A stretch of DNA of 64,000 nucleotides from Natronorubrum daqingense (lineage in GTDB: Archaea; Halobacteriota; Halobacteria; Halobacteriales; Natrialbaceae), in contig NZ_CP019327.1 in assembly GCF_001971705.1 (NCBI RefSeq), forward strand, positions 744,001 to 808,000, read 5' to 3'. Both the position numbers and the translations under genes were made by a program. Below the pieces are notes generated by a model, which was not told the DNA's origin, did no database searches, and was given only the letters and a program-made list of their open reading frames with translations. Of the stretch, positions 1 to 64,000 are shown piece by piece. How positions within the stretch are numbered: the first letter of the stretch is position 1; each line of letters opens with the position of its first letter.

Positions 1-1566
1 CTCGACGAGGGACTCTCGCTGGAAGGTCGGGAGATCCCGGCGACGATCGATCCCGAGCGTTCGCTCGAGCAGCGCGCGGGCGGGTGGGGTATCGGCGATC
101 CAATTCGAGATTGGCGCCGTTGCGGAGCTGAGTCTGGCGGCCGTTGCGATGTTTCCGAAAAATCGCTTCCCGAGGTTCAGCCCACCTCCCTCGGCGTCCG
201 GCGTGAGCCCATCGACGAGCGAGTCGTAGGCTGGGGGTTCTTCGTCGCGATTGATTCGATCCCTGACGACGGTGTTGATCCACGGGATATCGATCTTCAC
301 CGGGCAAGCGTCGACGCAGCGCGTACAGCCCGTACAGAGGTCGTTGAACTCGGCTGCGGAGTCCTGGCCGTGCACGCCGGCCTCCCAGCCGGTCGCAATC
401 CCGCCGGAGTAGGTTTCACCGCCGAAGCCGTGGCCGCCGACGGCCTGGAAGTTCGAACACGAGTTCGAGCAGGCACCACAGCGGATGCAATAGAGCGTCT
501 CTCGAAGCTGTTCGTCCTCGCGCATTTCCATGCGCCCGTTGTCGAGCAAGACGAGGTGGAAGTCTCGGTCCGGGTTCGCGTTCGGCTCTTCCGATTCGTC
601 GGTCGATCGGGTACTCGAGATCGGTTCGTCCGACTCGAACGCGAGCGTCGGAGACTCGGTCGGCGGCGACAACATGGTCACGTACTGAGAAATCGGCTGG
701 CCCGTCGCGCTCTTGGCAATGATGTCGACGAAGGGCTCGAGGTCGGAAACGGTGGGGATCAACTTCTCGACACCCGCGATGGCCACGTGGGTATCGGGAG
801 TGACCGCGCACTTGCGCGCGTTGCCCTCGTTCGTGACGAGGGCCATCGTCCCGGTTTCCGCGACGACGAAGTTCGCCCCCGTCACGCCGACGTCGGCCTC
901 ACGGATGCGCTCACCGAGATAGTCTCGAGCGAAGCGGGTGAGTTCTTCGGCCGTCTCGACCGACTCGTCCGGATCGAATCGCTCGGTGATCAACTCGGTG
1001 ATTTCCTCGCGTGTGAAGTGCATCGCCGGCCCGACGATGTGTGAGGGTGTGTCGTCGGCGACCTGCAAGACCCACTCGCCGAGGTCGGTCTCGTGGACCT
1101 CCACTCCCGCTGTCTCGAGCGCGTCGTTGAGGTCGATCTCCTCGGTCGTCATCGACTTCGACTTGACGACCGTCGGTGCAGCGTCGTTTGCTCGAGTCGC
1201 GCTCACGTTCGTCGCACTCGCGTCCGATTTCGCGTTCGATCCACCGCTATTGTGGTCGACTACGTCGGCGACGTAGGCGTTCGCGTCCGCGGCGTCGTCA
1301 GCGACGTAGACCGTTCCGCCGTTGGCCTCGACCGCCTCGCGGACCGTCTCGATCAACGAGGGCAGTCGGTCGATGGCGTCTTCTTTAATCGCTCGAGCCT
1401 CGCTCCGGCGGTCCTCGAGCGTCGGCGTTTCCTCGTAGACGTCGTAGCGCCGCGCGTTCGAGGAACTCGACTGGGCGTGAACCGCTTCACCTTCGGTCTC
1501 GAGGAGGTGGCGAATGTGGGCCGCCTTCTCGTCGCGGCTCCGGGGGGGTTGGGTGCGTTCTGCCAT
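1..1566 (-). CDS. lutB: LutB-type LUD domain / 4Fe-4S iron-sulfur protein (3' end cut by window)
   Basis: Lactate-oxidation iron-sulfur subunit by family. The first 522 codons are present and the reading frame runs off the left edge. The N-terminal two thirds is a LUD domain, with the typical stretch around VTGANFVVAETGTMAL. Two ferredoxin-type cysteine clusters follow (CIRCGACSNSC near 500-470 and CTGCTRCVDACP near 345-310), as expected for electron transfer from L-lactate to the respiratory chain. A short acidic Ser/Asp-rich insert separates the LUD domain from the clusters. The ATG at 1566 lies 5 bases after the stop of lutC, so the two genes form an operon. The cytochrome-like or glycolate-oxidase-like partner (LutA) is not in the window and would be expected downstream on the minus strand. 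Confidence 0.85.
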   Translation of the reverse strand, partial: MAERTQPPRSRDEKAAHIRHLLETEGEAVHAQSSSSNARRYDVYEETPTLEDRRSEARAIKEDAIDRLPSLIETVREAVEANGGTVYVADDAADANAYVADVVDHNSGGSNAKSDASATNVSATRANDAAPTVVKSKSMTTEEIDLNDALETAGVEVHETDLGEWVLQVADDTPSHIVGPAMHFTREEITELITERFDPDESVETAEELTRFARDYLGERIREADVGVTGANFVVAETGTMALVTNEGNARKCAVTPDTHVAIAGVEKLIPTVSDLEPFVDIIAKSATGQPISQYVTMLSPPTESPTLAFESDEPISSTRSTDESEEPNANPDRDFHLVLLDNGRMEMREDEQLRETLYCIRCGACSNSCSNFQAVGGHGFGGETYSGGIATGWEAGVHGQDSAAEFNDLCTGCTRCVDACPVKIDIPWINTVVRDRINRDEEPPAYDSLVDGLTPDAEGGGLNLGKRFFGNIATAARLSSATAPISNWIADTPPARALLERTLGIDRRRDLPTFQRESLVE

Positions 1567-1571
1567 CGAAC

Positions 1572-2078
1572 TCACCGATCCTCGAGGACGAGTACGTCGA
1601 CCGAGCCGGGTCCGTGGACGCCGTGGACGAGCGAACCCATGTCCGCCGTCGCGCTTCGACCCGTTGCGAAGACGATGCTGTTGCCCGCGGCGAACGCCGA
1701 CTCGAGGCGCTCGAAGCCGGCCCCGATGTCGTCGACCACGTCGCTGGCCGCGACGACCGCGACGTGGCGGTCGGGGTAGAGACTCACCGGTTCGTCGCCG
1801 TCGGGTCTGGATTCGATTGCGACGGTGCCGTACGTTGCGATCGCGAACGTCGCGGGTGTAACGCCTGTTCGCGCTTCCGCGAGATCGTCTCCAGTCGGGT
1901 TCGTGTCCACCGATTCGGGCTGAGCGACGTCCTCGAAGGGGAGGGGAACGCCGACGGCGGGGTCGTCGAGCATCGAGTCGATTCGCTCGCTCGCGTCGGC
2001 GGCCGAGGCGCGTTCGACGCCGACCTCGAGGTCGACGAGCGACCGTTCGAATCGGCCGACCGTGTCGGTTGTCATCAT
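1572..2078 (-). CDS. lutC: LutC-like LUD domain protein
   Basis: 168-residue LUD (YkgG/LutC) domain protein. The C-terminal core carries the family's conserved pattern: a VAASDVVDDIGAGFERL segment, then IVFATGRSATADM and the GVHGPGSVDVLVLEDR end. Family knowledge links it to L-lactate utilisation together with the Fe-S protein encoded just downstream. The start has two adjacent ATG codons (2078 and 2075) and either could be used. Upstream, 2079-2283 holds no gene; it is the gap to the convergently unrelated guaAa stop and probably contains the operon promoter. Confidence 0.8.
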   Translation of the reverse strand: MMTTDTVGRFERSLVDLEVGVERASAADASERIDSMLDDPAVGVPLPFEDVAQPESVDTNPTGDDLAEARTGVTPATFAIATYGTVAIESRPDGDEPVSLYPDRHVAVVAASDVVDDIGAGFERLESAFAAGNSIVFATGRSATADMGSLVHGVHGPGSVDVLVLEDR

Positions 2079-2283
2079 CTATCGCATTCGAACCGACGGA
2101 CAAGAGCGTGACGGTCGGCCCCATCGAGTGACGCGACAAGAGAGAGAGACTGGCATCTGGGGTCACCGAACACAGTCGTGAACACTCCGTGGCGATAGCT
2201 GGTGTGAGGACGGTCGAAAAAACGCGACTGTATGCCGTCGTTGCGAGTACCCGAGCGGACGCTGCGGTTCCGACTACAAACGC

Positions 2284-2835
2284 TTACTGTCGACAGATTT
2301 CGAGAAAGTTCTCGAATACTTCCTCGCCCTCTTCGGTGTGGGCGACCTCAGGGTGCCACTGAACGCCGTAGAGATCGCGATCCGTATCGCACATCGCTTC
2401 GACATCGCAGACGTCGCTTCGTGCGGTCAGGTCGAACCCGTCGGGCAACTCGACGACCTCGTCGGCGTGACTCGCCCAGACGCGGGTTTCGGGTGCGAGC
2501 GAACCGATCAACGGATCGTCGTTGCTGACGATTTCGACGTTCACGTCTGCGTAGCCGCCGTACTCGCCGCTGTCGACGCGGCCGCCGAGTTCCTCGGCGA
2601 TGAGTTGCATGCCGAGACAGATGCCAAGCACCGGTGCGTCTCCCTCGAGATACGCCGGCGAGTTGCCGATGCGATCCATGTCTGGGCCGCCAGAGAGCAC
2701 GACGCCGTCGGCGTCGATGTCCTCGGGTGGTGTTTCGTTGTCGATCAACTCCGTTTCGACGCCGAGGTCGCGAAGCGCTCGACGCTCGAGGTGGGTGAAC
2801 TGTCCGTGATTGTCCACCACGACGATCTTCGTCAT
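2284..2835 (-). CDS. guaAa: GMP synthase glutaminase subunit
   Basis: 183-residue class I glutamine amidotransferase. It hydrolyses glutamine and passes ammonia to the separate ATP-pyrophosphatase subunit that converts XMP to GMP; archaea commonly encode the two halves separately. The nucleophile is Cys73 in GICLGMQL and the catalytic His/Glu pair is in QWHPEV near the C-terminus. The oxyanion-loop Gly pair is in VVLSGGPDMDR. Full length for the archaeal glutaminase subunit. The synthetase half (guaAb) is not in this window. Confidence 0.92.
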   Translation of the reverse strand: MTKIVVVDNHGQFTHLERRALRDLGVETELIDNETPPEDIDADGVVLSGGPDMDRIGNSPAYLEGDAPVLGICLGMQLIAEELGGRVDSGEYGGYADVNVEIVSNDDPLIGSLAPETRVWASHADEVVELPDGFDLTARSDVCDVEAMCDTDRDLYGVQWHPEVAHTEEGEEVFENFLEICRQ

Positions 2836-3071
2836 TGCTGGCGTCTAGCCAGTCACTCGGTAAAAGCAGTCCGGAACGACTCCTCGAGTCGAGCGAGCGC
2901 TCCGATCGGCGAATGCCCACCTCACCACCGATACGAATACAACATCCACTTTGTCCACTACTCTCCCGCTAAAGATTTGTTTGTAACGGTATATCGGGAC
3001 ATCACAACATCATTGACTACAGTTCCCGTCGATATCAAAACATTCATACATACTAAAAACAATCTTCAGCT

Positions 3072-3245
3072 ATGACACTCGAGACCGAACCGGTCGGTGA
3101 GGGGTTGAATTCCGACGGTGACGTCGTCGCCGCAATCGACGAAATCGAGGGCGAAACGCACCTCGTTATCGCCGACATCGCGCAGGACAATACGTGGCTC
3201 TCGATGCCCGAGTACGACGTCGCGTCGCTCGAATCGTGGCGATAA
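3072..3245 (+). CDS. small acidic conserved-looking protein, 57 aa
   Basis: ATG at 3072 to TAA at 3243-3245 gives a 57-residue acidic protein (starts MTLETEPVGEGLNS, ends DVASLESWR). It has the codon use and Asp/Glu content of real haloarchaeal genes. It is preceded by an unusually AT-rich 130-base stretch (2935-3070) with several TATA-like words, including GGTATATCG near 2989, which suits a promoter. The central segment HLVIADIAQDNTWLSMP looks like a compact beta-rich fold. I do not recognise a function. It is too short for many gene finders. Confidence 0.6.
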   Translation: MTLETEPVGEGLNSDGDVVAAIDEIEGETHLVIADIAQDNTWLSMPEYDVASLESWR

Positions 3246-3337
3246 CGCCCCCTCGAGGACGCGAAGGCCCGAATCAGGGGGTCTCGACGATCCCTGCTAT
3301 CGGTACGTTTATACTTCCAACGGCGGACGATTATTGT

Positions 3338-3475
3338 ATGGCAGTCGATCTCGATGAATTCAAGCATCCGTCGTGGCTCACCGCGGCCGGAACAGGCATT
3401 GGCTACGCGATTATCCTCGCCGTGTTGACCGTCGCCCTGTTCATCGTCCCGTGGTTGGTCTTCGCGGCACTGTAA
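3338..3475 (+). CDS. single-pass small membrane protein, 45 aa
   Basis: ATG at 3338 encodes 45 residues: a short acidic head (MAVDLDEFKHPSWL) followed by a hydrophobic helix (residues about 20-44, AIILAVLTVALFIVPWLVF). A TATA-like element GTTTATAC at 3307-3314 lies about 24 bases upstream, consistent with a leaderless transcript. A longer in-frame reading from 3194 overlaps the previous gene and is less likely. Function unknown; the form resembles other haloarchaeal one-helix membrane mini-proteins. Confidence 0.6.
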   Translation: MAVDLDEFKHPSWLTAAGTGIGYAIILAVLTVALFIVPWLVFAAL

Positions 3476-3647
3476 CGTCCGGACGCCTCTCCCCCGTTTT
3501 CACCGCCAAAATTCCGCGTAGACGCCGCTTTCGTTACTGGTGACGGCAACGGGAGTGTCCGTACTCGAGCCTCTCAGTCGCTTTCACCCGAATGGGATCT
3601 GCTCTCGCGAAAATCGGCTGCAATCAGGATAGAGTCGCGTTCGATGC

Positions 3648-4865
3648 TTAGGCGAACGTCTTCGAGACCTGTTCGCTCGAGTCGGAGTCGGCCTGGACCT
3701 TGTCCCAGGCGTTGTAGAAGTCTGCCATCCGGATTTCGGTTCGATCGTCGCGAATCGCGAACATCCCGGCTTCCGTACAGATCGCTTTGACGTCTGCACC
3801 AGATGCTTCGGCCGCTTCTGTGGCGAGTTCTTCGAAGTCGACGTCGTCGGAGACGTTCATCCCGCGCGTGTGGATCTTGAAGATGATCTCGCGACCCTCC
3901 TCGTTCGGCTTGGGGACCTCGATGAGTCGGTCGAAGCGCCCGGGTCGAAGGATGGCGCGGTCGAGCATGTCGAAGCGGTTCGTGGCGGCGATGATACGGA
4001 TGTCACCGCGGTCCTCGAAGCCGTCCATCTCGCTGAGGAGTTGCATCATCGTCCGCTGGACTTCGGCGTCTCCCGACGTCTTCGACTCCGTTCGCTTGGC
4101 AGCGATGGCGTCGATTTCGTCGATGAAGATCAGCGCGGGCTGGTGCTCACGGGCGACTTTGAACAGGTCGCGGACGAGCTTGGCACCCTCGCCGATAAAC
4201 TTGTGGACGAGCTCGGAGCCGGCCATCTTGATGAAGGTGGCGTCGGTCTGATTGGCGACGGCTTTGGCGAGCATCGTCTTCCCCGTCCCGGGGGGTCCGT
4301 AGAGCAAGACGCCACTCGGGGGGTCGATCCCGACGTCGTCGAACATATCGGGGTTCTCGAGGGGCATTTCGACGGTCTCGCGAACTTCTTGCATCTGTTC
4401 TTCGAGGCCGCCGATGTCCTCGTAGCTCACTTCGGGACTTTCGGTGACTTCCATGACGCGAGCGCGGACGTCGGTCTCGTTCGAGAGGGATTTGACGATA
4501 GAGAGTGAGTTGTTGACGGCCACGCGAGCGTCCGGTTCGAGTTCCTCGCGCATCTCGTCGGTAACCTCGGTCAGCGCTTCCTGGTTGTTCCCGTGTTGTT
4601 TGATGATGACGCCTTCGTTCGTGATCTCCTGGATCGTGGCGACGAACAGCGGGGACTGCTTGAGTTTCTTGTTCTCGTGGGTCAACCGCTCGAGTTTCTG
4701 CTGGTACTTGTTGTTCTCGGCGTTGGCATCGAGGAGCTTGTCACGCATCTCCTCGTTTTGCGCCTCGAGGATCTCGAGCCGGTCCTCGAGTGCCGTGATC
4801 TTCTCCTGTTGGGACGCCTCGTCCTCGTCGTATGGGAGGTCGACGTCGTCCACAGTGTCGCTCAT
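3648..4865 (-). CDS. pan: proteasome-activating nucleotidase (PAN, AAA ATPase)
   Basis: 405-residue AAA ATPase that unfolds substrates and feeds them to the 20S proteasome. An N-terminal coiled coil (about residues 20-70) is followed by an OB-like region (QSPLFVATIQEI onward) and the AAA module: Walker A GPPGTGKT, Walker B IFIDEIDAIA, and the arginine-finger region DRAILRPGRFDR. I chose ATG 4865 (MSDTVDD) over the longer frame from 4913, because homologues begin just before the coiled coil and the extension is not acidic. The C-terminus reads KTFA, so the usual hydrophobic-Tyr-X docking tail has Phe instead of Tyr. psmB, its partner's catalytic subunit, is at 57.9 kb. Haloarchaea usually carry two PAN paralogues; only one is here. 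Confidence 0.93.
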   Translation of the reverse strand: MSDTVDDVDLPYDEDEASQQEKITALEDRLEILEAQNEEMRDKLLDANAENNKYQQKLERLTHENKKLKQSPLFVATIQEITNEGVIIKQHGNNQEALTEVTDEMREELEPDARVAVNNSLSIVKSLSNETDVRARVMEVTESPEVSYEDIGGLEEQMQEVRETVEMPLENPDMFDDVGIDPPSGVLLYGPPGTGKTMLAKAVANQTDATFIKMAGSELVHKFIGEGAKLVRDLFKVAREHQPALIFIDEIDAIAAKRTESKTSGDAEVQRTMMQLLSEMDGFEDRGDIRIIAATNRFDMLDRAILRPGRFDRLIEVPKPNEEGREIIFKIHTRGMNVSDDVDFEELATEAAEASGADVKAICTEAGMFAIRDDRTEIRMADFYNAWDKVQADSDSSEQVSKTFA

Positions 4866-4990
4866 CACCCGTCCTTTAGGTGTTGGCTCATAAGAGGCTT
4901 CGGGTAGATGCACTGACCGGTGATGTATAACTATGGTGCATTATTTGAAACAGAAAATATTATCACCCCGTATCCGGAATGGGTGTAGTA

Positions 4991-5260
4991 ATGAGTGCAT
5001 CAGAAGCGTTCCGGCAGGACGCAGAATCGCGTGGATCCTGGGACGACGTGCGGGACCTGCCACCAAGTGCCAAACTCGTCGCCAAAGTTCTCGAGTACAA
5101 CGAGACGATGACCCAACAACAAATTGCCGACGAGACGCTGTTGCCCTCGCGAACGGTCCGATACGCGCTAAACCGACTCGAGGACGAGCACGTGATCGAC
5201 TCGAGATTTTCGTTCTCGGACGCCCGAAAGCGACTGTACAGTCTCGACATCGAAGCCTGA
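4991..5260 (+). CDS. winged-helix transcriptional regulator (MarR-like)
   Basis: 89-residue single-domain DNA-binding protein. The helix-turn-helix is TQQQIADETLLPSRTVRYALNRLE, and the wing ends at RKRLYSLDIEA. An alternative ATG at 4979 adds four residues. A TATA-like AAAATATTA at about 4956-4964 places a transcription start near 4985, so the ATG at 4991 would have almost no leader. It is divergent from pan; their start codons are 125 bases apart and share the intergenic region. No ligand-binding domain is present. Target genes cannot be read from the sequence. Confidence 0.8.
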   Translation: MSASEAFRQDAESRGSWDDVRDLPPSAKLVAKVLEYNETMTQQQIADETLLPSRTVRYALNRLEDEHVIDSRFSFSDARKRLYSLDIEA

Positions 5261-5684
5261 GTGGACGGTTGAACGGTCGGACGATTGGACGGACGCCGCG
5301 TCACGTTTCGAAATTCTCCGTCGATTTCTTCCGTTCTTCGCCGAGAACGCGCTTCACGTATCGATGAATCCGCCTTTGAGCCGCCGAATTTGTTGACGGG
5401 GTTGCGCGTGCTGTAGTCCGCCAGAACGAACGTGACGACGAGGCGCGACACCGCGTGCGGGCAGCGTACTGGTTCGAGCGCAGTAGCTCCATCGTTCACT
5501 CACTCGTCTCCTCATCTAGACCGCGCTTGCCTCCTCATCGAGACCGCGCTCGCCTCCTCCTCGAGCCCACAGTTATCCTCGGGGGCAGGAAAACACGGAC
5601 GAGCGTTTTGCTACCGTGGGCACGGGGATTTCCACGTCCTCCCCAGCCGACTCGCTCAGTCGCGTTGCTCCTTCACTCGCCCCT

Positions 5685-5797
5685 CGCGCGCGGAGTCGCG
5701 TTTCGCTCTCGGCTCACGGTTCCCTTCAGTCACCGTTCGCCGTTCGAGAGTCTCGCTTCGCTCGCCTCTCGCTGCGCTCACCGCGACTCCGCGCGCG
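5685..5797. repeat. 16-base perfect inverted repeat, arms 81 bases apart
   Basis: The left arm CGCGCGCGGAGTCGCG is at 5685-5700 and its exact reverse complement CGCGACTCCGCGCGCG is at 5782-5797. The sequence between the arms is rich in TTCGCTC/CTCGCC words. No gene is associated with it. Confidence 0.7.
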
Positions 5798-5834
5798 CCA
5801 CGTGGTGAGTGAGACGCTGTGACCGACGTTTCGA

Positions 5835-5928
5835 GGACGTGCTCTGTACGCGGGACGTGCTCTGTACGTGGGTCGTGCTCCAGGTGTGTCAGGTGTGGAG
5901 CGTGCCCCGTGTGCGGGACGTGCTCCGC
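5835..5928 (+). repeat. degenerate tandem repeat, unit about 18 bases
   Basis: GGACGTGCTCTGTACGC at 5835 is followed directly by GGACGTGCTCTGTACGT, then by progressively diverged copies (GGTCGTGCTCCAGGTG, GCGTGCCCCGTGTGC, GGACGTGCTCCGCGT). It lies in the gene-free stretch before mre11. An overlapping frame would give Cys-rich RTCSVRG-like repeats, but nothing else supports translation. Confidence 0.6.
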
Positions 5929-6079
5929 GTCTAGATTACCCGGACGTGAGAGCGGTAACTCGGAAATCGAGAACGGCGGCAATCACTCGAGAAACACGGA
6001 AAAATCGCCGCGGACGGTTCGCTTCACTTTCAGTTCGGTCGCGGAATCCCTTTAGGGCGGGCCTGCAAACGAATAGCCA

Positions 6080-7537
6080 ATGACACGGGTGATTCATACG
6101 GGCGACACCCACATCGGGTACCAACAGTACAACGCGCCCGAGCGCCGCCAGGACTTTCTCGAGGGCTTTCGATCCGTCGTCGACGACGCGATCGACGACG
6201 ACGTCGACGCAGTGGTCCACGCCGGAGACCTCTTTCACGACCGTCGACCGAGCCTCCTCGACCTCCAGGGAACCGTCGAAATCCTCCGCACGCTCGCCGA
6301 CGCCGATATCCCCTTTCTCGCCGTCGTCGGCAACCACGAGTCCAAACGCGACGCACAGTGGCTCGACCTCTTCGCGGATCTCGGTCTCGCGACCCGCCTC
6401 GGACGCGATCCGCAGGTGATCGACAACGTCGCCGTCTACGGACTGGACTTCGTCCCCGAATCCCGTCGCGACGACCTCGAGTACGACTTCGCCCCTGTTC
6501 CCGCCGAGGCCGACCACGCGACCCTCGTCAGCCACGGCCTGTTCGAACCCTTCGCGCACGCGAACTGGGATACGGAACACGTCCTCGAGACCTCGTCCGT
6601 CGAGTTCGACGCCGTGCTCCTCGGCGACAACCACAAACCCGATACGGCAGAAGTCGCCGACGCGTGGGTCACCTACTGCGGGTCGACCGAGCGCGCGAGC
6701 GCGAGCGAACGCGAGGACCGCGGCTACAACCTCGTCGATTTCGACGACTCGATCACGATCAGCCGACGCGGACTGACCGACACTCGCGAGTTCGTCTTCG
6801 TCGACGTCGACCTCGAGGAAGGCGAGGGGGTCGAGCGGGTGCAAGAACGCGTCCGCCAACACGACCTCGAAGACGCCGTCGTCATCGTCACGCTCGAGGG
6901 CGATGGCAAACCAGTTACACCCGCGACGATCGAGGAAGCGGCTATCGAACGAGGGGCACTCGTCGCTCGGCTCAACGACCGACGCGACCTGCCCGAAGAA
7001 GACGAGGCGGTTTCAGTGAGTTTCGCCGATCCGGACGCTGCCGTTCGCGAGCGCGTCCGAGACCTCGGATTGAGCGACGCTGCACGAAGCATCGACGAAA
7101 CGGTTCGAAACGACGACCTGGTGGACTCGAACGTCCGCGAAAGCGTCGAACGCCGCGTCCGCGAGTTGCTCGAGGACGATGCGTCGGCCTTCGATCCCGC
7201 TCCGGAGCGAAGCCCCGACGACGAGGACGTGACGACCGTCGCCGACCAACTCGCGGGAACACCAGCAACGGCCGAACCCGCCGGAACTGACGAATCCGCC
7301 TCGAGTGCATCCACTCCCGTCGAGGACGGGGGACTCGAGACAGCCCCCAAAACCGGCGACCTCGAGGAAACCGGAGAAACCGATGAAACCAACGACTCAG
7401 ACGACTCCGACGACTCCGACGAAACAGAGAACGGGGCTCACGCCGGGGAAACACGCGAATCGAGTGCCGACTCGACCGAGAGCACGACCGACGGTTCTGG
7501 AGACGGCGACACCACCTCGCTGGGTGATTTCGCGTGA
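6080..7537 (+). CDS. mre11: DNA double-strand break repair nuclease Mre11
   Basis: 485-residue Mre11, the manganese-dependent nuclease that processes DNA ends with Rad50. The five phosphoesterase motifs are visible: GDTHIGY at residues 8-14, HAGDLFHDRRP, VVGNHESK, a SHGLF segment and GDNHKP. A capping domain follows, and the last 110 or so residues are a Ser/Thr/Asp/Glu-rich tail with DSDDSDDSD runs that looks disordered. The stop codon overlaps the GTG start of rad50 by four bases (GTGA), so the two subunits are translationally coupled. Confidence 0.95.
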   Translation: MTRVIHTGDTHIGYQQYNAPERRQDFLEGFRSVVDDAIDDDVDAVVHAGDLFHDRRPSLLDLQGTVEILRTLADADIPFLAVVGNHESKRDAQWLDLFADLGLATRLGRDPQVIDNVAVYGLDFVPESRRDDLEYDFAPVPAEADHATLVSHGLFEPFAHANWDTEHVLETSSVEFDAVLLGDNHKPDTAEVADAWVTYCGSTERASASEREDRGYNLVDFDDSITISRRGLTDTREFVFVDVDLEEGEGVERVQERVRQHDLEDAVVIVTLEGDGKPVTPATIEEAAIERGALVARLNDRRDLPEEDEAVSVSFADPDAAVRERVRDLGLSDAARSIDETVRNDDLVDSNVRESVERRVRELLEDDASAFDPAPERSPDDEDVTTVADQLAGTPATAEPAGTDESASSASTPVEDGGLETAPKTGDLEETGETDETNDSDDSDDSDETENGAHAGETRESSADSTESTTDGSGDGDTTSLGDFA

Positions 7538-10317
7538 AAGTCGACCGAATCCGCCTATTGAACTTCAAGTGTTACGGCGACGCCGACCTCGAGTTAGACC
7601 GCGGCGTCACGGTCGTCCACGGGGTCAACGGCAGCGGCAAGTCGACGCTGCTCGAGGGCGTGTTCTTCGCACTGTACGGCTCGAAAGCCCTGGCCGATCG
7701 AACCCTCGACGACGTGATCACGACCGGCGAGGAGGAATCCGAAATCGAACTCTGGTTCACCCACGACGGCCGGGCGTATCACGTCGAACGTCACCTCAAA
7801 CTCAGAGGAGACCGGGCGACGACGACCAAATGCGTCCTCGAGACGCCGACCGAGTCAATCGAGGGCGCTCGAGACGTTCGCCGGGAGGTCACGACGCTCC
7901 TGCGGATGGACGCCGAGGCGTTCGTTAACTGCGCGTACGTCCGTCAGGGCGAGGTGAACAAACTCATCCACGCTTCGCCGAGTGACCGACAGGACATGAT
8001 CGACGACCTGCTCCAACTCGGTGCACTCGAGGAGTATCGCGAACGAGCGAGTGACGCCCGACTCGGCGTCAAGACGGTCCTCGACGGACAACGCGAGGTG
8101 CTCGAGAACGTGCGTCAGCAAGTCGAAGAAAAGGAAGACGGTGATCTCCACGACCGGTTAAACGCCCTCGAGTCTCGAAACGCGGAACTTACGAAAGAAC
8201 TCGACAACTACGAAACGCAACGCGAGCAGGCGCGGGAGACGTTCGAAACGGCGAACGACGTCCTCGAACGCCACGCGGAGACCCGCGAAGAGATCGAGGA
8301 ACTCGACGAAGAGATCGACGACTTCCGTTCGAAAATATCCGAGACCGAACGTCAACGCGAGGACGCACACGAGGAGATTCGCGAGAAGTCCGACCGCCGC
8401 GAGGAACTCGACGACGAACGCGAGGCCCTCCTCTCGGACGTCGACCTCGACGTCGATCGAAACGTCAACAGCGACGACGGCGACGATGGCGACGACACCG
8501 AGGACGCCGACGGTAGTACCCTCGAGGCCGTCGAATCCCGGACGGAGACACTCGAGGATCGCGACGACGAACTTCGAGACGATCTCGAGGACGTTCGCGT
8601 CGAAATTACGGAGACGAACAGCGATATCGAGCGACTCCGCGACGACGCATCCGATCTCGAGTCGCAAGCCGAGACGGCACGCGAAGACGCCGAGGATCTC
8701 GCGTCGAAACTCGAGACGGACAAGGATGCTATCGAGGAACGCGAGGAGAAACTCGACGAATTGGACGGGAAAATCGAGACCGAGCGCGAGCGATTTTCGG
8801 AGCCGGAGACGGCGACGCCGCCCCAGTCGGTGAGCGATAGTGACGGTCTGTCGATCGCGCTCGGCGACGCGGAGGCCGCACTCGAGGCACTCGAAGCCGA
8901 CCGCGAGGACCTGACCGACAAGATCGGTGACATCACCGCCGACATTCGGACCATCGAAAACGCGATCGAAGAGGGAGAGACGCTGCTCGAGGAGGGCAAG
9001 TGTCCGGAGTGTGGCCAGTCCGTCGAGGACTCGCCCCACGTCGACGTGCTGTCGGAGAAACGAGACGAACTCGCGGAGCGACGAGAGACGCTCGAGGAGA
9101 GAGAAACCGAGCGCGAAGCGCTCGACGAGCGCATCGAGCGCGTCGAATCCCTGCGAGAAGCCGAACGGCAAGTCGATCGACTCGAGGAAAACCGTGACAA
9201 CATCGCGCGGTTACTCGAGGAAAAACGCGAGACGATTTCCGATCGCCGCGAGCAACGCGAGCAACTGCGGGCGGACGCCGAGGAGTACGAGGCGGACGCC
9301 GAGGACAAACGCGAGCGAGCCGACGAACTCGAGGAATCGGTCGACTCGCTTCGAGGCGATCTTGGCGAGATCAACGGCGAACGAAGCGAGATCAGGGAGA
9401 TGCTCGAGCGCCTGTCACGCGTCGTCGACGTCGAGACCGAACGGTCGGAACTCGCCTCCGGTATCGAAACGCTGCGCGAACGCCGCGACGATTGGCAGAC
9501 GATGAACGACGAGCGCCGCGAGACGCTCTCTGGAAAACGCGAGCGAAAGCGCGACCTCGAGTCCGAGTTCGACGACGAGCGAGTCGAAACAGCACGACAG
9601 GACAAACGAGACGCGGAAGACTACCTCGAGAAAGTCGACGCGAAACTCGAGGACCTCCGGGAAGCGCGCACCGAGGTCCAAAACGAGATCGGTGCCGTCG
9701 AACGCGAACTCGAGGAACTCGAGGAGCTTCGCGACCGAGTCAAGGCCGTCGAAGCGCGCTGTGAGCGACTCCAGTCGCTCTACGACGAAGCTGAGACGCT
9801 ACAAGCGACGTACGCGGACCTTCGAGCGGAACTCCGCCAGCACAACGTCGAAACGCTCGATCGACTCCTCAACGAGACGTTCGAACTGGTCTATCAGAAC
9901 GACTCCTACGCCGGCATCGACCTCGACGGCGAGTACCGACTGACCGTCTACCAGAAAGACGGCGAAGCGCTCGAGCCCGAACAGCTCTCGGGCGGAGAAC
10001 GCGCGCTGTTCAACCTCAGCCTCCGGTGTGCGATCTATCGCCTGCTCGCCGAAGGCGTCGAGGGGGCCGCGCCGATGCCGCCACTCATCCTCGACGAACC
10101 GACGGTGTTCTTGGATTCGGGGCACATCACCCAACTCGTCTCGCTGGTCGAATCCATGCGTGAACACGGCGTCGAACAGATCGTCGTCGTCAGTCACGAC
10201 GAGGAACTCGTCGGAGCCGCCGACTCGCTCGTCCGAGTTCGCAAAGACGCCACCTCGAATCGCTCGCGACTCGAGCGAGGGCGACCGCCGGAGATCGATC
10301 TGCTCGTCTCCGATTGA
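7534..10317 (+). CDS. rad50: DNA double-strand break repair ATPase Rad50
   Basis: 927-residue SMC-like ATPase of the Mre11-Rad50 complex. Walker A (GVNGSGKS) is at residues 30-37, then come a long coiled coil, the zinc hook CPEC at about residues 490-493, the returning coiled coil, the ABC signature LSGGERALFNL near 818 and Walker B LILDEPTVFLD near 851. The start is GTG inside the mre11 stop. An extra Asp-rich stretch in the ascending coil (8460-8515) gives DDGDDGDDTEDADG. The length and domain order match archaeal Rad50. Confidence 0.95.
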   Translation: MKVDRIRLLNFKCYGDADLELDRGVTVVHGVNGSGKSTLLEGVFFALYGSKALADRTLDDVITTGEEESEIELWFTHDGRAYHVERHLKLRGDRATTTKCVLETPTESIEGARDVRREVTTLLRMDAEAFVNCAYVRQGEVNKLIHASPSDRQDMIDDLLQLGALEEYRERASDARLGVKTVLDGQREVLENVRQQVEEKEDGDLHDRLNALESRNAELTKELDNYETQREQARETFETANDVLERHAETREEIEELDEEIDDFRSKISETERQREDAHEEIREKSDRREELDDEREALLSDVDLDVDRNVNSDDGDDGDDTEDADGSTLEAVESRTETLEDRDDELRDDLEDVRVEITETNSDIERLRDDASDLESQAETAREDAEDLASKLETDKDAIEEREEKLDELDGKIETERERFSEPETATPPQSVSDSDGLSIALGDAEAALEALEADREDLTDKIGDITADIRTIENAIEEGETLLEEGKCPECGQSVEDSPHVDVLSEKRDELAERRETLEERETEREALDERIERVESLREAERQVDRLEENRDNIARLLEEKRETISDRREQREQLRADAEEYEADAEDKRERADELEESVDSLRGDLGEINGERSEIREMLERLSRVVDVETERSELASGIETLRERRDDWQTMNDERRETLSGKRERKRDLESEFDDERVETARQDKRDAEDYLEKVDAKLEDLREARTEVQNEIGAVERELEELEELRDRVKAVEARCERLQSLYDEAETLQATYADLRAELRQHNVETLDRLLNETFELVYQNDSYAGIDLDGEYRLTVYQKDGEALEPEQLSGGERALFNLSLRCAIYRLLAEGVEGAAPMPPLILDEPTVFLDSGHITQLVSLVESMREHGVEQIVVVSHDEELVGAADSLVRVRKDATSNRSRLERGRPPEIDLLVSD

Positions 10318-10349
10318 GTGTGCGGGTTGGTGCGTCCCAAAATGGGTCT

Positions 10350-10844
10350 CTAAGACTCGCTTTCTCCCTGTTCGCCCGAAGTCGTTCCCGAGACGTCGAG
10401 GTTCGTGTCACATTCGTCTTCGTCGACGTGAACGACCTCGAGTGCGCGTGTACACAGGTCGGTCACCCGGTAGCCGCGCTCGCCAGCAACGTCGGTTTCT
10501 TCGAGCAGGTTTGCCGCCGTCAACACGGTGAGTCGCCCGTGTAAGTCGCTTTCGCAGAATTCGTACGCATCGAGGAGTGTTCGAACGCCAAGCGGTCCTC
10601 GCTCCTCGAGTTCGATGAGGAGTCCGAGCGTCGCTTCGTCGTGAACCGACGTCAGGAGCACTCGAACCGGCTCGCTGATACCTCGTGTGGCCGTCTCGAG
10701 TGGTAGTTCGTCCTCGAGGTCTTCGAGGCGATCGTTCTGAACGTAGCATTCGTTGCCGTTCTCTGGGTCACGGACCAGACTCGCGTGTTCGGACCGTTTG
10801 AGAAGCAGGTACCGTTTGCCGGTGTCATCTTGGACGGATTTCAT
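10350..10844 (-). CDS. winged-helix-like protein convergent with rad50
   Basis: 164 residues from ATG 10844. The longer frame to 10910 adds a basic, unlikely extension. Residues 1-50 are a beta-rich segment (GKRYLLLKRSEHASLVRDP). The middle, from SVHDEATLGLLIELEERGPLG to YRVTDLCTRAL, has the helix-helix-wing pattern of a winged-helix DNA-binding domain. The tail is acidic and Ser-rich. The stop is only 32 bases from the rad50 stop, so the genes converge. I do not know the family's role; its position beside a repair operon is only suggestive. Confidence 0.65.
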   Translation of the reverse strand: MKSVQDDTGKRYLLLKRSEHASLVRDPENGNECYVQNDRLEDLEDELPLETATRGISEPVRVLLTSVHDEATLGLLIELEERGPLGVRTLLDAYEFCESDLHGRLTVLTAANLLEETDVAGERGYRVTDLCTRALEVVHVDEDECDTNLDVSGTTSGEQGESES

Positions 10845-10994
10845 GTTCGGTCGTGAACGTCCGGTAATAGTCGTTGGGTGACCACTCATGAAGTAGTTTC
10901 GCCTCCACACACTGGGTGGTCGACAGCGACTGATGGGGAACCCCTTGTGGGTGCTGAGTTACGAAACAAGGGAACCGCTATACCACACGGTGAG

Positions 10995-11576
10995 TTAGGA
11001 ATCGTCGGTCGTGTCGTCGGGGTTACTACCGTCGTCAGTATCGTCGGCGTCGTTGGCGTCGTCAGCATCGTTGGTGTCGTTGGCGTCGTCAGCATCAGTG
11101 ATTTCGTCGGCGTCGGACCCGGGGCTATCGGCCGGTTCGGTTTCCGACGAGGTTTCGTCTGCGTTCTCGGCGGCCGTTTCAGCCGAGTCGTCTCTGTTTT
11201 TGAACGCTCGGTACCGGTGTATTCCGAACCCGGTGAGCACGAGTCCGCCAGCGAATAGGTACGTCGCGTACTCCGTTTCGCCCTCGAAGACCAAGAACAG
11301 AGCCGCGAGCGCGTACGCGAAGACGACGACGTTGATGATGAGTACCAGCGCCCAGAAGTCTGTCAGCAGGTCGCTATCGACGTCCACCTCGTCGAACGAC
11401 GCGTCCGGCGTTTCGGTGACGTCGTCTTCGATCTCCGACTGCAAGTCCGACCGGAGTGTCGAACCCGCGCGTTCCGTCGACACCTCCGGAATCGTCAGCG
11501 AGTCCGAATCCGGGTCTCGAAACTCCGCTTCCGGATCGTACTCCTCTGGCTCGTCTTCGGACCGATCAGGTGCCAC
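10995..11576 (-). CDS. membrane protein with acidic ends
   Basis: 193 residues from a GTG at 11576. Upstream in-frame residues are Arg/Ser-rich and look non-coding. The order is: acidic N-terminus, two hydrophobic helices (WALVLIINVVVFAYALAALFLVF and ATYLFAGGLVLTGFGIHRY), then a long Asp/Asn/Ala tail built of repeated DADDAND-like units. The tail is encoded by a near-tandem repeat of GTCGTCGGCGTCGTTGGC words. Function unknown. It lies just downstream, on the same strand, of the 61-residue gene at 11823. Confidence 0.65.
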   Translation of the reverse strand: MAPDRSEDEPEEYDPEAEFRDPDSDSLTIPEVSTERAGSTLRSDLQSEIEDDVTETPDASFDEVDVDSDLLTDFWALVLIINVVVFAYALAALFLVFEGETEYATYLFAGGLVLTGFGIHRYRAFKNRDDSAETAAENADETSSETEPADSPGSDADEITDADDANDTNDADDANDADDTDDGSNPDDTTDDS

Positions 11577-11637
11577 ACTCGAATAGAGGCGCAGACGCAA
11601 TAAAAACCGTTCGCGTTGGTCGCACTCACTCCTCGCG

Positions 11638-11823
11638 TTAGGCGAGTTCGGAGAGCATGAGTGAGTGGGAGGTCTCCACCCACGCGAGCGGATTTTCGGC
11701 GTCGTAGAAGACAACGCCGTCGTCCGTCTCGTAGGATTCGATCGTTTCGGTGCCCGCGAGGTCACTACTCGACTCGCCTCGATCCGTCGTGTCGTCGGTT
11801 ACGTCAGTGGACACTTCGATCAC
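11638..11823 (-). CDS. small conserved-looking acidic protein, 61 aa
   Basis: Starts with GTG at 11823 (MIEVSTDVTDD) and ends SHSLMLSELA. The C-terminal half, ETIESYETDDGVVFYDAENPLAW, is a motif I associate from memory with a small haloarchaeal protein family, without a known function. A TATA-like word (ACATATAAT on the minus strand, about 11847-11855) lies about 25 bases upstream, suiting a leaderless mRNA. The gene is divergent from polB. Confidence 0.65.
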   Translation of the reverse strand: MIEVSTDVTDDTTDRGESSSDLAGTETIESYETDDGVVFYDAENPLAWVETSHSLMLSELA

Positions 11824-11928
11824 CTGTTACTATGCTATGTGTTACCACATTATATGTCTTGTTCCACCTGCAAAAGCTTCCCGGTGAGGTGGATCGAGGA
11901 ACGAATCCATCGGTCGAAGTGTGGGGGT

Positions 11929-11935
11929 TTTTATC
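11929..11935 (+). promoter_or_regulatory. TATA box of polB
   Basis: TTTTATC sits 24 bases before the ATG at 11959, which predicts a transcription start at or next to the start codon (leaderless). Confidence 0.5.
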
Positions 11936-11958
11936 TGGCCGCTCCCAACCCCGATACC

Positions 11959-14679
11959 ATGACTGAGGCGGGCCAGGCCGGACTCGATGCATTTTCTGAC
12001 GAGTCCGCCGAGCGACCGGACGAAGAGGCGGCCGCCGTCGCAGGAAACGGCGGGACGGGCGCTATCGACGTCATCGACGTCGAAGCGGAGACGCTCCCAG
12101 ACGCACAGGGCACACTCGAGCTTGCCGTGATGCAAGTCGACTACACCGTCGCGGGTTACGGCGACGAAGAACGGCCGATCATGCACGTCTTCGGCCGCAC
12201 GCCCGATGGCACCCTCGAGCACGTGCAAGTCGTCGGCTTCCAGCCGTACTTCTACGCGCCGACGGACTCACTCGAGGGGCCGCCCGAAGAACAGTACGAC
12301 CGACTCACCGGGAGCGAGACGGAAGACGAGAACGGCGACTCCTACGAGAGTATCCGTGGCGAGAACCTGACGAAGATTTTCGGCCAGACGCCCCGTGACG
12401 TCGGTCAGATTCGTGACGACTTCGATCACTTCGAGGCCGACATCCTCTTTCCGAACCGGTTTTTGATCGACAAGGACGTTCAAAGCGGCATCCGCGTGCC
12501 GACACGACGTGCCGAAGACGACTCCATCGTCGTCCACCACGAGGAGGTCGACGCCGCCGACGTAGATGCCGACCCCCGCGTCCTGATGTTCGACATCGAG
12601 GTCGAGGATCGACACGGCTTCCCCGAAGATGGCGAAGAGAAAATCGTCTGTCTCACGAGCCACGACTCGTACCGCGACGAGTACGTGATGTGGATCTGTG
12701 GGGCCGATGACGGTGACGGCGAGATCCCCGACGAACTCGAGGAGTACGACCCGATCGAAGGCGAGATCGAACACGAGATTCGCGCCTTCGGCGAGGAGGA
12801 GGCCATGCTCGAGGCGTTCGTCGACTACGTTCGGGAGACGGATCCGGATATCATGACGGGCTGGAACTTCGAGGACTTCGACGCGCCGTACTTCCTCGAC
12901 CGACTCGAGGAACTACAGGGACCCCACCACGACTACGACCTCGAGATCGACCGCCTCTCTCGAGTCGACGAGGTCTGGCGGAGCAACTGGGGTGGCCCCG
13001 ACATCAAGGGCAGAGTCGTCTTCGACCTGCTGTATGGCTACCAGCGAATGGTGTTCTCCGAACTCGATTCCTACCGACTCGACGCCGTCGGCGAGTCGGA
13101 GTTAGGCGTCGGAAAGGAACGATACGCGGGCGACATCGGCGACCTCTGGGAGAACGATCCGACGAAACTCCTCGAGTACAACCTTCGGGACGTCGAACTC
13201 TGCGTCGAACTCGACCGCCAACAGAGTATCATCCCGTTTTGGGACGAGGTGCGAGCCTTCGTCGGTTGCAAGCTAGAGGACGCCCCGACGCCCGGCGATG
13301 CGGTCGACATGTACGTCCTCCACCAGGCCTACGGCGAGTTCGCGCTTCCCTCGAAGGGCCAACAGGAGGCCGGGGAGGAGTACGAGGGCGGGGCCGTCTT
13401 CGAGCCGATTACGGGCGTCAAGGAGAACGTCACCGTCCTCGACCTGAAGTCGCTGTATCCGATGTGCATGACGACGATCAACGCCAGCCCGGAGACGAGA
13501 GTCGACCCCGAGGCGTACGACGGCGAGACCTACGAGGCGCCGACAGGGACCCACTTTCGGAAGGAACCCGACGGCGTGAACCGGACGATGATCACCGAAC
13601 TCCTCGCCGAGCGCGAGGAGAAGAAGTCGCTGCGAAACGAGCACGAACCCGGGACGCCCGAATACGAGCAGTACGACCGCCAACAGGGGGCGGTGAAGGT
13701 CATCATGAACTCGCTCTACGGCGTTTCGGGCTGGGAGCAGTTCCGCCTCTACGACAAGGAAGCCGCATCCGCGATCACCGCGACGGGTCGGGAAGTGATC
13801 GAGTTCACCGAGACGGCAGCGAACGAACTGGATTACACGGTCGCCTACGGCGACACCGACTCGGTTATGCTCGAACTCGGACCCGACGTGCCAAAAGACG
13901 AGGCACTCGAGCAATCCTTCGAGATCGAGGAGTACATCAACGGCCGCTACGACGACTTCGCGCGCGAGGATCTAAACGCCGAGGAACACCGCTTCCAGAT
14001 CGAGTTCGAGAAGCTCTATCGGCGCTTCTTCCAGGCTGGCAAGAAGAAACGATACGCCGGCCACATCACCTGGAAAGAGGGCAAAGATGTCGACACGATC
14101 GACATCGTCGGCTTCGAGTATCAACGCTCGGACATCGCGCCGATCACGAAAGAAGTCCAGCACAAGGTCATCGAGATGGTCGTCAAAGAGGGCGACGTCG
14201 AGGGCGCAAAGGAGTACGTCAACGGCGTCATCGAAGACGTCCGAACGGGCGACATCTCGCTCGAGGAAATCGCGATCCCCGGCGGGATCGGGAAGCGACT
14301 GAACAACTACGATACGGACACGGCACAGGTTCGCGGCGCGAAGTACGCGAATCTCTTGCTTGGCACGAACTTCCAACGTGGCAGCAAGCCAAAGCGCCTC
14401 TACCTCGAGCGAATCGATCCGTCGTTCTTCGAACGACTCGAGGCCGAAGAGGGCTTCGACGCGCGGACGGATCCGCTCTACGGCGCGTTCAAGCGCGATC
14501 CCGACGTGATCTGCTTCGAGTACGACGACCAGATTCCCGAGGAGTTCGAAGTCGACTACGATACGATGCTCGAGAAGACGCTGAAGGGGCCGATATCCCG
14601 GATTCTCGAAGCACTCGGCGTTTCGTGGAACGAAGTCAAAAGCGGCCAGGAGCAGACAGGCCTCGGCAATTTCATGTAG
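11959..14679 (+). CDS. polB: family B DNA polymerase
   Basis: 906-residue replicative-type B-family polymerase. The exonuclease motif I is FDIEVED, motif II is around GWNFEDFDAPYF and motif III is YNLRDVELC. Polymerase motif A is DLKSLYPMCM, motif B is around VIMNSLYGVSGW, and motif C is YGDTDSVMLEL. The start ATG 11959 is supported by the TATA box 24 bases upstream; the long upstream frame is not acidic. Many haloarchaeal polB genes carry inteins at motifs A, B or C. All three motifs are uninterrupted here, so this allele is intein-free. Replication and repair synthesis. Confidence 0.95.
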   Translation: MTEAGQAGLDAFSDESAERPDEEAAAVAGNGGTGAIDVIDVEAETLPDAQGTLELAVMQVDYTVAGYGDEERPIMHVFGRTPDGTLEHVQVVGFQPYFYAPTDSLEGPPEEQYDRLTGSETEDENGDSYESIRGENLTKIFGQTPRDVGQIRDDFDHFEADILFPNRFLIDKDVQSGIRVPTRRAEDDSIVVHHEEVDAADVDADPRVLMFDIEVEDRHGFPEDGEEKIVCLTSHDSYRDEYVMWICGADDGDGEIPDELEEYDPIEGEIEHEIRAFGEEEAMLEAFVDYVRETDPDIMTGWNFEDFDAPYFLDRLEELQGPHHDYDLEIDRLSRVDEVWRSNWGGPDIKGRVVFDLLYGYQRMVFSELDSYRLDAVGESELGVGKERYAGDIGDLWENDPTKLLEYNLRDVELCVELDRQQSIIPFWDEVRAFVGCKLEDAPTPGDAVDMYVLHQAYGEFALPSKGQQEAGEEYEGGAVFEPITGVKENVTVLDLKSLYPMCMTTINASPETRVDPEAYDGETYEAPTGTHFRKEPDGVNRTMITELLAEREEKKSLRNEHEPGTPEYEQYDRQQGAVKVIMNSLYGVSGWEQFRLYDKEAASAITATGREVIEFTETAANELDYTVAYGDTDSVMLELGPDVPKDEALEQSFEIEEYINGRYDDFAREDLNAEEHRFQIEFEKLYRRFFQAGKKKRYAGHITWKEGKDVDTIDIVGFEYQRSDIAPITKEVQHKVIEMVVKEGDVEGAKEYVNGVIEDVRTGDISLEEIAIPGGIGKRLNNYDTDTAQVRGAKYANLLLGTNFQRGSKPKRLYLERIDPSFFERLEAEEGFDARTDPLYGAFKRDPDVICFEYDDQIPEEFEVDYDTMLEKTLKGPISRILEALGVSWNEVKSGQEQTGLGNFM

Positions 14680-14731
14680 CTCTCAGGCTGTGCCAAACTG
14701 GGTATTCTGCCGGCCGGCGTCGACCTGAGAG
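14680..14731 (+). terminator. inverted repeat after polB
   Basis: CTCTCAGG (14680-14687) and CCTGAGAG (14724-14731) can pair around an inner GCCGGCCGGC block, starting right after the polB stop. This is a possible transcript-end hairpin, but no T-run follows immediately. Confidence 0.35.
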
Positions 14732-14792
14732 AACGGTTCGTCGGTGCCGCCTCTGATTCTTGTTTCGGAAAATTATTTTTTCGATCTGAGAC

Positions 14793-14810
14793 CGTATCCA
14801 ATTGGATACG
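14793..14810. promoter_or_regulatory. 18-base perfect palindrome before sufC
   Basis: CGTATCCAATTGGATACG reads the same on both strands. It ends 46 bases before the sufC ATG and lies directly upstream of a TATA-like CCGTTATC (14813-14820), in the position of the TFB-recognition element. This is a good candidate operator for a dimeric regulator of the suf genes. Confidence 0.55.
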
Positions 14811-14856
14811 AAACCGTTATCAGGCAGACGACCCACCGTTCAGACGACAGAGTACT

Positions 14857-15762
14857 ATGGCACGTCTCGAACTACGCAACCTGCACGCAGAAGTAGCGGA
14901 CGGCGACGAGAAGATTCTCGAGGGCGTTGACCTCGAGGTCGAGTCGGGCGAAATTCACGCCCTGATGGGGCCAAACGGCTCGGGGAAGTCGACGACTGCG
15001 AAGGTCATCGCCGGTCACCCGGCCTACGAGGTCACCGACGGTGAGGTGCTCGTCCACCTCGAGGACGACGAGTTCGGCGACGACATCGAGATCGACGAGG
15101 ACCAGCGCACCTGGAACCTCCTCGACCTCGAGCCAAACGAGCGCGCCGCACTCGGCATCTTCCTCGCGTTCCAGTACCCAGCCGAGATCGAAGGCGTCAC
15201 GATGACGAACTTCCTTCGAACGGCGCTCAACGCCAAGATCGAAGAGCGAGAAGAGCTCTTCGAAGAAGAAGACGGCGAAGAAGAAGCGGAGGACGAAGGC
15301 TTCGAAACCTCGCCGATGGAGGGCCCAGCGGACGATGGCGACGTCGGCGTCGCCGAGTTCCAGCAGATCCTTCAGGAGAAGATGGAGCAACTCGACATGG
15401 ACGAGCGCTTCGCACAGCGCTACCTCAACGCCGGCTTCTCCGGCGGCGAAAAGAAGCAAAACGAAGTGCTGCAGGCGGCCATCCTCGAGCCATCGGTTGC
15501 CGTCCTCGACGAGATCGACTCCGGGCTCGACATCGACCGTCTTCAGGACGTCTCGAACGGCATCAACGCGCTTCGTGACGAGCAGGGCACCGGTGTGCTC
15601 CAGATCACCCACTACCAGCGAATCCTCGACTACGTCGAGCCAGATCACGTCCACGTGATGATCGACGGACAGATCGCCAAGAGCGGCGGTCCAGAGCTTG
15701 CCGAAGAACTCGAGGACAAGGGATACGATTGGGTCCGCGAAGAAGTCTACGGCACCGCGTAA
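14857..15762 (+). CDS. sufC: Fe-S cluster assembly ATPase SufC
   Basis: 301-residue ABC ATPase of the SufBCD scaffold. Walker A is GPNGSGKST, the signature is FSGGEKKQNEV, Walker B is AVLDEIDSGLD, and the switch His is in ITHYQRIL. It is longer than bacterial SufC (about 250) because of two acidic inserts, one around EDDEFGDDIEIDEDQ and one around FEEEDGEEEAEDEG, a common halophilic adaptation. First gene of sufC-sufB-sufD; 61 bases separate it from sufB. Confidence 0.95.
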   Translation: MARLELRNLHAEVADGDEKILEGVDLEVESGEIHALMGPNGSGKSTTAKVIAGHPAYEVTDGEVLVHLEDDEFGDDIEIDEDQRTWNLLDLEPNERAALGIFLAFQYPAEIEGVTMTNFLRTALNAKIEEREELFEEEDGEEEAEDEGFETSPMEGPADDGDVGVAEFQQILQEKMEQLDMDERFAQRYLNAGFSGGEKKQNEVLQAAILEPSVAVLDEIDSGLDIDRLQDVSNGINALRDEQGTGVLQITHYQRILDYVEPDHVHVMIDGQIAKSGGPELAEELEDKGYDWVREEVYGTA

Positions 15763-15823
15763 CCGTATTCGACTAGAACAACGGTAATAACCCTACAGCC
15801 GTAACCATATACACAATCACATT

Positions 15824-17254
15824 ATGAGTTCCGAACAAGACCACCTCAAAGAGACAGACACCGAGGCGCGCTTCGAGTTCAAGAAAGAAGAACGCTCGGC
15901 CGTCAAATCTGACAAAGGCCTCACCGAAGAGGTCGTTCGATTGATCAGCGAAGACAAAGACGAACCGGACTGGATGCTCGAGCGGCGTCTTCGTGCGCTC
16001 CAGCAGTACCAGAACATGCCGATGCCGACGGACTGGCCCGGTCAGCCGGACCTGACCGAACTGGACATCGAAGAGATCGTCCCCTACATCCGCCCGGACG
16101 TCGACAAGCGAGAAGGCGTCGACGACTGGACGGAACTCCCCGACGAAATCAAGGACACGTTCGACAAACTGGGCATTCCGGAAGCCGAGAAGAACGCCCT
16201 CTCGGGCGTCGGTGCCCAGTACGAGTCCGAGGTCGTCTACCAGAACATGCAAGACCAGTGGGAGGAGAAGGGCGTCGTCTTCATGAACATGGACAAGGCG
16301 GTTCAGGAGCACCCAGAACTCGTCAAAGAGTACTTCATGACGACCTGTGTGCCCCCGAGCGACAACAAGTTCGCCGCACTCCACGGTGCCGTCTGGTCCG
16401 GCGGCTCGTTCGTCTACGTCCCCGAAGACGTCACCGTTGAGATGCCAGTCCAGGCCTACTTCCGCATGAACTCGGAAGGGATGGGCCAGTTCGAGCACAC
16501 GCTCATCGTCGCCGAGGAGGGCTCGGAAGTCCACTACATCGAGGGCTGTTCCGCACCGAAGTACGGCTCGCACAACCTCCACTCGGGGTGTGTCGAGGTC
16601 TTCGTCGAAGACGACGCTCACGTTCAGTACTCGACCGTCCAAAACTGGTCGAAGAACACGTTCAACCTGAACACCAAGCGCGCCATCGTCGAATCGAACG
16701 GGACGATGGAGTGGGTCTCGGGCTCGATGGGCTCGAAGGCGACCATGCTCTACCCGTGTACGATCCTCAAGGGTCGCGGCGCGACGGACACCCACATCAC
16801 CATCGCCTTCGCAGGCGAGGGCCAAGACATCGACACCGGCGCGAAGGTCTACCACAACGCACCCGAGACGAGTTCGACCATCGAATCCAAGTCGATCTCC
16901 AAAGACGGCGGCCGCACGAACTACCGCGGCCTCGTCCACATCGCCGACGGTGCCGAGAACTCGAGCACTGCCGTCGAGTGTGACGCGCTGATGTTCGACA
17001 ACGAATCGACATCGGACACCATGCCGTACATGGAAATCGAGGAGTCGAAGGTCGACGTCGCCCACGAGGCAACCGTCGGCAAGATCGGCGACGAGGACGT
17101 CTTCTACCTCCAGAGCCGCGGGCTGGACGACGACGACGCCAAGAAGATGATCGTCGCCGGCTTCATCGAGCCGATCACGGAAGAACTGCCGATCGAGTAC
17201 GCGGTCGAACTGAATCGCCTGATCGAACTCGAGATGGAAGGGAGCCTCGGATAA
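15824..17254 (+). CDS. sufB: Fe-S cluster assembly protein SufB
   Basis: 476-residue SufB. It forms the beta-helix scaffold on which Fe-S clusters are built with SufC and SufD. Family landmarks include EGCSAPKYGSHNLHSGCVEV, the QNWSKNTFNLNTKRA segment and the C-terminal region with ESKVDVAHEATVGKIGDEDVFYLQSRGL. A separate weak promoter is possible upstream (CCATATACAC near 15805). One base separates its stop from the sufD start, so those two are coupled. Confidence 0.95.
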   Translation: MSSEQDHLKETDTEARFEFKKEERSAVKSDKGLTEEVVRLISEDKDEPDWMLERRLRALQQYQNMPMPTDWPGQPDLTELDIEEIVPYIRPDVDKREGVDDWTELPDEIKDTFDKLGIPEAEKNALSGVGAQYESEVVYQNMQDQWEEKGVVFMNMDKAVQEHPELVKEYFMTTCVPPSDNKFAALHGAVWSGGSFVYVPEDVTVEMPVQAYFRMNSEGMGQFEHTLIVAEEGSEVHYIEGCSAPKYGSHNLHSGCVEVFVEDDAHVQYSTVQNWSKNTFNLNTKRAIVESNGTMEWVSGSMGSKATMLYPCTILKGRGATDTHITIAFAGEGQDIDTGAKVYHNAPETSSTIESKSISKDGGRTNYRGLVHIADGAENSSTAVECDALMFDNESTSDTMPYMEIEESKVDVAHEATVGKIGDEDVFYLQSRGLDDDDAKKMIVAGFIEPITEELPIEYAVELNRLIELEMEGSLG

Positions 17255-17255
17255 C

Positions 17256-18476
17256 ATGAGCGCAGGAACACAGGTACACGCCAATCTGACGGAAGAACAG
17301 GTACGCCAGATCTCGGGCGACCTCGAGGAACCCGAGTGGCTCCTCGAGACCCGTCTCGAGGCCCTCGACGCGCTCGAGGACCTCGACATGCCAGACGTGA
17401 TCCGAACGCCGGGTCGCGACTGGACGAACCTTCACGGACTCGACTACGAGTCGCTCGTCGATCCGCTGAACGCGGCGGAGAACAAGGATCAGGTCGGCCC
17501 GGACGAGGTCGACGTGTTGTCGTGGGCTGACGCCGTAGAAGAACACGAGGAACTCATCCAGGAACACTTCGGCAGCATCGTCGATCCCCAGGAGAACTAC
17601 CTGACGGCACTGTCGACGGCGCTGTTTAGCACCGGAACGGTCATCTACGTCCCCGAAGGAGTCGACGCCGAGGACGTGAAGATCCGGACCGAGCAGAACT
17701 CCCGCTCGCTGTTCAACTACACGCTCGTCGTCACCGAGAAATCGTCCTCGGTGACGATCCTCGAACGACAGTCGACGGGCGAAGAGCAAGACGAGCAGTA
17801 CTACAGCGGCATCGTCGAAGTCATTGCGGGCGAGAACAGCAACGTCCAGTACGGCAGCCTCCAGAACCTCTCGGAGGAAGCCTACAACTTCACGCTCAAA
17901 CGCGGCGACGCGGGCACGTACGCGACGATCGACTGGATCGAAGCTAACTTCGGTACGCAGCTAACGAAGACCGAGGTCTCCACGGAACTCAACGGCGACA
18001 GTTCCGAGAGCCAGATCGTCGGCGCGTTCTACGGCCACAACGACCAGCACTTCGACCTCGACGCGAAGGTCTGGCACCGCGCCGAGCACACGACGGCCGA
18101 CCTCGTCACTCGCGGCGTCACCGACGACGTCGCCCGTTCGGTCTACGAGGGCGTCCAGGACGTTGGCCGAAGCGCGTGGGACACGAGTTCCTACCAGCGT
18201 GAAAACACCCTGATGCTCAGCGACGAGAGCGAGGCCGACGCCTCGCCGAAGCTGATCATCAACAACCACGACACCGAGGCCAGCCACTCCGCAACGGTCG
18301 GCCAGATCGACGAGGAGGACCTCTTCTACATGACCTCCCGCGGCGTCGATCCGCGCGACGCACGAAACATGCTCGTCGAAGGCTTCTTCGTCCCCGTCCT
18401 CGAGGAAGTCGCCGTCGACGAACTGCGCGAGGATCTCGACGACCTGATCGCTGCGCGACTCCGCCAGCGAGCCTAA
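17256..18476 (+). CDS. sufD: Fe-S cluster assembly protein SufD
   Basis: 406-residue SufD, the SufB homologue that completes the SufB-SufC2-SufD complex. The C-terminal SUF domain has ASHSATVGQIDEEDLFYMTSRG and ends DDLIAARLRQRA. Its N-terminal part is divergent and acidic, with RTPGRDWTNLHGLDYESLVDP. Full length for archaeal SufD. Confidence 0.93.
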   Translation: MSAGTQVHANLTEEQVRQISGDLEEPEWLLETRLEALDALEDLDMPDVIRTPGRDWTNLHGLDYESLVDPLNAAENKDQVGPDEVDVLSWADAVEEHEELIQEHFGSIVDPQENYLTALSTALFSTGTVIYVPEGVDAEDVKIRTEQNSRSLFNYTLVVTEKSSSVTILERQSTGEEQDEQYYSGIVEVIAGENSNVQYGSLQNLSEEAYNFTLKRGDAGTYATIDWIEANFGTQLTKTEVSTELNGDSSESQIVGAFYGHNDQHFDLDAKVWHRAEHTTADLVTRGVTDDVARSVYEGVQDVGRSAWDTSSYQRENTLMLSDESEADASPKLIINNHDTEASHSATVGQIDEEDLFYMTSRGVDPRDARNMLVEGFFVPVLEEVAVDELREDLDDLIAARLRQRA

Positions 18477-18532
18477 CGCGACCGTTTTCTCTCGTTTCTG
18501 TCTCTCCCTCTCTCGCCCTAGTAGTCCCCACT

Positions 18533-18679
18533 ATGCCGTCGCTCTCTATCGAACTGTCAGTCGAGACTGTCGACACACTCGAGGTGGAACGCGAACGCTT
18601 GGAATTCGAGAGTCGACGGGCGTACGTCCGTTGGATCGTCGCGAACAGAGGATCGACCGAAGTGAGATCGGAGAGTTAA
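18533..18679 (+). CDS. ribbon-helix-helix mini-protein, 48 aa
   Basis: ATG 18533 to TAA 18677-18679. The sequence begins with a short beta-strand (PSLSIELSVETVDTLE), followed by two helices (ERERLEFESRRAYVRWIVANR). This is the layout of a CopG-type ribbon-helix-helix DNA-binding domain. It lies 56 bases after sufD on the same strand and may belong to the same transcript. No toxin gene is adjacent. It could be a transcription factor for nearby iron genes or a lone antitoxin-like protein; that is inference. Confidence 0.6.
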   Translation: MPSLSIELSVETVDTLEVERERLEFESRRAYVRWIVANRGSTEVRSES

Positions 18680-18709
18680 CGTGGGTTAGCGCCACCAACC
18701 GATCACCCG

Positions 18710-18817
18710 CTAATTGAACCACTCGCTGTTGAGTCGGGCGTCACCGTTTCGATACCATCGGACGACCGTGTATCCGAACGCGACCAGCAGGACACCGCCG
18801 ACGATATTTCCGATCAT
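18710..18817 (-). CDS. one-helix membrane mini-protein, 35 aa
   Basis: ATG 18817 encodes 35 residues with a single membrane helix (MIGNIVGGVLLVAFGYTVVRWY) and a charged tail. A GTATATG word about 30 bases upstream on the minus strand may be its TATA box. Very short, so the call rests on helix, start and promoter spacing only. Function unknown. Confidence 0.4.
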   Translation of the reverse strand: MIGNIVGGVLLVAFGYTVVRWYRNGDARLNSEWFN

Positions 18818-19043
18818 ATTGACCCGTATTTTCTCAGGTGCGCACATATACCTGCTGTCGGGACAGGTGCCTGAACCGACTCCCCTCCACACTGTCCCAG
18901 TTCAGACACCGACCCCGTCGCTATCTGGCGAGAAGGGGGTGCAACGACTCTTCGTGGCTACTATCGATGGTATGTCGACGTGGTAGCTTTCTCATCGACG
19001 AGCCACCGAGCCGAGAAGGAGCACAGGTGCGTGAGTAGGGACG

Positions 19044-19051
19044 GTTAAGTA
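19044..19051 (+). promoter_or_regulatory. TATA box of the ferritin-like gene
   Basis: GTTAAGTA lies 22 bases before ATG 19074, suitable for a leaderless or near-leaderless transcript. The region from 18818 to here (about 225 bases) shows no other feature. Confidence 0.4.
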
Positions 19052-19073
19052 TCAGTAGCCCAGATCCAGTTGT

Positions 19074-19568
19074 ATGAGTCTGGGACAGCGCGTCTCGAGC
19101 GACCACCAGCTTACCCGACTCCTTCAGATCGGAGTCGTGCTGGAAGAAGTCGTCGAGTCACGCGCCGCCCACCACCTCGACTCGCTCCCGCCGAGCGAGC
19201 GAGAGGAAATCGACGCCGAGATCCGAGAGTTACTCGAGGACGCTGCCACGGAGTCTGCAGACCACCGGGACCGTCTCGAGGCATTGATCGACGATCTCGA
19301 CGCCGAGACGGTGGGTTACGAGGAGATCAACGCCTTGGTCGACGCTCAGTACGGGCCACCGGAGGACACCGACGGTCTGTTGTACGATCAACTCGCGAAC
19401 GAGGAGACGGCGTACAAGTTCTACGACGACCTCATCGATGCAATCGAAGCCTCCGAGGCCGAGTACGCGATCGATCGCGACCGACTCCTCGAGACGTTGT
19501 ACGATATTCGTGAGGAAGAAAAGCAGGGCGTCGAGGACGTGACCGAGATCATGGAGCACAGAGCATGA
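19074..19568 (+). CDS. ferritin-like / rubrerythrin-like domain protein
   Basis: 164-residue all-helical acidic protein. Glu- and His-containing helices (GVVLEEVVESRAAHHLDSL; LANEETAYKFYDDLIDAIE; LLETLYDIREEEKQGVEDV) fit a four-helix ferritin-like bundle with di-iron-type ligands. A role in iron handling or oxidative protection is inferred from the neighbours: the suf operon before it and a DtxR-family regulator after it. It lacks a rubredoxin-like cysteine domain. Ligand residues cannot be assigned with certainty by eye. Confidence 0.65.
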   Translation: MSLGQRVSSDHQLTRLLQIGVVLEEVVESRAAHHLDSLPPSEREEIDAEIRELLEDAATESADHRDRLEALIDDLDAETVGYEEINALVDAQYGPPEDTDGLLYDQLANEETAYKFYDDLIDAIEASEAEYAIDRDRLLETLYDIREEEKQGVEDVTEIMEHRA

Positions 19569-19638
19569 TCGGGACGGGTCAGCAAACGGAGGCTACCGCC
19601 GCGACAGCAGAGACGCGCTGTACTGACGGAGGGACGCG

Positions 19639-20073
19639 ATGAACACGGCAGATCAGTATCTCAAGGCGATCTATCTCGCCCAACGGATCGAAGACGGCCC
19701 AGCATCGACCGGTACGCTCGCCGACTTACTCGAAGTCAGTCCGGCAAGCGTCAACGAGATGATCGGCAAACTCGAGGAACGCGAACTCGTCGAACACGAG
19801 AAGTACAAGGGTGCGAGCCTAACCAACGAGGGGATCGAGCGGGCCCACGACGCGCTCCAGACGTACTGCATCATCGAACGATTCCTCGCGAACGTCCTCG
19901 AGGTCGAGGAGTTTCGCGACGAGGCCCGCGCCTTAGAGAGCGTGATCGACGATACGGTTGCAGATCGCCTCGATACGATCATCGACCGTCCTGGGGAGTG
20001 TCCGGACTGTTTCGACCCCGAGCAGGATTTCTGTGAACGACTCGAGGTCGGATCGGACGGCTGTCCCGAGTAA
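19639..20073 (+). CDS. DtxR/SirR-family metal-dependent regulator
   Basis: 144 residues. The N-terminal winged helix (NTADQYLKAIYLAQ; TGTLADLLEVSPASVNEMIGKLEERELVEHEKYKGASLT) is followed by the DtxR dimerisation/metal-binding domain (LQTYCIIERFLANVLEVEEFRDEARALESVI). The C-terminus carries Cys-rich ECPDCFDPEQDFCERL. It has no SH3-like third domain, as in short archaeal members. By family it represses iron or manganese uptake and storage genes when metal is bound. It lies 70 bases after the ferritin-like gene and may regulate that gene and perhaps suf. Confidence 0.85.
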   Translation: MNTADQYLKAIYLAQRIEDGPASTGTLADLLEVSPASVNEMIGKLEERELVEHEKYKGASLTNEGIERAHDALQTYCIIERFLANVLEVEEFRDEARALESVIDDTVADRLDTIIDRPGECPDCFDPEQDFCERLEVGSDGCPE

Positions 20074-20107
20074 TCCTTCGAGTCCCGACGAACACTGTCG
20101 CCGTTGT

Positions 20108-21892
20108 TTACTCGACGTCGGGATCGCCAAATCGAATGTACCGCCGTCCGATAATCGCCGCGATCGCGAGTGCGGCGACGACTGTGAGGCTGAGTTCGAA
20201 CGGCAGCGCCCATCGATCCTCGTCTCCATCCCAGTCGTCCTCGAATACGTCCGCGTAGTACGTCGCGATTTCCTCACCCGAGAGTGCAAGGAGCACCTCC
20301 CGGTTGTTCTCGAAGGCGTTTTCGTTCCAGTTTGCACTTCCGACGATGGCGATCTCTCGATCGATAACGACGCCTTTTGCGTGGATTTTCTCGAACCGAT
20401 CGGTCTCCTCGACGAGGCCGACCTCGAGTGAGAGCCCCTCGCTGGTTGCGTACTCCTCGAGTTCGTCCGCGAGGGCCCGATTGTCGTCTTCGTGGTACCA
20501 GGTCGAATCGAGGAGGATCTGTACGTCTACGCCGCGGTGGGCAGCATCGATCGTCTCCTCGAGAACGGACGCGTCTGCAGCGATCGAGGCCTGTTTGACG
20601 AGAATCTCCTCGTCGGCATCGGCGAGCAGTTCCTCCACGCGAGATTCGGCGTTGTCCGGGGCGACGAGGAGTTCTGCCGCCTCGATCGCGGTCGGCTCTG
20701 GCCCGTATTCGCTCGGGTACGAACCGGGCGGTTCCTCGCCACCGCCTTCGTCGTCGACGAACGAGGTGTCCTCACGGTACTCGGAGCCGGGGACAGTATC
20801 CCAACCCTCGAAATCTGCGTCGAAGACCGCCTCGAGGTCGGCTGCGAGCGTTTCGTCCTCGAGCAGAACACCCCAGCCGCGACTCGACTCGCCACCGACG
20901 CCGGCGGGGGCCCAGTTTTCGCTCGTGACGAGCACTTGGTCGTCCGCGACGGCGTACTTCGGGTGGTGGAATCGATATCGTGAGCCTTCGCCACCGATCG
21001 CACGGACCTCCACGTCGCCATCCTCGAGCGTCTCGAGGACGGGTTCGGTCGTCACCTCCGTACCGCCGACTGGACTGGCCTCGAGGAGGACGGAGACGTC
21101 GACACCCCGGTCTGCAGCGTCGACGAGGTCCTCGGCGATCTCCTCGGAGGTAAGGGTGTAGCCGGCGACCGAGAGACGATCCTCGGCTTCCCGAATCGTC
21201 TCTCGTGGAAGCTCGGGCTCGTCAGGAAGGACGAACGGCGTCGCCTCGTCGGCGTCGCCGCTCGAGACCGGCACGCACGTCGCATCTCGTGGATGCCAGT
21301 CTCCGTCGGCGGGTGTCTGTGTGGTGGCGGTGTCGAATTCGTCGGCGTCGCGGTGCCAGCGCTCTTCGAGTGACGCCCGTTCGTACGACACCGTATCGAC
21401 CGTCGTCGACCCGTTTCGAAGTTCGAGGTCGTCGCCGTCGACGGCCAGTCGCAACGAACCCTCGAGTTCGCGGACTGGATAGTCGGTCAACTCGTCGGTG
21501 GCTTCGGTGTCCGTACTCAGTGCGACTCGTCCAGAGACCGTTTCGTTCGGAATAGATGCGCTCGTGTGGCCGTCCGTGATCGTCCAGTTTTCGAGTTCGG
21601 TGTCGGGTGGGGTCTCGAGAACGACGTACTCGCCGACGTTGTGTTCCGTGGACGGATTTGGAAACGCCTCGACGATTCTGGGCTCGAAATCGACGTCAGT
21701 GTCCGCCGAGGTTCCAGTACCGGGGTTCGAAACTACTGCAGGACAGGCCGGTTCGGTGTTGGTTTCGGGGAGCGATAGTGTCGCCGTAGATGCAGGACTC
21801 GCGGACTCGGTAGCAGCCAAGGTGATGCCGGCCCCACTGGCGACTACCAGTATGAGAACGACCGAGACGATCACGAGTCGCTGACGATCCAT
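20108..21892 (-). CDS. exported lamin-tail / phospholipase D-like protein
   Basis: 594 residues. A signal peptide (MDRQRLVIVSVVLILVVASGAGITLA) is followed by a lamin-tail-like beta domain (about residues 68-180, PRIVEAFPNPSTEHNVGEYVVLE onward). Two phospholipase D catalytic domains come next, with HxK motifs HHPKYAVADD near residue 309 and IHAKGVVIDREIAIVGSANW near 501. A C-terminal membrane helix (LSLTVVAALAIAAII) and a short cytoplasmic tail follow. The catalytic site would face outside the cell. Such proteins may cleave DNA or phospholipids; substrate unknown. It shares a strand with the HEAT-repeat gene and pssA upstream. Confidence 0.8.
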   Translation of the reverse strand: MDRQRLVIVSVVLILVVASGAGITLAATESASPASTATLSLPETNTEPACPAVVSNPGTGTSADTDVDFEPRIVEAFPNPSTEHNVGEYVVLETPPDTELENWTITDGHTSASIPNETVSGRVALSTDTEATDELTDYPVRELEGSLRLAVDGDDLELRNGSTTVDTVSYERASLEERWHRDADEFDTATTQTPADGDWHPRDATCVPVSSGDADEATPFVLPDEPELPRETIREAEDRLSVAGYTLTSEEIAEDLVDAADRGVDVSVLLEASPVGGTEVTTEPVLETLEDGDVEVRAIGGEGSRYRFHHPKYAVADDQVLVTSENWAPAGVGGESSRGWGVLLEDETLAADLEAVFDADFEGWDTVPGSEYREDTSFVDDEGGGEEPPGSYPSEYGPEPTAIEAAELLVAPDNAESRVEELLADADEEILVKQASIAADASVLEETIDAAHRGVDVQILLDSTWYHEDDNRALADELEEYATSEGLSLEVGLVEETDRFEKIHAKGVVIDREIAIVGSANWNENAFENNREVLLALSGEEIATYYADVFEDDWDGDEDRWALPFELSLTVVAALAIAAIIGRRYIRFGDPDVE

Positions 21893-21982
21893 CGACGACT
21901 CTGGCCGCTCGTTCGTACGTAAAGTCTCGGATCGAGTCGTCGTTCAAAAACAGTGCCCATCGACCCGCCGATTCGCCCCGAA

Positions 21983-23314
21983 TCAGGCCGCGGGCTCGAG
22001 CGTCGCTTTCTCGGCTTCGGCTTGCACGAGGTACGCGCGGTCGTCACCGTACTCGGCGACGATCTCGAGTGCGTCTTCGGTACCGATCTGGTTGAGTGCC
22101 CAGGCGGCGCTGGCGCGAACGCGGTCCTCGTCGTCCTCGGCGAGGATGTCTTCGAGTGGATCGATCGCACGCGTGTCGCCGATGAGACCGAGTGCGCGGG
22201 CAGCCGAACTTCGCACGTCCGGTTCCTCGTCGACCAGTTGGTTGGCGATCGGTTGGACTGCATCTTCGGCACCGACTTCGCCGAGTGCTCTGAACGCGGG
22301 TTGTTGGAGGGTCGGGTTCGAGTCGACGTAATCCAACAGGGTGTCGACGACCTCCCCGTCGTCGTCGCCGATCTTGCCGAGGATCGACATCGCCGTCGTG
22401 TCCCGACGGTTCGCCTTCTGGATCATCGGCTCGATGGCTTCTTCGGGACCCATGCGCTCTAAGGCATCGAGACAGTGTTCTTCCATGAAGTCGGAGTCGA
22501 ACGTCTCGAGGGCGAGTAAGATCATGTCGACGTTGCCGCGTTTCTCGTGGACCTTGAGCGCGTGCCACTCCGGCGGGAAATCCTTGACGTGCTCGAGTAC
22601 GTCGTAGAAGCCCTCCCGTCGCATCTGCTCGCGGACCTTGAGATCACTCCACGCGGTCGACTCGTCGATTCCCGTCTCGAGGTCGTCCGTCGCCTCGAGG
22701 AAGGCCGCGATCGTCTCGGCGTCGTCGTCCGCGTCGAGGTCTGCGTCCTCGACGGCCGTCGCTGCCTCCCCGAGGGTTTCCTCGAGTTGGGCAGGGACAT
22801 CGTCGCCGTCTTCGACGATCGTGAGTGAGGTATCGAGCAGGTCGTTCGTCTCCTCGAGGAATGCGTCGACGACATCGATCAATTCGTCGTCGCCCTCCTC
22901 GGTCCAGCGGGTGCTCGTAATCGTTCCGCTGGCGTCGTCGATCTCGCCGACCACGTCTTCGCCGTAGGGGCCGCGCTGGTCCTCGAGATCGGACTCGAGG
23001 TCGGAAAGATCGCTCTCGATATCGTCGTAACGATCCTGGAGTTCCTCCTCCGGGGTGATTTTCTCCTCTTCGTCGTCTTCCTCGTCCTCGTCGGGTTCCG
23101 GCGGCTCTGGAATCTCGATCTCCTCGAGATCGTCTCGAAACGCTTCCAGATCAGCCTCGACGTCGTCGAGGTCGTCCTCGGTGTCGGCCGCGTCGAGATC
23201 CTCCTCGAGCGAGTCGACGTCACCTTCGAAGGCCTCGAGGGCTTCCCGGATGGCCTCGAGATCGACCGGTTCGGGTTCCTCGGCTCCGTCCTCGGCTGCC
23301 TCGTCTTCGCTCAT
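21983..23314 (-). CDS. HEAT-repeat protein with acidic coiled N-terminus
   Basis: 443 residues. The first 120 or so are extremely acidic and heptad-like (LEAFEGDVDSLEEDLDAADTEDD, then DEDEEDDEEEK). The C-terminal 200 residues contain five or more HEAT/PBS-lyase-type repeats (AFRALGEVGAEDAVQPIANQLVD; AARALGLIGDTRAIDPLEDIL; AAWALNQIGTEDALEIVAEY). It is a protein-protein scaffold rather than an enzyme. It sits 72 bases downstream of pssA and upstream of the phospholipase D-like gene on the same strand. Its partner is unknown. Confidence 0.8.
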   Translation of the reverse strand: MSEDEAAEDGAEEPEPVDLEAIREALEAFEGDVDSLEEDLDAADTEDDLDDVEADLEAFRDDLEEIEIPEPPEPDEDEEDDEEEKITPEEELQDRYDDIESDLSDLESDLEDQRGPYGEDVVGEIDDASGTITSTRWTEEGDDELIDVVDAFLEETNDLLDTSLTIVEDGDDVPAQLEETLGEAATAVEDADLDADDDAETIAAFLEATDDLETGIDESTAWSDLKVREQMRREGFYDVLEHVKDFPPEWHALKVHEKRGNVDMILLALETFDSDFMEEHCLDALERMGPEEAIEPMIQKANRRDTTAMSILGKIGDDDGEVVDTLLDYVDSNPTLQQPAFRALGEVGAEDAVQPIANQLVDEEPDVRSSAARALGLIGDTRAIDPLEDILAEDDEDRVRASAAWALNQIGTEDALEIVAEYGDDRAYLVQAEAEKATLEPAA

Positions 23315-23386
23315 GGGACCACCTGTGTCTGATTAGAGTGTGGACGCGTGGCAGTGAACATACGCTACACTCGTGTCACGAGCGTC

Positions 23387-24112
23387 CTAAGCGTTTCCAT
23401 GCACTTCGGCGGCCGCTGGCTCGGGATCCTGACGCCAGTACAGCCACGGGCTGAGGGTCATGTAGGCGATGCCGAGTGTCAACAGTGCATACGGAAACGT
23501 GCGGCCGGCGAAACTCGGAATCAGGATCGCGAGGGCGTGGACGATGCCCATGATGGCCGCATCGCGAACGAGTAGATCGGGGTAGCGAATGCGAGAGACC
23601 ATCAGGTAACAGAACGCGCCCGTGATAGCGAGGACGAGCCAGGGTTCGGGGCGACCCGCGAGGATCGCCGCACCGAGAACGGTCGCCGCCAGCGTCGTCT
23701 GGACGCCTTCGGTGTAGTTCCCGGAGATGTCGTAGGCGGTATACATGCCGAGGCGGGTGACTGCCGTGGCGACGAAGAGGGCACAGACGGCCGTTACGAG
23801 GAGGAGTTCACCGGTCACCGCATCGAATCCGATCGCGAGGGCGTCCGTGACGACGACGAACGCGAGGACGGCGGGAGCGACGCCGAAAGAAGCGACGTCC
23901 GCTAACGAGTCGAGGTACGGTCCGGCGTCGGTCCCGCCGTAGCGGCGCGCGAGAATCCCGTCGAGACCGTCCGCGATGGCTGCAAGGAGGATGAGACGGG
24001 CGGCGAGATCGATATCGACGAACGCCACGACGATCGCGACGAACCCCAACGCGGCGTTTGCGATCGTCACGGCGTCGGCGACGCCGAGTCGCCCGACGAA
24101 CCGGGGGAGCAT
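23387..24112 (-). CDS. pssA: CDP-alcohol phosphatidyltransferase, archaetidylserine synthase
   Basis: 241-residue multi-pass membrane enzyme. The CDP-alcohol phosphotransferase motif is complete: DGLDGILARRYGGTDAGPYLDSLAD supplies the Asp-rich metal site. By family it transfers archaetidic acid from CDP-archaeol to serine. In haloarchaea PssA also supports archaeosortase-dependent protein anchoring. ATG 24112 (MLPRFVG) is chosen; the longer frame to 24289 is basic and overlaps the promoter of the divergent cupredoxin gene. The decarboxylase PssD is not seen here. Confidence 0.85.
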   Translation of the reverse strand: MLPRFVGRLGVADAVTIANAALGFVAIVVAFVDIDLAARLILLAAIADGLDGILARRYGGTDAGPYLDSLADVASFGVAPAVLAFVVVTDALAIGFDAVTGELLLVTAVCALFVATAVTRLGMYTAYDISGNYTEGVQTTLAATVLGAAILAGRPEPWLVLAITGAFCYLMVSRIRYPDLLVRDAAIMGIVHALAILIPSFAGRTFPYALLTLGIAYMTLSPWLYWRQDPEPAAAEVHGNA

Positions 24113-24269
24113 ACTCGCGGAATCGACGCGGAGCGACCTTACGTGTTTTCGTTTTCGTACACCGATACGTTCGCTCTGCGTCGTCCATCGACCCAACTGT
24201 GTCGGGCAGGTTCGAGACATCCACCGGCGACGGACAGGAGTCCCACGCTCGAGGAATGAACCGGGGTGG

Positions 24270-24275
24270 TTATAT
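24270..24275 (+). promoter_or_regulatory. TATA box of the cupredoxin gene
   Basis: TTATAT lies 23 bases before ATG 24299, the spacing of a leaderless haloarchaeal promoter; it also fixes the start codon. Confidence 0.55.
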
Positions 24276-24298
24276 CGCAACTGTCCCAACGCGTTCGT

Positions 24299-24736
24299 AT
24301 GAACAGGCGCGCCTACCTCGCCGCCGTTTGCTCTTCCGTCTCCGTCGGGCTAGCAGGCTGTTCGACGGTTCGCAGCGCCTTCGGTGATGACCTGTGCGAT
24401 GGTGACGATTGTGATATCGGAATGACTCGCAACGAGTTCGTCCCCGAAGAGTACGAAGCGAGCGTCGGCGATACCGTTGTCTGGAAGAACACCAGCGACG
24501 CTCGTCACACCGTCACTGCGCTCGACAACGGCATTCCGGACGATGCAGAGTACTTCGCGAGTGGCGGGTACGAAGACCAACAGACGGCCGTCGACGCCTG
24601 GCACGAGGAAGAGGGTGGAAAGATCGAACTCCGCGAGACGTACGAACACACCTTCGAGGTGCCAGGAGAGTACGAATACATCTGTGAGCCTCACATCAAC
24701 GGCGGGATGGTCGGCACGGTCATCGTCACCGAGTAA
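24299..24736 (+). CDS. halocyanin-like blue copper lipoprotein
   Basis: 145 residues. The N-terminus MNRRAYLAAVCSSVSVGLAGC has a twin-arginine-type start and a lipobox ending at Cys21, so the protein should be exported and lipid-anchored. The cupredoxin domain carries the type 1 copper ligands: His in ARHTVTAL, then Cys, His and Met in CEPHINGGM. By family it is a mobile electron carrier at the outer face of the membrane. It is divergent from pssA and monocistronic. Confidence 0.88.
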   Translation: MNRRAYLAAVCSSVSVGLAGCSTVRSAFGDDLCDGDDCDIGMTRNEFVPEEYEASVGDTVVWKNTSDARHTVTALDNGIPDDAEYFASGGYEDQQTAVDAWHEEEGGKIELRETYEHTFEVPGEYEYICEPHINGGMVGTVIVTE

Positions 24737-24879
24737 CGATATTTTTTATCGCTGATGGCCTCGGTTCCGACTCGAGGGCCCCGTCTACTGGTTTCCGACC
24801 CGACGAGAATTATTTCTGGATCGAGTACATTCCAAATTCATATCTTTGTTCAGACAGTTTTTGGTCGGATAACGTACTG

Positions 24880-24976
24880 GTTATAAATCGCCGCGAGCGG
24901 GTATGAACTCCCATACATCAGTTTGCTTCAGGGTAAGATGTGACACACGCCGGTCAGAATCCTTCATGTTTATACA
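24880..24976 (+). promoter_or_regulatory. two TATA boxes upstream of pckA
   Basis: A proximal TTTATACA (24969-24976) lies 24 bases before ATG 25001 and predicts a leaderless mRNA. A second, strong GGTTATAAATC at about 24880-24890 lies some 115 bases upstream. The interval contains no plausible gene, so two promoters or a second regulated start are possible. Confidence 0.5.
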
Positions 24977-25000
24977 CCGGGCTGATGGTGGGTTACGTAT

Positions 25001-26512
25001 ATGTCCGAAACCGGGACGGAGTCCCGTCCGCTGGCCCGACAGCTTCCCGACCCGAAAACTGCGTCGAACGTTCGATACAACCCATCACTCGAGGAGCTTC
25101 GCGAACTTGCAGCCGACGACGAGACGACGACTGAATTCGACTCGCCGTCGTACGTCAGCGAGTACCGCTCGCGGAGTTCCGATCGGACGAAAAACGCCGA
25201 AGATAGCGAGTTCGACGCCCGTGATCGCGACCTCGTCGACACCGCGCTCGAACTCGCCGAAGAACGTGAACTGGTCTGCGTCGACCGACTCATGGGTCGT
25301 CACGCGGATGCGACGTACTGCTGCCGGCTCTTCGTCCCCGTCGACTACGCCCGAATCGCCCTCGCGTGGGCGAACCTGTTCGAGCCGACCGACGGCCGAG
25401 AACCCGACCTCGTTACCGTCCAGTTACCCGACTACGATGAGACCGCGATCCGCGTCCTTCCGGACGAAGGCGTAACGACGGTCCTCGGCAGCGACTACAC
25501 CGGCGAAGCGAAGAAGTCGTTCCTCCGGCTGTTCATGTACCAGCTCAAAAAGCAGGGCGGACTCGGCCTCCACGCCGGCAGCAAACGCGTTCGCGTTCGC
25601 GACGAAGACGACGACCTCCAAACCGTCGGGCAGGTGTTCATGGGCCTCTCGGCGACCGGCAAATCGACGCTCACCTCACACGGGTGCTGGCTCGAGGACG
25701 ACGAGGACGCCGCGATGCTCCAAGACGACGTCTGTGGTCTCCTCCCAGACGGCTCCGTTCCGGGTAGCGAGGGCGAAGGCCTCTACATCAAGACGATCGG
25801 CCTCGACGAGGACGAACAGCCCGAACTCTACGAGGCAGCGACCGACGACTCCGCCATCCTCGAGAACGTCGCCGTCGACGACGACGGCACGGTGCACTTC
25901 GACGAGGACCGATACACGGCGAACTCCCGTGCTATCGTCCAGCGCGAGGAACTCGAGAGCGCGGACGAGGAAATCGACCTCGAGCGGATCGATCAGGTCT
26001 TTTTCATCACCCGCAACCCCCTGATGCCGCCGGTCGCGAAACTGAACGAGAGGCAAGCCGCGGTCGCCTTCATGCTCGGCGAATCGATCGAGACCAGCGC
26101 GGGCGATCCGTCTCGAGCGGGCGAATCGATCCGCGTCGTCGGCACGAACCCGTTCATCATCGGTCCGGAAGGAGAGGAAGGGAACATCTTCCGAGACCTG
26201 ATCGAGGCGCTCGACGTCGAGTGTTACGTCATCAACACGGGGTATCTCGGCGAGAAATCCGCAGATATCGGCGTCGAGGAGTCAGTAACTATTCTGACCG
26301 AAACCGCTCGAGACACGATCGAGTGGCGCGACGACGACCAGACGGGACTGACCATCCCCGAATCGGTTCCCGGACTGGACATTCAGGACTACTACGTCCC
26401 CGACCACGTCGAGGACTACGAGAGAGCCCTCGCCGAACTGCGCGCCGACCGTCGCGACTACCTCGAGCAGTTCGACGAACTCCGTGACGAGATCGCGGAC
26501 GCCGTCTACTAA
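25001..26512 (+). CDS. pckA: phosphoenolpyruvate carboxykinase (ATP)
   Basis: 503-residue ATP-type PEPCK. It interconverts oxaloacetate + ATP and PEP + CO2 + ADP for gluconeogenesis. The kinase-1a P-loop is GLSATGKSTLT and the metal-binding region is LQDDVCGLLPDG. The segment FFITRNPLMPPVAKLN and the substrate region NTGYLGEKSADIGVEES are also seen. The sequence is the haloarchaeal/divergent ATP-PEPCK type with an acidic N-terminus. Start 25001 agrees with the promoter spacing. Confidence 0.9.
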   Translation: MSETGTESRPLARQLPDPKTASNVRYNPSLEELRELAADDETTTEFDSPSYVSEYRSRSSDRTKNAEDSEFDARDRDLVDTALELAEERELVCVDRLMGRHADATYCCRLFVPVDYARIALAWANLFEPTDGREPDLVTVQLPDYDETAIRVLPDEGVTTVLGSDYTGEAKKSFLRLFMYQLKKQGGLGLHAGSKRVRVRDEDDDLQTVGQVFMGLSATGKSTLTSHGCWLEDDEDAAMLQDDVCGLLPDGSVPGSEGEGLYIKTIGLDEDEQPELYEAATDDSAILENVAVDDDGTVHFDEDRYTANSRAIVQREELESADEEIDLERIDQVFFITRNPLMPPVAKLNERQAAVAFMLGESIETSAGDPSRAGESIRVVGTNPFIIGPEGEEGNIFRDLIEALDVECYVINTGYLGEKSADIGVEESVTILTETARDTIEWRDDDQTGLTIPESVPGLDIQDYYVPDHVEDYERALAELRADRRDYLEQFDELRDEIADAVY

Positions 26513-26682
26513 TCGGCATACGGGGAGCCAGCGCCTCTATTTTTGAGCCGGCGTTTCGATTTTCACTCGCCTCGAGTGAGCTAGATCAGTGTGTAACTCG
26601 GTCCAGGTGGTACTATAGCGGACGTGACAGCACTTGCCTGTCATGAATACCGTTATGTGCGTGTAGTTCTCACAGTGGCGTA

Positions 26683-26871
26683 ATGAGTGTAGACGTACGC
26701 ACGCCAACCGCCCGCGTTTGTGAACGGTGCGAACGAGCAGAACACTGGGATACCTCCCTCGAGGCCTGGCAACTCGTCCGCGAAAACGGCGAGAAGCAGG
26801 TCGGGAACCCACACTGTCTCCACGAGTGGGACATCAATGGAACGTTCAATCCCGTTTCTGGACCCGAGTAA
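26683..26871 (+). CDS. HEWD family zinc mini-protein, 62 aa
   Basis: Short protein with CERC near the N-terminus and HCLHEWDIN near the C-terminus. The Cys/Cys and Cys/His pairs could bind one zinc. The HEWD signature defines a haloarchaeal family of unknown function. A CGTTATG word near 26651 may be its TATA box. It lies 170 bases after pckA on the same strand. Confidence 0.8.
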   Translation: MSVDVRTPTARVCERCERAEHWDTSLEAWQLVRENGEKQVGNPHCLHEWDINGTFNPVSGPE

Positions 26872-26970
26872 CACAGATTAGTCTCGGTTCTCGCGCACGC
26901 TCGAGTCGGACATCACGACCTCACGACCGCTTGCCGGATTCTTTTTGTGCGGTCACTCGTACTCGGCTGT

Positions 26971-27273
26971 ATGCCAACCGTCTACATCACCGCGCCACCG
27001 GCCGACGCCGAAGCGATCGCCAACACGCTGGTCGAAGAACGTCTCGCAGCGTGCGTCAACCGATTGTCGACGACGTCCACCTATCGCTGGGAGGGCGACA
27101 TTCACCACGACGACGAAGCCGTCTTGCTCGCGAAAACGACTGACGACGCGTACGACGACCTGGTCGAGCGACTCGAGGAGATTCACCCCTACGACGTTCC
27201 CTGTATCGAACGATTCGACGAGGCGCACGTCCTCGCGTCGTTCGCCGAGTGGCGAGCGGACGCACTCGAGTAA
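26971..27273 (+). CDS. cutA: divalent cation tolerance protein CutA
   Basis: 100-residue CutA1, a small trimeric ferredoxin-like fold protein linked to divalent-metal tolerance. Landmarks are EERLAACVNR, TYRWEGDIHHDDEAVLLAKT and HPYDVPCIERFD. ATG 26971 is preferred to the frame's first ATG at 26947. A TTTTTGTG-type TATA box (about 26940-26948) is 22 bases upstream, and homologues begin MPTVYIT. Confidence 0.9.
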   Translation: MPTVYITAPPADAEAIANTLVEERLAACVNRLSTTSTYRWEGDIHHDDEAVLLAKTTDDAYDDLVERLEEIHPYDVPCIERFDEAHVLASFAEWRADALE

Positions 27274-27326
27274 GGGTCCGTTACGTGCGACACACTATCA
27301 CAGACGTGACTGCCCGAAAAAGCAAC

Positions 27327-27335
27327 CCTTAAAAC
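27327..27335 (+). promoter_or_regulatory. TATA box of rpl11
   Basis: CCTTAAAAC lies 22 bases before the ATG at 27358, indicating that L11 has its own promoter separate from cutA. Confidence 0.45.
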
Positions 27336-27357
27336 TCGCGCGCGGGTTTTCACGGGT

Positions 27358-27837
27358 ATGGCTGGAACCATCGAAGTGCTCGTTCCGGGTGGCCAGGCAA
27401 ACCCTGGCCCACCGCTCGGTCCCGAGCTCGGACCGACTCCCGTCGACGTGCAGGCGGTTGTACAACAGATCAACGACGAGACTGCGGCGTTCGACGGCAC
27501 GGAAGTGCCCGTCACCGTCGACTACGACGAAGACGGCTCCTTCGAGATCGATGTCGGTGTCCCACCGACGGCCGCACTCGTCAAGGACGAAGCCGGATTC
27601 GACACCGGAAGCGGCGAACCACAGGAAGACTTCGTCGCGGATCTCTCGGTCGACCAGGTCAAGACGATCGCCGAGCAAAAACACCCAGACTTGCTCGCCT
27701 ACGATACGATCAACGCCGCGAAGGAAGTCGTCGGCACCTGCGCCTCCATGGGCGTCACCATCGAAGGCGACGACGCTCGAGAGTTCAAGGAGAAAGTCGA
27801 CAGCGGCGAGTACGACGACGTGCTGGCCGAAGCGTAA
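27358..27837 (+). CDS. rpl11: 50S ribosomal protein L11 (uL11)
   Basis: 159-residue archaeal uL11. The N-terminal domain has VPGGQANPGPPLGPELGPTPVDV; the C-terminal rRNA-binding domain has KTIAEQKHPDLLAYDTINAAKEVVGTCASMGVTIEG. It is part of the GTPase-associated centre with L10 and P1. In several haloarchaea L11 is directly followed by L1. Here the next plus-strand gene, L1, begins about 6.1 kb away, and the L11 gene converges with a minus-strand methyltransferase gene. Confidence 0.97.
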   Translation: MAGTIEVLVPGGQANPGPPLGPELGPTPVDVQAVVQQINDETAAFDGTEVPVTVDYDEDGSFEIDVGVPPTAALVKDEAGFDTGSGEPQEDFVADLSVDQVKTIAEQKHPDLLAYDTINAAKEVVGTCASMGVTIEGDDAREFKEKVDSGEYDDVLAEA

Positions 27838-27962
27838 CGAATCGAGAACTCGAACACGAGCGTAGCGAGCGCGTCGGTGCGTCGGCTCACGCGGACGCCG
27901 CGACCGACGCTCGAGCGAGACCGAGTTTTGCTTTTCTCGAGGTCGCGAGCGACGCCCATCGA

Positions 27963-28925
27963 TTACGGTACTCGAGCGACGACGTCTAGATTGTGCGCGA
28001 CGTAGCCGAGGGTTCCCGCCTCGAGTTGCGTGCGTCGGCGCTCGAACCAGCGACGCCGTCTCTCCTCCGGAATCCGCGACGCTGCGGAAAGATCGTTCGA
28101 AGACACGGCCGCGAGCGCGTCGGCCATCGTCTCGAGGACGTGGGAGACGACCGCCTGCTCGCGGTGGGGATACCCGCCGGCGGTTGGAGACACGACCCAG
28201 TCCCCGCCCCCGGCCGCGAGGAGCGACCAGGGGCGGTCGGCTACCGACTCGAGGACCGCCGAGCCAGCGCGACTCCCCCCAGCGGGACGAACCTCGTCCA
28301 TGTGGTGATGATACTGAGTTTCGATGGTCTCGTCGAGTGGATCGCGGGGCGTGAACGCGGTCGAGCCGTTGTACGTGATCGGCGCGTAGCACAGGCCGTC
28401 GGGCGCGAGGAGCGACTCGATCGCCGCCAACGCGGACTCGAGGTCGACGATATCGAGGAACGCCGCCGCGATAACGGCGTCCGCGTCGTCCTCGAGCGTG
28501 AACGCGTCTGCGACTTCGAGCGTAATTTCGATGTCCGTCGCGGTCCCGCCGTCGCTCGAGGGGGACGACTGGGCCACGAACGTCGTCGCCTTCGGAACGC
28601 CGTCCGCGACCGTTTCGTCGCACACAGAGCGGGGCGCGCCGACCGTGTAGCCCGCTGACTCGAGGCGTTCCGGGACGCGCTCTCGCGCGCGAACGATACA
28701 CGACGGGTCGATATCGACGCCGCGGTAGGAAACGCGCGGCGGGAGCACGTCCCACTCGATCAGTCGGGAGAGCATCGCGCCGACGCCGACACCGAGTTCG
28801 ACGACGCGAACCGGTTCGCCCCGGCTCGAGAGCGCGCTCGTGAACTGATCGAGGACGCGCCGATCGAGCGCGCTGTCGTCCACGGTCCGTTTGGCCTCGA
28901 GGTACGTGAGAAACGAGGTCGTCAC
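27963..28925 (-). CDS. SAM-dependent methyltransferase of the pterin/lipid cluster
   Basis: 320-residue class I methyltransferase. Motif I is VVELGVGVGAM, and the acidic loop after strand 2 is YRGVDIDPS. The rest is an extended, family-specific C-terminus (GSTAFTPRDPLDETIETQYHHHMDEVRP and NDLSAASRIPEERRRRWFERRR). Starts with GTG at 28925, overlapping the stop of the glycosyltransferase gene by four bases, so it is the last gene of the operon. Substrate unknown. The His-rich HHHMDE region could bind metal or substrate (inference). Confidence 0.8.
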   Translation of the reverse strand: MTTSFLTYLEAKRTVDDSALDRRVLDQFTSALSSRGEPVRVVELGVGVGAMLSRLIEWDVLPPRVSYRGVDIDPSCIVRARERVPERLESAGYTVGAPRSVCDETVADGVPKATTFVAQSSPSSDGGTATDIEITLEVADAFTLEDDADAVIAAAFLDIVDLESALAAIESLLAPDGLCYAPITYNGSTAFTPRDPLDETIETQYHHHMDEVRPAGGSRAGSAVLESVADRPWSLLAAGGGDWVVSPTAGGYPHREQAVVSHVLETMADALAAVSSNDLSAASRIPEERRRRWFERRRTQLEAGTLGYVAHNLDVVARVP

Positions 28926-30028
28926 GGGTGCTCACCGCCGGTGCGTCCCGATCGGTGGATCGATCGGCGGAGAAATTCGCGGACGGATTCCAACGTGTCC
29001 GTCCACGACGGATGAGCCCGAGCGGTTCGCAGCGCCCCGACCCCGAGGGTCGCCAACCGGTCTCGGTCGTTTGCCAAACGCTCGAGTTGACCCGCCAATT
29101 GGCTCGAGTCGACTGGATCGATTAAAAACCCGTTCTCGCCGTCGGAGACGATCTCGCACGCGCCGCCGACGGTGCTGGCGATCGGGACGACGCCGTATTC
29201 CATCGCCTCGAGATAAGCCATACCGAATCCTTCGTAGCGAGAGGGACCGGCGAGGACGTGTGCGTCCTCGAGAGTCGACTCGAGGACTGACGCCGCCACT
29301 TCACCGGCGAACGTCACCCGGTCGTCGATACCGAGTTCGACCGCTCGTTCGCGGGCCGCGCTGGCGTACGCTGGATCCGCATCCTTGCGGCCGACGGCGG
29401 TGAGCGACCACTCCGTCGACGAACTGTCGAGTCGAGCGAGCGCCTCGAGGAGGGTCGTGACGTTCTTTCGCGCTTCGAGCGTGCCGATGGAGACGACACG
29501 AAATGGATCGCGGTGGGCACGCGTCTCGACTGTGTCCGGCGTCAACGCTGGCCCGTCGTGACGACCAGCGGGGTGTGCGACCTGTGTCGGGAGGTCCGTT
29601 CCGGCGAGGGCGAGCGTCCGATCTCGCGTGTACTCGCTGGTACAGATCGCCGCGTCGACCGACTCGAGATAGCGCCATTCGCGTTCGCGAGCACGCGGAT
29701 CGTAGACCGTCGGATCGGGCGCTCTGAGGAGGTGAACGAGCGAAACGAGCGCCCCCGGACGCTCGAGTCGGGGGTTGTACTCGAGGAGCCTCGCGTAGCA
29801 GAGTTCGTCCTGCAAGAGGACGTCGTAGGGTCTATCGAGTCGCGTCTGCAGTTCGCTCGAGGGGGCAGCGCTGGTCCGATCGCCGACGGACTCTTCGGAC
29901 GCTTCGGAAAGCGAAATCACGTCGATGGTATCTCCCCGGGACTCGAGAAACTCGACGAGTTTGCGGTCGTAGCGATAGCCGCCGGTTGCCTGCTCGAGGT
30001 CGCCGTCGACGACGAGGCCAACCCTCAT
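28922..30028 (-). CDS. GT4-type glycosyltransferase
   Basis: 368-residue GT-B fold enzyme of family 4. The C-terminal half has VVSIGTLEARKNVTTLLEAL and the EX7E motif in EGFGMAYLEAMEYG, which bind the nucleotide-sugar donor. The N-terminal half (VGLVVDGDLEQATGGYRYDRKLVEFL) has the glycine-rich acceptor-side loop. It starts with ATG 30028, three bases after the stop of the pterin-synthase-like gene. Neither donor nor acceptor can be deduced; the context suggests a small molecule or lipid. Confidence 0.87.
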   Translation of the reverse strand: MRVGLVVDGDLEQATGGYRYDRKLVEFLESRGDTIDVISLSEASEESVGDRTSAAPSSELQTRLDRPYDVLLQDELCYARLLEYNPRLERPGALVSLVHLLRAPDPTVYDPRAREREWRYLESVDAAICTSEYTRDRTLALAGTDLPTQVAHPAGRHDGPALTPDTVETRAHRDPFRVVSIGTLEARKNVTTLLEALARLDSSSTEWSLTAVGRKDADPAYASAARERAVELGIDDRVTFAGEVAASVLESTLEDAHVLAGPSRYEGFGMAYLEAMEYGVVPIASTVGGACEIVSDGENGFLIDPVDSSQLAGQLERLANDRDRLATLGVGALRTARAHPSWTDTLESVREFLRRSIHRSGRTGGEHP

Positions 30029-30031
30029 CGG

Positions 30032-30409
30032 TCAACACGTCCGTTCGTGGGCCACACTGGCCACGTCGTCTTCGTCGATGGCGATTCGAAGCTCGGAAAC
30101 GCCGTCCGGATCGAGCTGCTCGAGGAGTCGGTCGCCGAAGCAGCGCGCGAAGCGTTCGGTGCTCGGGTTGGCTCCCTCGAACGCGTCGAGATCGTTGAGC
30201 GTCCGGTCGCTGTAGAACGCGGCGAGCGCGTCCATCGTTTCGCACAATCTGTCGATGTCCACGAGATACCCCCGTTCGTCCAGCTCGGGGCCTCGCAACG
30301 TCGCCTCGACCGTGTATCGGTGGGAGTGGAGTTTCCCTTCCGGCCCCGGATCGGGAACGGTCAGGTAGTGCTGGGCGATGATTTCCCGGGAGACGGACAC
30401 CGAATACAT
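30032..30409 (-). CDS. 6-pyruvoyl-tetrahydropterin synthase / QueD-like protein
   Basis: 125-residue T-fold protein. The zinc ligands are retained: His14 in IIAQHYL, and His28 and His30 in LHSHRY. The catalytic Cys of QueD and PTPS, four residues before the first His of HGH, is Glu24 here, and HGH is HSH. A Glu at the active site is reported for PTPS subfamilies thought to cleave the dihydroneopterin side chain in folate-type pathways. A reaction on a 7,8-dihydroneopterin derivative is therefore plausible, but not shown. It sits in the middle of the minus-strand operon. ATG 30409 is chosen because the longer frame is Arg-rich. Confidence 0.75.
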   Translation of the reverse strand: MYSVSVSREIIAQHYLTVPDPGPEGKLHSHRYTVEATLRGPELDERGYLVDIDRLCETMDALAAFYSDRTLNDLDAFEGANPSTERFARCFGDRLLEQLDPDGVSELRIAIDEDDVASVAHERTC

Positions 30410-30504
30410 ACTCGGTCGTACGCCAGCATTCGGCAAAACGACCGGGGCTGCTCGCAGCGGATGAGGAGAGACCAACGACGCTCGGCGTCGGTCGACAAGG
30501 ACGT

Positions 30505-31530
30505 TCAGTCGTAGGTCAACAGGATCTGGATCGCCTCGCCCGGTCGGTCCTCGAGCAACTCGTAGGCCGTCGCGGCGTCTTCGAGGGGTATTTCGTGCGT
30601 GATGAGCGGTGTGACCTCGAGTCGCTCGAGCCACTGCCAGGTGAGGTCGTGACGGCGTTCGCGAGACCACCGGCCCGAGAGTCGCGGGTCGATCGTACTC
30701 ACCTGCGAGCTTCGGATGTCGATTCGGTCGCGGTGAAATCGACCGCCGAGATCGAGATTTGCGGGCTTCGTGCCGTACCACGAACCGACGAGCACGCGCC
30801 CGTCGAAGCCCGTCGACGCGATGGCGTCGTTCAGGGCCTCGGGGTTCCCGGAGAGTTCGTACGTCAGGTCCGCCCGCGCGTCCGTGACCGCTCGAACGGT
30901 GTCGGGAAACTCCCGATCGGTCGGATCGAACGACCGATCCGCGCCGAGACGTTCGGAGTGGCGGCGACGCTTCGCGTGGGGTTCGAACGTGAGCAGCGTC
31001 TCGAGTGGCGCGCGGGCGAGCAGCGCGGTCGTCAACAGGCCGACGGTTCCCTGCCCGAAGACGGCGACGTGCTCGCCCAGTCGTGGCTCGCCGTCCAGTG
31101 TGAGTGTCACCGCGGTCTCGAGGTTCGCGAAGAGGGCTGCTTCGCGCGGCGAGATTCCGTCGGGAACGGGAAAGAGGTCGCTAGGCTCGGCGAGAAAGTG
31201 GCTTTCGTGTGCATTGTACGCGAAGACGGTTCGCTCGAGCCACTTTTCGGCCACATCGTCGCCGACGGCGACGACCTCGCCGACCGCGGCGTAGCCGTAC
31301 CGAAGTGGAAAGGAGAGATCCCCATCGAGGGCCTCGAGTTCGTCGTCGGCCGCGAGGTTCGTCGGGGCGTCCCCCCGGAAAATCAGCCCCTCCGTGCCGG
31401 CGCTGATCGCCGACGTTCTCGTCCGAACGAGTACGTCAGTTGATCCCGGTTCCGGGATCGGGTTCGATTCGACGGCGACGCTCTTCGGACCCGTAAAAAC
31501 CAGGCCGTGAGCGTCGCTCGAGGATCGCAT
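30505..31530 (-). CDS. zinc-alcohol-dehydrogenase-like oxidoreductase (MDR family)
   Basis: 341 residues from ATG 31530; a GTG at 31602 would add 24 acidic residues. The GroES-like half has RTRTSAISAGTEGLIFRGD, where ordinary alcohol dehydrogenases have the zinc-binding GICGTD. The usual catalytic Cys is therefore absent, as in BchC-like members. The Rossmann half has FGQGTVGLLTTALLARAP for NAD(P). The C-terminal part includes GSWYGTKPANLDLGGRFHRDRI. It likely acts as an oxidoreductase on a cluster intermediate. It lies 95 bases upstream of the pterin-synthase-like gene. Confidence 0.8.
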   Translation of the reverse strand: MRSSSDAHGLVFTGPKSVAVESNPIPEPGSTDVLVRTRTSAISAGTEGLIFRGDAPTNLAADDELEALDGDLSFPLRYGYAAVGEVVAVGDDVAEKWLERTVFAYNAHESHFLAEPSDLFPVPDGISPREAALFANLETAVTLTLDGEPRLGEHVAVFGQGTVGLLTTALLARAPLETLLTFEPHAKRRRHSERLGADRSFDPTDREFPDTVRAVTDARADLTYELSGNPEALNDAIASTGFDGRVLVGSWYGTKPANLDLGGRFHRDRIDIRSSQVSTIDPRLSGRWSRERRHDLTWQWLERLEVTPLITHEIPLEDAATAYELLEDRPGEAIQILLTYD

Positions 31531-31775
31531 CGTCGCTCGCCGATTGGATCGTGGAGGACCACCGGCCGACGACGGGGAGTCCTCGGCGTCAGAGTCGGTC
31601 ACGCTGGACCGTCGTTCCACGTCACCCCACTTGGTCGTTTGTGCGAACGGCGTCGGTACGGGTTCGAACAGCGTCGGTACGATGGCCATACGTTGCCCCC
31701 GGTTGTCGCGCGCCGACGACCGGTCGATGTAGACGAGCATTTCCGACCCATAGGTAGCGGTTACGTCCCCTGCGT

Positions 31776-32579
31776 CTACCACTTCTCGAAGCGGCCGGAA
31801 ACCGCGAGCCAGTCCCAGCAGAAGTTCGCGAGAACGGGAACGGCGACGAGCAAACCGAGCCAGTACGAAACGGCCGGGCTGGGAACCGGCGTCAGAGCGA
31901 GCAACACGGCGAGCATGGCGAAGCCACCGAGTGGCCGACGGAGTCGGTTCGCCGGGAGCGTCGACACGCTCCGCCCGCGCCACGTTCGCCACCGTCGGCC
32001 GGCGACGAACAGGTACCGGGCGACGGCAACGGCGAGGAAGACGAGCGGGAGCGTCCCGGCAGCGATGGCCACGACGGAGCCCACGAGAATCGCCAGCGCG
32101 TCCACTTCGACGTCGAGTCGCGAGCCGAACGCCGTCTCGCTGTTCGTTCGTCGGGCGACCGCACCGTCGACGGCGTCGAAGACCATCGCGAGCGCGAACA
32201 ACGCGGCCGGGGCCCAGGGACCGATCCCCGACTCCGTTGGGAGTCCAGTCGCGACGAATCCGGCGAGGACCACAACCGCTCCAGCGCGGGCGATGGTCAC
32301 CCACGTCGCGAGTGTAACCGACTGCTCCGTCGCATCTCGTGGTGACTGGGCTGGTTTCGCCGATATCGGAGTCCCTTCGTCGAAGAGGATCCACACGAGT
32401 AGCACCTCGAGAACGACGACAAGCGCGACCGCGCCGAGAAACGCGCGCGATGGGCCAGCGGACCAGACCAACTCGAGTGCGAGAAGCGTTCCGGCCACCA
32501 TCGCGACGTGCCCCGCACCCACGGTGATCCACCGGGAGAAATTGCCTCTCGAGAGCCCAACGTGCGTTTCGTCGGTCAT
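31776..32579 (-). CDS. CDP-alcohol phosphatidyltransferase family membrane protein
   Basis: 267 residues with about seven membrane helices. The CDP-alcohol phosphotransferase motif reads FDAVDGAVARRTNSETAFGSRLDVEVD, preserving the D-x-x-D-G-x-x-A-R start and the later Asp pair. By family it transfers a phospho-lipid or phospho-alcohol group from a CDP-activated donor. It differs from pssA at 23.4 kb, so the window holds two such enzymes. Its start overlaps the stop of the next upstream gene (ATGA). It is probably the membrane-anchoring step of the cluster (inference). Confidence 0.82.
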   Translation of the reverse strand: MTDETHVGLSRGNFSRWITVGAGHVAMVAGTLLALELVWSAGPSRAFLGAVALVVVLEVLLVWILFDEGTPISAKPAQSPRDATEQSVTLATWVTIARAGAVVVLAGFVATGLPTESGIGPWAPAALFALAMVFDAVDGAVARRTNSETAFGSRLDVEVDALAILVGSVVAIAAGTLPLVFLAVAVARYLFVAGRRWRTWRGRSVSTLPANRLRRPLGGFAMLAVLLALTPVPSPAVSYWLGLLVAVPVLANFCWDWLAVSGRFEKW

Positions 32580-32944
32580 CGCTCTCGTCGATAGAGGATC
32601 ACCAGCGCGACGATCAGCAGGATCTGTGCGAGCTTGTCGATCAGTTCCGCACTCGAGAGGTCGGCGACGGTCGCCGGCTCGTTCAGGACGTACCAGAGCA
32701 CGATCTGTGCGGCCGTAAACGGAATTCCGAGGAGATAGACCGTCGATCGCCGGTAGTCCGCGACGACGAGTCCGATCCCCAGCAGGAAGCCTGCAGTCGC
32801 GAACAGGAAGGCGAGTCCCATCCAGTGGGGAAGGAACTCGAGTCCCAGAATCAAGTGAACGAGCCCGGTGACGAGCGCGAGTCCGATCGCCATCCAGTGG
32901 AGGGGTGTGAGCGTGGCGAGCCCGATTCGGTTCGCGGCGATCAT
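32576..32944 (-). CDS. four-helix membrane protein
   Basis: 122 residues from ATG 32944 (MIAANRIGLATLTPLHWM). There are four hydrophobic segments: PLHWMAIGLALVTGLVHLILG, WMGLAFLFATAGFLLGIGLVVA, VYLLGIPFTAAQIVLWYVL and LAQILLIVALVILY. It overlaps the CDP-alcohol transferase gene by four bases and is the first gene of the operon. I do not know its function. The LTPLHW start and His in the first helix look conserved-type, but that is a guess. Confidence 0.7.
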   Translation of the reverse strand: MIAANRIGLATLTPLHWMAIGLALVTGLVHLILGLEFLPHWMGLAFLFATAGFLLGIGLVVADYRRSTVYLLGIPFTAAQIVLWYVLNEPATVADLSSAELIDKLAQILLIVALVILYRRER

Positions 32945-33004
32945 ACGGTGGTCTCGACGGCGATTCAAAAACAGCTTCCGGCGAGTTACGCGAGTAGCGG
33001 GCGC

Positions 33005-33610
33005 TTACATTTTGTTCGCGGGCGGAACCGTCCGTTCGCTTGGACTTGTAGAACCACCATTGCCACGCATTACGCGAATCCCGGCACCGATCCCGAGCGT
33101 GCCGGCGAAGAGCACAGCGAGCAGCGTCGTCACGAGGGAGAGTCCAACGATTCCGCTGAGGAGACTCCCGGCGAACACGCCGGCCCACAACTGGTTTCGC
33201 CCCAGTCGTGAGGCGATCGACTGGCCGAGTGCCACGAATCCGAGAACCGTCAGGATCGGGATAACGGTCATCCCCAGTGTCACCATTAGTAAGCCGAAGA
33301 ACGAACCGAGCGTCGTACCGACGATCATGTAACCGCCGGCGACGAGCCCGACGAGAACGAGTAACGCCGGTGTCCCGATACAGATCGAAATGACGGGACT
33401 CGTTCGCGATTTGGTTACCGTCTCCGGTCCGAACCCCTGTACCAACCCGAGTACGACCATCGCAACGACGAGCGTGATTCCGAACTGAACCCCCGCGCGC
33501 TCGAGCGCCTCCAGTGCCAGATACGCCTCGAGTCCACCGGTAATCACGGCTGGGTGGCCGATTGACTCAAGTGCTGCCCCACCGATACTATATGAATCTA
33601 CTGGCCGCAT
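33005..33610 (-). CDS. multi-pass membrane protein
   Basis: 201 residues. After a soluble N-terminal 35 residues there are hydrophobic segments: GITLVVAMVVLGLVQG, VISICIGTPALLVLVGLVAGGYMIVG, LLMVTLGMTVIPILTVLGFVALG and VFAGSLLSGIVGLSLVTTLLAVLFAG. The tail GGSTSPSERTVPPANK is hydrophilic. It resembles the membrane half of haloarchaeal bactofilin-like or DUF5518-like proteins, but I cannot assign a family. It is separated by 60 bases from the operon at 32944 and may lead it. It is divergent from the L1 operon. Confidence 0.65.
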   Translation of the reverse strand: MRPVDSYSIGGAALESIGHPAVITGGLEAYLALEALERAGVQFGITLVVAMVVLGLVQGFGPETVTKSRTSPVISICIGTPALLVLVGLVAGGYMIVGTTLGSFFGLLMVTLGMTVIPILTVLGFVALGQSIASRLGRNQLWAGVFAGSLLSGIVGLSLVTTLLAVLFAGTLGIGAGIRVMRGNGGSTSPSERTVPPANKM

Positions 33611-33813
33611 GTGTGTAGTATATACATTCCCACCTAATAGAATTTCGCTTTTAGATTACTTTCGTTAAAATTGATTATTAGCAGGCAGAAGTCATCGATA
33701 ATCGTTCACAGTATGTCTCGCGTAAGGTACAAGATTAGTGACGGAAGTCGCTCTCAGGTGCTGTGTAAAAACGTGATAGTACTCGAGGGGTGTCCGGGAA
33801 CGCGCTTCGACGG

Positions 33814-33820
33814 GTTTAAG
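33814..33820 (+). promoter_or_regulatory. TATA box of the L1-L10-P1 operon
   Basis: GTTTAAG at 33814-33820 predicts transcription from about 33843, leaving a leader of about 65 bases before ATG 33908. The stretch 33611-33813 upstream is AT-rich (33610-33715) and holds no gene. Confidence 0.45.
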
Positions 33821-33847
33821 TTCGAGATGGCATTTCGTTCAAGGGAG

Positions 33848-33905
33848 ACAGGCGTAGCCTGTTTCACTGACCCGTAGGAGCACTCCTGCGTACTACGGAG
33901 GTGAA
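33848..33905 (+). promoter_or_regulatory. structured 5' leader of L1 operon, possible L1 autoregulatory site, with strong ribosome binding site
   Basis: Two hairpins lie in the leader. ACAGGC/GCCTGT closes a three-base loop (33848-33862). CGTAG (33873-33877) pairs with CTACG (33893-33897) around an inner GGAG/CTCC stem. The ribosome binding site GGAGGTGA (33898-33905) matches the 16S rRNA tail and starts right at the second hairpin. Archaeal L1 is known to repress its own operon by binding an mRNA copy of its 23S site; assigning that role here is inference. Confidence 0.45.
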
Positions 33906-33907
33906 CG

Positions 33908-34540
33908 ATGGCAGATTCGGATATTGAAACAGCAGTCGCTCGCGCACTCGAGGACTCACCGGAACGGAACTTTACCGAAACGGTAGACCTCGCGATTAAT
34001 CTGCGCGACCTCGACCTCAACGAACCGTCGAATCGTGTTGACGAGTCTATCGTCCTGCCGTCCGGAACCGGCCAGGAAACGATCATCGCCGTCATCGCCG
34101 AGGGAGAAACCGCAGTCCGCGCCGAAGAAGCGGCGGACGAGGTTCTCTCGGGTGACGACGTGGCCGATCTGGACGACGACGAAGCCAAAGATATGGCGGA
34201 CGAGACGGACTTCTTCATCGCCGAAGAGTCGATGATGCAAGATATCGCCCGGCACCTGGGTACCATCCTCGGTCCCCGCGGAAAGATGCCGGACCCGCTC
34301 GCTCCCGACGACGACGTCGTCGAGACCGTCAACAGACTCAAGAATACCGTGCAACTTCGCTCCGGCGACCGACGAACGTTCCACACGCTCGTCGGCGCCG
34401 AAGACATGGATGCCGAAGGAATTGCAGACAACATCGACGTCATCCTGCGACGTCTGCACGCCGACCTCGAGAAGGGCCCACAAAACATCGATGGCGTCTT
34501 CGTAAAGACGACCATGGGCCCGTCTGTGGAGGTGGCCTAA
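33908..34540 (+). CDS. rpl1: 50S ribosomal protein L1 (uL1)
   Basis: 210-residue archaeal uL1 of the L1 stalk. Landmarks are [19 protein letters not shown] at the start, [18 protein letters not shown] in the rRNA-binding loop and [20 protein letters not shown] at the end. A perfect GGAGGTGA ribosome binding site two bases upstream decides the start. First gene of the L1-L10-P1 operon; its stop is one base before the L10 start. Confidence 0.97.
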
Positions 34541-34541
34541 C

Positions 34542-35588
34542 ATGAGCGCACAGGCAGACCGCAAAACCGAGAACCTTCCCCAGTGGAAGCAAGAAGAAGT
34601 CGACGAACTCGAGGAACTCATCGAGAGCTACGAGAGCGTCGGCGTCGTCGGTATTGCTGGCATTCCGAGCAAACAGCTTCAGGACATGCGACGCGGTCTC
34701 CACGGCACCGCCGAACTCCGTGTGAGCCGTAACACCCTGCAAGTCCGTGCGCTCGAAAGCACTGGCCTCGGCGACCTCGTTAGTGAGGTCGAAGGTCAGG
34801 TCGGCCTGGTCGGAACGAACGACAACCCATTCACCCTCTACAAGGAACTCGAGGCGTCGAAGACGCCCGCTCCGATCAACGAGGGCGAAGTCGCCCCGAA
34901 CGACATCGTCATCCCAGAGGGTGACACCGGTGTCGACCCGGGTCCGTTCGTCGGCGAACTGCAGAGCATCGGTGCGAACGCGCGCATCGAGGACGGCTCG
35001 ATTCAGGTCATGGAAGACTCCACGGTCTTAGAGGCCGGCGAGGAAGTCTCCACAGACCTTTCGAACGTTCTCAACGAACTCGGCATCGAGCCCAAGGAAG
35101 TCGGGCTTGACCTGCGATCGGTCGTCGCCGAGGGCGTCCAGTTCGACCCCGAGGACCTCGACATCGACGTCGAGGCCTACGAGAGCGACGTGGCGACGGC
35201 TGCCGCTCGCGCTCGCAACCTCTCGGTCAACGCGAGCTACCCGACCGAGGCGACCGCGCCGACGCTCGTCGCCAAGGCGACGGGCGAGGCCAAGAGCCTC
35301 GGCCTGCAGGCCGCCATCGAGGACGAAGACCTGATGCCCGACCTCGTCTCCAAGGCCGACGCACAGCTACGTGCGCTCGCGGCCCAGATCGACGACGAGG
35401 ACGCCCTGCCTGAGGAACTACAGGGCGTCGAGGCACCCGCTGCCGAGACGACATCGGACGAGGGCGAGGACGAATCGACAGACGAACCAGACGACGCTGA
35501 ATCCGACGCCGACGCTGACGCCGACGAAGACGACGATGACGACGATGACGCAAGCGGCGGCGAAGGACTCGGCGCAATGTTTGGATAA
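34542..35588 (+). CDS. rpl10: 50S ribosomal protein L10 (uL10, P0)
   Basis: 348-residue archaeal P0-like protein. The N-terminal rRNA-binding domain has [18 protein letters not shown]; the middle archaeal/eukaryal insertion domain carries [22 protein letters not shown]-terminal helices for P1 dimers and a highly acidic hinge ([19 protein letters not shown]) follow. The last residues, [10 protein letters not shown], are the factor-binding tail shared with P1. Confidence 0.96.
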
Positions 35589-35606
35589 CAACTGGAGGAC
35601 ACAACA

Positions 35607-35957
35607 ATGGAATACGTTTACGCTGCACTCATCCTGAACGAAACTGACGAAGAGCTCAACGAAGACAACCTGACGAACGTACTCGACGCTGCCGGCGTCG
35701 ACGTCGAAGAATCCCGAGTCAAAGCGCTCGTCGCTGCACTCGAGGACGTCGACATCGACGACGCAGTTTCCGAGGCTGCTGCCGTTCCCGCAGGCGGTGC
35801 CGCAGCGGGTGGCGCTGCAGCAGGCGGTGCCGCAGCAGGCGGAGACGACGAAGACGTCGAAGAGACGAGTGACGTGCCGGACACGACCGACGACGATGAC
35901 GACGATGACGAAGACGAAGAGGCCGGCGGCGAGGGCCTCGGCGAACTCTTCGGCTAA
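35607..35957 (+). CDS. rpl12: 50S ribosomal protein P1 (archaeal L12)
   Basis: 116-residue stalk protein. The N-terminal helical dimerisation domain ([30 protein letters not shown]) is followed by an Ala/Gly-rich hinge made of AAGGAAAGG repeats and an acidic linker. It ends in [10 protein letters not shown], the tail that recruits elongation factors and matches the L10 end. A GGAGG ribosome binding site lies 10 bases upstream; 18 bases separate it from L10. Confidence 0.96.
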
Positions 35958-36086
35958 CTCGGCTCGAGACGACGACGTTTCGTCGACACCAACCTCGAAT
36001 TTTTATGACGATCGCCGGCGAGTGGCAACGCTGTCGGTCAGTACCATCGATTCTCCGTGCGCTCGAGTGACGCAGTCGGACGAGGG

Positions 36087-36094
36087 TTAATAAA
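36087..36094 (+). promoter_or_regulatory. TATA box of the TctA-like gene
   Basis: TTAATAAA lies 23 bases before ATG 36118, showing independent transcription from the ribosomal operon. Confidence 0.5.
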
Positions 36095-36117
36095 CGAAGC
36101 CGCGGCCAGACACGTCG

Positions 36118-37359
36118 ATGGCCGTTGCTCCGGTCGAGTTCGTCGCCGATCCGACGTTCACACTGCAGTTACTCAGCTGGACGCTTGGAGGTGCGTTTCT
36201 GGGCAGTTTGAGCGGGCTCATTCCCGGGCTCCACGCGAACAATTTCGCCCTCTTGCTCGCCGGCGTCGCGGCGTCTGTTCCCGGGGATCCGCTATTCGTC
36301 GGCTGTGCGATGCTCGCTGCGGGCGTCGTTCACACGTTCCTCAATGCTGTCCCCGCGATGGCACTGGGCGTCCCCGACGCTGAGATGGCCGTAACGACGC
36401 TGCCGGCACACAGAATGGTCCAGGAGGGACGGGGATACGAGGCGATCAGACTCTCCGCACTCGGGAGCATCCTCGCCGTCCTGGCCGCGATTCCGCTGGC
36501 GCTGCCGATCACGTGGGGCGTAACGGCCGCATATCCGACGATTCGTGACAACCTTCCCCTCTTACTCGCGATGGTCGTCGTCGCGCTGATCGCCTCGGAG
36601 TTCACGCGACGCGCTCGAGTCGGTGCACTCCTCTCGTTCGTCCTCGCGACCGTATTGGGACTGTACACGCTCGACCTCTCGCCGGACGCTCCACTCGAGG
36701 GTGGCGGCATGCTCGCCCCAATCTTCGCCGGCCTCTTCGGTGCGCCGGTGTTGATCGATGCGATCCGCGGTGGCGGCGTTCCGCCACAGCGCGAGCGAGC
36801 GATCGCCATGCCGGGATGGCTCGTCGCCGTGACTGCGCTCGCGGGCGCGCTCGCCGGTGCCGTCGTCGGCTACATTCCGGGAATTTCGGCGGCAATTGCC
36901 GCGGTGGCCGTCCTGCTGTTCGTTCCTGGCCGCTCCGGGGACCGAGGCTACATCGTCGCGACGAGCGGCGTCGATACCGCGAACACGATCTTCGCCCTGT
37001 TCGCGCTGGTCGCCATCGGCCAGCCACGAACGGGCGTGATGGTCGCCTTCGAGAACGCGAACGCACCGCTCGAGCTCCCGATCTTGCTCGTGGGAGTCGT
37101 GCTCGCCGGATTGATCGGCTTCGTGCTCGTGATCGTCGTCGGCGACGTCTATCTCGAGTTCGTCGGCCAACTGGCCTACTGGAAAATTTCCGTCGTCGTG
37201 CTCGGGCTCCTGTGTGTTCTCTCGTTTCTGTTCGCCGGTTTCTTCGGAGTCGTCGTTTTCGTCGTCGCGGCCGCCATCGGGATGGTCCCGGTTCGGTTTC
37301 AGGCGCGTCGCGTCCACCTGATGGGCGTCCTGATCGGCCCGTTGATGCTCGCCGGCTGA
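36118..37359 (+). CDS. TctA-like (DUF112 family) membrane permease
   Basis: 413-residue membrane protein with about ten to eleven helices. Two related glycine motifs occur in the two halves: SGLIPGLHANNFALLLAG near residues 32-50 and GYIPGISAAIAAVAVLLF near 255-272. This is the internal duplication of tripartite tricarboxylate transporter large subunits. No TctB-like small subunit or TctC-like binding protein gene is adjacent, so either the partners are elsewhere or this archaeal type works alone. Substrate unknown, possibly an organic acid. Confidence 0.75.
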   Translation: MAVAPVEFVADPTFTLQLLSWTLGGAFLGSLSGLIPGLHANNFALLLAGVAASVPGDPLFVGCAMLAAGVVHTFLNAVPAMALGVPDAEMAVTTLPAHRMVQEGRGYEAIRLSALGSILAVLAAIPLALPITWGVTAAYPTIRDNLPLLLAMVVVALIASEFTRRARVGALLSFVLATVLGLYTLDLSPDAPLEGGGMLAPIFAGLFGAPVLIDAIRGGGVPPQRERAIAMPGWLVAVTALAGALAGAVVGYIPGISAAIAAVAVLLFVPGRSGDRGYIVATSGVDTANTIFALFALVAIGQPRTGVMVAFENANAPLELPILLVGVVLAGLIGFVLVIVVGDVYLEFVGQLAYWKISVVVLGLLCVLSFLFAGFFGVVVFVVAAAIGMVPVRFQARRVHLMGVLIGPLMLAG

Positions 37360-37364
37360 ATCGA

Positions 37365-38249
37365 CTACCTCCTCGAGCGGTCTTCGGTGTCGTTCGAATC
37401 CCGGGTGCGTGCGGCGTCGCGTGCAGCGACGACCGTCTCGACTCGCTCGCGAGAGACGGGGTTCGTCGTTTCTGCTTGCTCTTTGAGTGCCGTGCCGACG
37501 ATGACGCCGTCCGCACCGGCTTCGAGGCAGTCGCCGACCGTTTCAGGGGTCACGCCGCTGCCGACGAAGACGGGCGTTCGAGGGTCGGAATCGGCGTCGC
37601 CGTCGGTTGCGGACTCCGAAAGCGTCTCCGCTACCTGCTCGACGTCCTCGAGTGCCGTTTCGACGCCGGTTCCAGCCCCGGAAACGACGACGCCGTCGGC
37701 CATGCCACGTTCCGCTGTCTCGAGTGCGGCCCGTTCGATGTCGGTCTCGCCAACTGGCGATGCGTGTTTGACGTGCACGTCGGCGAGGATTGCGACGTCG
37801 GCGTCGATGCGGTCGCGAAGCCTGAGCGTGTCGTGTGCTCGTCCCTCGAGGATCCCCTGATCAGTCGCTGCCGCGCCGACGTGGACGTTCACGCGGACGA
37901 AGTCGGCCCCGGCGGCAGCAGCGACTGAAAGCGCCGCGTCCGCGTCGTTTCGGAGCACGTTCACGCCGACTGGGATGTCGAGTTCGGTCGTCAGTTCGGT
38001 CGCCATCGCGCTCAACTCCGCGACGACGTGTTTCGGGACGTCCGCGGGATAAAACGGTGCATCGCCGAAGTTCTCGACGATGACCCCGTCGACGCCGCCG
38101 GCCTCGAGTCGGCGTGCATCCTCGAGCGCTCGGGTACGAATGTTCTCGCGGGAACCCGCGAACGCTGGTGCGCCGGGAAGTGCCTGAAGATGTACCATCC
38201 CGACGACGGGTGCCCCGGCGTCGAACCTGTCGAGTAACGGTGTCGGCAT
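37365..38249 (-). CDS. BtpA/SgcQ family protein
   Basis: 294-residue TIM-barrel-like protein. Family landmarks include VVGMVHLQALPGAPAF, VDGVIVENFGDAPF, PVGVNVLRNDADAALSVAAAAGADFVRVNV, ILADVHVKHA and FVGSGVTPETV. In cyanobacteria BtpA affects photosystem I levels; archaeal members are uncharacterised. ATG 38249 is chosen over the Arg-rich extension to 38354. The stop is five bases from the TctA-like stop, so they converge. Confidence 0.82.
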   Translation of the reverse strand: MPTPLLDRFDAGAPVVGMVHLQALPGAPAFAGSRENIRTRALEDARRLEAGGVDGVIVENFGDAPFYPADVPKHVVAELSAMATELTTELDIPVGVNVLRNDADAALSVAAAAGADFVRVNVHVGAAATDQGILEGRAHDTLRLRDRIDADVAILADVHVKHASPVGETDIERAALETAERGMADGVVVSGAGTGVETALEDVEQVAETLSESATDGDADSDPRTPVFVGSGVTPETVGDCLEAGADGVIVGTALKEQAETTNPVSRERVETVVAARDAARTRDSNDTEDRSRR

Positions 38250-38405
38250 AGTTCGGCTGTGGACTCGAGTGAGATAAGTCGGTGTGGATTCCGTCGACAC
38301 GTTCCGGTGGGACGGGTCGGTGGTCGGCCGGTTCGCTCGTCGCCGATCCGGCAAGGACGCCCTCGTCCGGGGACGTTTTCTCTCCGCCGTTAGAAGGAGC
38401 GGGCG

Positions 38406-39494
38406 ATGTCTACTCTATTGGATTCGCTGTCGATGCGTGATCTCGAGGTGCCGAATCGGATCGCCGTCTCGCCGATGTGTCAGTACTCCTGTGAGGCTGA
38501 CGGCATGCCGACCGAATGGCACCACGTCCATCTGGGCAGTCGCGCCGTCGGCGGTGCCGGTATCGTCATGACCGAGGCGACGGCCGTCGAACCTCGAGGT
38601 CGTATTACGCCGGGCGATCTCGGAATCTGGAGCGACGAACACGCTGTGGCCCTGGCGAAGACCACGCGATTCATCCGCGAGCAAGGTGGGGTCCCGGCGA
38701 TCCAACTCGCCCACGCGGGCCACAAGGCGAGTAAGTGTCGCCCGTGGGACGGCAACGTTCCGATCGATCCCGACGACGGCGGCTGGGAGGTGCTCTCTCC
38801 GTCGCCAGACGCGTACCCACCGTTCGAGGGGGAGAAGCCGGCGATTCGAAAGGCGACGGTCGACGATATTCAGGACGTGATCGACGCCTACGGCGCCGCC
38901 GCCGAGCGCTCGCTCGAGGCCGGATTCGAGATCGCGGAAGTACACGCGGCTCACGGCTACTTACTCCACGAGTTCCTCTCACCCGTCACGAACCGGCGCG
39001 AAGACGACTACGGCGGAAGCTTCGAGAACCGAACGCGCCTCCTCCGCGAGGTCGTCTCGGCCGTCCGCGACGTTTGGCCCGAGGAGAAGCCGGTGTTCGT
39101 TAGAATTTCGGGCACCGACTGGCTCGAGAACCAACCGTCGTGGGACATCGAGCAGTCCGTCCGACTCGCGGACGACCTCGAGTCGCTCGGCGTCGATCTG
39201 GTCGACGTCAGTTCGGGAGGACTCCACCCCGAACAGGACGCGTCGGGCGGACCGAACTTCCAGGTCCCGCTGGCCGAAGCGATCGGCGCGGAGACCGACG
39301 TCGCCGTCGGAGCCGTCGGCGGCGTCACCGAGCCGGAGCAAGCGGACGCGCTCGTTCGAAACGACCGTGCCGACCTCGTGCTCGTCGGCCGGGAGTTCCT
39401 GCGCGACCCGTACTTCGGCGTTCACGCGGCCAGCGCGCTCGAGGAGGACGCGTCCTCGCGCTGGCCCGTGCAGTATCGACGCGCCGTCCGGTAG
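38406..39494 (+). CDS. NADH:flavin oxidoreductase, old yellow enzyme (YqjM-like)
   Basis: 362-residue FMN-dependent TIM-barrel ene-reductase. The N-terminal PMCQYSCEADG places a Cys near residue 25 where YqjM-type enzymes have the redox-tuning Cys. QLAHAGHK and the substrate-binding HAAHGYLLHEFLSPVTNRREDDYGGSFENR are intact. The late phosphate site is DLVLVGREFLRDPYF. It likely reduces activated C=C bonds using NAD(P)H in the cytoplasm. Single gene. Confidence 0.9.
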   Translation: MSTLLDSLSMRDLEVPNRIAVSPMCQYSCEADGMPTEWHHVHLGSRAVGGAGIVMTEATAVEPRGRITPGDLGIWSDEHAVALAKTTRFIREQGGVPAIQLAHAGHKASKCRPWDGNVPIDPDDGGWEVLSPSPDAYPPFEGEKPAIRKATVDDIQDVIDAYGAAAERSLEAGFEIAEVHAAHGYLLHEFLSPVTNRREDDYGGSFENRTRLLREVVSAVRDVWPEEKPVFVRISGTDWLENQPSWDIEQSVRLADDLESLGVDLVDVSSGGLHPEQDASGGPNFQVPLAEAIGAETDVAVGAVGGVTEPEQADALVRNDRADLVLVGREFLRDPYFGVHAASALEEDASSRWPVQYRRAVR

Positions 39495-39637
39495 GCTCGC
39501 GGTGGGACCCCGGCAGAGACGGCCGCGACGGCTGGGTCGACGGGGCCGGCTTGATTCCGGACCGAACCCACTCCCACGCCGTGGGAATCGTCTGGACTAG
39601 TCAATATTCGTCGATCGATACACACGAGCAGGAATCC

Positions 39638-40069
39638 ATGGCCGACTACACGAGACGAACGATCCTGGGGGTAACGGGTGCATCGGTGGCAGCAGTCGCC
39701 ACAGCGGGCTGTCTGGGAAGCGACGACGCCGAAGCGTTCGAAATCGATCCCGAGACGACGATCGTGATCGAGGGGTACAACTCCCACTGGGAAGGCGTCG
39801 AACCGGAGGAGATCGAGGGATCGGAGAATCCGACGTTCGTCCTCGAGGAGGACGCGCACTACGAAATCGAGTGGATCAACGGCGACGGCATGGAACACGA
39901 CCTTCAACTCTGGGACGACGGCGACGCTATCGTCGACGATCTGGCAACGGACACGATGGCCGACGAAGGCGAGCGAGATTCACTCGAGTTTACCGCGACG
40001 GCGGCGCTCTCGTCTTACGTGTGCTCGCTTCACGCCCGTCGACAGATCGGCGAGTTCGTCGTCGAATAA
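39638..40069 (+). CDS. cupredoxin-like lipoprotein without the usual axial Met
   Basis: 143 residues. A Tat-type signal TRRTILGVTGASVAAVATAGC ends in lipobox Cys25. The domain has a His in DGMEHDLQL and a Cys and His in YVCSLHARRQIGEF. The residue that would be the axial Met, five after the His, is Ile, next to Gln. Copper binding is therefore possible but altered, unlike the lipoprotein at 24.3 kb. Homologous in form to halocyanins. ATG 39638 fits the Tat signal; the longer upstream frame is Arg-rich. Confidence 0.75.
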   Translation: MADYTRRTILGVTGASVAAVATAGCLGSDDAEAFEIDPETTIVIEGYNSHWEGVEPEEIEGSENPTFVLEEDAHYEIEWINGDGMEHDLQLWDDGDAIVDDLATDTMADEGERDSLEFTATAALSSYVCSLHARRQIGEFVVE

Positions 40070-40112
40070 GGTGGTGCAGACGCGACGGACTCCAGCGAGT
40101 CTTGTTCGGAAG

Positions 40113-40679
40113 TTAGTCGTCGGTCCACTTGATCGAACAGCCTTGAGAGGGTCGCCACTCGAGGTCGACGGCCTCTCCGGCGAGAATCGAATCGATCGCT
40201 TCGCGGACGTGAATCCGCGACGGCTCGTCCTCCGGGTTCAACGCGTCGTCGAGTCGACCCTGATAAGCCAGTTTGAAGTCGCCGTCCTCGCCCCGGCGGA
40301 AGAGGAACGGGTCGGGAGTGCAGACCGCGCCGTAGGACTTCGCGACCGATTGGTCCGCGTCTCGAAGGTACGCGTCGTACTCGATCTCGCCGGCGTCGAC
40401 GTACTCGCGCATCGACTCGAGCGAGTCGTCGGGGTACTCCTCGGCGTCGTTCGGATTGATTCCGACGACCGAAACGTCGTCGTACTCGGCGGCGATGTCG
40501 TTGAGAAGGTCGAACTTCGCTTTCGCGTACGGACAGTGGTTACACGTGAAGACGATGAGCAGCGCTTCGGCGTCTTCGAAGGACTCGAGCGTGTACGTCT
40601 CGCCGTCTGACGCCTCGAGTTCGAAGTCGGGTGCCGTCTCGCCCGCTTTGAGGTCGGTGTCGGATTCTTCGAGTGCCAT
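40113..40679 (-). CDS. thioredoxin-fold peroxiredoxin-like protein
   Basis: 188-residue cytoplasmic protein with the AhpC/TSA-like start GETAPDFELEASDGETYTLES. The active site is FTCNHCPYAKAKFDLL, a Cys-x-x-Cys motif instead of a single peroxidatic Cys. The later SYGAVCTPDPFLF gives the cis-Pro loop. It ends RPSQGCSIKWTDD, typical of this thioredoxin-family group (RPS-GCSIKW). Probably a thiol oxidoreductase in redox defence; the substrate is unknown. Confidence 0.85.
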   Translation of the reverse strand: MALEESDTDLKAGETAPDFELEASDGETYTLESFEDAEALLIVFTCNHCPYAKAKFDLLNDIAAEYDDVSVVGINPNDAEEYPDDSLESMREYVDAGEIEYDAYLRDADQSVAKSYGAVCTPDPFLFRRGEDGDFKLAYQGRLDDALNPEDEPSRIHVREAIDSILAGEAVDLEWRPSQGCSIKWTDD

Positions 40680-40829
40680 AGCTTTCAGTTACAGACAGTC
40701 GGTTGTAAATGTCGTGTTCGGTCCACAGCGGTGTTCCTGATGAGGCTCTCGCTCCACGCGGGAACCAGTCGTGAATCGTGTACGTCAGGACGGCTCACAT
40801 ATTTGTACCCCCCGCAACATCGGTAGTGT

Positions 40830-41483
40830 ATGAAGACGCTCGAGGTCACCGACGAACAGTACGCAGTCATCCAGCACCTTCGTGAAGCGATCTCCGAGGA
40901 GGTCGTCGGAAAGTACGGCTTCGTCCGCGAACGCGACGCCGTCCAGTTCCTGATCGACAACATAGACGGCGAGGACGAACTCGAGATCGAACTCGAGGCA
41001 GACCTCGACTCTTCGGCGACCGACGACGTCGCCGCCTCGGTGGGGGCCGCAATCGAGGGCAAATCGACGCCGGAGGACCTCGAGGAAGTCTCCTATATCG
41101 AAGACGACGGCGACGGCGACGACGAGGGGTCGGACGAAGATGGTGCGGGCGACGCGGCTGACGAAGATGTCGATGAAGCAACCGACGGGGCTGGCGACGA
41201 TGAGGACGAAAATGACAGCGAGGACGAGGTCGACGCCGAAGACGCGGACGGCGACGAAGACGACAGCGAAAGCGACTCGGGAGAAGCGAGTGCGAGCGGC
41301 GGATCGGCCGACGACGACGACATGCTCGACGAGATGATGAGCTTACTCGAGACCCACGACGACAAGTGGGAGGAATCTAGCTCGGCCGATTTCCGCTACA
41401 GCGTCGAACTGCCCGACGGCACGACGGAGGACGTCCAGACGAAAGACGACGTGCGAGCAATCCTGTTCAAGAACTATCGGTAA
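40830..41483 (+). CDS. acidic protein of unknown function with two ordered ends
   Basis: 217 residues in three parts. Residues 1-60 are helical (KTLEVTDEQYAVIQHLREAISEEVVGKYGFVRERDAVQFLID). Residues 85-165 are a nearly pure Asp/Glu/Gly/Ala/Ser linker. The last 50 are ordered (MLDEMMSLLETHDDKWEESSSADFRYSVELPDGTTEDVQTKDDVRAILFKNYR). The N-terminal part resembles a small DNA- or protein-binding helical domain, but I do not recognise it. A CATATTTG TATA-like word is at 40797-40804. A terminator-like hairpin follows the gene. Confidence 0.7.
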   Translation: MKTLEVTDEQYAVIQHLREAISEEVVGKYGFVRERDAVQFLIDNIDGEDELEIELEADLDSSATDDVAASVGAAIEGKSTPEDLEEVSYIEDDGDGDDEGSDEDGAGDAADEDVDEATDGAGDDEDENDSEDEVDAEDADGDEDDSESDSGEASASGGSADDDDMLDEMMSLLETHDDKWEESSSADFRYSVELPDGTTEDVQTKDDVRAILFKNYR

Positions 41484-41515
41484 TCGCGCCGGAGGAGGCA
41501 GTCGAACGGTGGCGG

Positions 41516-41545
41516 GTCACCCGTGGCTAGTGGGTGACACTTTTT
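41516..41545 (+). terminator. hairpin plus T-run after the acidic gene
   Basis: GTCACCC (41516-41522) pairs with GGGTGAC (41532-41538), followed by five T residues at 41541-41545. It lies 33 bases after the stop of the acidic gene. Confidence 0.5.
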
Positions 41546-41665
41546 GCGTTCCTCGCGTCTCGTCTACAGGCGCGACTCGAGTGAGGATTCACCGCGGGTG
41601 AGAGTCACCAGCAGCGTCGAATGCGTTTATGGGCGTCCTTGTGGAAGCCTCACGTGAGGGGAACC

Positions 41666-41779
41666 ATGAGCCGAGCCTATCCATTCCAACAGGAGGAGGA
41701 CATCACGTGCCCAGAGTGTGGCCGAGACGTGCCGATGCAGTCTCGAATCTGCCCACGGTGTGAGGCGTCGCTGCATTGA
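41666..41779 (+). CDS. zinc-ribbon mini-protein, 37 aa
   Basis: ATG 41666 to TGA 41777-41779. The sequence carries CPEC and CPRC, 11 residues apart, in a 37-residue protein ending EASLH: a minimal zinc ribbon. Haloarchaea are known to make many such zinc-finger mini-proteins, some affecting swarming or biofilm growth. The gene lies between the acidic protein and the Lrp-type regulator on the same strand. It is too short for standard gene finders; the four cysteines and clean acidic frame support it. Confidence 0.7.
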   Translation: MSRAYPFQQEEDITCPECGRDVPMQSRICPRCEASLH

Positions 41780-41858
41780 TCGTCGGCCAAACCGTTCCCG
41801 TCAGTTTTTTCGAGCGAACAACGGTAGACCTTTACTCGCGCTCGCGCTTCGGAGAACT

Positions 41859-42344
41859 ATGAGCGAACGCGAGGTACTCGAGTTGCTTCGTGAGAACGCG
41901 CGATACTCGAGCGCCGATATCGCACGAATGACCGATCTCGAGGAGTCGGACGTCGAGGCGACGATCCAGGACCTCGAAGACGCAGGTGTCGTCCGTGGCT
42001 ATCAGGCGGTCGTCGACTGGGACAAACTGGAAGACGAACGAGTCCGGGCCGAGGTCGAACTCAACGTTCGTCTCGACAGAGAGACCGGCTACGGAGACAT
42101 CGCAGAGCGCCTCGCGCGATTCCCGCAGGTCAAAGCCTTGCGATTAGTCAGCGGCGACTACGACTTCGACATGGAAGTCGAGGGCGACTCCATTCGCGAG
42201 GTTTCCCAGTTCATCAGCGAAAAGGTCGCGCCGGTCCCCGAGATTACCCAGACGGTCACCCACTACATGATGACCTCCTACAAGGAACACGGGATCGAAC
42301 TCGGTGACGGCGAAGACGACGAACGACTCTCGTTCTCACCCTGA
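41859..42344 (+). CDS. Lrp/AsnC family transcriptional regulator
   Basis: 161 residues: N-terminal helix-turn-helix (EVLELLRENARYSSADIARMTDLEESDVEATIQDLEDAGVV), then the RAM ligand domain (RAEVELNVRLDRETGYGDIAERLARFPQVKALRLVSGDYDFDMEVEG). ATG 41859 lies about 24 bases after CTTTACTC, a TATA-like word. It is two bases upstream of an aminotransferase gene. This pair is a common haloarchaeal operon, suggesting the regulator senses an amino acid handled by the enzyme. Confidence 0.9.
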   Translation: MSEREVLELLRENARYSSADIARMTDLEESDVEATIQDLEDAGVVRGYQAVVDWDKLEDERVRAEVELNVRLDRETGYGDIAERLARFPQVKALRLVSGDYDFDMEVEGDSIREVSQFISEKVAPVPEITQTVTHYMMTSYKEHGIELGDGEDDERLSFSP

Positions 42345-42346
42345 TC

Positions 42347-43552
42347 ATGACGTTCGAACTGTCCGAACGCGTCCAGACGGTGCCGCCATCGGGAATTCGG
42401 CGCTTTTTCGAAATCGCCGAGGAACGAGACGACGTCATCTCACTCGGCGTCGGCGAACCAGATTTCGCGACCCCGTGGGCCGCCCGTGACGCCGCGATCA
42501 CCTCTCTCGAGCAAGGAAAGACCTCCTACACGGCGAATCGAGGAACGCGCGAACTCCGCGAGGCGATCTCCGAGTACGTCGCCGACCGATTCGGATTAGG
42601 GTACGGTCCAGACGAAGAGATACTCGTCACCGCCGGCGCGAGCGAAGCGGTCGACCTGGCCTTTCGTGCGTTCGTCGATCCCGGCGACACGGTCGCTATC
42701 GCCCAGCCGTCGTACATTTCCTACGAGCCAGGCGTCATCTTCGCGGGGGGCGAGACGCTGCCCGTTCCGACGACCGAGGCAGACGATTTCCGGCTGACGG
42801 TCGACGCGCTCGAGGATGCCGGTGCTGGTGACGCCGATATGCTCGTCCTCTGTTACCCGAACAACCCGACGGGCGCGATCATGACCGAGGCGGATCTCGA
42901 GCCGGTCGCCGAGTTCGCCCGCGAGCACGATCTGACGGTGCTCTCGGACGAAATCTACGCCGAACTTACCTACGACGTCGACGAGTCACACTCGTCTGCT
43001 CGGAAGACGGAGTCTTCCGCTGGAAACGAACACGTCTCCATCGCGTCCTTCGATGGCATGCGCGAGCGCACCATCGTCTTCAACGGCTTCTCGAAGGCCC
43101 ACGCGATGACCGGACTGCGACTTGGCTACGCGCTCGGCCCCGCGAAGGCCGTCAACGCGATGAACAAGATCCACCAGTACACGATGCTCTCAGCGCCGAC
43201 CACGGCTCAACACGCCGCACTCGAGGCTCTCGAGTCCTGTGAGAACGAGGTCCGAGAGATGGTCGACCAGTACGATCGGCGACGGCAGTTCGTCCTCTCG
43301 CGCTTCCGAGAAATCGGCATGGACGTCTTCGAAGCCAAGGGCGCGTTCTACTGTTTCCCCGAGGTACCAGCGGGTTTCACCGCAGAGGAGTTCGCCGAAG
43401 CAGTCCTGCGTGAACAGGGAGTCGCCGTCGTCCCCGGCGACGTCTTCGGCGAGGGCGGCGACGGGCACCTCCGAGTCTCCTACGCGACGGGACTCGAGGA
43501 GCTCCGAGAGGCCCTCGCTCGAATCGAGGCGTTCGTCGACGAGCACGCCTGA
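42347..43552 (+). CDS. PLP-dependent class I aminotransferase
   Basis: 401-residue fold-type I aminotransferase. N-terminal SLGVGEPDFATPWAARDAA, CYPNNPTGA, LSDEIYAELTY and the PLP-lysine site NGFSKAHAMTGLRLGY are all present, with the C-terminal HLRVSYATGLEELREAL. It probably transaminates aspartate, an aromatic or a branched amino acid; specificity cannot be read. Cotranscribed with the upstream Lrp-type regulator. Confidence 0.92.
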   Translation: MTFELSERVQTVPPSGIRRFFEIAEERDDVISLGVGEPDFATPWAARDAAITSLEQGKTSYTANRGTRELREAISEYVADRFGLGYGPDEEILVTAGASEAVDLAFRAFVDPGDTVAIAQPSYISYEPGVIFAGGETLPVPTTEADDFRLTVDALEDAGAGDADMLVLCYPNNPTGAIMTEADLEPVAEFAREHDLTVLSDEIYAELTYDVDESHSSARKTESSAGNEHVSIASFDGMRERTIVFNGFSKAHAMTGLRLGYALGPAKAVNAMNKIHQYTMLSAPTTAQHAALEALESCENEVREMVDQYDRRRQFVLSRFREIGMDVFEAKGAFYCFPEVPAGFTAEEFAEAVLREQGVAVVPGDVFGEGGDGHLRVSYATGLEELREALARIEAFVDEHA

Positions 43553-43570
43553 TACGGATCGTTATACCGT

Positions 43571-43611
43571 GTTACCGGTGATCGTTGCCTCGGTGAGCGA
43601 TCACCGGTAAC
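43571..43611. repeat. 14-base perfect inverted repeat (strong hairpin)
   Basis: GTTACCGGTGATCG (43571-43584) and CGATCACCGGTAAC (43598-43611) flank a 13-base loop, 19 bases after the aminotransferase stop. It could be a transcript-end hairpin, although no T-run follows, or an operator for the next gene. Confidence 0.6.
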
Positions 43612-43686
43612 GAATCACACCAGACCGTATGAGTTACACACCAGGGGACCGGTACACTGTTTTTACGGTCGCTCCACGTTGATCAC

Positions 43687-44928
43687 ATGGCCGACTATCG
43701 TCCCATTCCGGACGAACGAGAGCTCTTTCACGACTACCGTAGTTACGCGTTCAGACCGGAGGAGGGTGTTCCCGCGTACGATCCAGACGAACACGAGAGT
43801 CCGCGAGACACCCTCGGCTCCCGTCGCGGCCTGTACGTGGACGGCGAATCCGACCCCGCCCCTCGCTGCGTCTGTCGACACTACTGGCTCGAGTCGCGGG
43901 TGCGCGGCGATCGACACCGTACGGCCGGGATCGCCTCGGTCGCGGCGCCACCCGAGTATCGGCGCAACGGTCACGTCGCAAAGTTGCTCGCGGAATCGCT
44001 CGCCGAGTATCGTGATCACGACGTTCGATTCTCCGTCCTGTGGCCGTTTCAGTACCGATTCTATCGACACTACGGCTGGGACACGGCTAACGGCGTCCTG
44101 ATCCACGAGTGCGCCCCCGACGTGCTCTCGTTTTCGGAGGGAAGGACAGCAAGTGGCGACGGAACTCTCAGCCGATGCGGCCCCGACGACTACGACCGAC
44201 TCGAGGCCGCGTACCAAACCCACCTCGAGCAGTACGCGCTCTCACTCGAGCGAGACGAGACGTGGTGGCGACACCGCGTGTTCGGTGGCCACAGCCACGA
44301 TCCGTTCGTCTACGCCTACGAACGAGACGGCCGGGTCGAGGGATATCTCGTCTACACCATCGACGGCGATCTCGGTGATCGAACGATGGCCGTCGACGAA
44401 CTCGTCTTCACCGACCTCGAGGCCTTGCGTGGGCTCCTGTCGTTTTGTCGCGATCACGACTCACAGGTCGAACGTGTTCGGTTGCGTCTTCCCAAGAACG
44501 TCCCACTGCGGGCGATCATTCGGGACCCCGACGAAATCGAGACGACCCTCGCGGACGGTCCGATGGTTCGGATCGTCGACGTTGCCGCCGCGTTGAGCGC
44601 GCTCTCGTATCCGGCGTGTGAAAGCGACCTCACACTCCGCGTCGAGGATCCCGTGAGTGACTGGAACGACGACCTGTTCACCCTCAGCGTGGAAACGGGA
44701 CTGGGGAAGTGCAGCCGAATTGCAGGGCGAGCAGACAGTGACGAGAACGCCGATGACGATCCCGATATCAGCCTCGATATCGGGGCACTTTCCCAACTGG
44801 TCGTGGGGACGCACTCCGCCACGACGCTCGAGCGAATGGGGCGACTCGAAGCGAGCGAGGGTGCTTCCGTCGACACGCTCTCGAGGCTCTTTCCGACGTC
44901 CGACGTGTACCTCGGGGATCGGTTCTAA
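43687..44928 (+). CDS. Eis-like GNAT N-acetyltransferase
   Basis: 413 residues with the Eis architecture: an N-terminal GNAT domain (GIASVAAPPEYRRNGHVAKLLAESLAEYR carries the acetyl-CoA loop), a second GNAT-like domain and a C-terminal SCP2-like domain (DPDISLDIGALSQLVVGTHSA). Bacterial Eis acetylates aminoglycosides and other amines; the haloarchaeal substrate is unknown. A TTTTTAC word at 43660-43666 is the likely TATA box. 42 bases separate the stop from the next gene. Confidence 0.82.
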   Translation: MADYRPIPDERELFHDYRSYAFRPEEGVPAYDPDEHESPRDTLGSRRGLYVDGESDPAPRCVCRHYWLESRVRGDRHRTAGIASVAAPPEYRRNGHVAKLLAESLAEYRDHDVRFSVLWPFQYRFYRHYGWDTANGVLIHECAPDVLSFSEGRTASGDGTLSRCGPDDYDRLEAAYQTHLEQYALSLERDETWWRHRVFGGHSHDPFVYAYERDGRVEGYLVYTIDGDLGDRTMAVDELVFTDLEALRGLLSFCRDHDSQVERVRLRLPKNVPLRAIIRDPDEIETTLADGPMVRIVDVAAALSALSYPACESDLTLRVEDPVSDWNDDLFTLSVETGLGKCSRIAGRADSDENADDDPDISLDIGALSQLVVGTHSATTLERMGRLEASEGASVDTLSRLFPTSDVYLGDRF

Positions 44929-44970
44929 GGAGACGCGCACACTGAAGTGATCGAGCCACGAGATTCCGAC

Positions 44971-45960
44971 ATGGTTCGCGTCCTCTCCGATGCAGACGTG
45001 TCGTCCGTCCTCGACCTCGAGGCGTTGCTCCCCGTCGTCGCCGAGGCGTTCGAAAAGCAACGCGAGGGAGCCGTCGAACGACCGGAGCGGCCACACTATC
45101 CGATCGGGAGAGGGACGAATCCGGACGCACCCGAGCAGCCGACTGGGACCGGCCTCTGTATGCCGGCGTACATCCACGGTGCCCCCTACGCCGCGACGAA
45201 ACTCGTCGCCGTCTGTCCGGACAATTCCGAACGGGAGCTGCCGACGGTCACCGCACAGATCGCACTCACGGACGCCGAAACCGGACAGCCGGTGGCCTAC
45301 CTCGCAGGGAACCGAATCACGAACGCCAGAACGGGCTGTATCGGCGGACTCGCCGCTCGCGAACTCGCCCCCGCCGGCTCGCTCGAGGTGGGCGTCATCG
45401 GTGCCGGGACGCAGGCTCGCTGGCAAACGCGAGCCATCGCGGCCGCCGTCGGTACCGACCGACTCGAGTCGATTCGAATCTACTCCCCGAGCGATTCGCG
45501 ATTCGAGTGCGCGCGAGTTCTCGAGTCCGAACTCGGCGCTGGGACGGACGCGGCCTCGAGTCCACGGGGAGCCGTCGAAGACGCCGACGTCGTCGTCACG
45601 ACCACGACGAGTACGGAACCGGTGTTTCCGGGGGAGGCACTGGCACCTGGTGCACTCGTCGTCGCCGTCGGTGCCTACACACCCGAGATGCGCGAACTCG
45701 ACGATCGAACGATCGAACGCGCCACTCGCGTGTTCGCGGACGTTCCCGACGAAGCGCGTGAGACGGGCGATCTCCGGGGCCACAACGACCTCGAGGTCGT
45801 TCCGTTCGGCGACGTATTGGTGGGACGGACCGGCCGAACGTCGTCGGAAGAGATTCTCGTCCTCGAGAGCGTCGGATCGGCGGTGTTGGATGCTGGGGCG
45901 GCGACGTTCGTCTTCGAACGGGCTGAAAAACGGGCCTTGGGTGCGACACAATCGTTGTGA
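44971..45960 (+). CDS. ornithine cyclodeaminase / mu-crystallin family protein
   Basis: 329 residues from ATG 44971; a GTG at 44947 would add eight. The substrate domain has TGTGLCMPAYIHGAPYAATKLV, then NARTGCIGGLAARELAP. The NAD(P)-binding loop is VGVIGAGTQARWQTRAIAAA. The family includes ornithine cyclodeaminase, alanine dehydrogenase (archaeal AlaDH) and imine reductases; the sequence alone does not choose among these. It follows the Eis-like gene on the same strand by 42 bases, possibly as an operon. Confidence 0.85.
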   Translation: MVRVLSDADVSSVLDLEALLPVVAEAFEKQREGAVERPERPHYPIGRGTNPDAPEQPTGTGLCMPAYIHGAPYAATKLVAVCPDNSERELPTVTAQIALTDAETGQPVAYLAGNRITNARTGCIGGLAARELAPAGSLEVGVIGAGTQARWQTRAIAAAVGTDRLESIRIYSPSDSRFECARVLESELGAGTDAASSPRGAVEDADVVVTTTTSTEPVFPGEALAPGALVVAVGAYTPEMRELDDRTIERATRVFADVPDEARETGDLRGHNDLEVVPFGDVLVGRTGRTSSEEILVLESVGSAVLDAGAATFVFERAEKRALGATQSL

Positions 45961-46174
45961 GTGACGATTCTCGCGCCAGCGTCGGAAACGCGGCCACGAC
46001 ACTCAAATAGGCGTCTCCCAAAGTATCGAGCAACAGTCTCTCGATGATCACAGCGACGGGACGAGTCACGATGCTCCGTGGTGGGGAGCTCGGACTACCG
46101 AAACCAAAACCCAGTTGGAAGCTGGGACGGAAGGGTGAGCCGGTGCTATCGAGTAATGAAAGGAGTGTCGAGCG

Positions 46175-48160
46175 ATGACGGGACGATCAGTGCCACTTCT
46201 CGATCGGGTCACTGACGCGTTCTTCGCGCTCGATACGGATTTTCGCTTCACGTATCTAAACGAGCGAGCGGAGACCCTCCTCAAACGATCTCGAGTCGAC
46301 CTCATCGGACGTGTCATGTGGGACGAGTTCCCCACGACCGTCGAAACGCAGTTTCCGGATCGGTTCCACCGGGCGATGGACGAGCAGGTTTCCGTCTCCT
46401 TCGAGATCTATCACGCCCACCTCGAGACGTGGTTCGAAGCCCGCGCGTATCCCGCCGAGGACGGACTGTCGGTCTACATGCGAGACGTTACCGCGCGGAA
46501 AACACAGGAGACGACGCTGGCACAGCACGCGGCGGTCGTCGAGGCCGTTCACGACGCCGTCCTCACACTCGATCGCGATCGAAACCTCGTCACGGTCAAC
46601 GGCGCAACCGAGGCGCTTCTCGGCATCGACCGGTCGAATCTCGTCGGTAAACACATCGAGTTCCTCACCAAACGCGCCGGGATCGACGACGAGCACGCGA
46701 TTCAGATCGGCCAGGCAATCACCGACGTCGACGTCGGCAACGCCGTCGACAGACACCTCGAGTTACCGTTCACCGACGCCGACGGAACCGATCGAATTGG
46801 CGAGTTCCGATTCGTCCCGATCGAAGACGACGTCGCGACGGTCGCAGCCGTCATCCGCGACGTCACCGACCGACGCGAGTACGAGCGCGTCGTCACGTCC
46901 CTCCACGAAATTACCCGCTGGCTCCTCGAGTCGGACGACCCAGAAGAGATCTGTGCGATCGCCGTTCACGCGGGGAGTGACCTGCTCAATCTCCCGATCA
47001 GTGGCGTGTGGCTCCTCGACGACGAGCACGGCTACCTCGACCCCGTCGCCGGAACGGCCGGTGCACACGACGAATTCGGCGGATTGCCGCGATTCTCTCC
47101 CGGAGAGGGGCTCGTCTGGGATGTGTTCGAATCCGGCACCGTCGAGCGCTTCGACGATTTGACGACGGTCGACGACCTCTACAATCCCGACACGCCGATT
47201 CGATCGGAGATCATCGCACCGATCGGCACGCACGGTGTACTCATGACCGGTTCGTTCGAGGCTCACCAATTCGACGAAACAGACGTCGATCTCGTCTCCA
47301 CGCTCGTCGAGAACACCCTTGCCGCACTCGAGCGCGCCCAGCGCGAGCACGTCCTTCGGGAGCGAACGGCTGAACTCGAGCGCCAGACTGACCGACTCGA
47401 GTCAGTCGCAGACGTCCTCTCGAGTGATCTCAAACAACAACTCTCGACGCTCGCCGACGCCCTCTCGGGAGAGAAGACGCCCCACGACCCAATGTGGGAA
47501 TTTCCACTCGCGGAGGATACCGTCCAGACGACGCTCGAGCGAACCGAACGGCTCGTCGACGACGTTCGCGAGTTCGCACGGAATGCATCGGCTGTCGGAC
47601 CGCGGACCAGAATCGACCTCGAGTCAGCGATCACGGACGCTCTCGAGCGCTCACGCCTCGAGAGCGAACGCGTCGTCGTCGAGCGCTCTGCATCGCTTCG
47701 GGCCGACGACGACCGGTTCGTCCGCCTCCTCGAGACGGCGTTCGACGACACAGCCGCGCGAGCGACCGACGACGTTACGATTCAGGTCGGACTCCTCGGA
47801 TTTGACACTGACGACCGCACGCGCGGGTTTTTCTTGCTCGACGATGCAGCCGAGATTCCGCCACCAGCAGACGAGCGAGTGCTCGAGCCAACGATGCGCG
47901 AACACGACGATGATGGACGCGGGACGAACCCACTTTCAGACGCTGACGATGCCGATGATAGACCAGCAACCGGCGAATCGAGCGTTCGACGCGACATGAG
48001 TGAGAGCACGGATGGGCTCGGACTCGCTCTCGTCCGAGCGATCGCCGAAGCACACGACTGGACGCTCACCGTCGACACCGGGATCAATGGGGGGACGAGA
48101 CTCGAGATCAGTGACGTAACGACACTCGAGGAGACGTCAGATTCCGACTTCGCTCCGTGA
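46175..48160 (+). CDS. PAS-PAS-GAF sensor with degenerate histidine-kinase core
   Basis: 661 residues. Two PAS domains (about residues 1-110 and 110-230), a GAF domain (230-385), a coiled linker (RTAELERQTDRLESVAD) and a kinase-like C-terminus. In the dimerisation helix the phospho-accepting His of the SHDL motif is Ser417 (VLSSDLKQQLS). The N-box Asn is replaced (LLETAFDDTAARA), and the DxGxG ATP-lid motif reads DDAAEIPP. Only the late GLGLALVRAIAEAHDW box is normal. It is probably not a catalytically active kinase but a signalling pseudokinase. Convergent with the response regulator at 48.2 kb. Confidence 0.85.
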   Translation: MTGRSVPLLDRVTDAFFALDTDFRFTYLNERAETLLKRSRVDLIGRVMWDEFPTTVETQFPDRFHRAMDEQVSVSFEIYHAHLETWFEARAYPAEDGLSVYMRDVTARKTQETTLAQHAAVVEAVHDAVLTLDRDRNLVTVNGATEALLGIDRSNLVGKHIEFLTKRAGIDDEHAIQIGQAITDVDVGNAVDRHLELPFTDADGTDRIGEFRFVPIEDDVATVAAVIRDVTDRREYERVVTSLHEITRWLLESDDPEEICAIAVHAGSDLLNLPISGVWLLDDEHGYLDPVAGTAGAHDEFGGLPRFSPGEGLVWDVFESGTVERFDDLTTVDDLYNPDTPIRSEIIAPIGTHGVLMTGSFEAHQFDETDVDLVSTLVENTLAALERAQREHVLRERTAELERQTDRLESVADVLSSDLKQQLSTLADALSGEKTPHDPMWEFPLAEDTVQTTLERTERLVDDVREFARNASAVGPRTRIDLESAITDALERSRLESERVVVERSASLRADDDRFVRLLETAFDDTAARATDDVTIQVGLLGFDTDDRTRGFFLLDDAAEIPPPADERVLEPTMREHDDDGRGTNPLSDADDADDRPATGESSVRRDMSESTDGLGLALVRAIAEAHDWTLTVDTGINGGTRLEISDVTTLEETSDSDFAP

Positions 48161-48199
48161 ATGTGAAGACGCCGTTGTCGGACGGCCTACCGGGCTCGG

Positions 48200-48793
48200 T
48201 CAGTAAGTTTCTTCGAGCAGGGTATCGCGCGTGAGATCCTGACAGAGTCGACGGTAGCCATCTTGATCGAGGAGTTCCTGCATCGTGTCGTCGACTTGAA
48301 CTCGAAGCACTGCCAGTCGGTCCTGCAGTCGGTCGTACTCGCGACTCGACTTTCGTTCTACCTCGGTTTTTTCCGCGTCCAGGAGGGCTTTTTTCGATGC
48401 CAGCGCGAAGAACTCTTGGAGTTGATCGTCGTAACTCGAGCGGAGGTGTAGCTGTTCGACGATCGAACACAACTCGTCTTTCGAGACGGGCTTGACGAGG
48501 TAGTCGTCGAATCCCATTTCGACGATGTCGAAGTCGGGTTCGACCGCGGTCACCATTGCGACCCGACAATCGAGATTCCGGTCTCGAATGGTGGTCAAAA
48601 TCGTATCGCCAGAGAGCCCGGGCATTCGGCGATCGAGGAGCACGATATCGAGACCGTCGTCGATCGAATTCAGCGCCGTCTCCCCGTCGTAGGCTGTTTG
48701 GACGGTACACGATTCTGCGAGCCAGGTCGCGTAGAGATCAGCGAGATCAGGCTCGTCTTCGACGATCAGGACAGACGGGGGTTCTCTGGCCAT
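48200..48793 (-). CDS. HalX-domain response regulator
   Basis: 197 residues. The receiver domain has LIVEDEPDLADLY (acid pocket), the phospho-acceptor Asp in DIVLLDRRMPGLSG and the Lys in DDYLVKPVSKDEL. The C-terminal helical HalX domain (FFALASKKALLDAEKTEVERK to LAVLRVQVDDTMQELL) is found after receivers in haloarchaea. No DNA-binding domain is present. The stop is 39 bases from that of the pseudokinase gene. Its phosphate donor must be another kinase if the neighbour is inactive. Confidence 0.9.
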   Translation of the reverse strand: MAREPPSVLIVEDEPDLADLYATWLAESCTVQTAYDGETALNSIDDGLDIVLLDRRMPGLSGDTILTTIRDRNLDCRVAMVTAVEPDFDIVEMGFDDYLVKPVSKDELCSIVEQLHLRSSYDDQLQEFFALASKKALLDAEKTEVERKSSREYDRLQDRLAVLRVQVDDTMQELLDQDGYRRLCQDLTRDTLLEETY

Positions 48794-48886
48794 TAAACAG
48801 TATCCTCCACCTTCTCGGTTCGTGATTTCAATTGTACCCGGGGAATATCAATATACCGGGTGCACGTGTCTACCGGCCCAAAATCA

Positions 48887-51178
48887 TTACTCGAGAGCGC
48901 GTTCAATCGTCGCGCGTCGCTCGCGGATGTCCGCTGCGTCGATACTGAGCTGATGAGTGCCAGCGCTGACCTCGAGCGTTCCATCGGCCGTCGGCTGACC
49001 GAGCCTGGTGACCGGTGCAATGCCCTCGAACGCCTCGGCGACGGCTGCTGGCGACTCCGTTTGGATCACTGCTCGACCGGGTTGCTCGTGGAAGAGCGTA
49101 CCTGTGACAGCTGCATCGTCAGCGTCGTCGGAAACGGGAAGCGAAACCTCGAGTCCCGCGTCGTCCGTGACCATTTCGGCCAGCGAAACGGCGAGACCGC
49201 CGTGGCTCACGTCGTGGACGGCGAGCGTCGAGGCGTCGTTCGCGACGTCGGCGAGCGCGTCGATCACGGCCGCTGGCTCGTCGAAGAGCGTCGGGAACGC
49301 GTCGCTTCCGCCGAACTGTGCGAGGTACTCGGAACCGCCGAGGCGGGCCTCGTCGGCTGCAGAGTCGTCCTCGGTGCCGAGCGTGAGGTCGCCGACGAGG
49401 ACGAGCGTGCTGTCAGTCTCCGGAGAAATCGAGAGCGGCGGCGCGTCGTATCCCTCCTTGGTGCCGACCATCGCGAGCGTCGGCGTCGGCGGAATCGGGC
49501 CGGTGACGGAGTCGTTGTACAACGAGACGTTGCCGCCGACGACCGGCGCGGAGAGCGTCTCGCACATGTCGGCGAGGCCGTCGACAATCCCCTCGAAGCC
49601 GCCGTAGACGTCCGGTTTCTCCGGGTTGCCGCCGTTGAGGCAGTCGACGGCTGCGAGGGGCGTGGCTCCCTTCGCGGCGATGTTCGTCGCGTTTTCGAGG
49701 GCGATCGCTTTCGCCCCCTCGTAGGGTGCGGCGCTCGTCCAGTTCGGTGCCGCACCCGACGAAATCGCAAGACCCTGTCCTGTCTCGCGGCCGTCGCCAC
49801 TCGACCCATTCGCAGAGCCACGCTCCGCGCTCGCTTCGCGAATCGCAATGATCGCCGCGTCGTCGCCCGGTCCGACGCTCGTCCGAACGCCGACCTCGTG
49901 GTCGTACTGGCGGTAGACCCACCGCTTCGAGGCCGTGTTCGGACTCGAGAGAACGGCCTCGAAGGCCTCCTCGAGGTCGACCTCGGGAAGGTCCGTGTCC
50001 GGCTGGGTCGGTTCCTCGCTGGGAAGGTCGTTCATCGGTGCGCCCTCGCCCAGGAAATAAGCGTCGACGTCGACGACGGTCTCGCCTTCGAATGTACACG
50101 TATAGTTGCCGTCCGTGACCTCACCGATGACCGAACAGCCCAGATCGTAGCGCTCGGTGATCTCACGCACGCGATCGACGCTTTCGGGTGCGACCTCGTA
50201 GCACATCCGTTCCTGGGACTCGGCGAGGAGAATCTCGAGGGCGTTCATGTTCGGCTCGCGCTGGTGGACGCGCTCGAGTTCGATGTATGCGCCGAGATTT
50301 CCTTTAGCGACGAGTTCGCTCGAGGCCCCGCCCAGTCCGGCGGCACCGAGGTCGCGGGCGGACTCGATCAGGCTTTCGTCGATCAGTTGCTCGTTGGCTT
50401 CGATGAGCAACTTTTCCGCGTAGGGGTCACCGACTTGAACCGCGGGTCGGTCTTCGGTTTCGGCGTCTTCTGCTAGGTCCTCGCTGGCGAAGCTGGCACC
50501 ACCGAGACCGTCGCGACCGGTTCCGTTGCCGACGAGGACGAGTTTGTTGCCCGGCTCTTGGGCTTCGGCGGTGACGAGTCGATCGTCGTTCGTCAGGCCG
50601 ATACAGGCGACGTTGACGAGCGGGTTCCCCTCGTAATCGGGGTGGAAGTCGACGCTGCCCGCGACCGTCGGCACGCCGATACAGTTGCCGTAGTGGCTGA
50701 TTCCCTCGACGACGCCCTCGAAGAGGTACTTCGAGTGCTCGTGGTCGACATCGTCGGATCGGCGGGCAGTCGAACGCGGTTCGACAAACTCGCCGAAGTA
50801 CAGCGAGTCGGCCAGCGCGATCGGGTACGCACCCATCGAGAGCGTGTCTCGGACGATGCCGCCGACACCCGTCGCAGCCCCGTCGAACGGGTCGACGTAG
50901 GAAGGGTGGTTGTGACTCTCGATGCCCATCGTGATGTAGGTCGACCCCTCCTCTGGGCCGCCGTCTTCGCTTCCCGGCAGCGCGACAACCGCCGCGTCGT
51001 CACCCGGTCCGATGACGACCTGCTCGCCCTCACTGTCGAACGCCGACAGCAGCGGTCTCGAGGAGCGATACGCGCAGTGTTCACTCCAGAGGTTTTCGAA
51101 CAGCGCCGCCTCGGCCGGCGTCGGCTCTCGCTCGAGTTCCTCGACGACGAGTTCGCGATCCGAATCGGCAAGACTCAT
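48887..51178 (-). CDS. purL: phosphoribosylformylglycinamidine synthase II
   Basis: 763-residue ATP-dependent enzyme of purine synthesis (FGAR to FGAM), working with PurS and PurQ encoded elsewhere. Landmarks are [71 protein letters not shown] in the first half and the duplicated [15 protein letters not shown] in the second. A Gly/Ser/Asn-rich insert ([18 protein letters not shown]) interrupts the second half in an exposed loop. ATG 51178. Its downstream side faces the HalX regulator with a 93-base gap. Confidence 0.95.
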
Positions 51179-51260
51179 TCATGTCGGTGATGGAAGTCGG
51201 GCAGTAAATGGGTTTCTATATCCACATTCGTGCATAACTACGGGTCGTCGGAGAGGCCGA

Positions 51261-51611
51261 CTACAATTCGAGTTGCTCGTCGTCGAGCCACGATCCGGCC
51301 CAGCATTCGATCTCGTCGAACACTGGATCGAGCGATTCGCCCTTGTCAGTGAGACTGTAGTAGGTCGCTACCGGAGCGTCTTCCTCGAGTCTGCGTTCGA
51401 CGAAGCCCATCTCGCCGAGGTCGTCGAGGACGCGAGAGAGTGTCCGAGCGTTTGCACCCGTCGAGCGCTTGAGTTCGTTGAAGCGTTGTTCGCCGGAGAG
51501 GAGTTCGTGCAGGACGGCCAGTCGCCACTTCGAACCGATCTGCTCGAGCGATTCGATGACGGGGCAGGCGTTCGGTTCGTCGGTCTTCGTCGCAGGCTGT
51601 TGGGTCGCCAT
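51261..51611 (-). CDS. HxlR-family transcriptional regulator
   Basis: 116-residue winged-helix protein. CPVIESLEQIGSKWRLAVLHELLSGEQRFNELKRS and RTLSRVLDDLGEMGFVERR are the HxlR signature, including the early Cys (residue 16) that some members use as a redox sensor. It is divergent from a flavin reductase gene; a 15-base dyad lies between the two (51671-51685). It may repress that gene in response to electrophiles or redox stress (inference). Confidence 0.9.
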   Translation of the reverse strand: MATQQPATKTDEPNACPVIESLEQIGSKWRLAVLHELLSGEQRFNELKRSTGANARTLSRVLDDLGEMGFVERRLEEDAPVATYYSLTDKGESLDPVFDEIECWAGSWLDDEQLEL

Positions 51612-51670
51612 CTATTCGATCTGGCCACGGCTATGGGACGAATCACTTTAGCAGTTCGGATCGAAACCAA

Positions 51671-51685
51671 CTAACACCATGTTAG
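51671..51685. promoter_or_regulatory. dyad between hxlR-type and flavin reductase genes
   Basis: CTAAC (51671-51675) and GTTAG (51681-51685) are separated by ACCAT. It lies 60 bases before the regulator start and 55 before the reductase start, a fitting operator position. Confidence 0.4.
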
Positions 51686-51739
51686 CAGTGCCACCGAGTA
51701 CCACACCGACAGAATGCGCTCGGATCGGGGGTATCGTTC

Positions 51740-52351
51740 GTGACTGACGACTCCCGCGAGACGCTCGAGATCGACGTGGACGACCACGAGGGTTCGCTCT
51801 ATCGAGTGCTCTCGAGTGCGGTCGTGCCGCGACCGATCGCCTGGGTGAGCACCCGAAGCCCCGACGGTGTCGACAACCTCGCTCCCTACAGTTTCTTCAC
51901 CGTGGCCTCGGTCGAGCCGCCGGTCGTGCTCTTCGCGCCAGTCGACGGCGAGGACGGCCTCAAGGACACGCCACACAACGTACGCGAGACGGAGGAGTTC
52001 GTGATCAACGTCGTCACCGACGGACTCGAGGTGGCGATGAACGAAACCAGTGCGAGCCTCCCGTCCGACGAAAGCGAGTTCGACCACGCCGATATCACGC
52101 GAGCCGATTCGAGCGTCGTCGACGTGGCCCGCGTCGCGGAGGCGAAAATCGCGTTCGAGTGTACGCTGCGTGACCTCATCGACGTCGGCGGTTCGACGCT
52201 CGTGCTGGGCGACGTGCGTCACGTTCACCTCGACGAGTCGGTCACACTCGAGGACCGAATCGACGTCACCGAGGTCGACGCCGTCGGGCGACTCGCGGGC
52301 AGTCTCTACGCTCGGACGGACGATCGATTCGGTCTCGAGCGGCCGCCGTAA
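51740..52351 (+). CDS. flavin reductase-like (FMN-binding split-barrel) protein
   Basis: 203 residues from a GTG at 51740. The split barrel is recognisable by SSAVVPRPIAWVSTRSPDGVDNLAPYSFFTVASVEPPVVLFAP and HNVRETEEFVINVV, which bind FMN. The later part, VGGSTLVLGDVRHVHLDESV, forms the dimer side. The family includes flavin reductases and small FMN oxidoreductases of unknown substrate. Divergent from the HxlR regulator. Confidence 0.87.
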   Translation: MTDDSRETLEIDVDDHEGSLYRVLSSAVVPRPIAWVSTRSPDGVDNLAPYSFFTVASVEPPVVLFAPVDGEDGLKDTPHNVRETEEFVINVVTDGLEVAMNETSASLPSDESEFDHADITRADSSVVDVARVAEAKIAFECTLRDLIDVGGSTLVLGDVRHVHLDESVTLEDRIDVTEVDAVGRLAGSLYARTDDRFGLERPP

Positions 52352-52371
52352 CCGCTCCGGCCGTCACGCAG

Positions 52372-52776
52372 TTACTCGGCGAGCAACTCCTCGAGGTTCT
52401 CGAGCGCGCGAAGCGTGACCGGAACGGAGCCCACTGCGTACGCCGGCAGTTCGAACGCGATCCGACAACGGTCGCGCTCGAGATCGTCGACCCGGTGGGT
52501 CGCGCCCGGTAGGCGCGAGAGCTTCCACGCCCAGCGACGATCCGCGCAGGTCGTGATACGAAACGACGTCCAGACGCCCGAGAGCCGGACGCGGCCGGTC
52601 GTCCCCGTTCGAATCCGCCGGTCGCTCGACTCGACGCCGGAGATCAGCGGCGACCACGACGGCCACTCGGTCGTGTCGACGAGCAGTTCCCACGGGTCCG
52701 CCGCGGGTGCCTCGAGCACGTGAGAGACCTCGATTCGGCGGCCGTCTTGGGTGTGTATCGGACGAACGCGAGTCAT
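52372..52776 (-). CDS. SRPBCC (START-like) domain protein
   Basis: 134 residues with the helix-grip layout: VSHVLEAPAADPWELLVDTTEWPSWSPLISGVESSDRRI followed by beta-strands and a long C-terminal helix (PVTLRALENLEELLAE). Such proteins bind hydrophobic ligands; no catalytic residues can be named. ATG 52776 is near the start of a region of poor composition upstream. It converges with the flavin reductase gene. Confidence 0.8.
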   Translation of the reverse strand: MTRVRPIHTQDGRRIEVSHVLEAPAADPWELLVDTTEWPSWSPLISGVESSDRRIRTGTTGRVRLSGVWTSFRITTCADRRWAWKLSRLPGATHRVDDLERDRCRIAFELPAYAVGSVPVTLRALENLEELLAE

Positions 52777-52970
52777 CCCTACGCGCCCCTACGCGGGCGA
52801 GACCCATGTGAATTTGCCTCACTCGAGAGTTGTGCAGGAGAGATCGCTATCGCTCGAGGACAGCACACTCAGCACCCGAGGCCCACCGTCAAAGACGGCG
52901 AAACAGGTGAGACGGTCGACCGTTTTTCGGAAGGGGTTCCGCCAGTTATCGCGCTCGCTGAGCACATACT

Positions 52971-52977
52971 GTTTTTT
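52971..52977 (+). promoter_or_regulatory. TATA-like box of the aldo/keto reductase
   Basis: GTTTTTT lies 22 bases before ATG 53000 and supports that start against the longer frame from 52751. Confidence 0.4.
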
Positions 52978-52999
52978 CGGTGGGGTTCGTCTCGAGCGT

Positions 53000-53974
53000 A
53001 TGGAGTATACGACACTCGGTTCGACCGGAATGGAGGTCAGTCGACTCTGTCTGGGCTGTATGAGCTTTGGCTCGAGCGACTGGCGCGAATGGGTACTCGA
53101 AGACGAGGAGGGGAAGGAGATCATCGACCGAGCGATCGACCTCGGAATCAACTTTTTCGACACGGCGAATATGTACTCGCGCGGCGAGTCCGAACGGATT
53201 CTCGGCGAGGCGCTCGAGGGCCATCGCGAGTCGTCCGTCATCGCCACGAAGGTGTTCCACCCGATGCGCGACGACGATCCGCACTCGCAGGGACTCTCTC
53301 GAAAGACGATCGAACAGGAACTCGCGGCCAGTCGCGAACGCCTGGGCGTAGACACGATCGATCTCTACCAGATTCACCGTTGGGACTACGACACGCCGAT
53401 CGAGACCACGCTCCGCACGCTCACAGACGCGGTTCGACGCGGTGAGGTGCGCTACATCGGCGCGTCGTCGATGTGGGCCCACCAGTTCGCCGATGCGCTC
53501 GCGACGAGCGAACTGAAGGGACTCGAGCGATTCGTCACGATGCAAAATCACTACAATCTGGTCTATCGGGAGGAAGAACGCGAGATGTTGCCCCTCTGTG
53601 CGAACGAGGGCATCGGCGTGATGCCGTGGTCTCCGCTGGCCCGTGGCTACCTCACGCGCCCGCACGAAGAGATCGACGCGACGACGCGCGGCGAGACTGA
53701 AGAGCACATGTACAACCATCCCTACCGGGAGGGAGGCGGCCAGGAGATCAACGAACGCGTCGCCGAAGTCGCCGCAGACAACGGCGCGACCATGGCCCAG
53801 ATCGCTCTCGCGTGGTTGCTCCACAAAGAGTGGGTCGACGCACCGATCATCGGAACCACGAGCGTCGAGCACTTAGAGCAGGCCGTCGAAGCGCTCGAGA
53901 TTTCGCTCTCGGCGTCGGATATGGCCTATCTCGAGGAACCGTACGAACCGGTCCCGGTGTCCGGCCACGACTGA
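53000..53974 (+). CDS. aldo/keto reductase
   Basis: 324-residue NADPH-dependent TIM-barrel oxidoreductase. It starts EYTTLGSTGMEVSRLCLGCMSFG. The catalytic tetrad members appear in GINFFDTANMYSRGESE (Asp, Tyr), VIATKVF (Lys) and YQIHRWDYDTP (His). The cofactor end is PIIGTTSVEHLEQAVEALE. ATG 53000 fits both homologue length and promoter spacing. A hairpin (CGACC/GGTCG, 53977-53990) directly follows the stop. Substrate not deducible. Confidence 0.9.
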   Translation: MEYTTLGSTGMEVSRLCLGCMSFGSSDWREWVLEDEEGKEIIDRAIDLGINFFDTANMYSRGESERILGEALEGHRESSVIATKVFHPMRDDDPHSQGLSRKTIEQELAASRERLGVDTIDLYQIHRWDYDTPIETTLRTLTDAVRRGEVRYIGASSMWAHQFADALATSELKGLERFVTMQNHYNLVYREEEREMLPLCANEGIGVMPWSPLARGYLTRPHEEIDATTRGETEEHMYNHPYREGGGQEINERVAEVAADNGATMAQIALAWLLHKEWVDAPIIGTTSVEHLEQAVEALEISLSASDMAYLEEPYEPVPVSGHD

Positions 53975-54396
53975 ATCGACCGTTCGGTCGTCGGTTGCGG
54001 TCGACGCTGCCCGCGAAATTGACGCCGGGTCCGTTTTCGCCTAATTTCTCGTCGTACTCGTTCGTCGTGACGCGTCGATCGCCGCGTCGAAACCAGCAGT
54101 GTGCTGGTAATATCACTCGATGCGTCGACCGTCGAACCGAAGAGCCGACCAGTACCGGTTCGGCTGGCAGTACTCCCATTGTCTGTACCCCCTGTACTAG
54201 TTGTATCCATTTGATTAATGTGAGAATACATCTAGAAATACTTGCGCGTACTAATTCGGTACATACACCAACTAGGTAAATTTTAAATTTTGTGTTAGTG
54301 CATTGGCGGACGGAATCACCGTGATTCACTCATCCCCAGAACGAACGACCCCCGTCGAACCGCCAGTAAACGCACCTGCCGCCATCAATACGACAG
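53975..54396. other. 422-base gene-free stretch with AT-rich island
   Basis: Begins with a short hairpin after the aldo/keto reductase (53977-53990). From about 54185 to 54300 the DNA is far richer in A+T than the rest of the window, with a 13-base A/T run AAATTTTAAATTT and the 7-base inverted arms CTAGTTG (54198-54204) and CAACTAG (54269-54275). No gene or RNA is recognised. The promoter of the thioesterase gene must lie in the last 60 bases. Confidence 0.55.
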
Positions 54397-54849
54397 ATGA
54401 CCGCTGAATCCGCGACGCTCGATTCCGACGTTCCCGAACGATTCCTCGAGCACAGCGCCTACCTGTCGTGGCTCGGAATCCAGATCGACACGCTAGGATC
54501 CGCGTCCGCGACGGTTCGCCTCCCTGCAGAGAGCAAACACTTCAATCCGGCCCAGGGAACGTCGAAGGCGATAAGCGGCGGAGTCATTTCGACGCTGATC
54601 GATATCTCGGGTGGATTCGCCATCTGGACGACGTGCGACGATCCCGAGCGAGCGCAACTCTCGACGATCGACATGAACGTCTCGTTTCTCCACCCCGCGA
54701 GCGACGATCTCACCGCCGTCGCCGAGGTCGTCAGATCCGGCGGCTCTTTCGGTGTAGTGGAGGTCACCGTCGAGAGCGCAGCCGAGGACGATCGCGTCGT
54801 CGCCACCGGTCGGGCGACCTATCGAATCGGCACCGAGTCGAGTCAGTGA
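54397..54849 (+). CDS. PaaI-type hotdog thioesterase
   Basis: 150-residue hotdog-fold protein. The motif HFNPAQGTSKAISGGVISTLIDISGGFAI contains the G-G-x-x-x-x-x-x-D pattern where Asp serves in catalysis, followed by STIDMNVSFLHPA and GRATYRIGTE. It hydrolyses acyl-CoA thioesters by family; substrate unknown. Single gene with its own promoter region. Confidence 0.87.
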   Translation: MTAESATLDSDVPERFLEHSAYLSWLGIQIDTLGSASATVRLPAESKHFNPAQGTSKAISGGVISTLIDISGGFAIWTTCDDPERAQLSTIDMNVSFLHPASDDLTAVAEVVRSGGSFGVVEVTVESAAEDDRVVATGRATYRIGTESSQ

Positions 54850-55027
54850 TGCGATCCGGCCGAACCGAACCCGCGGATGTCACCGGTTGAAGGACGTCGA
54901 TCGGCGTGGTTACTCGCCGAGAGGGAAACTGGGGAAGATCGTCGACGGTCGACGATCGTAGGCGAATTCTTTGCAGTATCAGACGTCGACGGGGATGAGA
55001 GTGCGATCTGCCTCGCGTGACTCGAAC

Positions 55028-55582
55028 TCAGGGAACCTGTTCGGCGGTCTCGACCAGTTCGTCTTCCGTTCGCCACTCGTGCAGTCGATCGTCGGCCGCG
55101 AGCAACTCGAAGACGCCGTCTTCCATCCAGCCGTAGGGATACTTCTCGTCGCTGTTCGGGTACGTCCGCTTGAGGACGTAGCTCTTTTCGAAGTACTCCT
55201 CCGTGCCGACGAGGAGCCCCTGCTCGACGAGGAAACCACTCGGTTCTTTCTCGGCGACGCCGACGATGTGGGTGACGAGGTCTGCGATCAGGCAAAACTT
55301 CTGGATTCCGTTCTCCCAGTTTCCGCGAACGTCACTCATCTCGAAAGCGTAGGCGTCCGGGCGGCCGTTCAAATGGTCGACGACGCGCTCGAGGCGACGA
55401 CGCTGCTCGGGGTCGTAGTTCCCGAGGACGAAGTACGAGCGCTCGCGCTCGTAGATCGGCGTCAGTTCGCTCAGCGCGCGGAGGAGTTCCTCGTTCTCTT
55501 CGAGCGTGAGGTCGTCGGCCTCGAGTCGCTCCGTCGCACTCGTGAGCACCTCCTCGGGGACCGGCGGCGACTCGTTGGTCAT
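55028..55582 (-). CDS. conserved-looking haloarchaeal protein of unknown function
   Basis: 184 residues from ATG 55582 (MTNESPPVPEEVLT). Acidic, mixed alpha/beta, without signal or membrane segments. Distinct blocks are TPIYERERSYFVLGNYDPEQRRRLERVVDHLNGRP, MSDVRGNWENGIQKFCLIADLVTHIVGVAEK and EEYFEKSYVLKRTYPNSDEKYPYGWMEDGVFELL. I do not recognise the family. It is divergent from the winged-helix gene at 55741. The region 54850-55027 contains no gene. Confidence 0.7.
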   Translation of the reverse strand: MTNESPPVPEEVLTSATERLEADDLTLEENEELLRALSELTPIYERERSYFVLGNYDPEQRRRLERVVDHLNGRPDAYAFEMSDVRGNWENGIQKFCLIADLVTHIVGVAEKEPSGFLVEQGLLVGTEEYFEKSYVLKRTYPNSDEKYPYGWMEDGVFELLAADDRLHEWRTEDELVETAEQVP

Positions 55583-55693
55583 AGCCGGTGATTCATCCGG
55601 ACCGACAAAAGGAGTTACTACACCGTTTCCGATTTCCGAAATAACTCTCGAGAGGTGTGGGGTCCCGTGGACACGGAGTTTAGTCAGGGGTAA

Positions 55694-55709
55694 TTTACTC
55701 GAGGGTAAA
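55694..55709. promoter_or_regulatory. inverted repeat in promoter region
   Basis: TTTAC (55694-55698) and GTAAA (55705-55709) frame TCGAGG, 31-47 bases before ATG 55741, overlapping the likely TATA/BRE position. Possible autoregulatory operator of the winged-helix gene. Confidence 0.35.
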
Positions 55710-55740
55710 CTACTTGGTCGACGGTGCCGTAGGTGGATCC

Positions 55741-56157
55741 ATGAGTACCGATGTGGGATCGCCGGCGGGGGCAAAAACGCGCGAACTCTTGCACTTCATC
55801 ACGCAGGAGACCCGATTCGCACTCCTCACGAACATCGTCCAACACCCCGAGCAGTTGCCGTCGATGTACGAACTCGAGCAACTGAATCCGAGCGTCAGCG
55901 AGGCGACCGTGTACAAACACGTCCAGAAACTCGTCGACGCGGGCGTCGTGAAAGCGGTCGCACTGCCCGACGACGAGCGCCAACAAGGCTATCCCTGGAA
56001 ATTCTACGGGCTGACGGAGGACGGACGGGAATTACTGGAGACGCACAACCTCCTCGCCGCCGAGGAGACGCTCCAGCGAATCTACGAAACGATTTCCGAT
56101 AAACCCGAGAAGATGGTGAAGTACGAAAACGCGCCCCGACCCGCACACGAGAGGTAA
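55741..56157 (+). CDS. winged-helix transcriptional regulator
   Basis: 138 residues. LHFITQETRFALLTNIVQHPEQLPSMYELEQLNPSVSEATVYKHVQKLVDAGVVKAVAL is a classic winged helix with the recognition helix SEATVYKHVQKL, followed by a wing (WKFYGLTEDGRELLE) and a C-terminal helix that may dimerise. No ligand domain. It is divergent from the gene at 55582; the shared 158-base intergenic region contains a TTTAC/GTAAA dyad. Confidence 0.85.
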   Translation: MSTDVGSPAGAKTRELLHFITQETRFALLTNIVQHPEQLPSMYELEQLNPSVSEATVYKHVQKLVDAGVVKAVALPDDERQQGYPWKFYGLTEDGRELLETHNLLAAEETLQRIYETISDKPEKMVKYENAPRPAHER

Positions 56158-56291
56158 CGTCGATTCCGACAGAGCCTCGAGGAGCGGAGATACCCTCGAA
56201 ACCGCTGACGTCACGATTTTGCTCCCACTCGCTTTCTGTGCCCACTCGAGACAGCGTTAGTCACCTGCTCGAGACGACTGTCGCGATCCGA

Positions 56292-56831
56292 TTAGGAGAA
56301 CCGTCTGGCAAGATCTGCTTCGGTGATGATGCCGACGGTTTCGCCCGCTTCGGTGATCATCACGGCCTTGTAGTGCTCGAGCAGGTTGCTGATTTCGTCG
56401 AGCGTGGCGTCTTTCGAAACCGTCGGGAAGCTCTCGCTCATGTGCGCTTCGACGGGTTCGTCTCGAGCCTCGGAGTCGAGGTGGACGAGGTCGCTCTGAC
56501 TGATCGAACCGACGGGAATCCCCTCTTGGATGACGGCCAGTTGCGAGTACGCCTCTTCTTCCATCTTGCGCGCGGCTTCCTTGACGGCGTCGTCGGGAGA
56601 GACGTTGACGACGGCCTCGTTCATCAAGTTCTCCGCGCGAACGACGTCGCTTTCGGCCTTCTCGAGGGCGTTGACGATCCGTCGGAGTGTCGACAAACGA
56701 GGGTCCACGTCACCGCCTTCGATACGGGCGATCAACGGCTGGGAGACGTCCGCCGTATTCGCGAGTTCACTCTGGGTCAACCCGAGTTCGGTCCGGCGCT
56801 GGCGGAGGTCGGCGGGTGTCGGGAGCTCCAT
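56292..56831 (-). CDS. helix-turn-helix plus CBS-domain regulator
   Basis: 179 residues from ATG 56831 (MELPTPADL); an ATG at 56840 adds three. The N-terminal Xre-type helix-turn-helix (RQRRTELGLTQSELANTADVSQPLIARIEGGDVDPRLSTLRRIVNALE) is followed by a pair of CBS domains (NLMNEAVVNVSPDDAVKEAARKM, then HMSESFPTVSKDATLDEISNLLEHYKAVMI). CBS pairs usually bind adenosine nucleotides, so it may couple energy or AMP/ATP state to transcription. It is 87 bases downstream of the UPF0212 gene. Confidence 0.9.
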   Translation of the reverse strand: MELPTPADLRQRRTELGLTQSELANTADVSQPLIARIEGGDVDPRLSTLRRIVNALEKAESDVVRAENLMNEAVVNVSPDDAVKEAARKMEEEAYSQLAVIQEGIPVGSISQSDLVHLDSEARDEPVEAHMSESFPTVSKDATLDEISNLLEHYKAVMITEAGETVGIITEADLARRFS

Positions 56832-56918
56832 ACGGCTCAATAACTAACGGTTATAGAAAATCCTTTGGGTCAGTGCAGGATCCGACGGCATCGAGCATCG
56901 ACGCGACGGACCACAGAA

Positions 56919-57275
56919 TTAGTCTTCGTCTTCGGAGACGTCGATGAGGTCAACGACCGAGAGTGGCACGTCGCGAAGGGCACCGCCGACTTCGCTCTTT
57001 GCGATCCGAGAGGCGTGTTCCTCGCTGTCCGCGTTGAACACTTCCATCTCGAGACCGAGACCGACGAGCGCGGTATTCGCCGCGACGAAGGCGGAATCGA
57101 ACGGTTCGCCACAGGCCGGACAGCCCGTCGCACCGACTTCGACCTCGACGTAGTCCATGTTTTCGCTGTTGAGTCGCTTCCCGGCTTCGCTGACCGCGAC
57201 GCCGATTGCGTCGTCGATCTCCTCGACGTCACGAACGAGCCACGCGGCTTCCATCGCGACGAGATAATTGGCCAT
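56919..57275 (-). CDS. UPF0212 (DUF555) family protein
   Basis: 118 residues from ATG 57275. It begins ANYLVAMEAAWLVRDVEEIDDAIGVAVSEAGKRLN, the family signature, and contains CPAC, which with other residues could bind metal. The family is widespread in methanogens and halophiles without a known role. It precedes the helix-turn-helix/CBS gene on the same strand and may be cotranscribed. Confidence 0.87.
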   Translation of the reverse strand: MANYLVAMEAAWLVRDVEEIDDAIGVAVSEAGKRLNSENMDYVEVEVGATGCPACGEPFDSAFVAANTALVGLGLEMEVFNADSEEHASRIAKSEVGGALRDVPLSVVDLIDVSEDED

Positions 57276-57378
57276 ATCAGGTGGTCGGTCCGGGGGGTTT
57301 CCTGTCTTGCGGTTCGTCGCCGGCGTGCGAGCGAGGCGCACTCCTCAGTGGGTCCACGGTGCGCACGAACGACGGATG

Positions 57379-57399
57379 ATTCTCATACGTTATGAGAAT
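57379..57399. promoter_or_regulatory. perfect dyad, 9-base arms, 3-base centre
   Basis: ATTCTCATA (57379-57387) and TATGAGAAT (57391-57399) flank CGT. The symmetry, AT content and position 104 bases before the UPF0212 start suggest an operator for a dimeric regulator. Confidence 0.55.
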
Positions 57400-57544
57400 T
57401 GCACAGGTCGATTGCTGCATACATAGCCGTACATCGCCTCGAGTTCGTCTCGAATTGTATCGAGTGCAAGTGGAGTTGAATCGCAAGGCGGCGTCGGGTT
57501 GGTTTTGCAGGGTTGATCATTATGCCTGGTGTATATCAAGAAAG

Positions 57545-57553
57545 TTTATATAC
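57545..57553 (+). promoter_or_regulatory. strong TATA box of the 59-aa membrane gene
   Basis: TTTATATAC is a near-ideal archaeal TATA box, 29 bases before ATG 57583. Confidence 0.6.
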
Positions 57554-57582
57554 ACCCTCCGATTGGCACCCAGTGAACGCTG

Positions 57583-57762
57583 ATGAAATCCCGCGTGTAC
57601 CACGCGAGTCTGTTCGCACTGTACCAGCTGTGTATTGTGATCGGTATCGCCGTGATGCCACTCGCAATCGCCGCCCGCCAAGCTGGAGTTACTCTTCCGG
57701 TCCACCGACTCCTCGAGAGCGTCGAGGACGCCTACGAAGCAAGTCAGTCACAGACACCGTAA
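57583..57762 (+). CDS. small membrane protein, 59 aa
   Basis: ATG 57583 to TAA 57760-57762. A basic N-terminus (MKSRVYHASL) leads into one membrane helix (FALYQLCIVIGIAVMPLAIAA), then an amphipathic segment (LPVHRLLESVEDAYEASQ). It has its own strong TATA box. It precedes psmB by 128 bases on the same strand, but psmB has a separate promoter. Function unknown. Just under the usual length limit of gene finders. Confidence 0.65.
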   Translation: MKSRVYHASLFALYQLCIVIGIAVMPLAIAARQAGVTLPVHRLLESVEDAYEASQSQTP

Positions 57763-57858
57763 GCCAAAGCATCGTTTTATCGTCGAATGGCGCTATCGGT
57801 CATCTCGCTCGAGAGCCATCGGTGCTGATAGCGGAAACCGCGGCGGTGACCGCCGGTG

Positions 57859-57866
57859 TTTTATAT
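57859..57866 (+). promoter_or_regulatory. TATA box of psmB
   Basis: TTTTATAT lies 24 bases before ATG 57891, giving a leaderless transcript and fixing the start against the longer frame from 57513. Confidence 0.6.
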
Positions 57867-57890
57867 CCTCCCTGTCGTAACGTTCGGTCA

Positions 57891-58622
57891 ATGCGCACAC
57901 CGCAACATCACTCGGAGTTCTCCCGCACGGTCGATCAGTTGGCCGACGAGACGGACCCCTACAGCCCAGAGATCGGAACGATCCCACAGAACGATCTCTC
58001 GCGTGCGGACCTCGATAACGTCAACAAGACGGGAACGACGACGATCGGAATCACGACCACGGACGGCGTCGTCATCGCGACGGACATGCGCGCGAGCCTC
58101 GGCGGTCGATTCGTCTCGAACAAAAACGTCCAGAAGGTCGAGCAGATTCACCCGACCGGCGCACTGACTCTCGTCGGCAGCGTCGGCGGTGCGCAGTCGT
58201 TCATCGAAACGCTTCGGGCCGAAGTGAACCTCTTCGAATCCCGACGCGGCGAGGGCATGAGCATCGACGCGCTCGCGACGCTCGCAGGGAACTTCGCTCG
58301 CGGCGGTCCGTTCTTCGCTATCCACCCGATTCTGGGTGGGGTGGACGACGAGGGCAGCCACGTATACAGCATCGATCCCGCGGGTGGCGTCATGAAAGAT
58401 GACTACACCGTGACGGGGTCGGGAATGCAACTCGCCTACGGCCACTTAGAACAGGCCTACGAGGACGACCTCTCGAACGACGAGGCGACGACCATCGCCG
58501 CACGTTCCATCAAATCTGCTGCCGAACGCGACACCGGCTCCGGTAACGGTGTCTTCCTCTGTGAGATCACCGAAGACGGCGTCGACATCCACGGTCACCA
58601 CGATTTCGACGAAGTCGTCTAA
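57891..58622 (+). CDS. psmB: proteasome subunit beta
   Basis: 243-residue precursor of the catalytic 20S subunit. The propeptide runs to Gly48; autocleavage before Thr49 in KTGTTTIGITTTDGVV exposes the nucleophile. The mature part shows DMRASLGGRFVSNKNVQKVEQI (with the catalytic Lys region), LVGSVGGAQSF and SGSGMQLAYGHLE-like motifs. ATG 57891 matches the propeptide length of haloarchaeal beta subunits. It works with alpha subunits encoded elsewhere and with PAN at 4.9 kb. Confidence 0.95.
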   Translation: MRTPQHHSEFSRTVDQLADETDPYSPEIGTIPQNDLSRADLDNVNKTGTTTIGITTTDGVVIATDMRASLGGRFVSNKNVQKVEQIHPTGALTLVGSVGGAQSFIETLRAEVNLFESRRGEGMSIDALATLAGNFARGGPFFAIHPILGGVDDEGSHVYSIDPAGGVMKDDYTVTGSGMQLAYGHLEQAYEDDLSNDEATTIAARSIKSAAERDTGSGNGVFLCEITEDGVDIHGHHDFDEVV

Positions 58623-58848
58623 CGCAGTTACTCCAATTTCGCGTTTCGCGTGACGAACGAACCAACGGGCGTCTGCTCCTGAAGACGACGAAATGCCATC
58701 CGCTCGTTTCGTCCATCACTCGAGTGAGACGAGTACGACTCAGTGAGGCGTGTGACGACGGCCGTACTCACGCGTCGTGATTCGAATCGATACTCGCTTG
58801 CGTTCTCGCTCTCGTTGCACCTCGAGACCCGAGAAAAGAGAGTGATCG

Positions 58849-59238
58849 TTACTGGTCGACGAACTCGACGGAGACGTCGTTCGGTTCGTCGTCGTACTCG
58901 AGTTCGATTTCGAACGTCAACCGAGAGATAACCTGCGTACAGATCTCGCCATAGCGGTGTGGGGCGACCTGAACGACGTCACCAGCGCTCGAGGAGTCGA
59001 TACCGACGACTTCAGCCTCGTAACACGACTCGGGAACCGTCGTCCCACCGGTGATGATGACGGTATTGCCGTCGTACTCGACGGAATACTCGTCACCGGC
59101 ATCGGTGTTTTCGGTGGAGATTTCGGAGTCGACGTCGACGACGCGTGGACCGTCTTCGGTTGCCGACGCCGTACTCGTCAGCGTCGCTCCTGCCAGGACC
59201 GATACACCAATCGCTTTGAGTGCCGCTCGTCGTTGCAT
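58849..59238 (-). CDS. exported protein with Tat-like signal, unknown function
   Basis: 129 residues. The N-terminus MQRRAALKAIGVSVLAGATLTSTASA is a twin-arginine-like signal with a probable cleavage after Ala26. The mature part is acidic and beta-rich (DEYSVEYDGNTVIITGGTTVPESCYEAEVVGID) and contains two cysteines (SCYE, EICTQ) that could form a disulfide. It is not recognised. 226 bases without a gene separate it from psmB. Confidence 0.65.
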   Translation of the reverse strand: MQRRAALKAIGVSVLAGATLTSTASATEDGPRVVDVDSEISTENTDAGDEYSVEYDGNTVIITGGTTVPESCYEAEVVGIDSSSAGDVVQVAPHRYGEICTQVISRLTFEIELEYDDEPNDVSVEFVDQ

Positions 59239-59377
59239 TGCAGTGACATCTTACGACGACGGTGTATGTAACTATTTCCTCACAGTACTGGCGTTATTTT
59301 TATGTCCGCTGAGAACTGGCGGGCAGGTTCGAACACGGCGGCCCATCCCACCGTAAAACGTCACCACCAATCGGCGC

Positions 59378-60493
59378 TCACTGAAGCTTTGCACACTGTT
59401 CTGCCTCGAGTTCGGGGGCTTCGAGTTGGGCCGCGCGGCCGGTTTCGCTCGAGCGGTAGATGGCGTCGATGACGCGCTGGACGGTCAGCGCTTCTTCGAT
59501 GGTATTGGTTTCGGGTTCGGCTTCAGTGGCGACTGCGCGAAGGAACTGTTCGTCCTGTTCGGTGTATCCGGTCACCGACGCGTCGCCGGTGAGCGTCGAG
59601 TCGGCGTAGTGATCGCAGCCGGCCGTTCCGGTCTCGAGAATGTCCAGGGCCGTGTCGCCGATATCGAACTGCGCGCCCGCTTCCGTGCCGCGAATCCGAA
59701 AGTCCATACTCTCCTCGCGATTCGTCGCCCAGGCGGCCTCGAGCGAGATCGTTTCACCGTTCTCACAGCGGATGAACGCGCTGACGGAGTCGTCGACGTC
59801 GTACGTCTCGCTCTTTCCGTCCCACGCGTCGCCGAATCCGTCGGGGTCGGCGTACTCCTCGGCGGAGCCGAACGTCGTTCTGGTTACACCGGAGACCTCC
59901 GTAATCTGTGGGAAATCGAGGGTGTAGAGGGCGAGGTCGAGTGCGTGAACGCCGATATCGAGGAGCGCGCCGCCGCCGGCGAGTTCGGGATTCGTAAACC
60001 AGGAGCCGGGGCCGGGAACACCTCGTCGTCGGACGTAGTTCGCTTCGATGTGTGTGAGATCACCGAATCGGCCGCGAGTGTGGTGGTCGTCGAACATGGC
60101 CATCGACGCGGCGTGACGGTTGTGAAAGCCCACCATGCAAATTCCGTCCGCGTCGGCCGCCGCGCGAGCGATTCGGCGCGCGCTCTCGAGGGTGTGTGCG
60201 AGTGGTTTCTCGACGAGCACGTCACAGCCGGCCTCGAGCGCGTCGATCGCGATCGGTTCGTGGAAGCGATTCGGAGTCGTCACGATAACGGCGTCGACGG
60301 TGTCGTTGTCGACGAGGCCGTCGTGAGTCTCGTACGTTTGTGCATCGAACTCCGTCTCGAAGCGCTCACGCTGTGCCTCGACGAGGTCAGCGCCGGCGAC
60401 GACGTTCGCACCGAGTTCCGTCACGTGTCGGGCGTGGAGGTGACCCATTCCACCGAGACCGACAACCCCCACACCAATCCCCGCGCCGATCAT
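59378..60493 (-). CDS. Gfo/Idh/MocA family oxidoreductase
   Basis: 371 residues from ATG 60493. The Rossmann start is GVGVVGLGGMGHLHARHV. The family's EKPLA motif (CDVLVEKPLAHTLESA) carries the catalytic Lys, and GGGALLDIGVHALDLALY supplies the substrate-binding Asp/His. Such enzymes oxidise or epimerise sugars and inositols with NAD(P). It is divergent from a ThuA-like gene across 276 bases, a pairing often seen in sugar-degradation loci. The longer frame to 60550 is unlikely. Confidence 0.92.
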   Translation of the reverse strand: MIGAGIGVGVVGLGGMGHLHARHVTELGANVVAGADLVEAQRERFETEFDAQTYETHDGLVDNDTVDAVIVTTPNRFHEPIAIDALEAGCDVLVEKPLAHTLESARRIARAAADADGICMVGFHNRHAASMAMFDDHHTRGRFGDLTHIEANYVRRRGVPGPGSWFTNPELAGGGALLDIGVHALDLALYTLDFPQITEVSGVTRTTFGSAEEYADPDGFGDAWDGKSETYDVDDSVSAFIRCENGETISLEAAWATNREESMDFRIRGTEAGAQFDIGDTALDILETGTAGCDHYADSTLTGDASVTGYTEQDEQFLRAVATEAEPETNTIEEALTVQRVIDAIYRSSETGRAAQLEAPELEAEQCAKLQ

Positions 60494-60769
60494 CGTAAAA
60501 TCACCAGTTTCCAAGCACGTCGGATAGAGATGGAAGAAGAAACGGTCCATTTCGTCCTCGATCGTGTACGCTCCCAGTCCATACAGAGAGGCAGCCGCCG
60601 ATCAAAATAAGGGTTGTGACCACTTTATCGCCACGGTTACAGTGTAATTCACGACATTTGCTATGTTATTCTACCATCAATCGGTAGTACCGAGTAAATC
60701 CATATTTCTTCGAGAGATTCAGTGGTGCGATACGTCCCTACTAAGCGAGTGGGCGATGAAGATCACTCG

Positions 60770-61474
60770 ATGGCGACGGTCACGATCTGGAACGAGTTTC
60801 GACACGAACGCGAGGATGACGACGTTGCTGCCGTCTATCCGGACGGTATCCACGAAACGATCGCTGACGGGCTCACCGACGGCGAGCGTGTACACGACAT
60901 CCAGTACGCAACGCTCGAGGAACCCGATCACGGCCTCACCGAGGACGTTCTCGAGCGAACAGATGTCCTACTGTGGTGGGGCCACGAGGCCCACGACGAG
61001 GTCGCCGACGAAATCGTCGACCGCGTTCACCGGCGCGTCCTCGAGGGCATGGGGCTGATCGCCCTTCACTCGGCTCACTACTCGAAACCGTTCAAGCGAC
61101 TCATGGGGACGACGTGTAGCCTCCAGTATCGAGAAGCGGGCGAGACGGAGCGCCTCTGGGTGGTCGACCCGGGACACCCCATCGTCGACGGACTCGACGA
61201 GTCACTCGAGTTGCCACGGACGGAGATGTACGGTGAGCCCTTCGACGTTCCCGAACCCGACCGATTGGTTTTCCTCAGTTGGTTCGAGGGGGGCGAGGTG
61301 TTTCGCAGCGGGTGTTGTTACCGGCGAGGGAGCGGGCGAATCTTCTACTTTCGTCCAGGTCACGAAACGTACCCGATCTACGAAAACGAAGAGATCCGAC
61401 GCGTTCTCCGCAACGCGGTCGCGTGGGCCTCACCGACGGACGGCTCACCGCGAACGTTCGGTGAACGCGAGTGA
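60770..61474 (+). CDS. ThuA-like domain protein
   Basis: 234 residues from ATG 60770; a GTG at 60722 would add 16. The glutamine-amidotransferase-like fold has [42 protein letters not shown] and [11 protein letters not shown], and ends [25 protein letters not shown]. Homologues act in trehalose or other sugar degradation together with Gfo/Idh/MocA oxidoreductases, matching its divergent neighbour. The upstream region 60494-60769 is AT-rich near 60660-60720 and presumably holds both promoters. Confidence 0.87.
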
Positions 61475-61534
61475 CGGTGAGGGCACGGTGACATCGTTTC
61501 TCGAGGCGATAGCCGAACGCAGTTTCTCGCTCCC

Positions 61535-62386
61535 TTAGAAGTACTCGCGCCCCTCGTCTGTGACGACGCTCTCGAGTAACTCGACCGGCGTCGCGTCGTA
61601 GTTCGGGTTTTCGATCGCGAAGCCGTCGGCGGGTTCGGGCATGACCTCGCTGCCAGCACGGTACTCGTTTTCGAAGACGAATCCCTCCTCGACGATCTTC
61701 GACGCCGATCCGAGGACGGTGACGGGAACGTCGAGTTGTGCAGCGGTCGCCGCGATGGGAAACGTCCCGACGCGGTTGTACAGCGTTTCGTCGACGATAC
61801 AATCCATACCGACGACGACGCGGTCGCACTCCTCGAGGGAGAGTCCGTGGGCGCTATCGGTGATCAAGGTGGCGTCGACGTTGTCCATTTTAGCGAGTCT
61901 GCGTGCCGTCTTGCGGCCGATGAATCGGGGCCGAGCCTCCGTAATGTAGACGTCGAACGATTTGCCGGCCGTCGTCGCGTATTCGAGCGCCTCGAGCACC
62001 GTCGAGGAATAATCGTGTGTCAACAAGGTCGCACCGTCCTCGAGAACGTCGGCCGCGTTCTCTGCCGCCAAACGTTTGGCGGCCTCGACTCGGGAGACGA
62101 CGGCGTCGATTTGCTCTCGCGTGTGGCGCTTGGCTGCCTCGACGCTGTCGAGGTCGGCGTCTTCGACGGCGGTGACGACCTCCCTAACTGCCGTCTGAAG
62201 CGAGGCGTGAGATGGGTTTGCCCGCCGAAGGACGGTACCGTTTCGTTCCAACGAACGGACGTACTCTTCGACGGTGGCGAACTCTCGATCGACCAGTTCC
62301 TCGAGAGCCCGTGTCGCACGTACCGCCACTACCGAGGAGCTGTGAGTCTGCATTTCCTGTATCTCCTCGACCGTCTCGTCGATCAT
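61535..62386 (-). CDS. eIF2B alpha/ribose-1,5-bisphosphate isomerase-like protein
   Basis: 283 residues from ATG 62386. An N-terminal helical region precedes the Rossmann-like eIF2B/MtnA/R15P-isomerase core: LLTHDYSSTVLEAL, VYITEARPRFIGRKTARRL, DRVVVGMDCIVDETLYNRVGTFPIAATAAQLDVPVTVLGSASKI. The catalytic-type Asp of isomerases is in VVVGMD, but GMDCIVDETLYN replaces the commoner GADAI-G-NK pattern. It could be a sugar-phosphate isomerase of nucleotide salvage or an eIF2B homologue. Convergent with the ThuA-like gene. Confidence 0.8.
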   Translation of the reverse strand: MIDETVEEIQEMQTHSSSVVAVRATRALEELVDREFATVEEYVRSLERNGTVLRRANPSHASLQTAVREVVTAVEDADLDSVEAAKRHTREQIDAVVSRVEAAKRLAAENAADVLEDGATLLTHDYSSTVLEALEYATTAGKSFDVYITEARPRFIGRKTARRLAKMDNVDATLITDSAHGLSLEECDRVVVGMDCIVDETLYNRVGTFPIAATAAQLDVPVTVLGSASKIVEEGFVFENEYRAGSEVMPEPADGFAIENPNYDATPVELLESVVTDEGREYF

Positions 62387-62910
62387 ACTCGGACAGATTC
62401 TCGTGAGCGCCAAAGGTGTTCGGGTCGTATCCGATCGAAGGCGACGCGACGAGCGACGACTCGACGCCTCTGTCGGTACAAGCTGACTCCCGTCTGTATC
62501 TCGAGTGGCGACGCGAATGGCAGTGGGAGTGACAATGGCACTGGCAACTCGAGCGGACAGTCACTCCCACACGGTATCTGATTTCGGGCGTCTCCTGGAG
62601 GCGATTTCTCGCCGGTCAATCGGTCATTGGCTTCCGAGAATGGTGACTGCAAGGACACAACGACCCTCGTTTCGAGCCCCCTCGTCGCGTCTGCGCGTCG
62701 CCTCGAGGAGTTCGAGTCGAGCCGCGCATCGGTGAGTGTAAGAGCCCCCAATCGATGGCGGTGAACTCTTGTTTTCTTCGCTTACCCGCGTTCGAAATCA
62801 GTTGACGCTCCGTTTCCCAATCTATTCTCAGTATAACAATTCACTGGCTCGCCCTCGGGCAGAAACGTACAGATGACTCACCGAATCGATCGTGCAACAG
62901 AGACGGATCA
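62387..62910. other. 524-base gene-free stretch
   Basis: No convincing gene. Around 62500-62580 a low-complexity Gly/Ser/Asn-type frame (SGDANGSGSDNGTGNSSGQ) is visible, and the 11-base inverted repeat GTGGGAGTGAC (62523-62533) / GTCACTCCCAC (62560-62570) lies within it. The AT-rich part at 62750-62860 probably holds the promoter of the next gene. Confidence 0.5.
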
Positions 62911-64000
62911 ATGAACCGACGAACCTATCTAACGACGGGCCTCGCTCTCGGTGCAACGGGGTTCGCCGGTGTCGGTCTCGGTCAAACCGAAGGGGTGGAT
63001 GAAGAAGACGTAATCGGCGAGGATCCCGACGATGACGACGAATTCGCAGACGCGGGTCCGGCCTCGCCGCCACCGACCGGGACGTTCGACGACTTCGAAA
63101 CCCTCGAGCGCTGGCGCGTTAGACAGGATATCGGCTCGTTCGACGTGGATACGGATCGATACTACGAGGGGTCGCAGTCGGTCGTCTTCGAAGCCGATGA
63201 CGAGGGCCAGACTCGAATCCGTCGCACGCTCAATGATCCGATCGACATCCGAACCGTCGCACCCGGTCTCGCCGTCGCGAGCGAACGAGGGAGCGTCGTC
63301 AGGATTCAACTTCAAGACGCCGACGGCGACTACGTCGAGTACAGTCAGCGTGTGCTCGATGGCATGCCGTTAACGCGCAAGAACTTCGGGCTCACTCGCA
63401 TCCGGGGCGATCCCGACCTCAGCGAAATTTTCGTCCTCCAAATCGTCCACTGGGGCGACGAAGACGCCGACGGAGTCCAGCTCTGGGTCGACGACTTCCA
63501 CTTCGTCCCAAAACCCGAGACGGGACGGGTTATGCTCCAGTTCCACGGCGGATACGAATCGCACTATACGGTCGCGCTCTCGCTCCTCGAGGAGTACGGC
63601 GTCACGGGAAGTGCGTTCGTTCCTCCCGAGCGAATCGGTACCGAATCCGGAAACGGCGAAAATCGACTGACGGAGGGACAAATCGCGTCGCTCGCCGGTG
63701 CCGACTGGACGATCGGCAGTTACGCCGCTCGAGGTTCACACCTCGACGGAGGCTCGAGCAGCGAGTTGGCAGCCGAGATCGTCGGCCCGACCGAGTGGCT
63801 CGAGGACGGAGGGTACGCGGACGACGGTCGGTTTTTCGCCTATCCAGGTGCAGTATATTCAGAAGCCTCGTACGAACTCGTCGCGGAACACTACGATCTC
63901 GGGTTTGCTGGCTCGGCGAGGGCACAGGGTTATGCCGGAAACCCGTATCTGTGTTCGCTCACCAGTTCACCCGAGCCGTTCGAAGCCGCCGACGTCGTCG
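62911..64000 (+). CDS. exported NodB-like (polysaccharide deacetylase family) protein, 3' end missing
   Basis: At least 363 residues; runs off the right edge. The Tat-type N-terminus is MNRRTYLTTGLALGATGFAGVGLG, followed by an acidic linker and a jelly-roll-like domain (TGTFDDFETLERW to VQLWVDDFHFVPKPE). A NodB-like barrel then begins at VMLQFHGGYESHYTVALSLLEEYGV. The usual metal-binding TFDDG is QFHGG, and the H-x-x-x-H motif reads GSYAARGSH, losing the first His. FAYPGAVYSEASYELVAEHYDLGFAG is retained. It is probably cell-surface, and enzyme activity is doubtful. Confidence 0.75.
   Translation, partial: MNRRTYLTTGLALGATGFAGVGLGQTEGVDEEDVIGEDPDDDDEFADAGPASPPPTGTFDDFETLERWRVRQDIGSFDVDTDRYYEGSQSVVFEADDEGQTRIRRTLNDPIDIRTVAPGLAVASERGSVVRIQLQDADGDYVEYSQRVLDGMPLTRKNFGLTRIRGDPDLSEIFVLQIVHWGDEDADGVQLWVDDFHFVPKPETGRVMLQFHGGYESHYTVALSLLEEYGVTGSAFVPPERIGTESGNGENRLTEGQIASLAGADWTIGSYAARGSHLDGGSSSELAAEIVGPTEWLEDGGYADDGRFFAYPGAVYSEASYELVAEHYDLGFAGSARAQGYAGNPYLCSLTSSPEPFEAADVV

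Follow-up and report, generated by a model that had tools for sequence, protein, structure and literature searches.

The window analysed here is a 64,000-nucleotide stretch of the Natronorubrum daqingense genome, in which six genes, all on the minus strand, span positions 32944-27963. In the direction of transcription, they encode a DUF7475 membrane protein of the cluster subtype (32576..32944; PF24287, 42 bits), a CDP-alcohol phosphatidyltransferase family enzyme (31776..32579; PF01066, CDP-OH_P_transf, 60.5 bits), a BchC-like MDR oxidoreductase, "ADH" in the gene orders below (30505..31530; PF00107, ADH_zinc_N, 41.8 bits), a PTPS (COG0720) homologue with an ExxxHSH motif (30032..30409; PF01242, 75.2 bits), a GT4 family glycosyltransferase (28922..30028; PF00534, Glycos_transf_1, 113 bits) and a class I SAM-dependent methyltransferase (MT; 27963..28925; PF08242, Methyltransf_12, 32.4 bits). 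All six Pfam scores are above the family cut-off and agree with the family calls of an earlier note on this DNA, which had also placed six minus-strand genes here. The joints along the block measure -4, 245, 95, +3 and -4 bases: the ATG of the CDP-alcohol transferase overlaps the stop of the DUF7475 gene, the GT4 gene starts 3 bases past the PTPS stop, and the GTG start of the methyltransferase overlaps the GT4 stop. Thus, exactly three of the five joints are 4-base overlaps (two) or a 3-base gap (one), just as the note had counted. The block is flanked by genes for ribosomal proteins L11 and L1/L10/L12 on the opposite strand. A further minus-strand gene (33005..33610) encodes a strongly hydrophobic 201-aa membrane protein that matched no Pfam or NCBIfam family. 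In related genomes it sits upstream of DUF7475 at loci L029 and L021-L027; one of these, L027, is a 17-kb locus in which neither L11 nor L1 was found. The protein is probably a seventh component in Natrialbaceae.

The 245- and 95-base gaps divide the block in two, and haloarchaea differ in which of the genes they have, so one may argue that the genes are chance neighbours, each serving its own pathway. However, co-occurrence counts, based on 46 haloarchaeal loci and 58 complete bacterial loci, refute this reading, to which we give virtually no weight. The order CDP-alcohol transferase–ADH–PTPS–GT4–MT recurs across haloarchaea in unrelated genomic places, megaplasmids included, and ADH–PTPS–GT4–MT recurs in several bacterial phyla, with more than 500 bacterial relatives of the PTPS; because an identical order is found in archaea and bacteria at so many places, the block is far beyond chance. 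The CDP-alcohol transferase is found in 31 of 46 haloarchaeal and 55 of 58 bacterial loci, GT4 in 30/46 and 57/58, and both the MDR oxidoreductase and the methyltransferase in 58/58 bacterial loci. Some haloarchaea are without GT4, MT or CDP-alcohol transferase near the PTPS gene, three PTPS loci are orphan, and PTPS is frameshifted in the type strain of Haloarcula marismortui and intact in that of H. sinaiiensis. The earlier note had held that its operon idea would fail if the genes did not co-occur elsewhere; they do co-occur, across haloarchaea and bacteria including actinobacteria. Likewise, the actinobacterial gene set beside a GTP cyclohydrolase-like gene, which it mentioned, is real: in S. 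fungicidicus the CDP-alcohol transferase, ADH, PTPS, GT4, MT, creatininase and ribA lie together, and many further loci exist. Found in soil and marine bacteria, this orphan cluster is kept by hundreds of bacteria of several phyla; of the 76 haloarchaeal genera sampled, 54 have it (171 of 292 genomes of the class, by PTPS).

The MDR oxidoreductase has a GxGxxG motif and an SxxSxGTE motif conserved from haloarchaea through bacteria. There is no cysteine in its entire sequence and the catalytic zinc ligands (Cys/His/Cys) were not found, so its database name, "zinc-binding alcohol dehydrogenase", is misleading. For the GT4 protein, comparison with solved structures returned general GT4 enzymes only. 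The predicted model of the methyltransferase is a confident Rossmann-type fold (pLDDT 91.7) that among PDB structures comes closest to methyltransferases acting on small molecules and lipids; as a guide to the methyl acceptor, this comparison gave generic folds only. A role in defence was considered and rejected, PADLOC having returned only a weak, generic methyltransferase match.

The best PDB match of the PTPS homologue by sequence is SCO6650 of S. coelicolor (PDB 3d7j), which is also its best fold match (E 2.6e-10, TMq 0.89). With this structure solved, and COG0720 subfamilies of unclear role already on record (PMC5041015), the label "uncharacterised" that the earlier note gave to the operon is only half true. 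The description "PTPS/QueD-like" holds for the family but not for the mechanism, since the QueD catalytic residues are replaced (Cys→Glu, Asp→Ser, His→Asp), while the zinc histidines (H14, H28-S-H30) and the pocket Glu113 are retained. Known COG0720 motifs are CxxxHGH for the QueD type and ExxHGH for PTPS-III of folate synthesis (PMC5041015); the window protein has neither CxxxHGH with the Asp/His dyad nor ExxHGH, its Glu standing four, not three, residues ahead of the first His. It scores 41.4 bits against a cut-off of 89.25 for the QueD equivalog (TIGR03367), and the genome carries a separate QueD gene. In the tree, which contains long branches, the haloarchaeal (96/95) and bacterial (96/89) cluster-type sequences each fall on one side of a branch and join each other before any QueD sequence (94/52), and in 96% of the bootstrap trees the QueD sequences are kept together on one side. 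Judged by sequence, the two are sister groups apart from QueD, and the window PTPS is not QueD; many database entries naming this protein a queuosine enzyme would need correction. The bacterial proteins have HGA in place of the haloarchaeal HxH, and given this loss of the zinc histidines the two groups may not share chemistry.

GTP cyclohydrolase III (ArfA) produces formylaminopyrimidine (FAPy). Its gene lies in 14 of 46 haloarchaeal loci; four haloarchaea have a second arfA copy, which in all four cases lies in the PTPS cluster, and in one further genome (G037) the sole copy does. Neither arfA nor creatininase is present in the window cluster, which thus lacks the FAPy-type GTP cyclohydrolase of SCO6650-type clusters; the single arfA of the genome is at C1:828361, about 50 kb away. 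Bacterial clusters have a different set in place of ArfA: RibA (GTP cyclohydrolase II), a creatininase resembling ArfB, and a reductase of the RibD type. RibA, creatininase or RibD_C is present in 55 of 58 complete loci. In Actinomycetota, residue 105 of RibA (E. coli numbering) is Met, His or Cys in 26 loci, all with creatininase (26/26), and the catalytic-site Tyr in eight, none with creatininase (0/8); in Pseudomonadota it is mostly Tyr despite an adjoining, weakly matching creatininase (7 loci). The RibD-type reductases (37/58 loci) best match 2,5-diamino-6-ribosylaminopyrimidinone 5'-phosphate reductases. RibD_C was not found in the haloarchaeal cluster; most genomes have one housekeeping copy. 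The FAPy-type starting point, seen in these entry genes, is what is new in this analysis.

Two alternatives were weighed. First, the cluster could serve a known cofactor route, that is, F420, riboflavin, folate or queuosine/archaeosine, as ArfA, present in some clusters, feeds riboflavin and, as is generally known, F420. Moreover, an assignment of PTPS-IV, a COG0720 subgroup, to F420 is on record, credited to unpublished work (PMC5041015). Nevertheless, such a role is very improbable: PTPS is missing from a third of 36 genomes, whereas CofD is present in all 36, every PTPS-negative one included, and arfA in 35 of them, wherever located. F420 synthesis does not require the window PTPS, a part in folate or queuosine synthesis is likewise rejected or disfavoured by the motif and the separate QueD gene, and GT4, MT and the CDP-alcohol transferase have no role in those routes. 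Second, the FAPy-derived pyrimidine may never be closed to a pterin, in which case PTPS would be a T-fold binder or isomerase and the pathway would end in a ribityl-pyrimidine, lumazine or flavin-like glycolipid. The RibD-type reductases would yield a ribityl form, and both branches of PTPS have lost the catalytic triad, the bacterial one its zinc ligands as well; yet the retained pterin-pocket Glu and haloarchaeal zinc histidines suggest pterin-type chemistry, and we regard an unclosed product as distinctly unlikely.

The remaining proteins bear on where the product resides. The CDP-alcohol transferase has the complete DxxDGxxARx8GxxxDxxxD motif (residues 135-160) and several hydrophobic segments, and with this motif intact in a membrane protein it is assigned, as a predicted member, to the CDP-alcohol phosphatidyltransferase family. 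The DUF7475 gene is present in 25 of 46 haloarchaeal loci, just 8 of which are at L11/L1; most genomes carrying both have a weakly scoring cluster-type copy no further than about 6 kb from PTPS, and PTPS-negative genomes have the high-scoring type only, or none, one of them (G013) having one marginal match. Of the 58 complete bacterial loci, 49 include a lipid-flippase-like PF03706 gene, which is in keeping with a product linked to lipid; PF03706 was rejected as a general member of the haloarchaeal cluster, where copies are elsewhere, the nearest about 5 kb off in one genome (G029). CDP-alcohol transferases are not restricted to lipids and can also use soluble alcohols, so the lipid linkage stays putative. 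The product might then be a soluble, halopterin-like pterin glycoside or phosphodiester made with a small CDP-alcohol, for which the same gene families would serve. Solfapterin is a neopterin glycoside and halophilic archaea have the charged halopterins of Lin and White, both reportedly described in 1987-88; our literature search for their structures gave one citation of solfapterin. Still, the flippase-like gene beside the transferase family in bacteria and the membrane proteins in haloarchaeal loci point to a membrane product, and we consider a soluble one unlikely, though deserving a hearing.

The best reading, which we hold with slightly more confidence than doubt, is that a FAPy-derived, pterin-like nucleus undergoes a redox change, receives a sugar and a methyl group, and is coupled to a CDP-activated, probably lipid, alcohol. 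From the observed linkage, families, active-site changes and entry genes, we infer the following reactions, order and product. GTP would be opened to a FAPy nucleotide by ArfA in haloarchaea or RibA paralogues in bacteria and deformylated by the ArfB-like creatininase-family enzyme, with a RibD-type reductase step that retains the 2-amino group in many bacteria. The divergent PTPS would bind the 2-amino-4-oxopyrimidine via its conserved Glu and form the pterin-like nucleus by a non-QueD reaction, after which the zinc-free MDR enzyme would oxidise or reduce it, GT4 attach a sugar and the methyltransferase a methyl group. The CDP-alcohol transferase would make a phosphodiester link to an activated alcohol, most simply CDP-archaeol or CDP-diacylglycerol, and the resulting membrane-anchored pterin glycoside may be handled by the small membrane proteins. 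Counting against this scheme are the absence of arfA and creatininase from the window cluster, the Tyr-type RibA next to a creatininase in Pseudomonadota, the haloarchaeal loci with missing core genes, the orphan PTPS loci and the loss of zinc histidines in bacteria. The outline of pterin, glycosylation, methylation and CDP-alcohol in the earlier note fits the gene set and the PF03706 genes, while its product is a prediction; its "new kind of archaeal metabolite" was too strong for a glycoside, given solfapterin and the halopterins. More tentatively, and at somewhat less than an even chance, Archaea and Bacteria share undescribed membrane-anchored pterin (or FAPy-derived) glycophospholipids, with entry through FAPy rather than dihydroneopterin triphosphate and a PTPS homologue of new chemistry. 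Jointly, FAPy entry, a disarmed PTPS and a CDP-alcohol transferase predict a type of metabolite that mass spectrometry could seek directly.

Among known systems, BchC, the MDR dehydrogenase of bacteriochlorophyll synthesis, is distantly similar to the window oxidoreductase (TIGR01202, 51.8 bits), but the score is far under the 291-bit BchC cut-off and the gene context differs. QueD shares the T-fold, zinc histidines and pocket Glu with the window PTPS, but not the catalytic Cys, Asp and His. The ArfA-ArfB-ArfC entry to riboflavin and F420 has its FAPy-forming cyclohydrolase, creatininase-family and RibD-type partners in the clusters too, but there they are extra copies alongside PTPS, GT4, MT and the CDP-alcohol transferase. 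The closest relative is the SCO6650-SCO6655-type orphan cluster of Streptomyces, with which the window shares ADH-PTPS-GT4-MT in one direction, an adjoining CDP-alcohol transferase and a PTPS of the same clade. In contrast to the zinc-ligand-free bacterial PTPS (HGA), the haloarchaeal protein keeps three zinc histidines (HxH), which makes the window cluster a variant, and in haloarchaea ArfA and DUF7475 take the places of the bacterial RibA and PF03706 protein. The window cluster is thus best read as the haloarchaeal form of an orphan SCO6650-type pathway shared with many bacteria.

The window (G000:C1:744001-808000) lies on the main contig of the haloarchaeon, and the six minus-strand genes that the earlier note had read as an operon are all found at 27963-32944, with Pfam support for every family named: a membrane protein, a CDP-alcohol phosphatidyltransferase (CDPOH), an MDR oxidoreductase (ADH), a PTPS, a GT4 glycosyltransferase and a methyltransferase (MT). 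The joints between them measure -4, 245, 95, +3 and -4 bases in window coordinates, and a seventh, membrane-protein gene (33005-33610) precedes the block. Plus-strand ribosomal protein genes flank it, with L11 at one end and L1, L10 and L12 at the other. Another gene for a CDP-alcohol phosphatidyltransferase (23387-24289, minus strand) lies 3.7 kb off, past PEP carboxykinase-like, CutA-like and L11 genes; it keeps its own neighbourhood in the closest congeners and does not belong to the cluster.

Among sampled genomes of the class, 171 of 292 carry a relative of the window PTPS, as do 54 of 76 genera. In a set of 46 haloarchaeal loci with broad flanks, of which 45 were picked for holding PTPS and one (L045) was found via ADH, tblastn detected ADH in 38, MT in 37, CDPOH in 31, GT4 in 30 and DUF7475 in 25. 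Just eight of these loci lie at the L11/L1 location, and the cluster is on a megaplasmid in Natronorubrum bangense, Haloarcula and others; therefore, the linkage is selected and is not explained by any single location. Three haloarchaeal loci (L181, L182 and L183) hold a cluster-type PTPS without any other cluster gene, and the PTPS of L183 has Asp at the site where others carry the Glu of ExxxHSH. Two congeners have an insertion separating ADH from PTPS (L022:7327-8467 and L023:6788-7928); it consists of a Bat-type HTH_10 regulator plus a second small ORF and hints at cluster-specific control. In some haloarchaea, a family of 240-270 aa occupies the gap between DUF7475 and CDPOH (L028:6677-7486 and L027:5619-6425) and has no Pfam match.

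The window PTPS has a T-fold in its predicted model (pLDDT 92.8), and its best match among solved structures is Streptomyces coelicolor SCO6650 (3d7j; E 6e-11 by sequence, Foldseek E 2.6e-10, TM 0.89). His14, His28, His30 and Glu113 are retained. It is not QueD, because the Cys of CxxxHGH is replaced by Glu (ExxxHSH) and the Asp-His dyad by Ser-Asp, and because the genome encodes a separate QueD with CxxxHGH. Nor does its motif match that of PTPS-III, given as ExxHGH in PMC5041015; the same paper says that a PTPS-IV subgroup acts in F420 synthesis, as an unpublished result, and calls PTPS-V unclear. F420 synthesis here is independent of the cluster PTPS, since every one of the 36 genomes encodes CofD, whether it has this PTPS or not. 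In public annotation of plasmid records (H1-H22), the cluster PTPS is called '6-carboxytetrahydropterin synthase' and given a queuosine GO term; despite this name, these proteins fall far under the QueD cut-off and are without its catalytic residues.

A natural test of the cluster PTPS is offered by a pair of Haloarcula species. In H. marismortui ATCC 43049, a one-base deletion in the HSH motif causes a frameshift (L201:7501-7862 on pHMA411 and L202:1001-1362 on NC_006395.1, compared with L052:7001-7378 of H. sinaiiensis), and the match in the strain's second sequence record is likewise split in two across these 362 bases, where no gene is annotated. The PTPS of H. sinaiiensis is intact, in otherwise the same sequence over 400 bases, and the H. 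marismortui ADH, GT4 and MT beside the frameshifted gene are annotated as intact.

The main new point is where the pathway begins. Of the haloarchaeal genomes, 35 of 36 encode ArfA (PF05165), GTP cyclohydrolase III, as a housekeeping gene. Four carry it twice, the second copy lying inside the PTPS cluster each time, and in G037 the sole copy is located there. ArfA is found in 14 of the 46 loci, with creatininase alongside in some (G033, Haloarcula). Its product is a formylaminopyrimidine (FAPy) nucleotide, as cited in PMC8305020 (Graham 2002). In bacterial clusters, the entry role of ArfA is taken by paralogues of RibA, GTP cyclohydrolase II. Archaeal ArfB enzymes belong to the creatininase family, and the Streptomyces enzyme SCO6655 reportedly makes FAPy owing to Met120 (Spoonamore 2006). 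If a cyclohydrolase does not remove the formyl group, a deformylase would be required, a role that a creatininase-family partner suits. At the position of E. coli Tyr105 (2bz0), 26 RibAs from actinomycete clusters have Met, His or Cys, and all 26 adjoin a creatininase-family gene; eight have Tyr, none of them with such a gene. This pattern fits the deformylase logic, although the Tyr loci all come from one family, Micromonosporaceae. Counter to it, seven loci of Pseudomonadota have a Tyr-type RibA adjoining a weakly matching creatininase. For the RibD-family protein encoded in the Thiodictyon cluster, the best matches are reductases acting on a 2-amino, non-deaminated pyrimidine, and such a reduction would retain the 2-amino group required for a pterin.

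The linkage of the genes, their families, the altered active sites and the entry enzymes encoded within clusters are observed directly; beyond these, the pathway may run as follows. FAPy would be formed, deformylated and sometimes reduced, and PTPS would shape a pterin-like nucleus out of the resulting 2-amino-4-oxopyrimidine. A cysteine-free MDR enzyme could then perform a redox step, GT4 and MT could decorate the nucleus, and the CDP-alcohol transferase, with its motif intact, would make a phosphodiester. A lipid-linked product is favoured by the lipid-flippase-like partner that is common in the bacterial loci and, in haloarchaea, by the membrane proteins (DUF7475 and the 201-aa protein). 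The finding is real and larger in extent than the earlier note described, while the pterin-glycoside or pterin-lipid it proposed, and the identity of the product generally, stay hypothetical.

The actinobacterial gene set that the note mentioned does exist: Streptomyces fungicidicus holds CDPOH, ADH, PTPS, GT4, MT, creatininase and ribA together, and variants with RibD-family genes occur in Thiodictyon, Methylosinus and Palleronia. A species-genome scan gave at least 563 bacterial PTPS relatives, of which 80 were kept (Actinomycetota, Pseudomonadota, Acidobacteria, Longimicrobiales and Nannocystaceae). The 58 bacterial loci whose flanks both span 6.5 kb or more contain ADH (58), MT (58), GT4 (57), CDPOH (55) and LPG_synthase_TM (PF03706; 49), as well as the entry genes RibA (43), RibD_C (37) and creatininase (35). 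One 5.2-kb contig of a 'Natrialbaceae' MAG (L080) carries a bacterial-type cluster and is probably mis-binned. Whereas the window PTPS keeps its zinc ligands, the third zinc His is also gone in the bacterial proteins (HGA). When the cluster PTPS proteins are placed in one tree with QueD, the haloarchaeal and bacterial cluster types form sister groups with a single origin each, a topology to be read with caution given its long branches. The cluster represents an orphan pathway of wide distribution that was already half known in Streptomyces, and to which the archaeal form and the FAPy-type entry are new.
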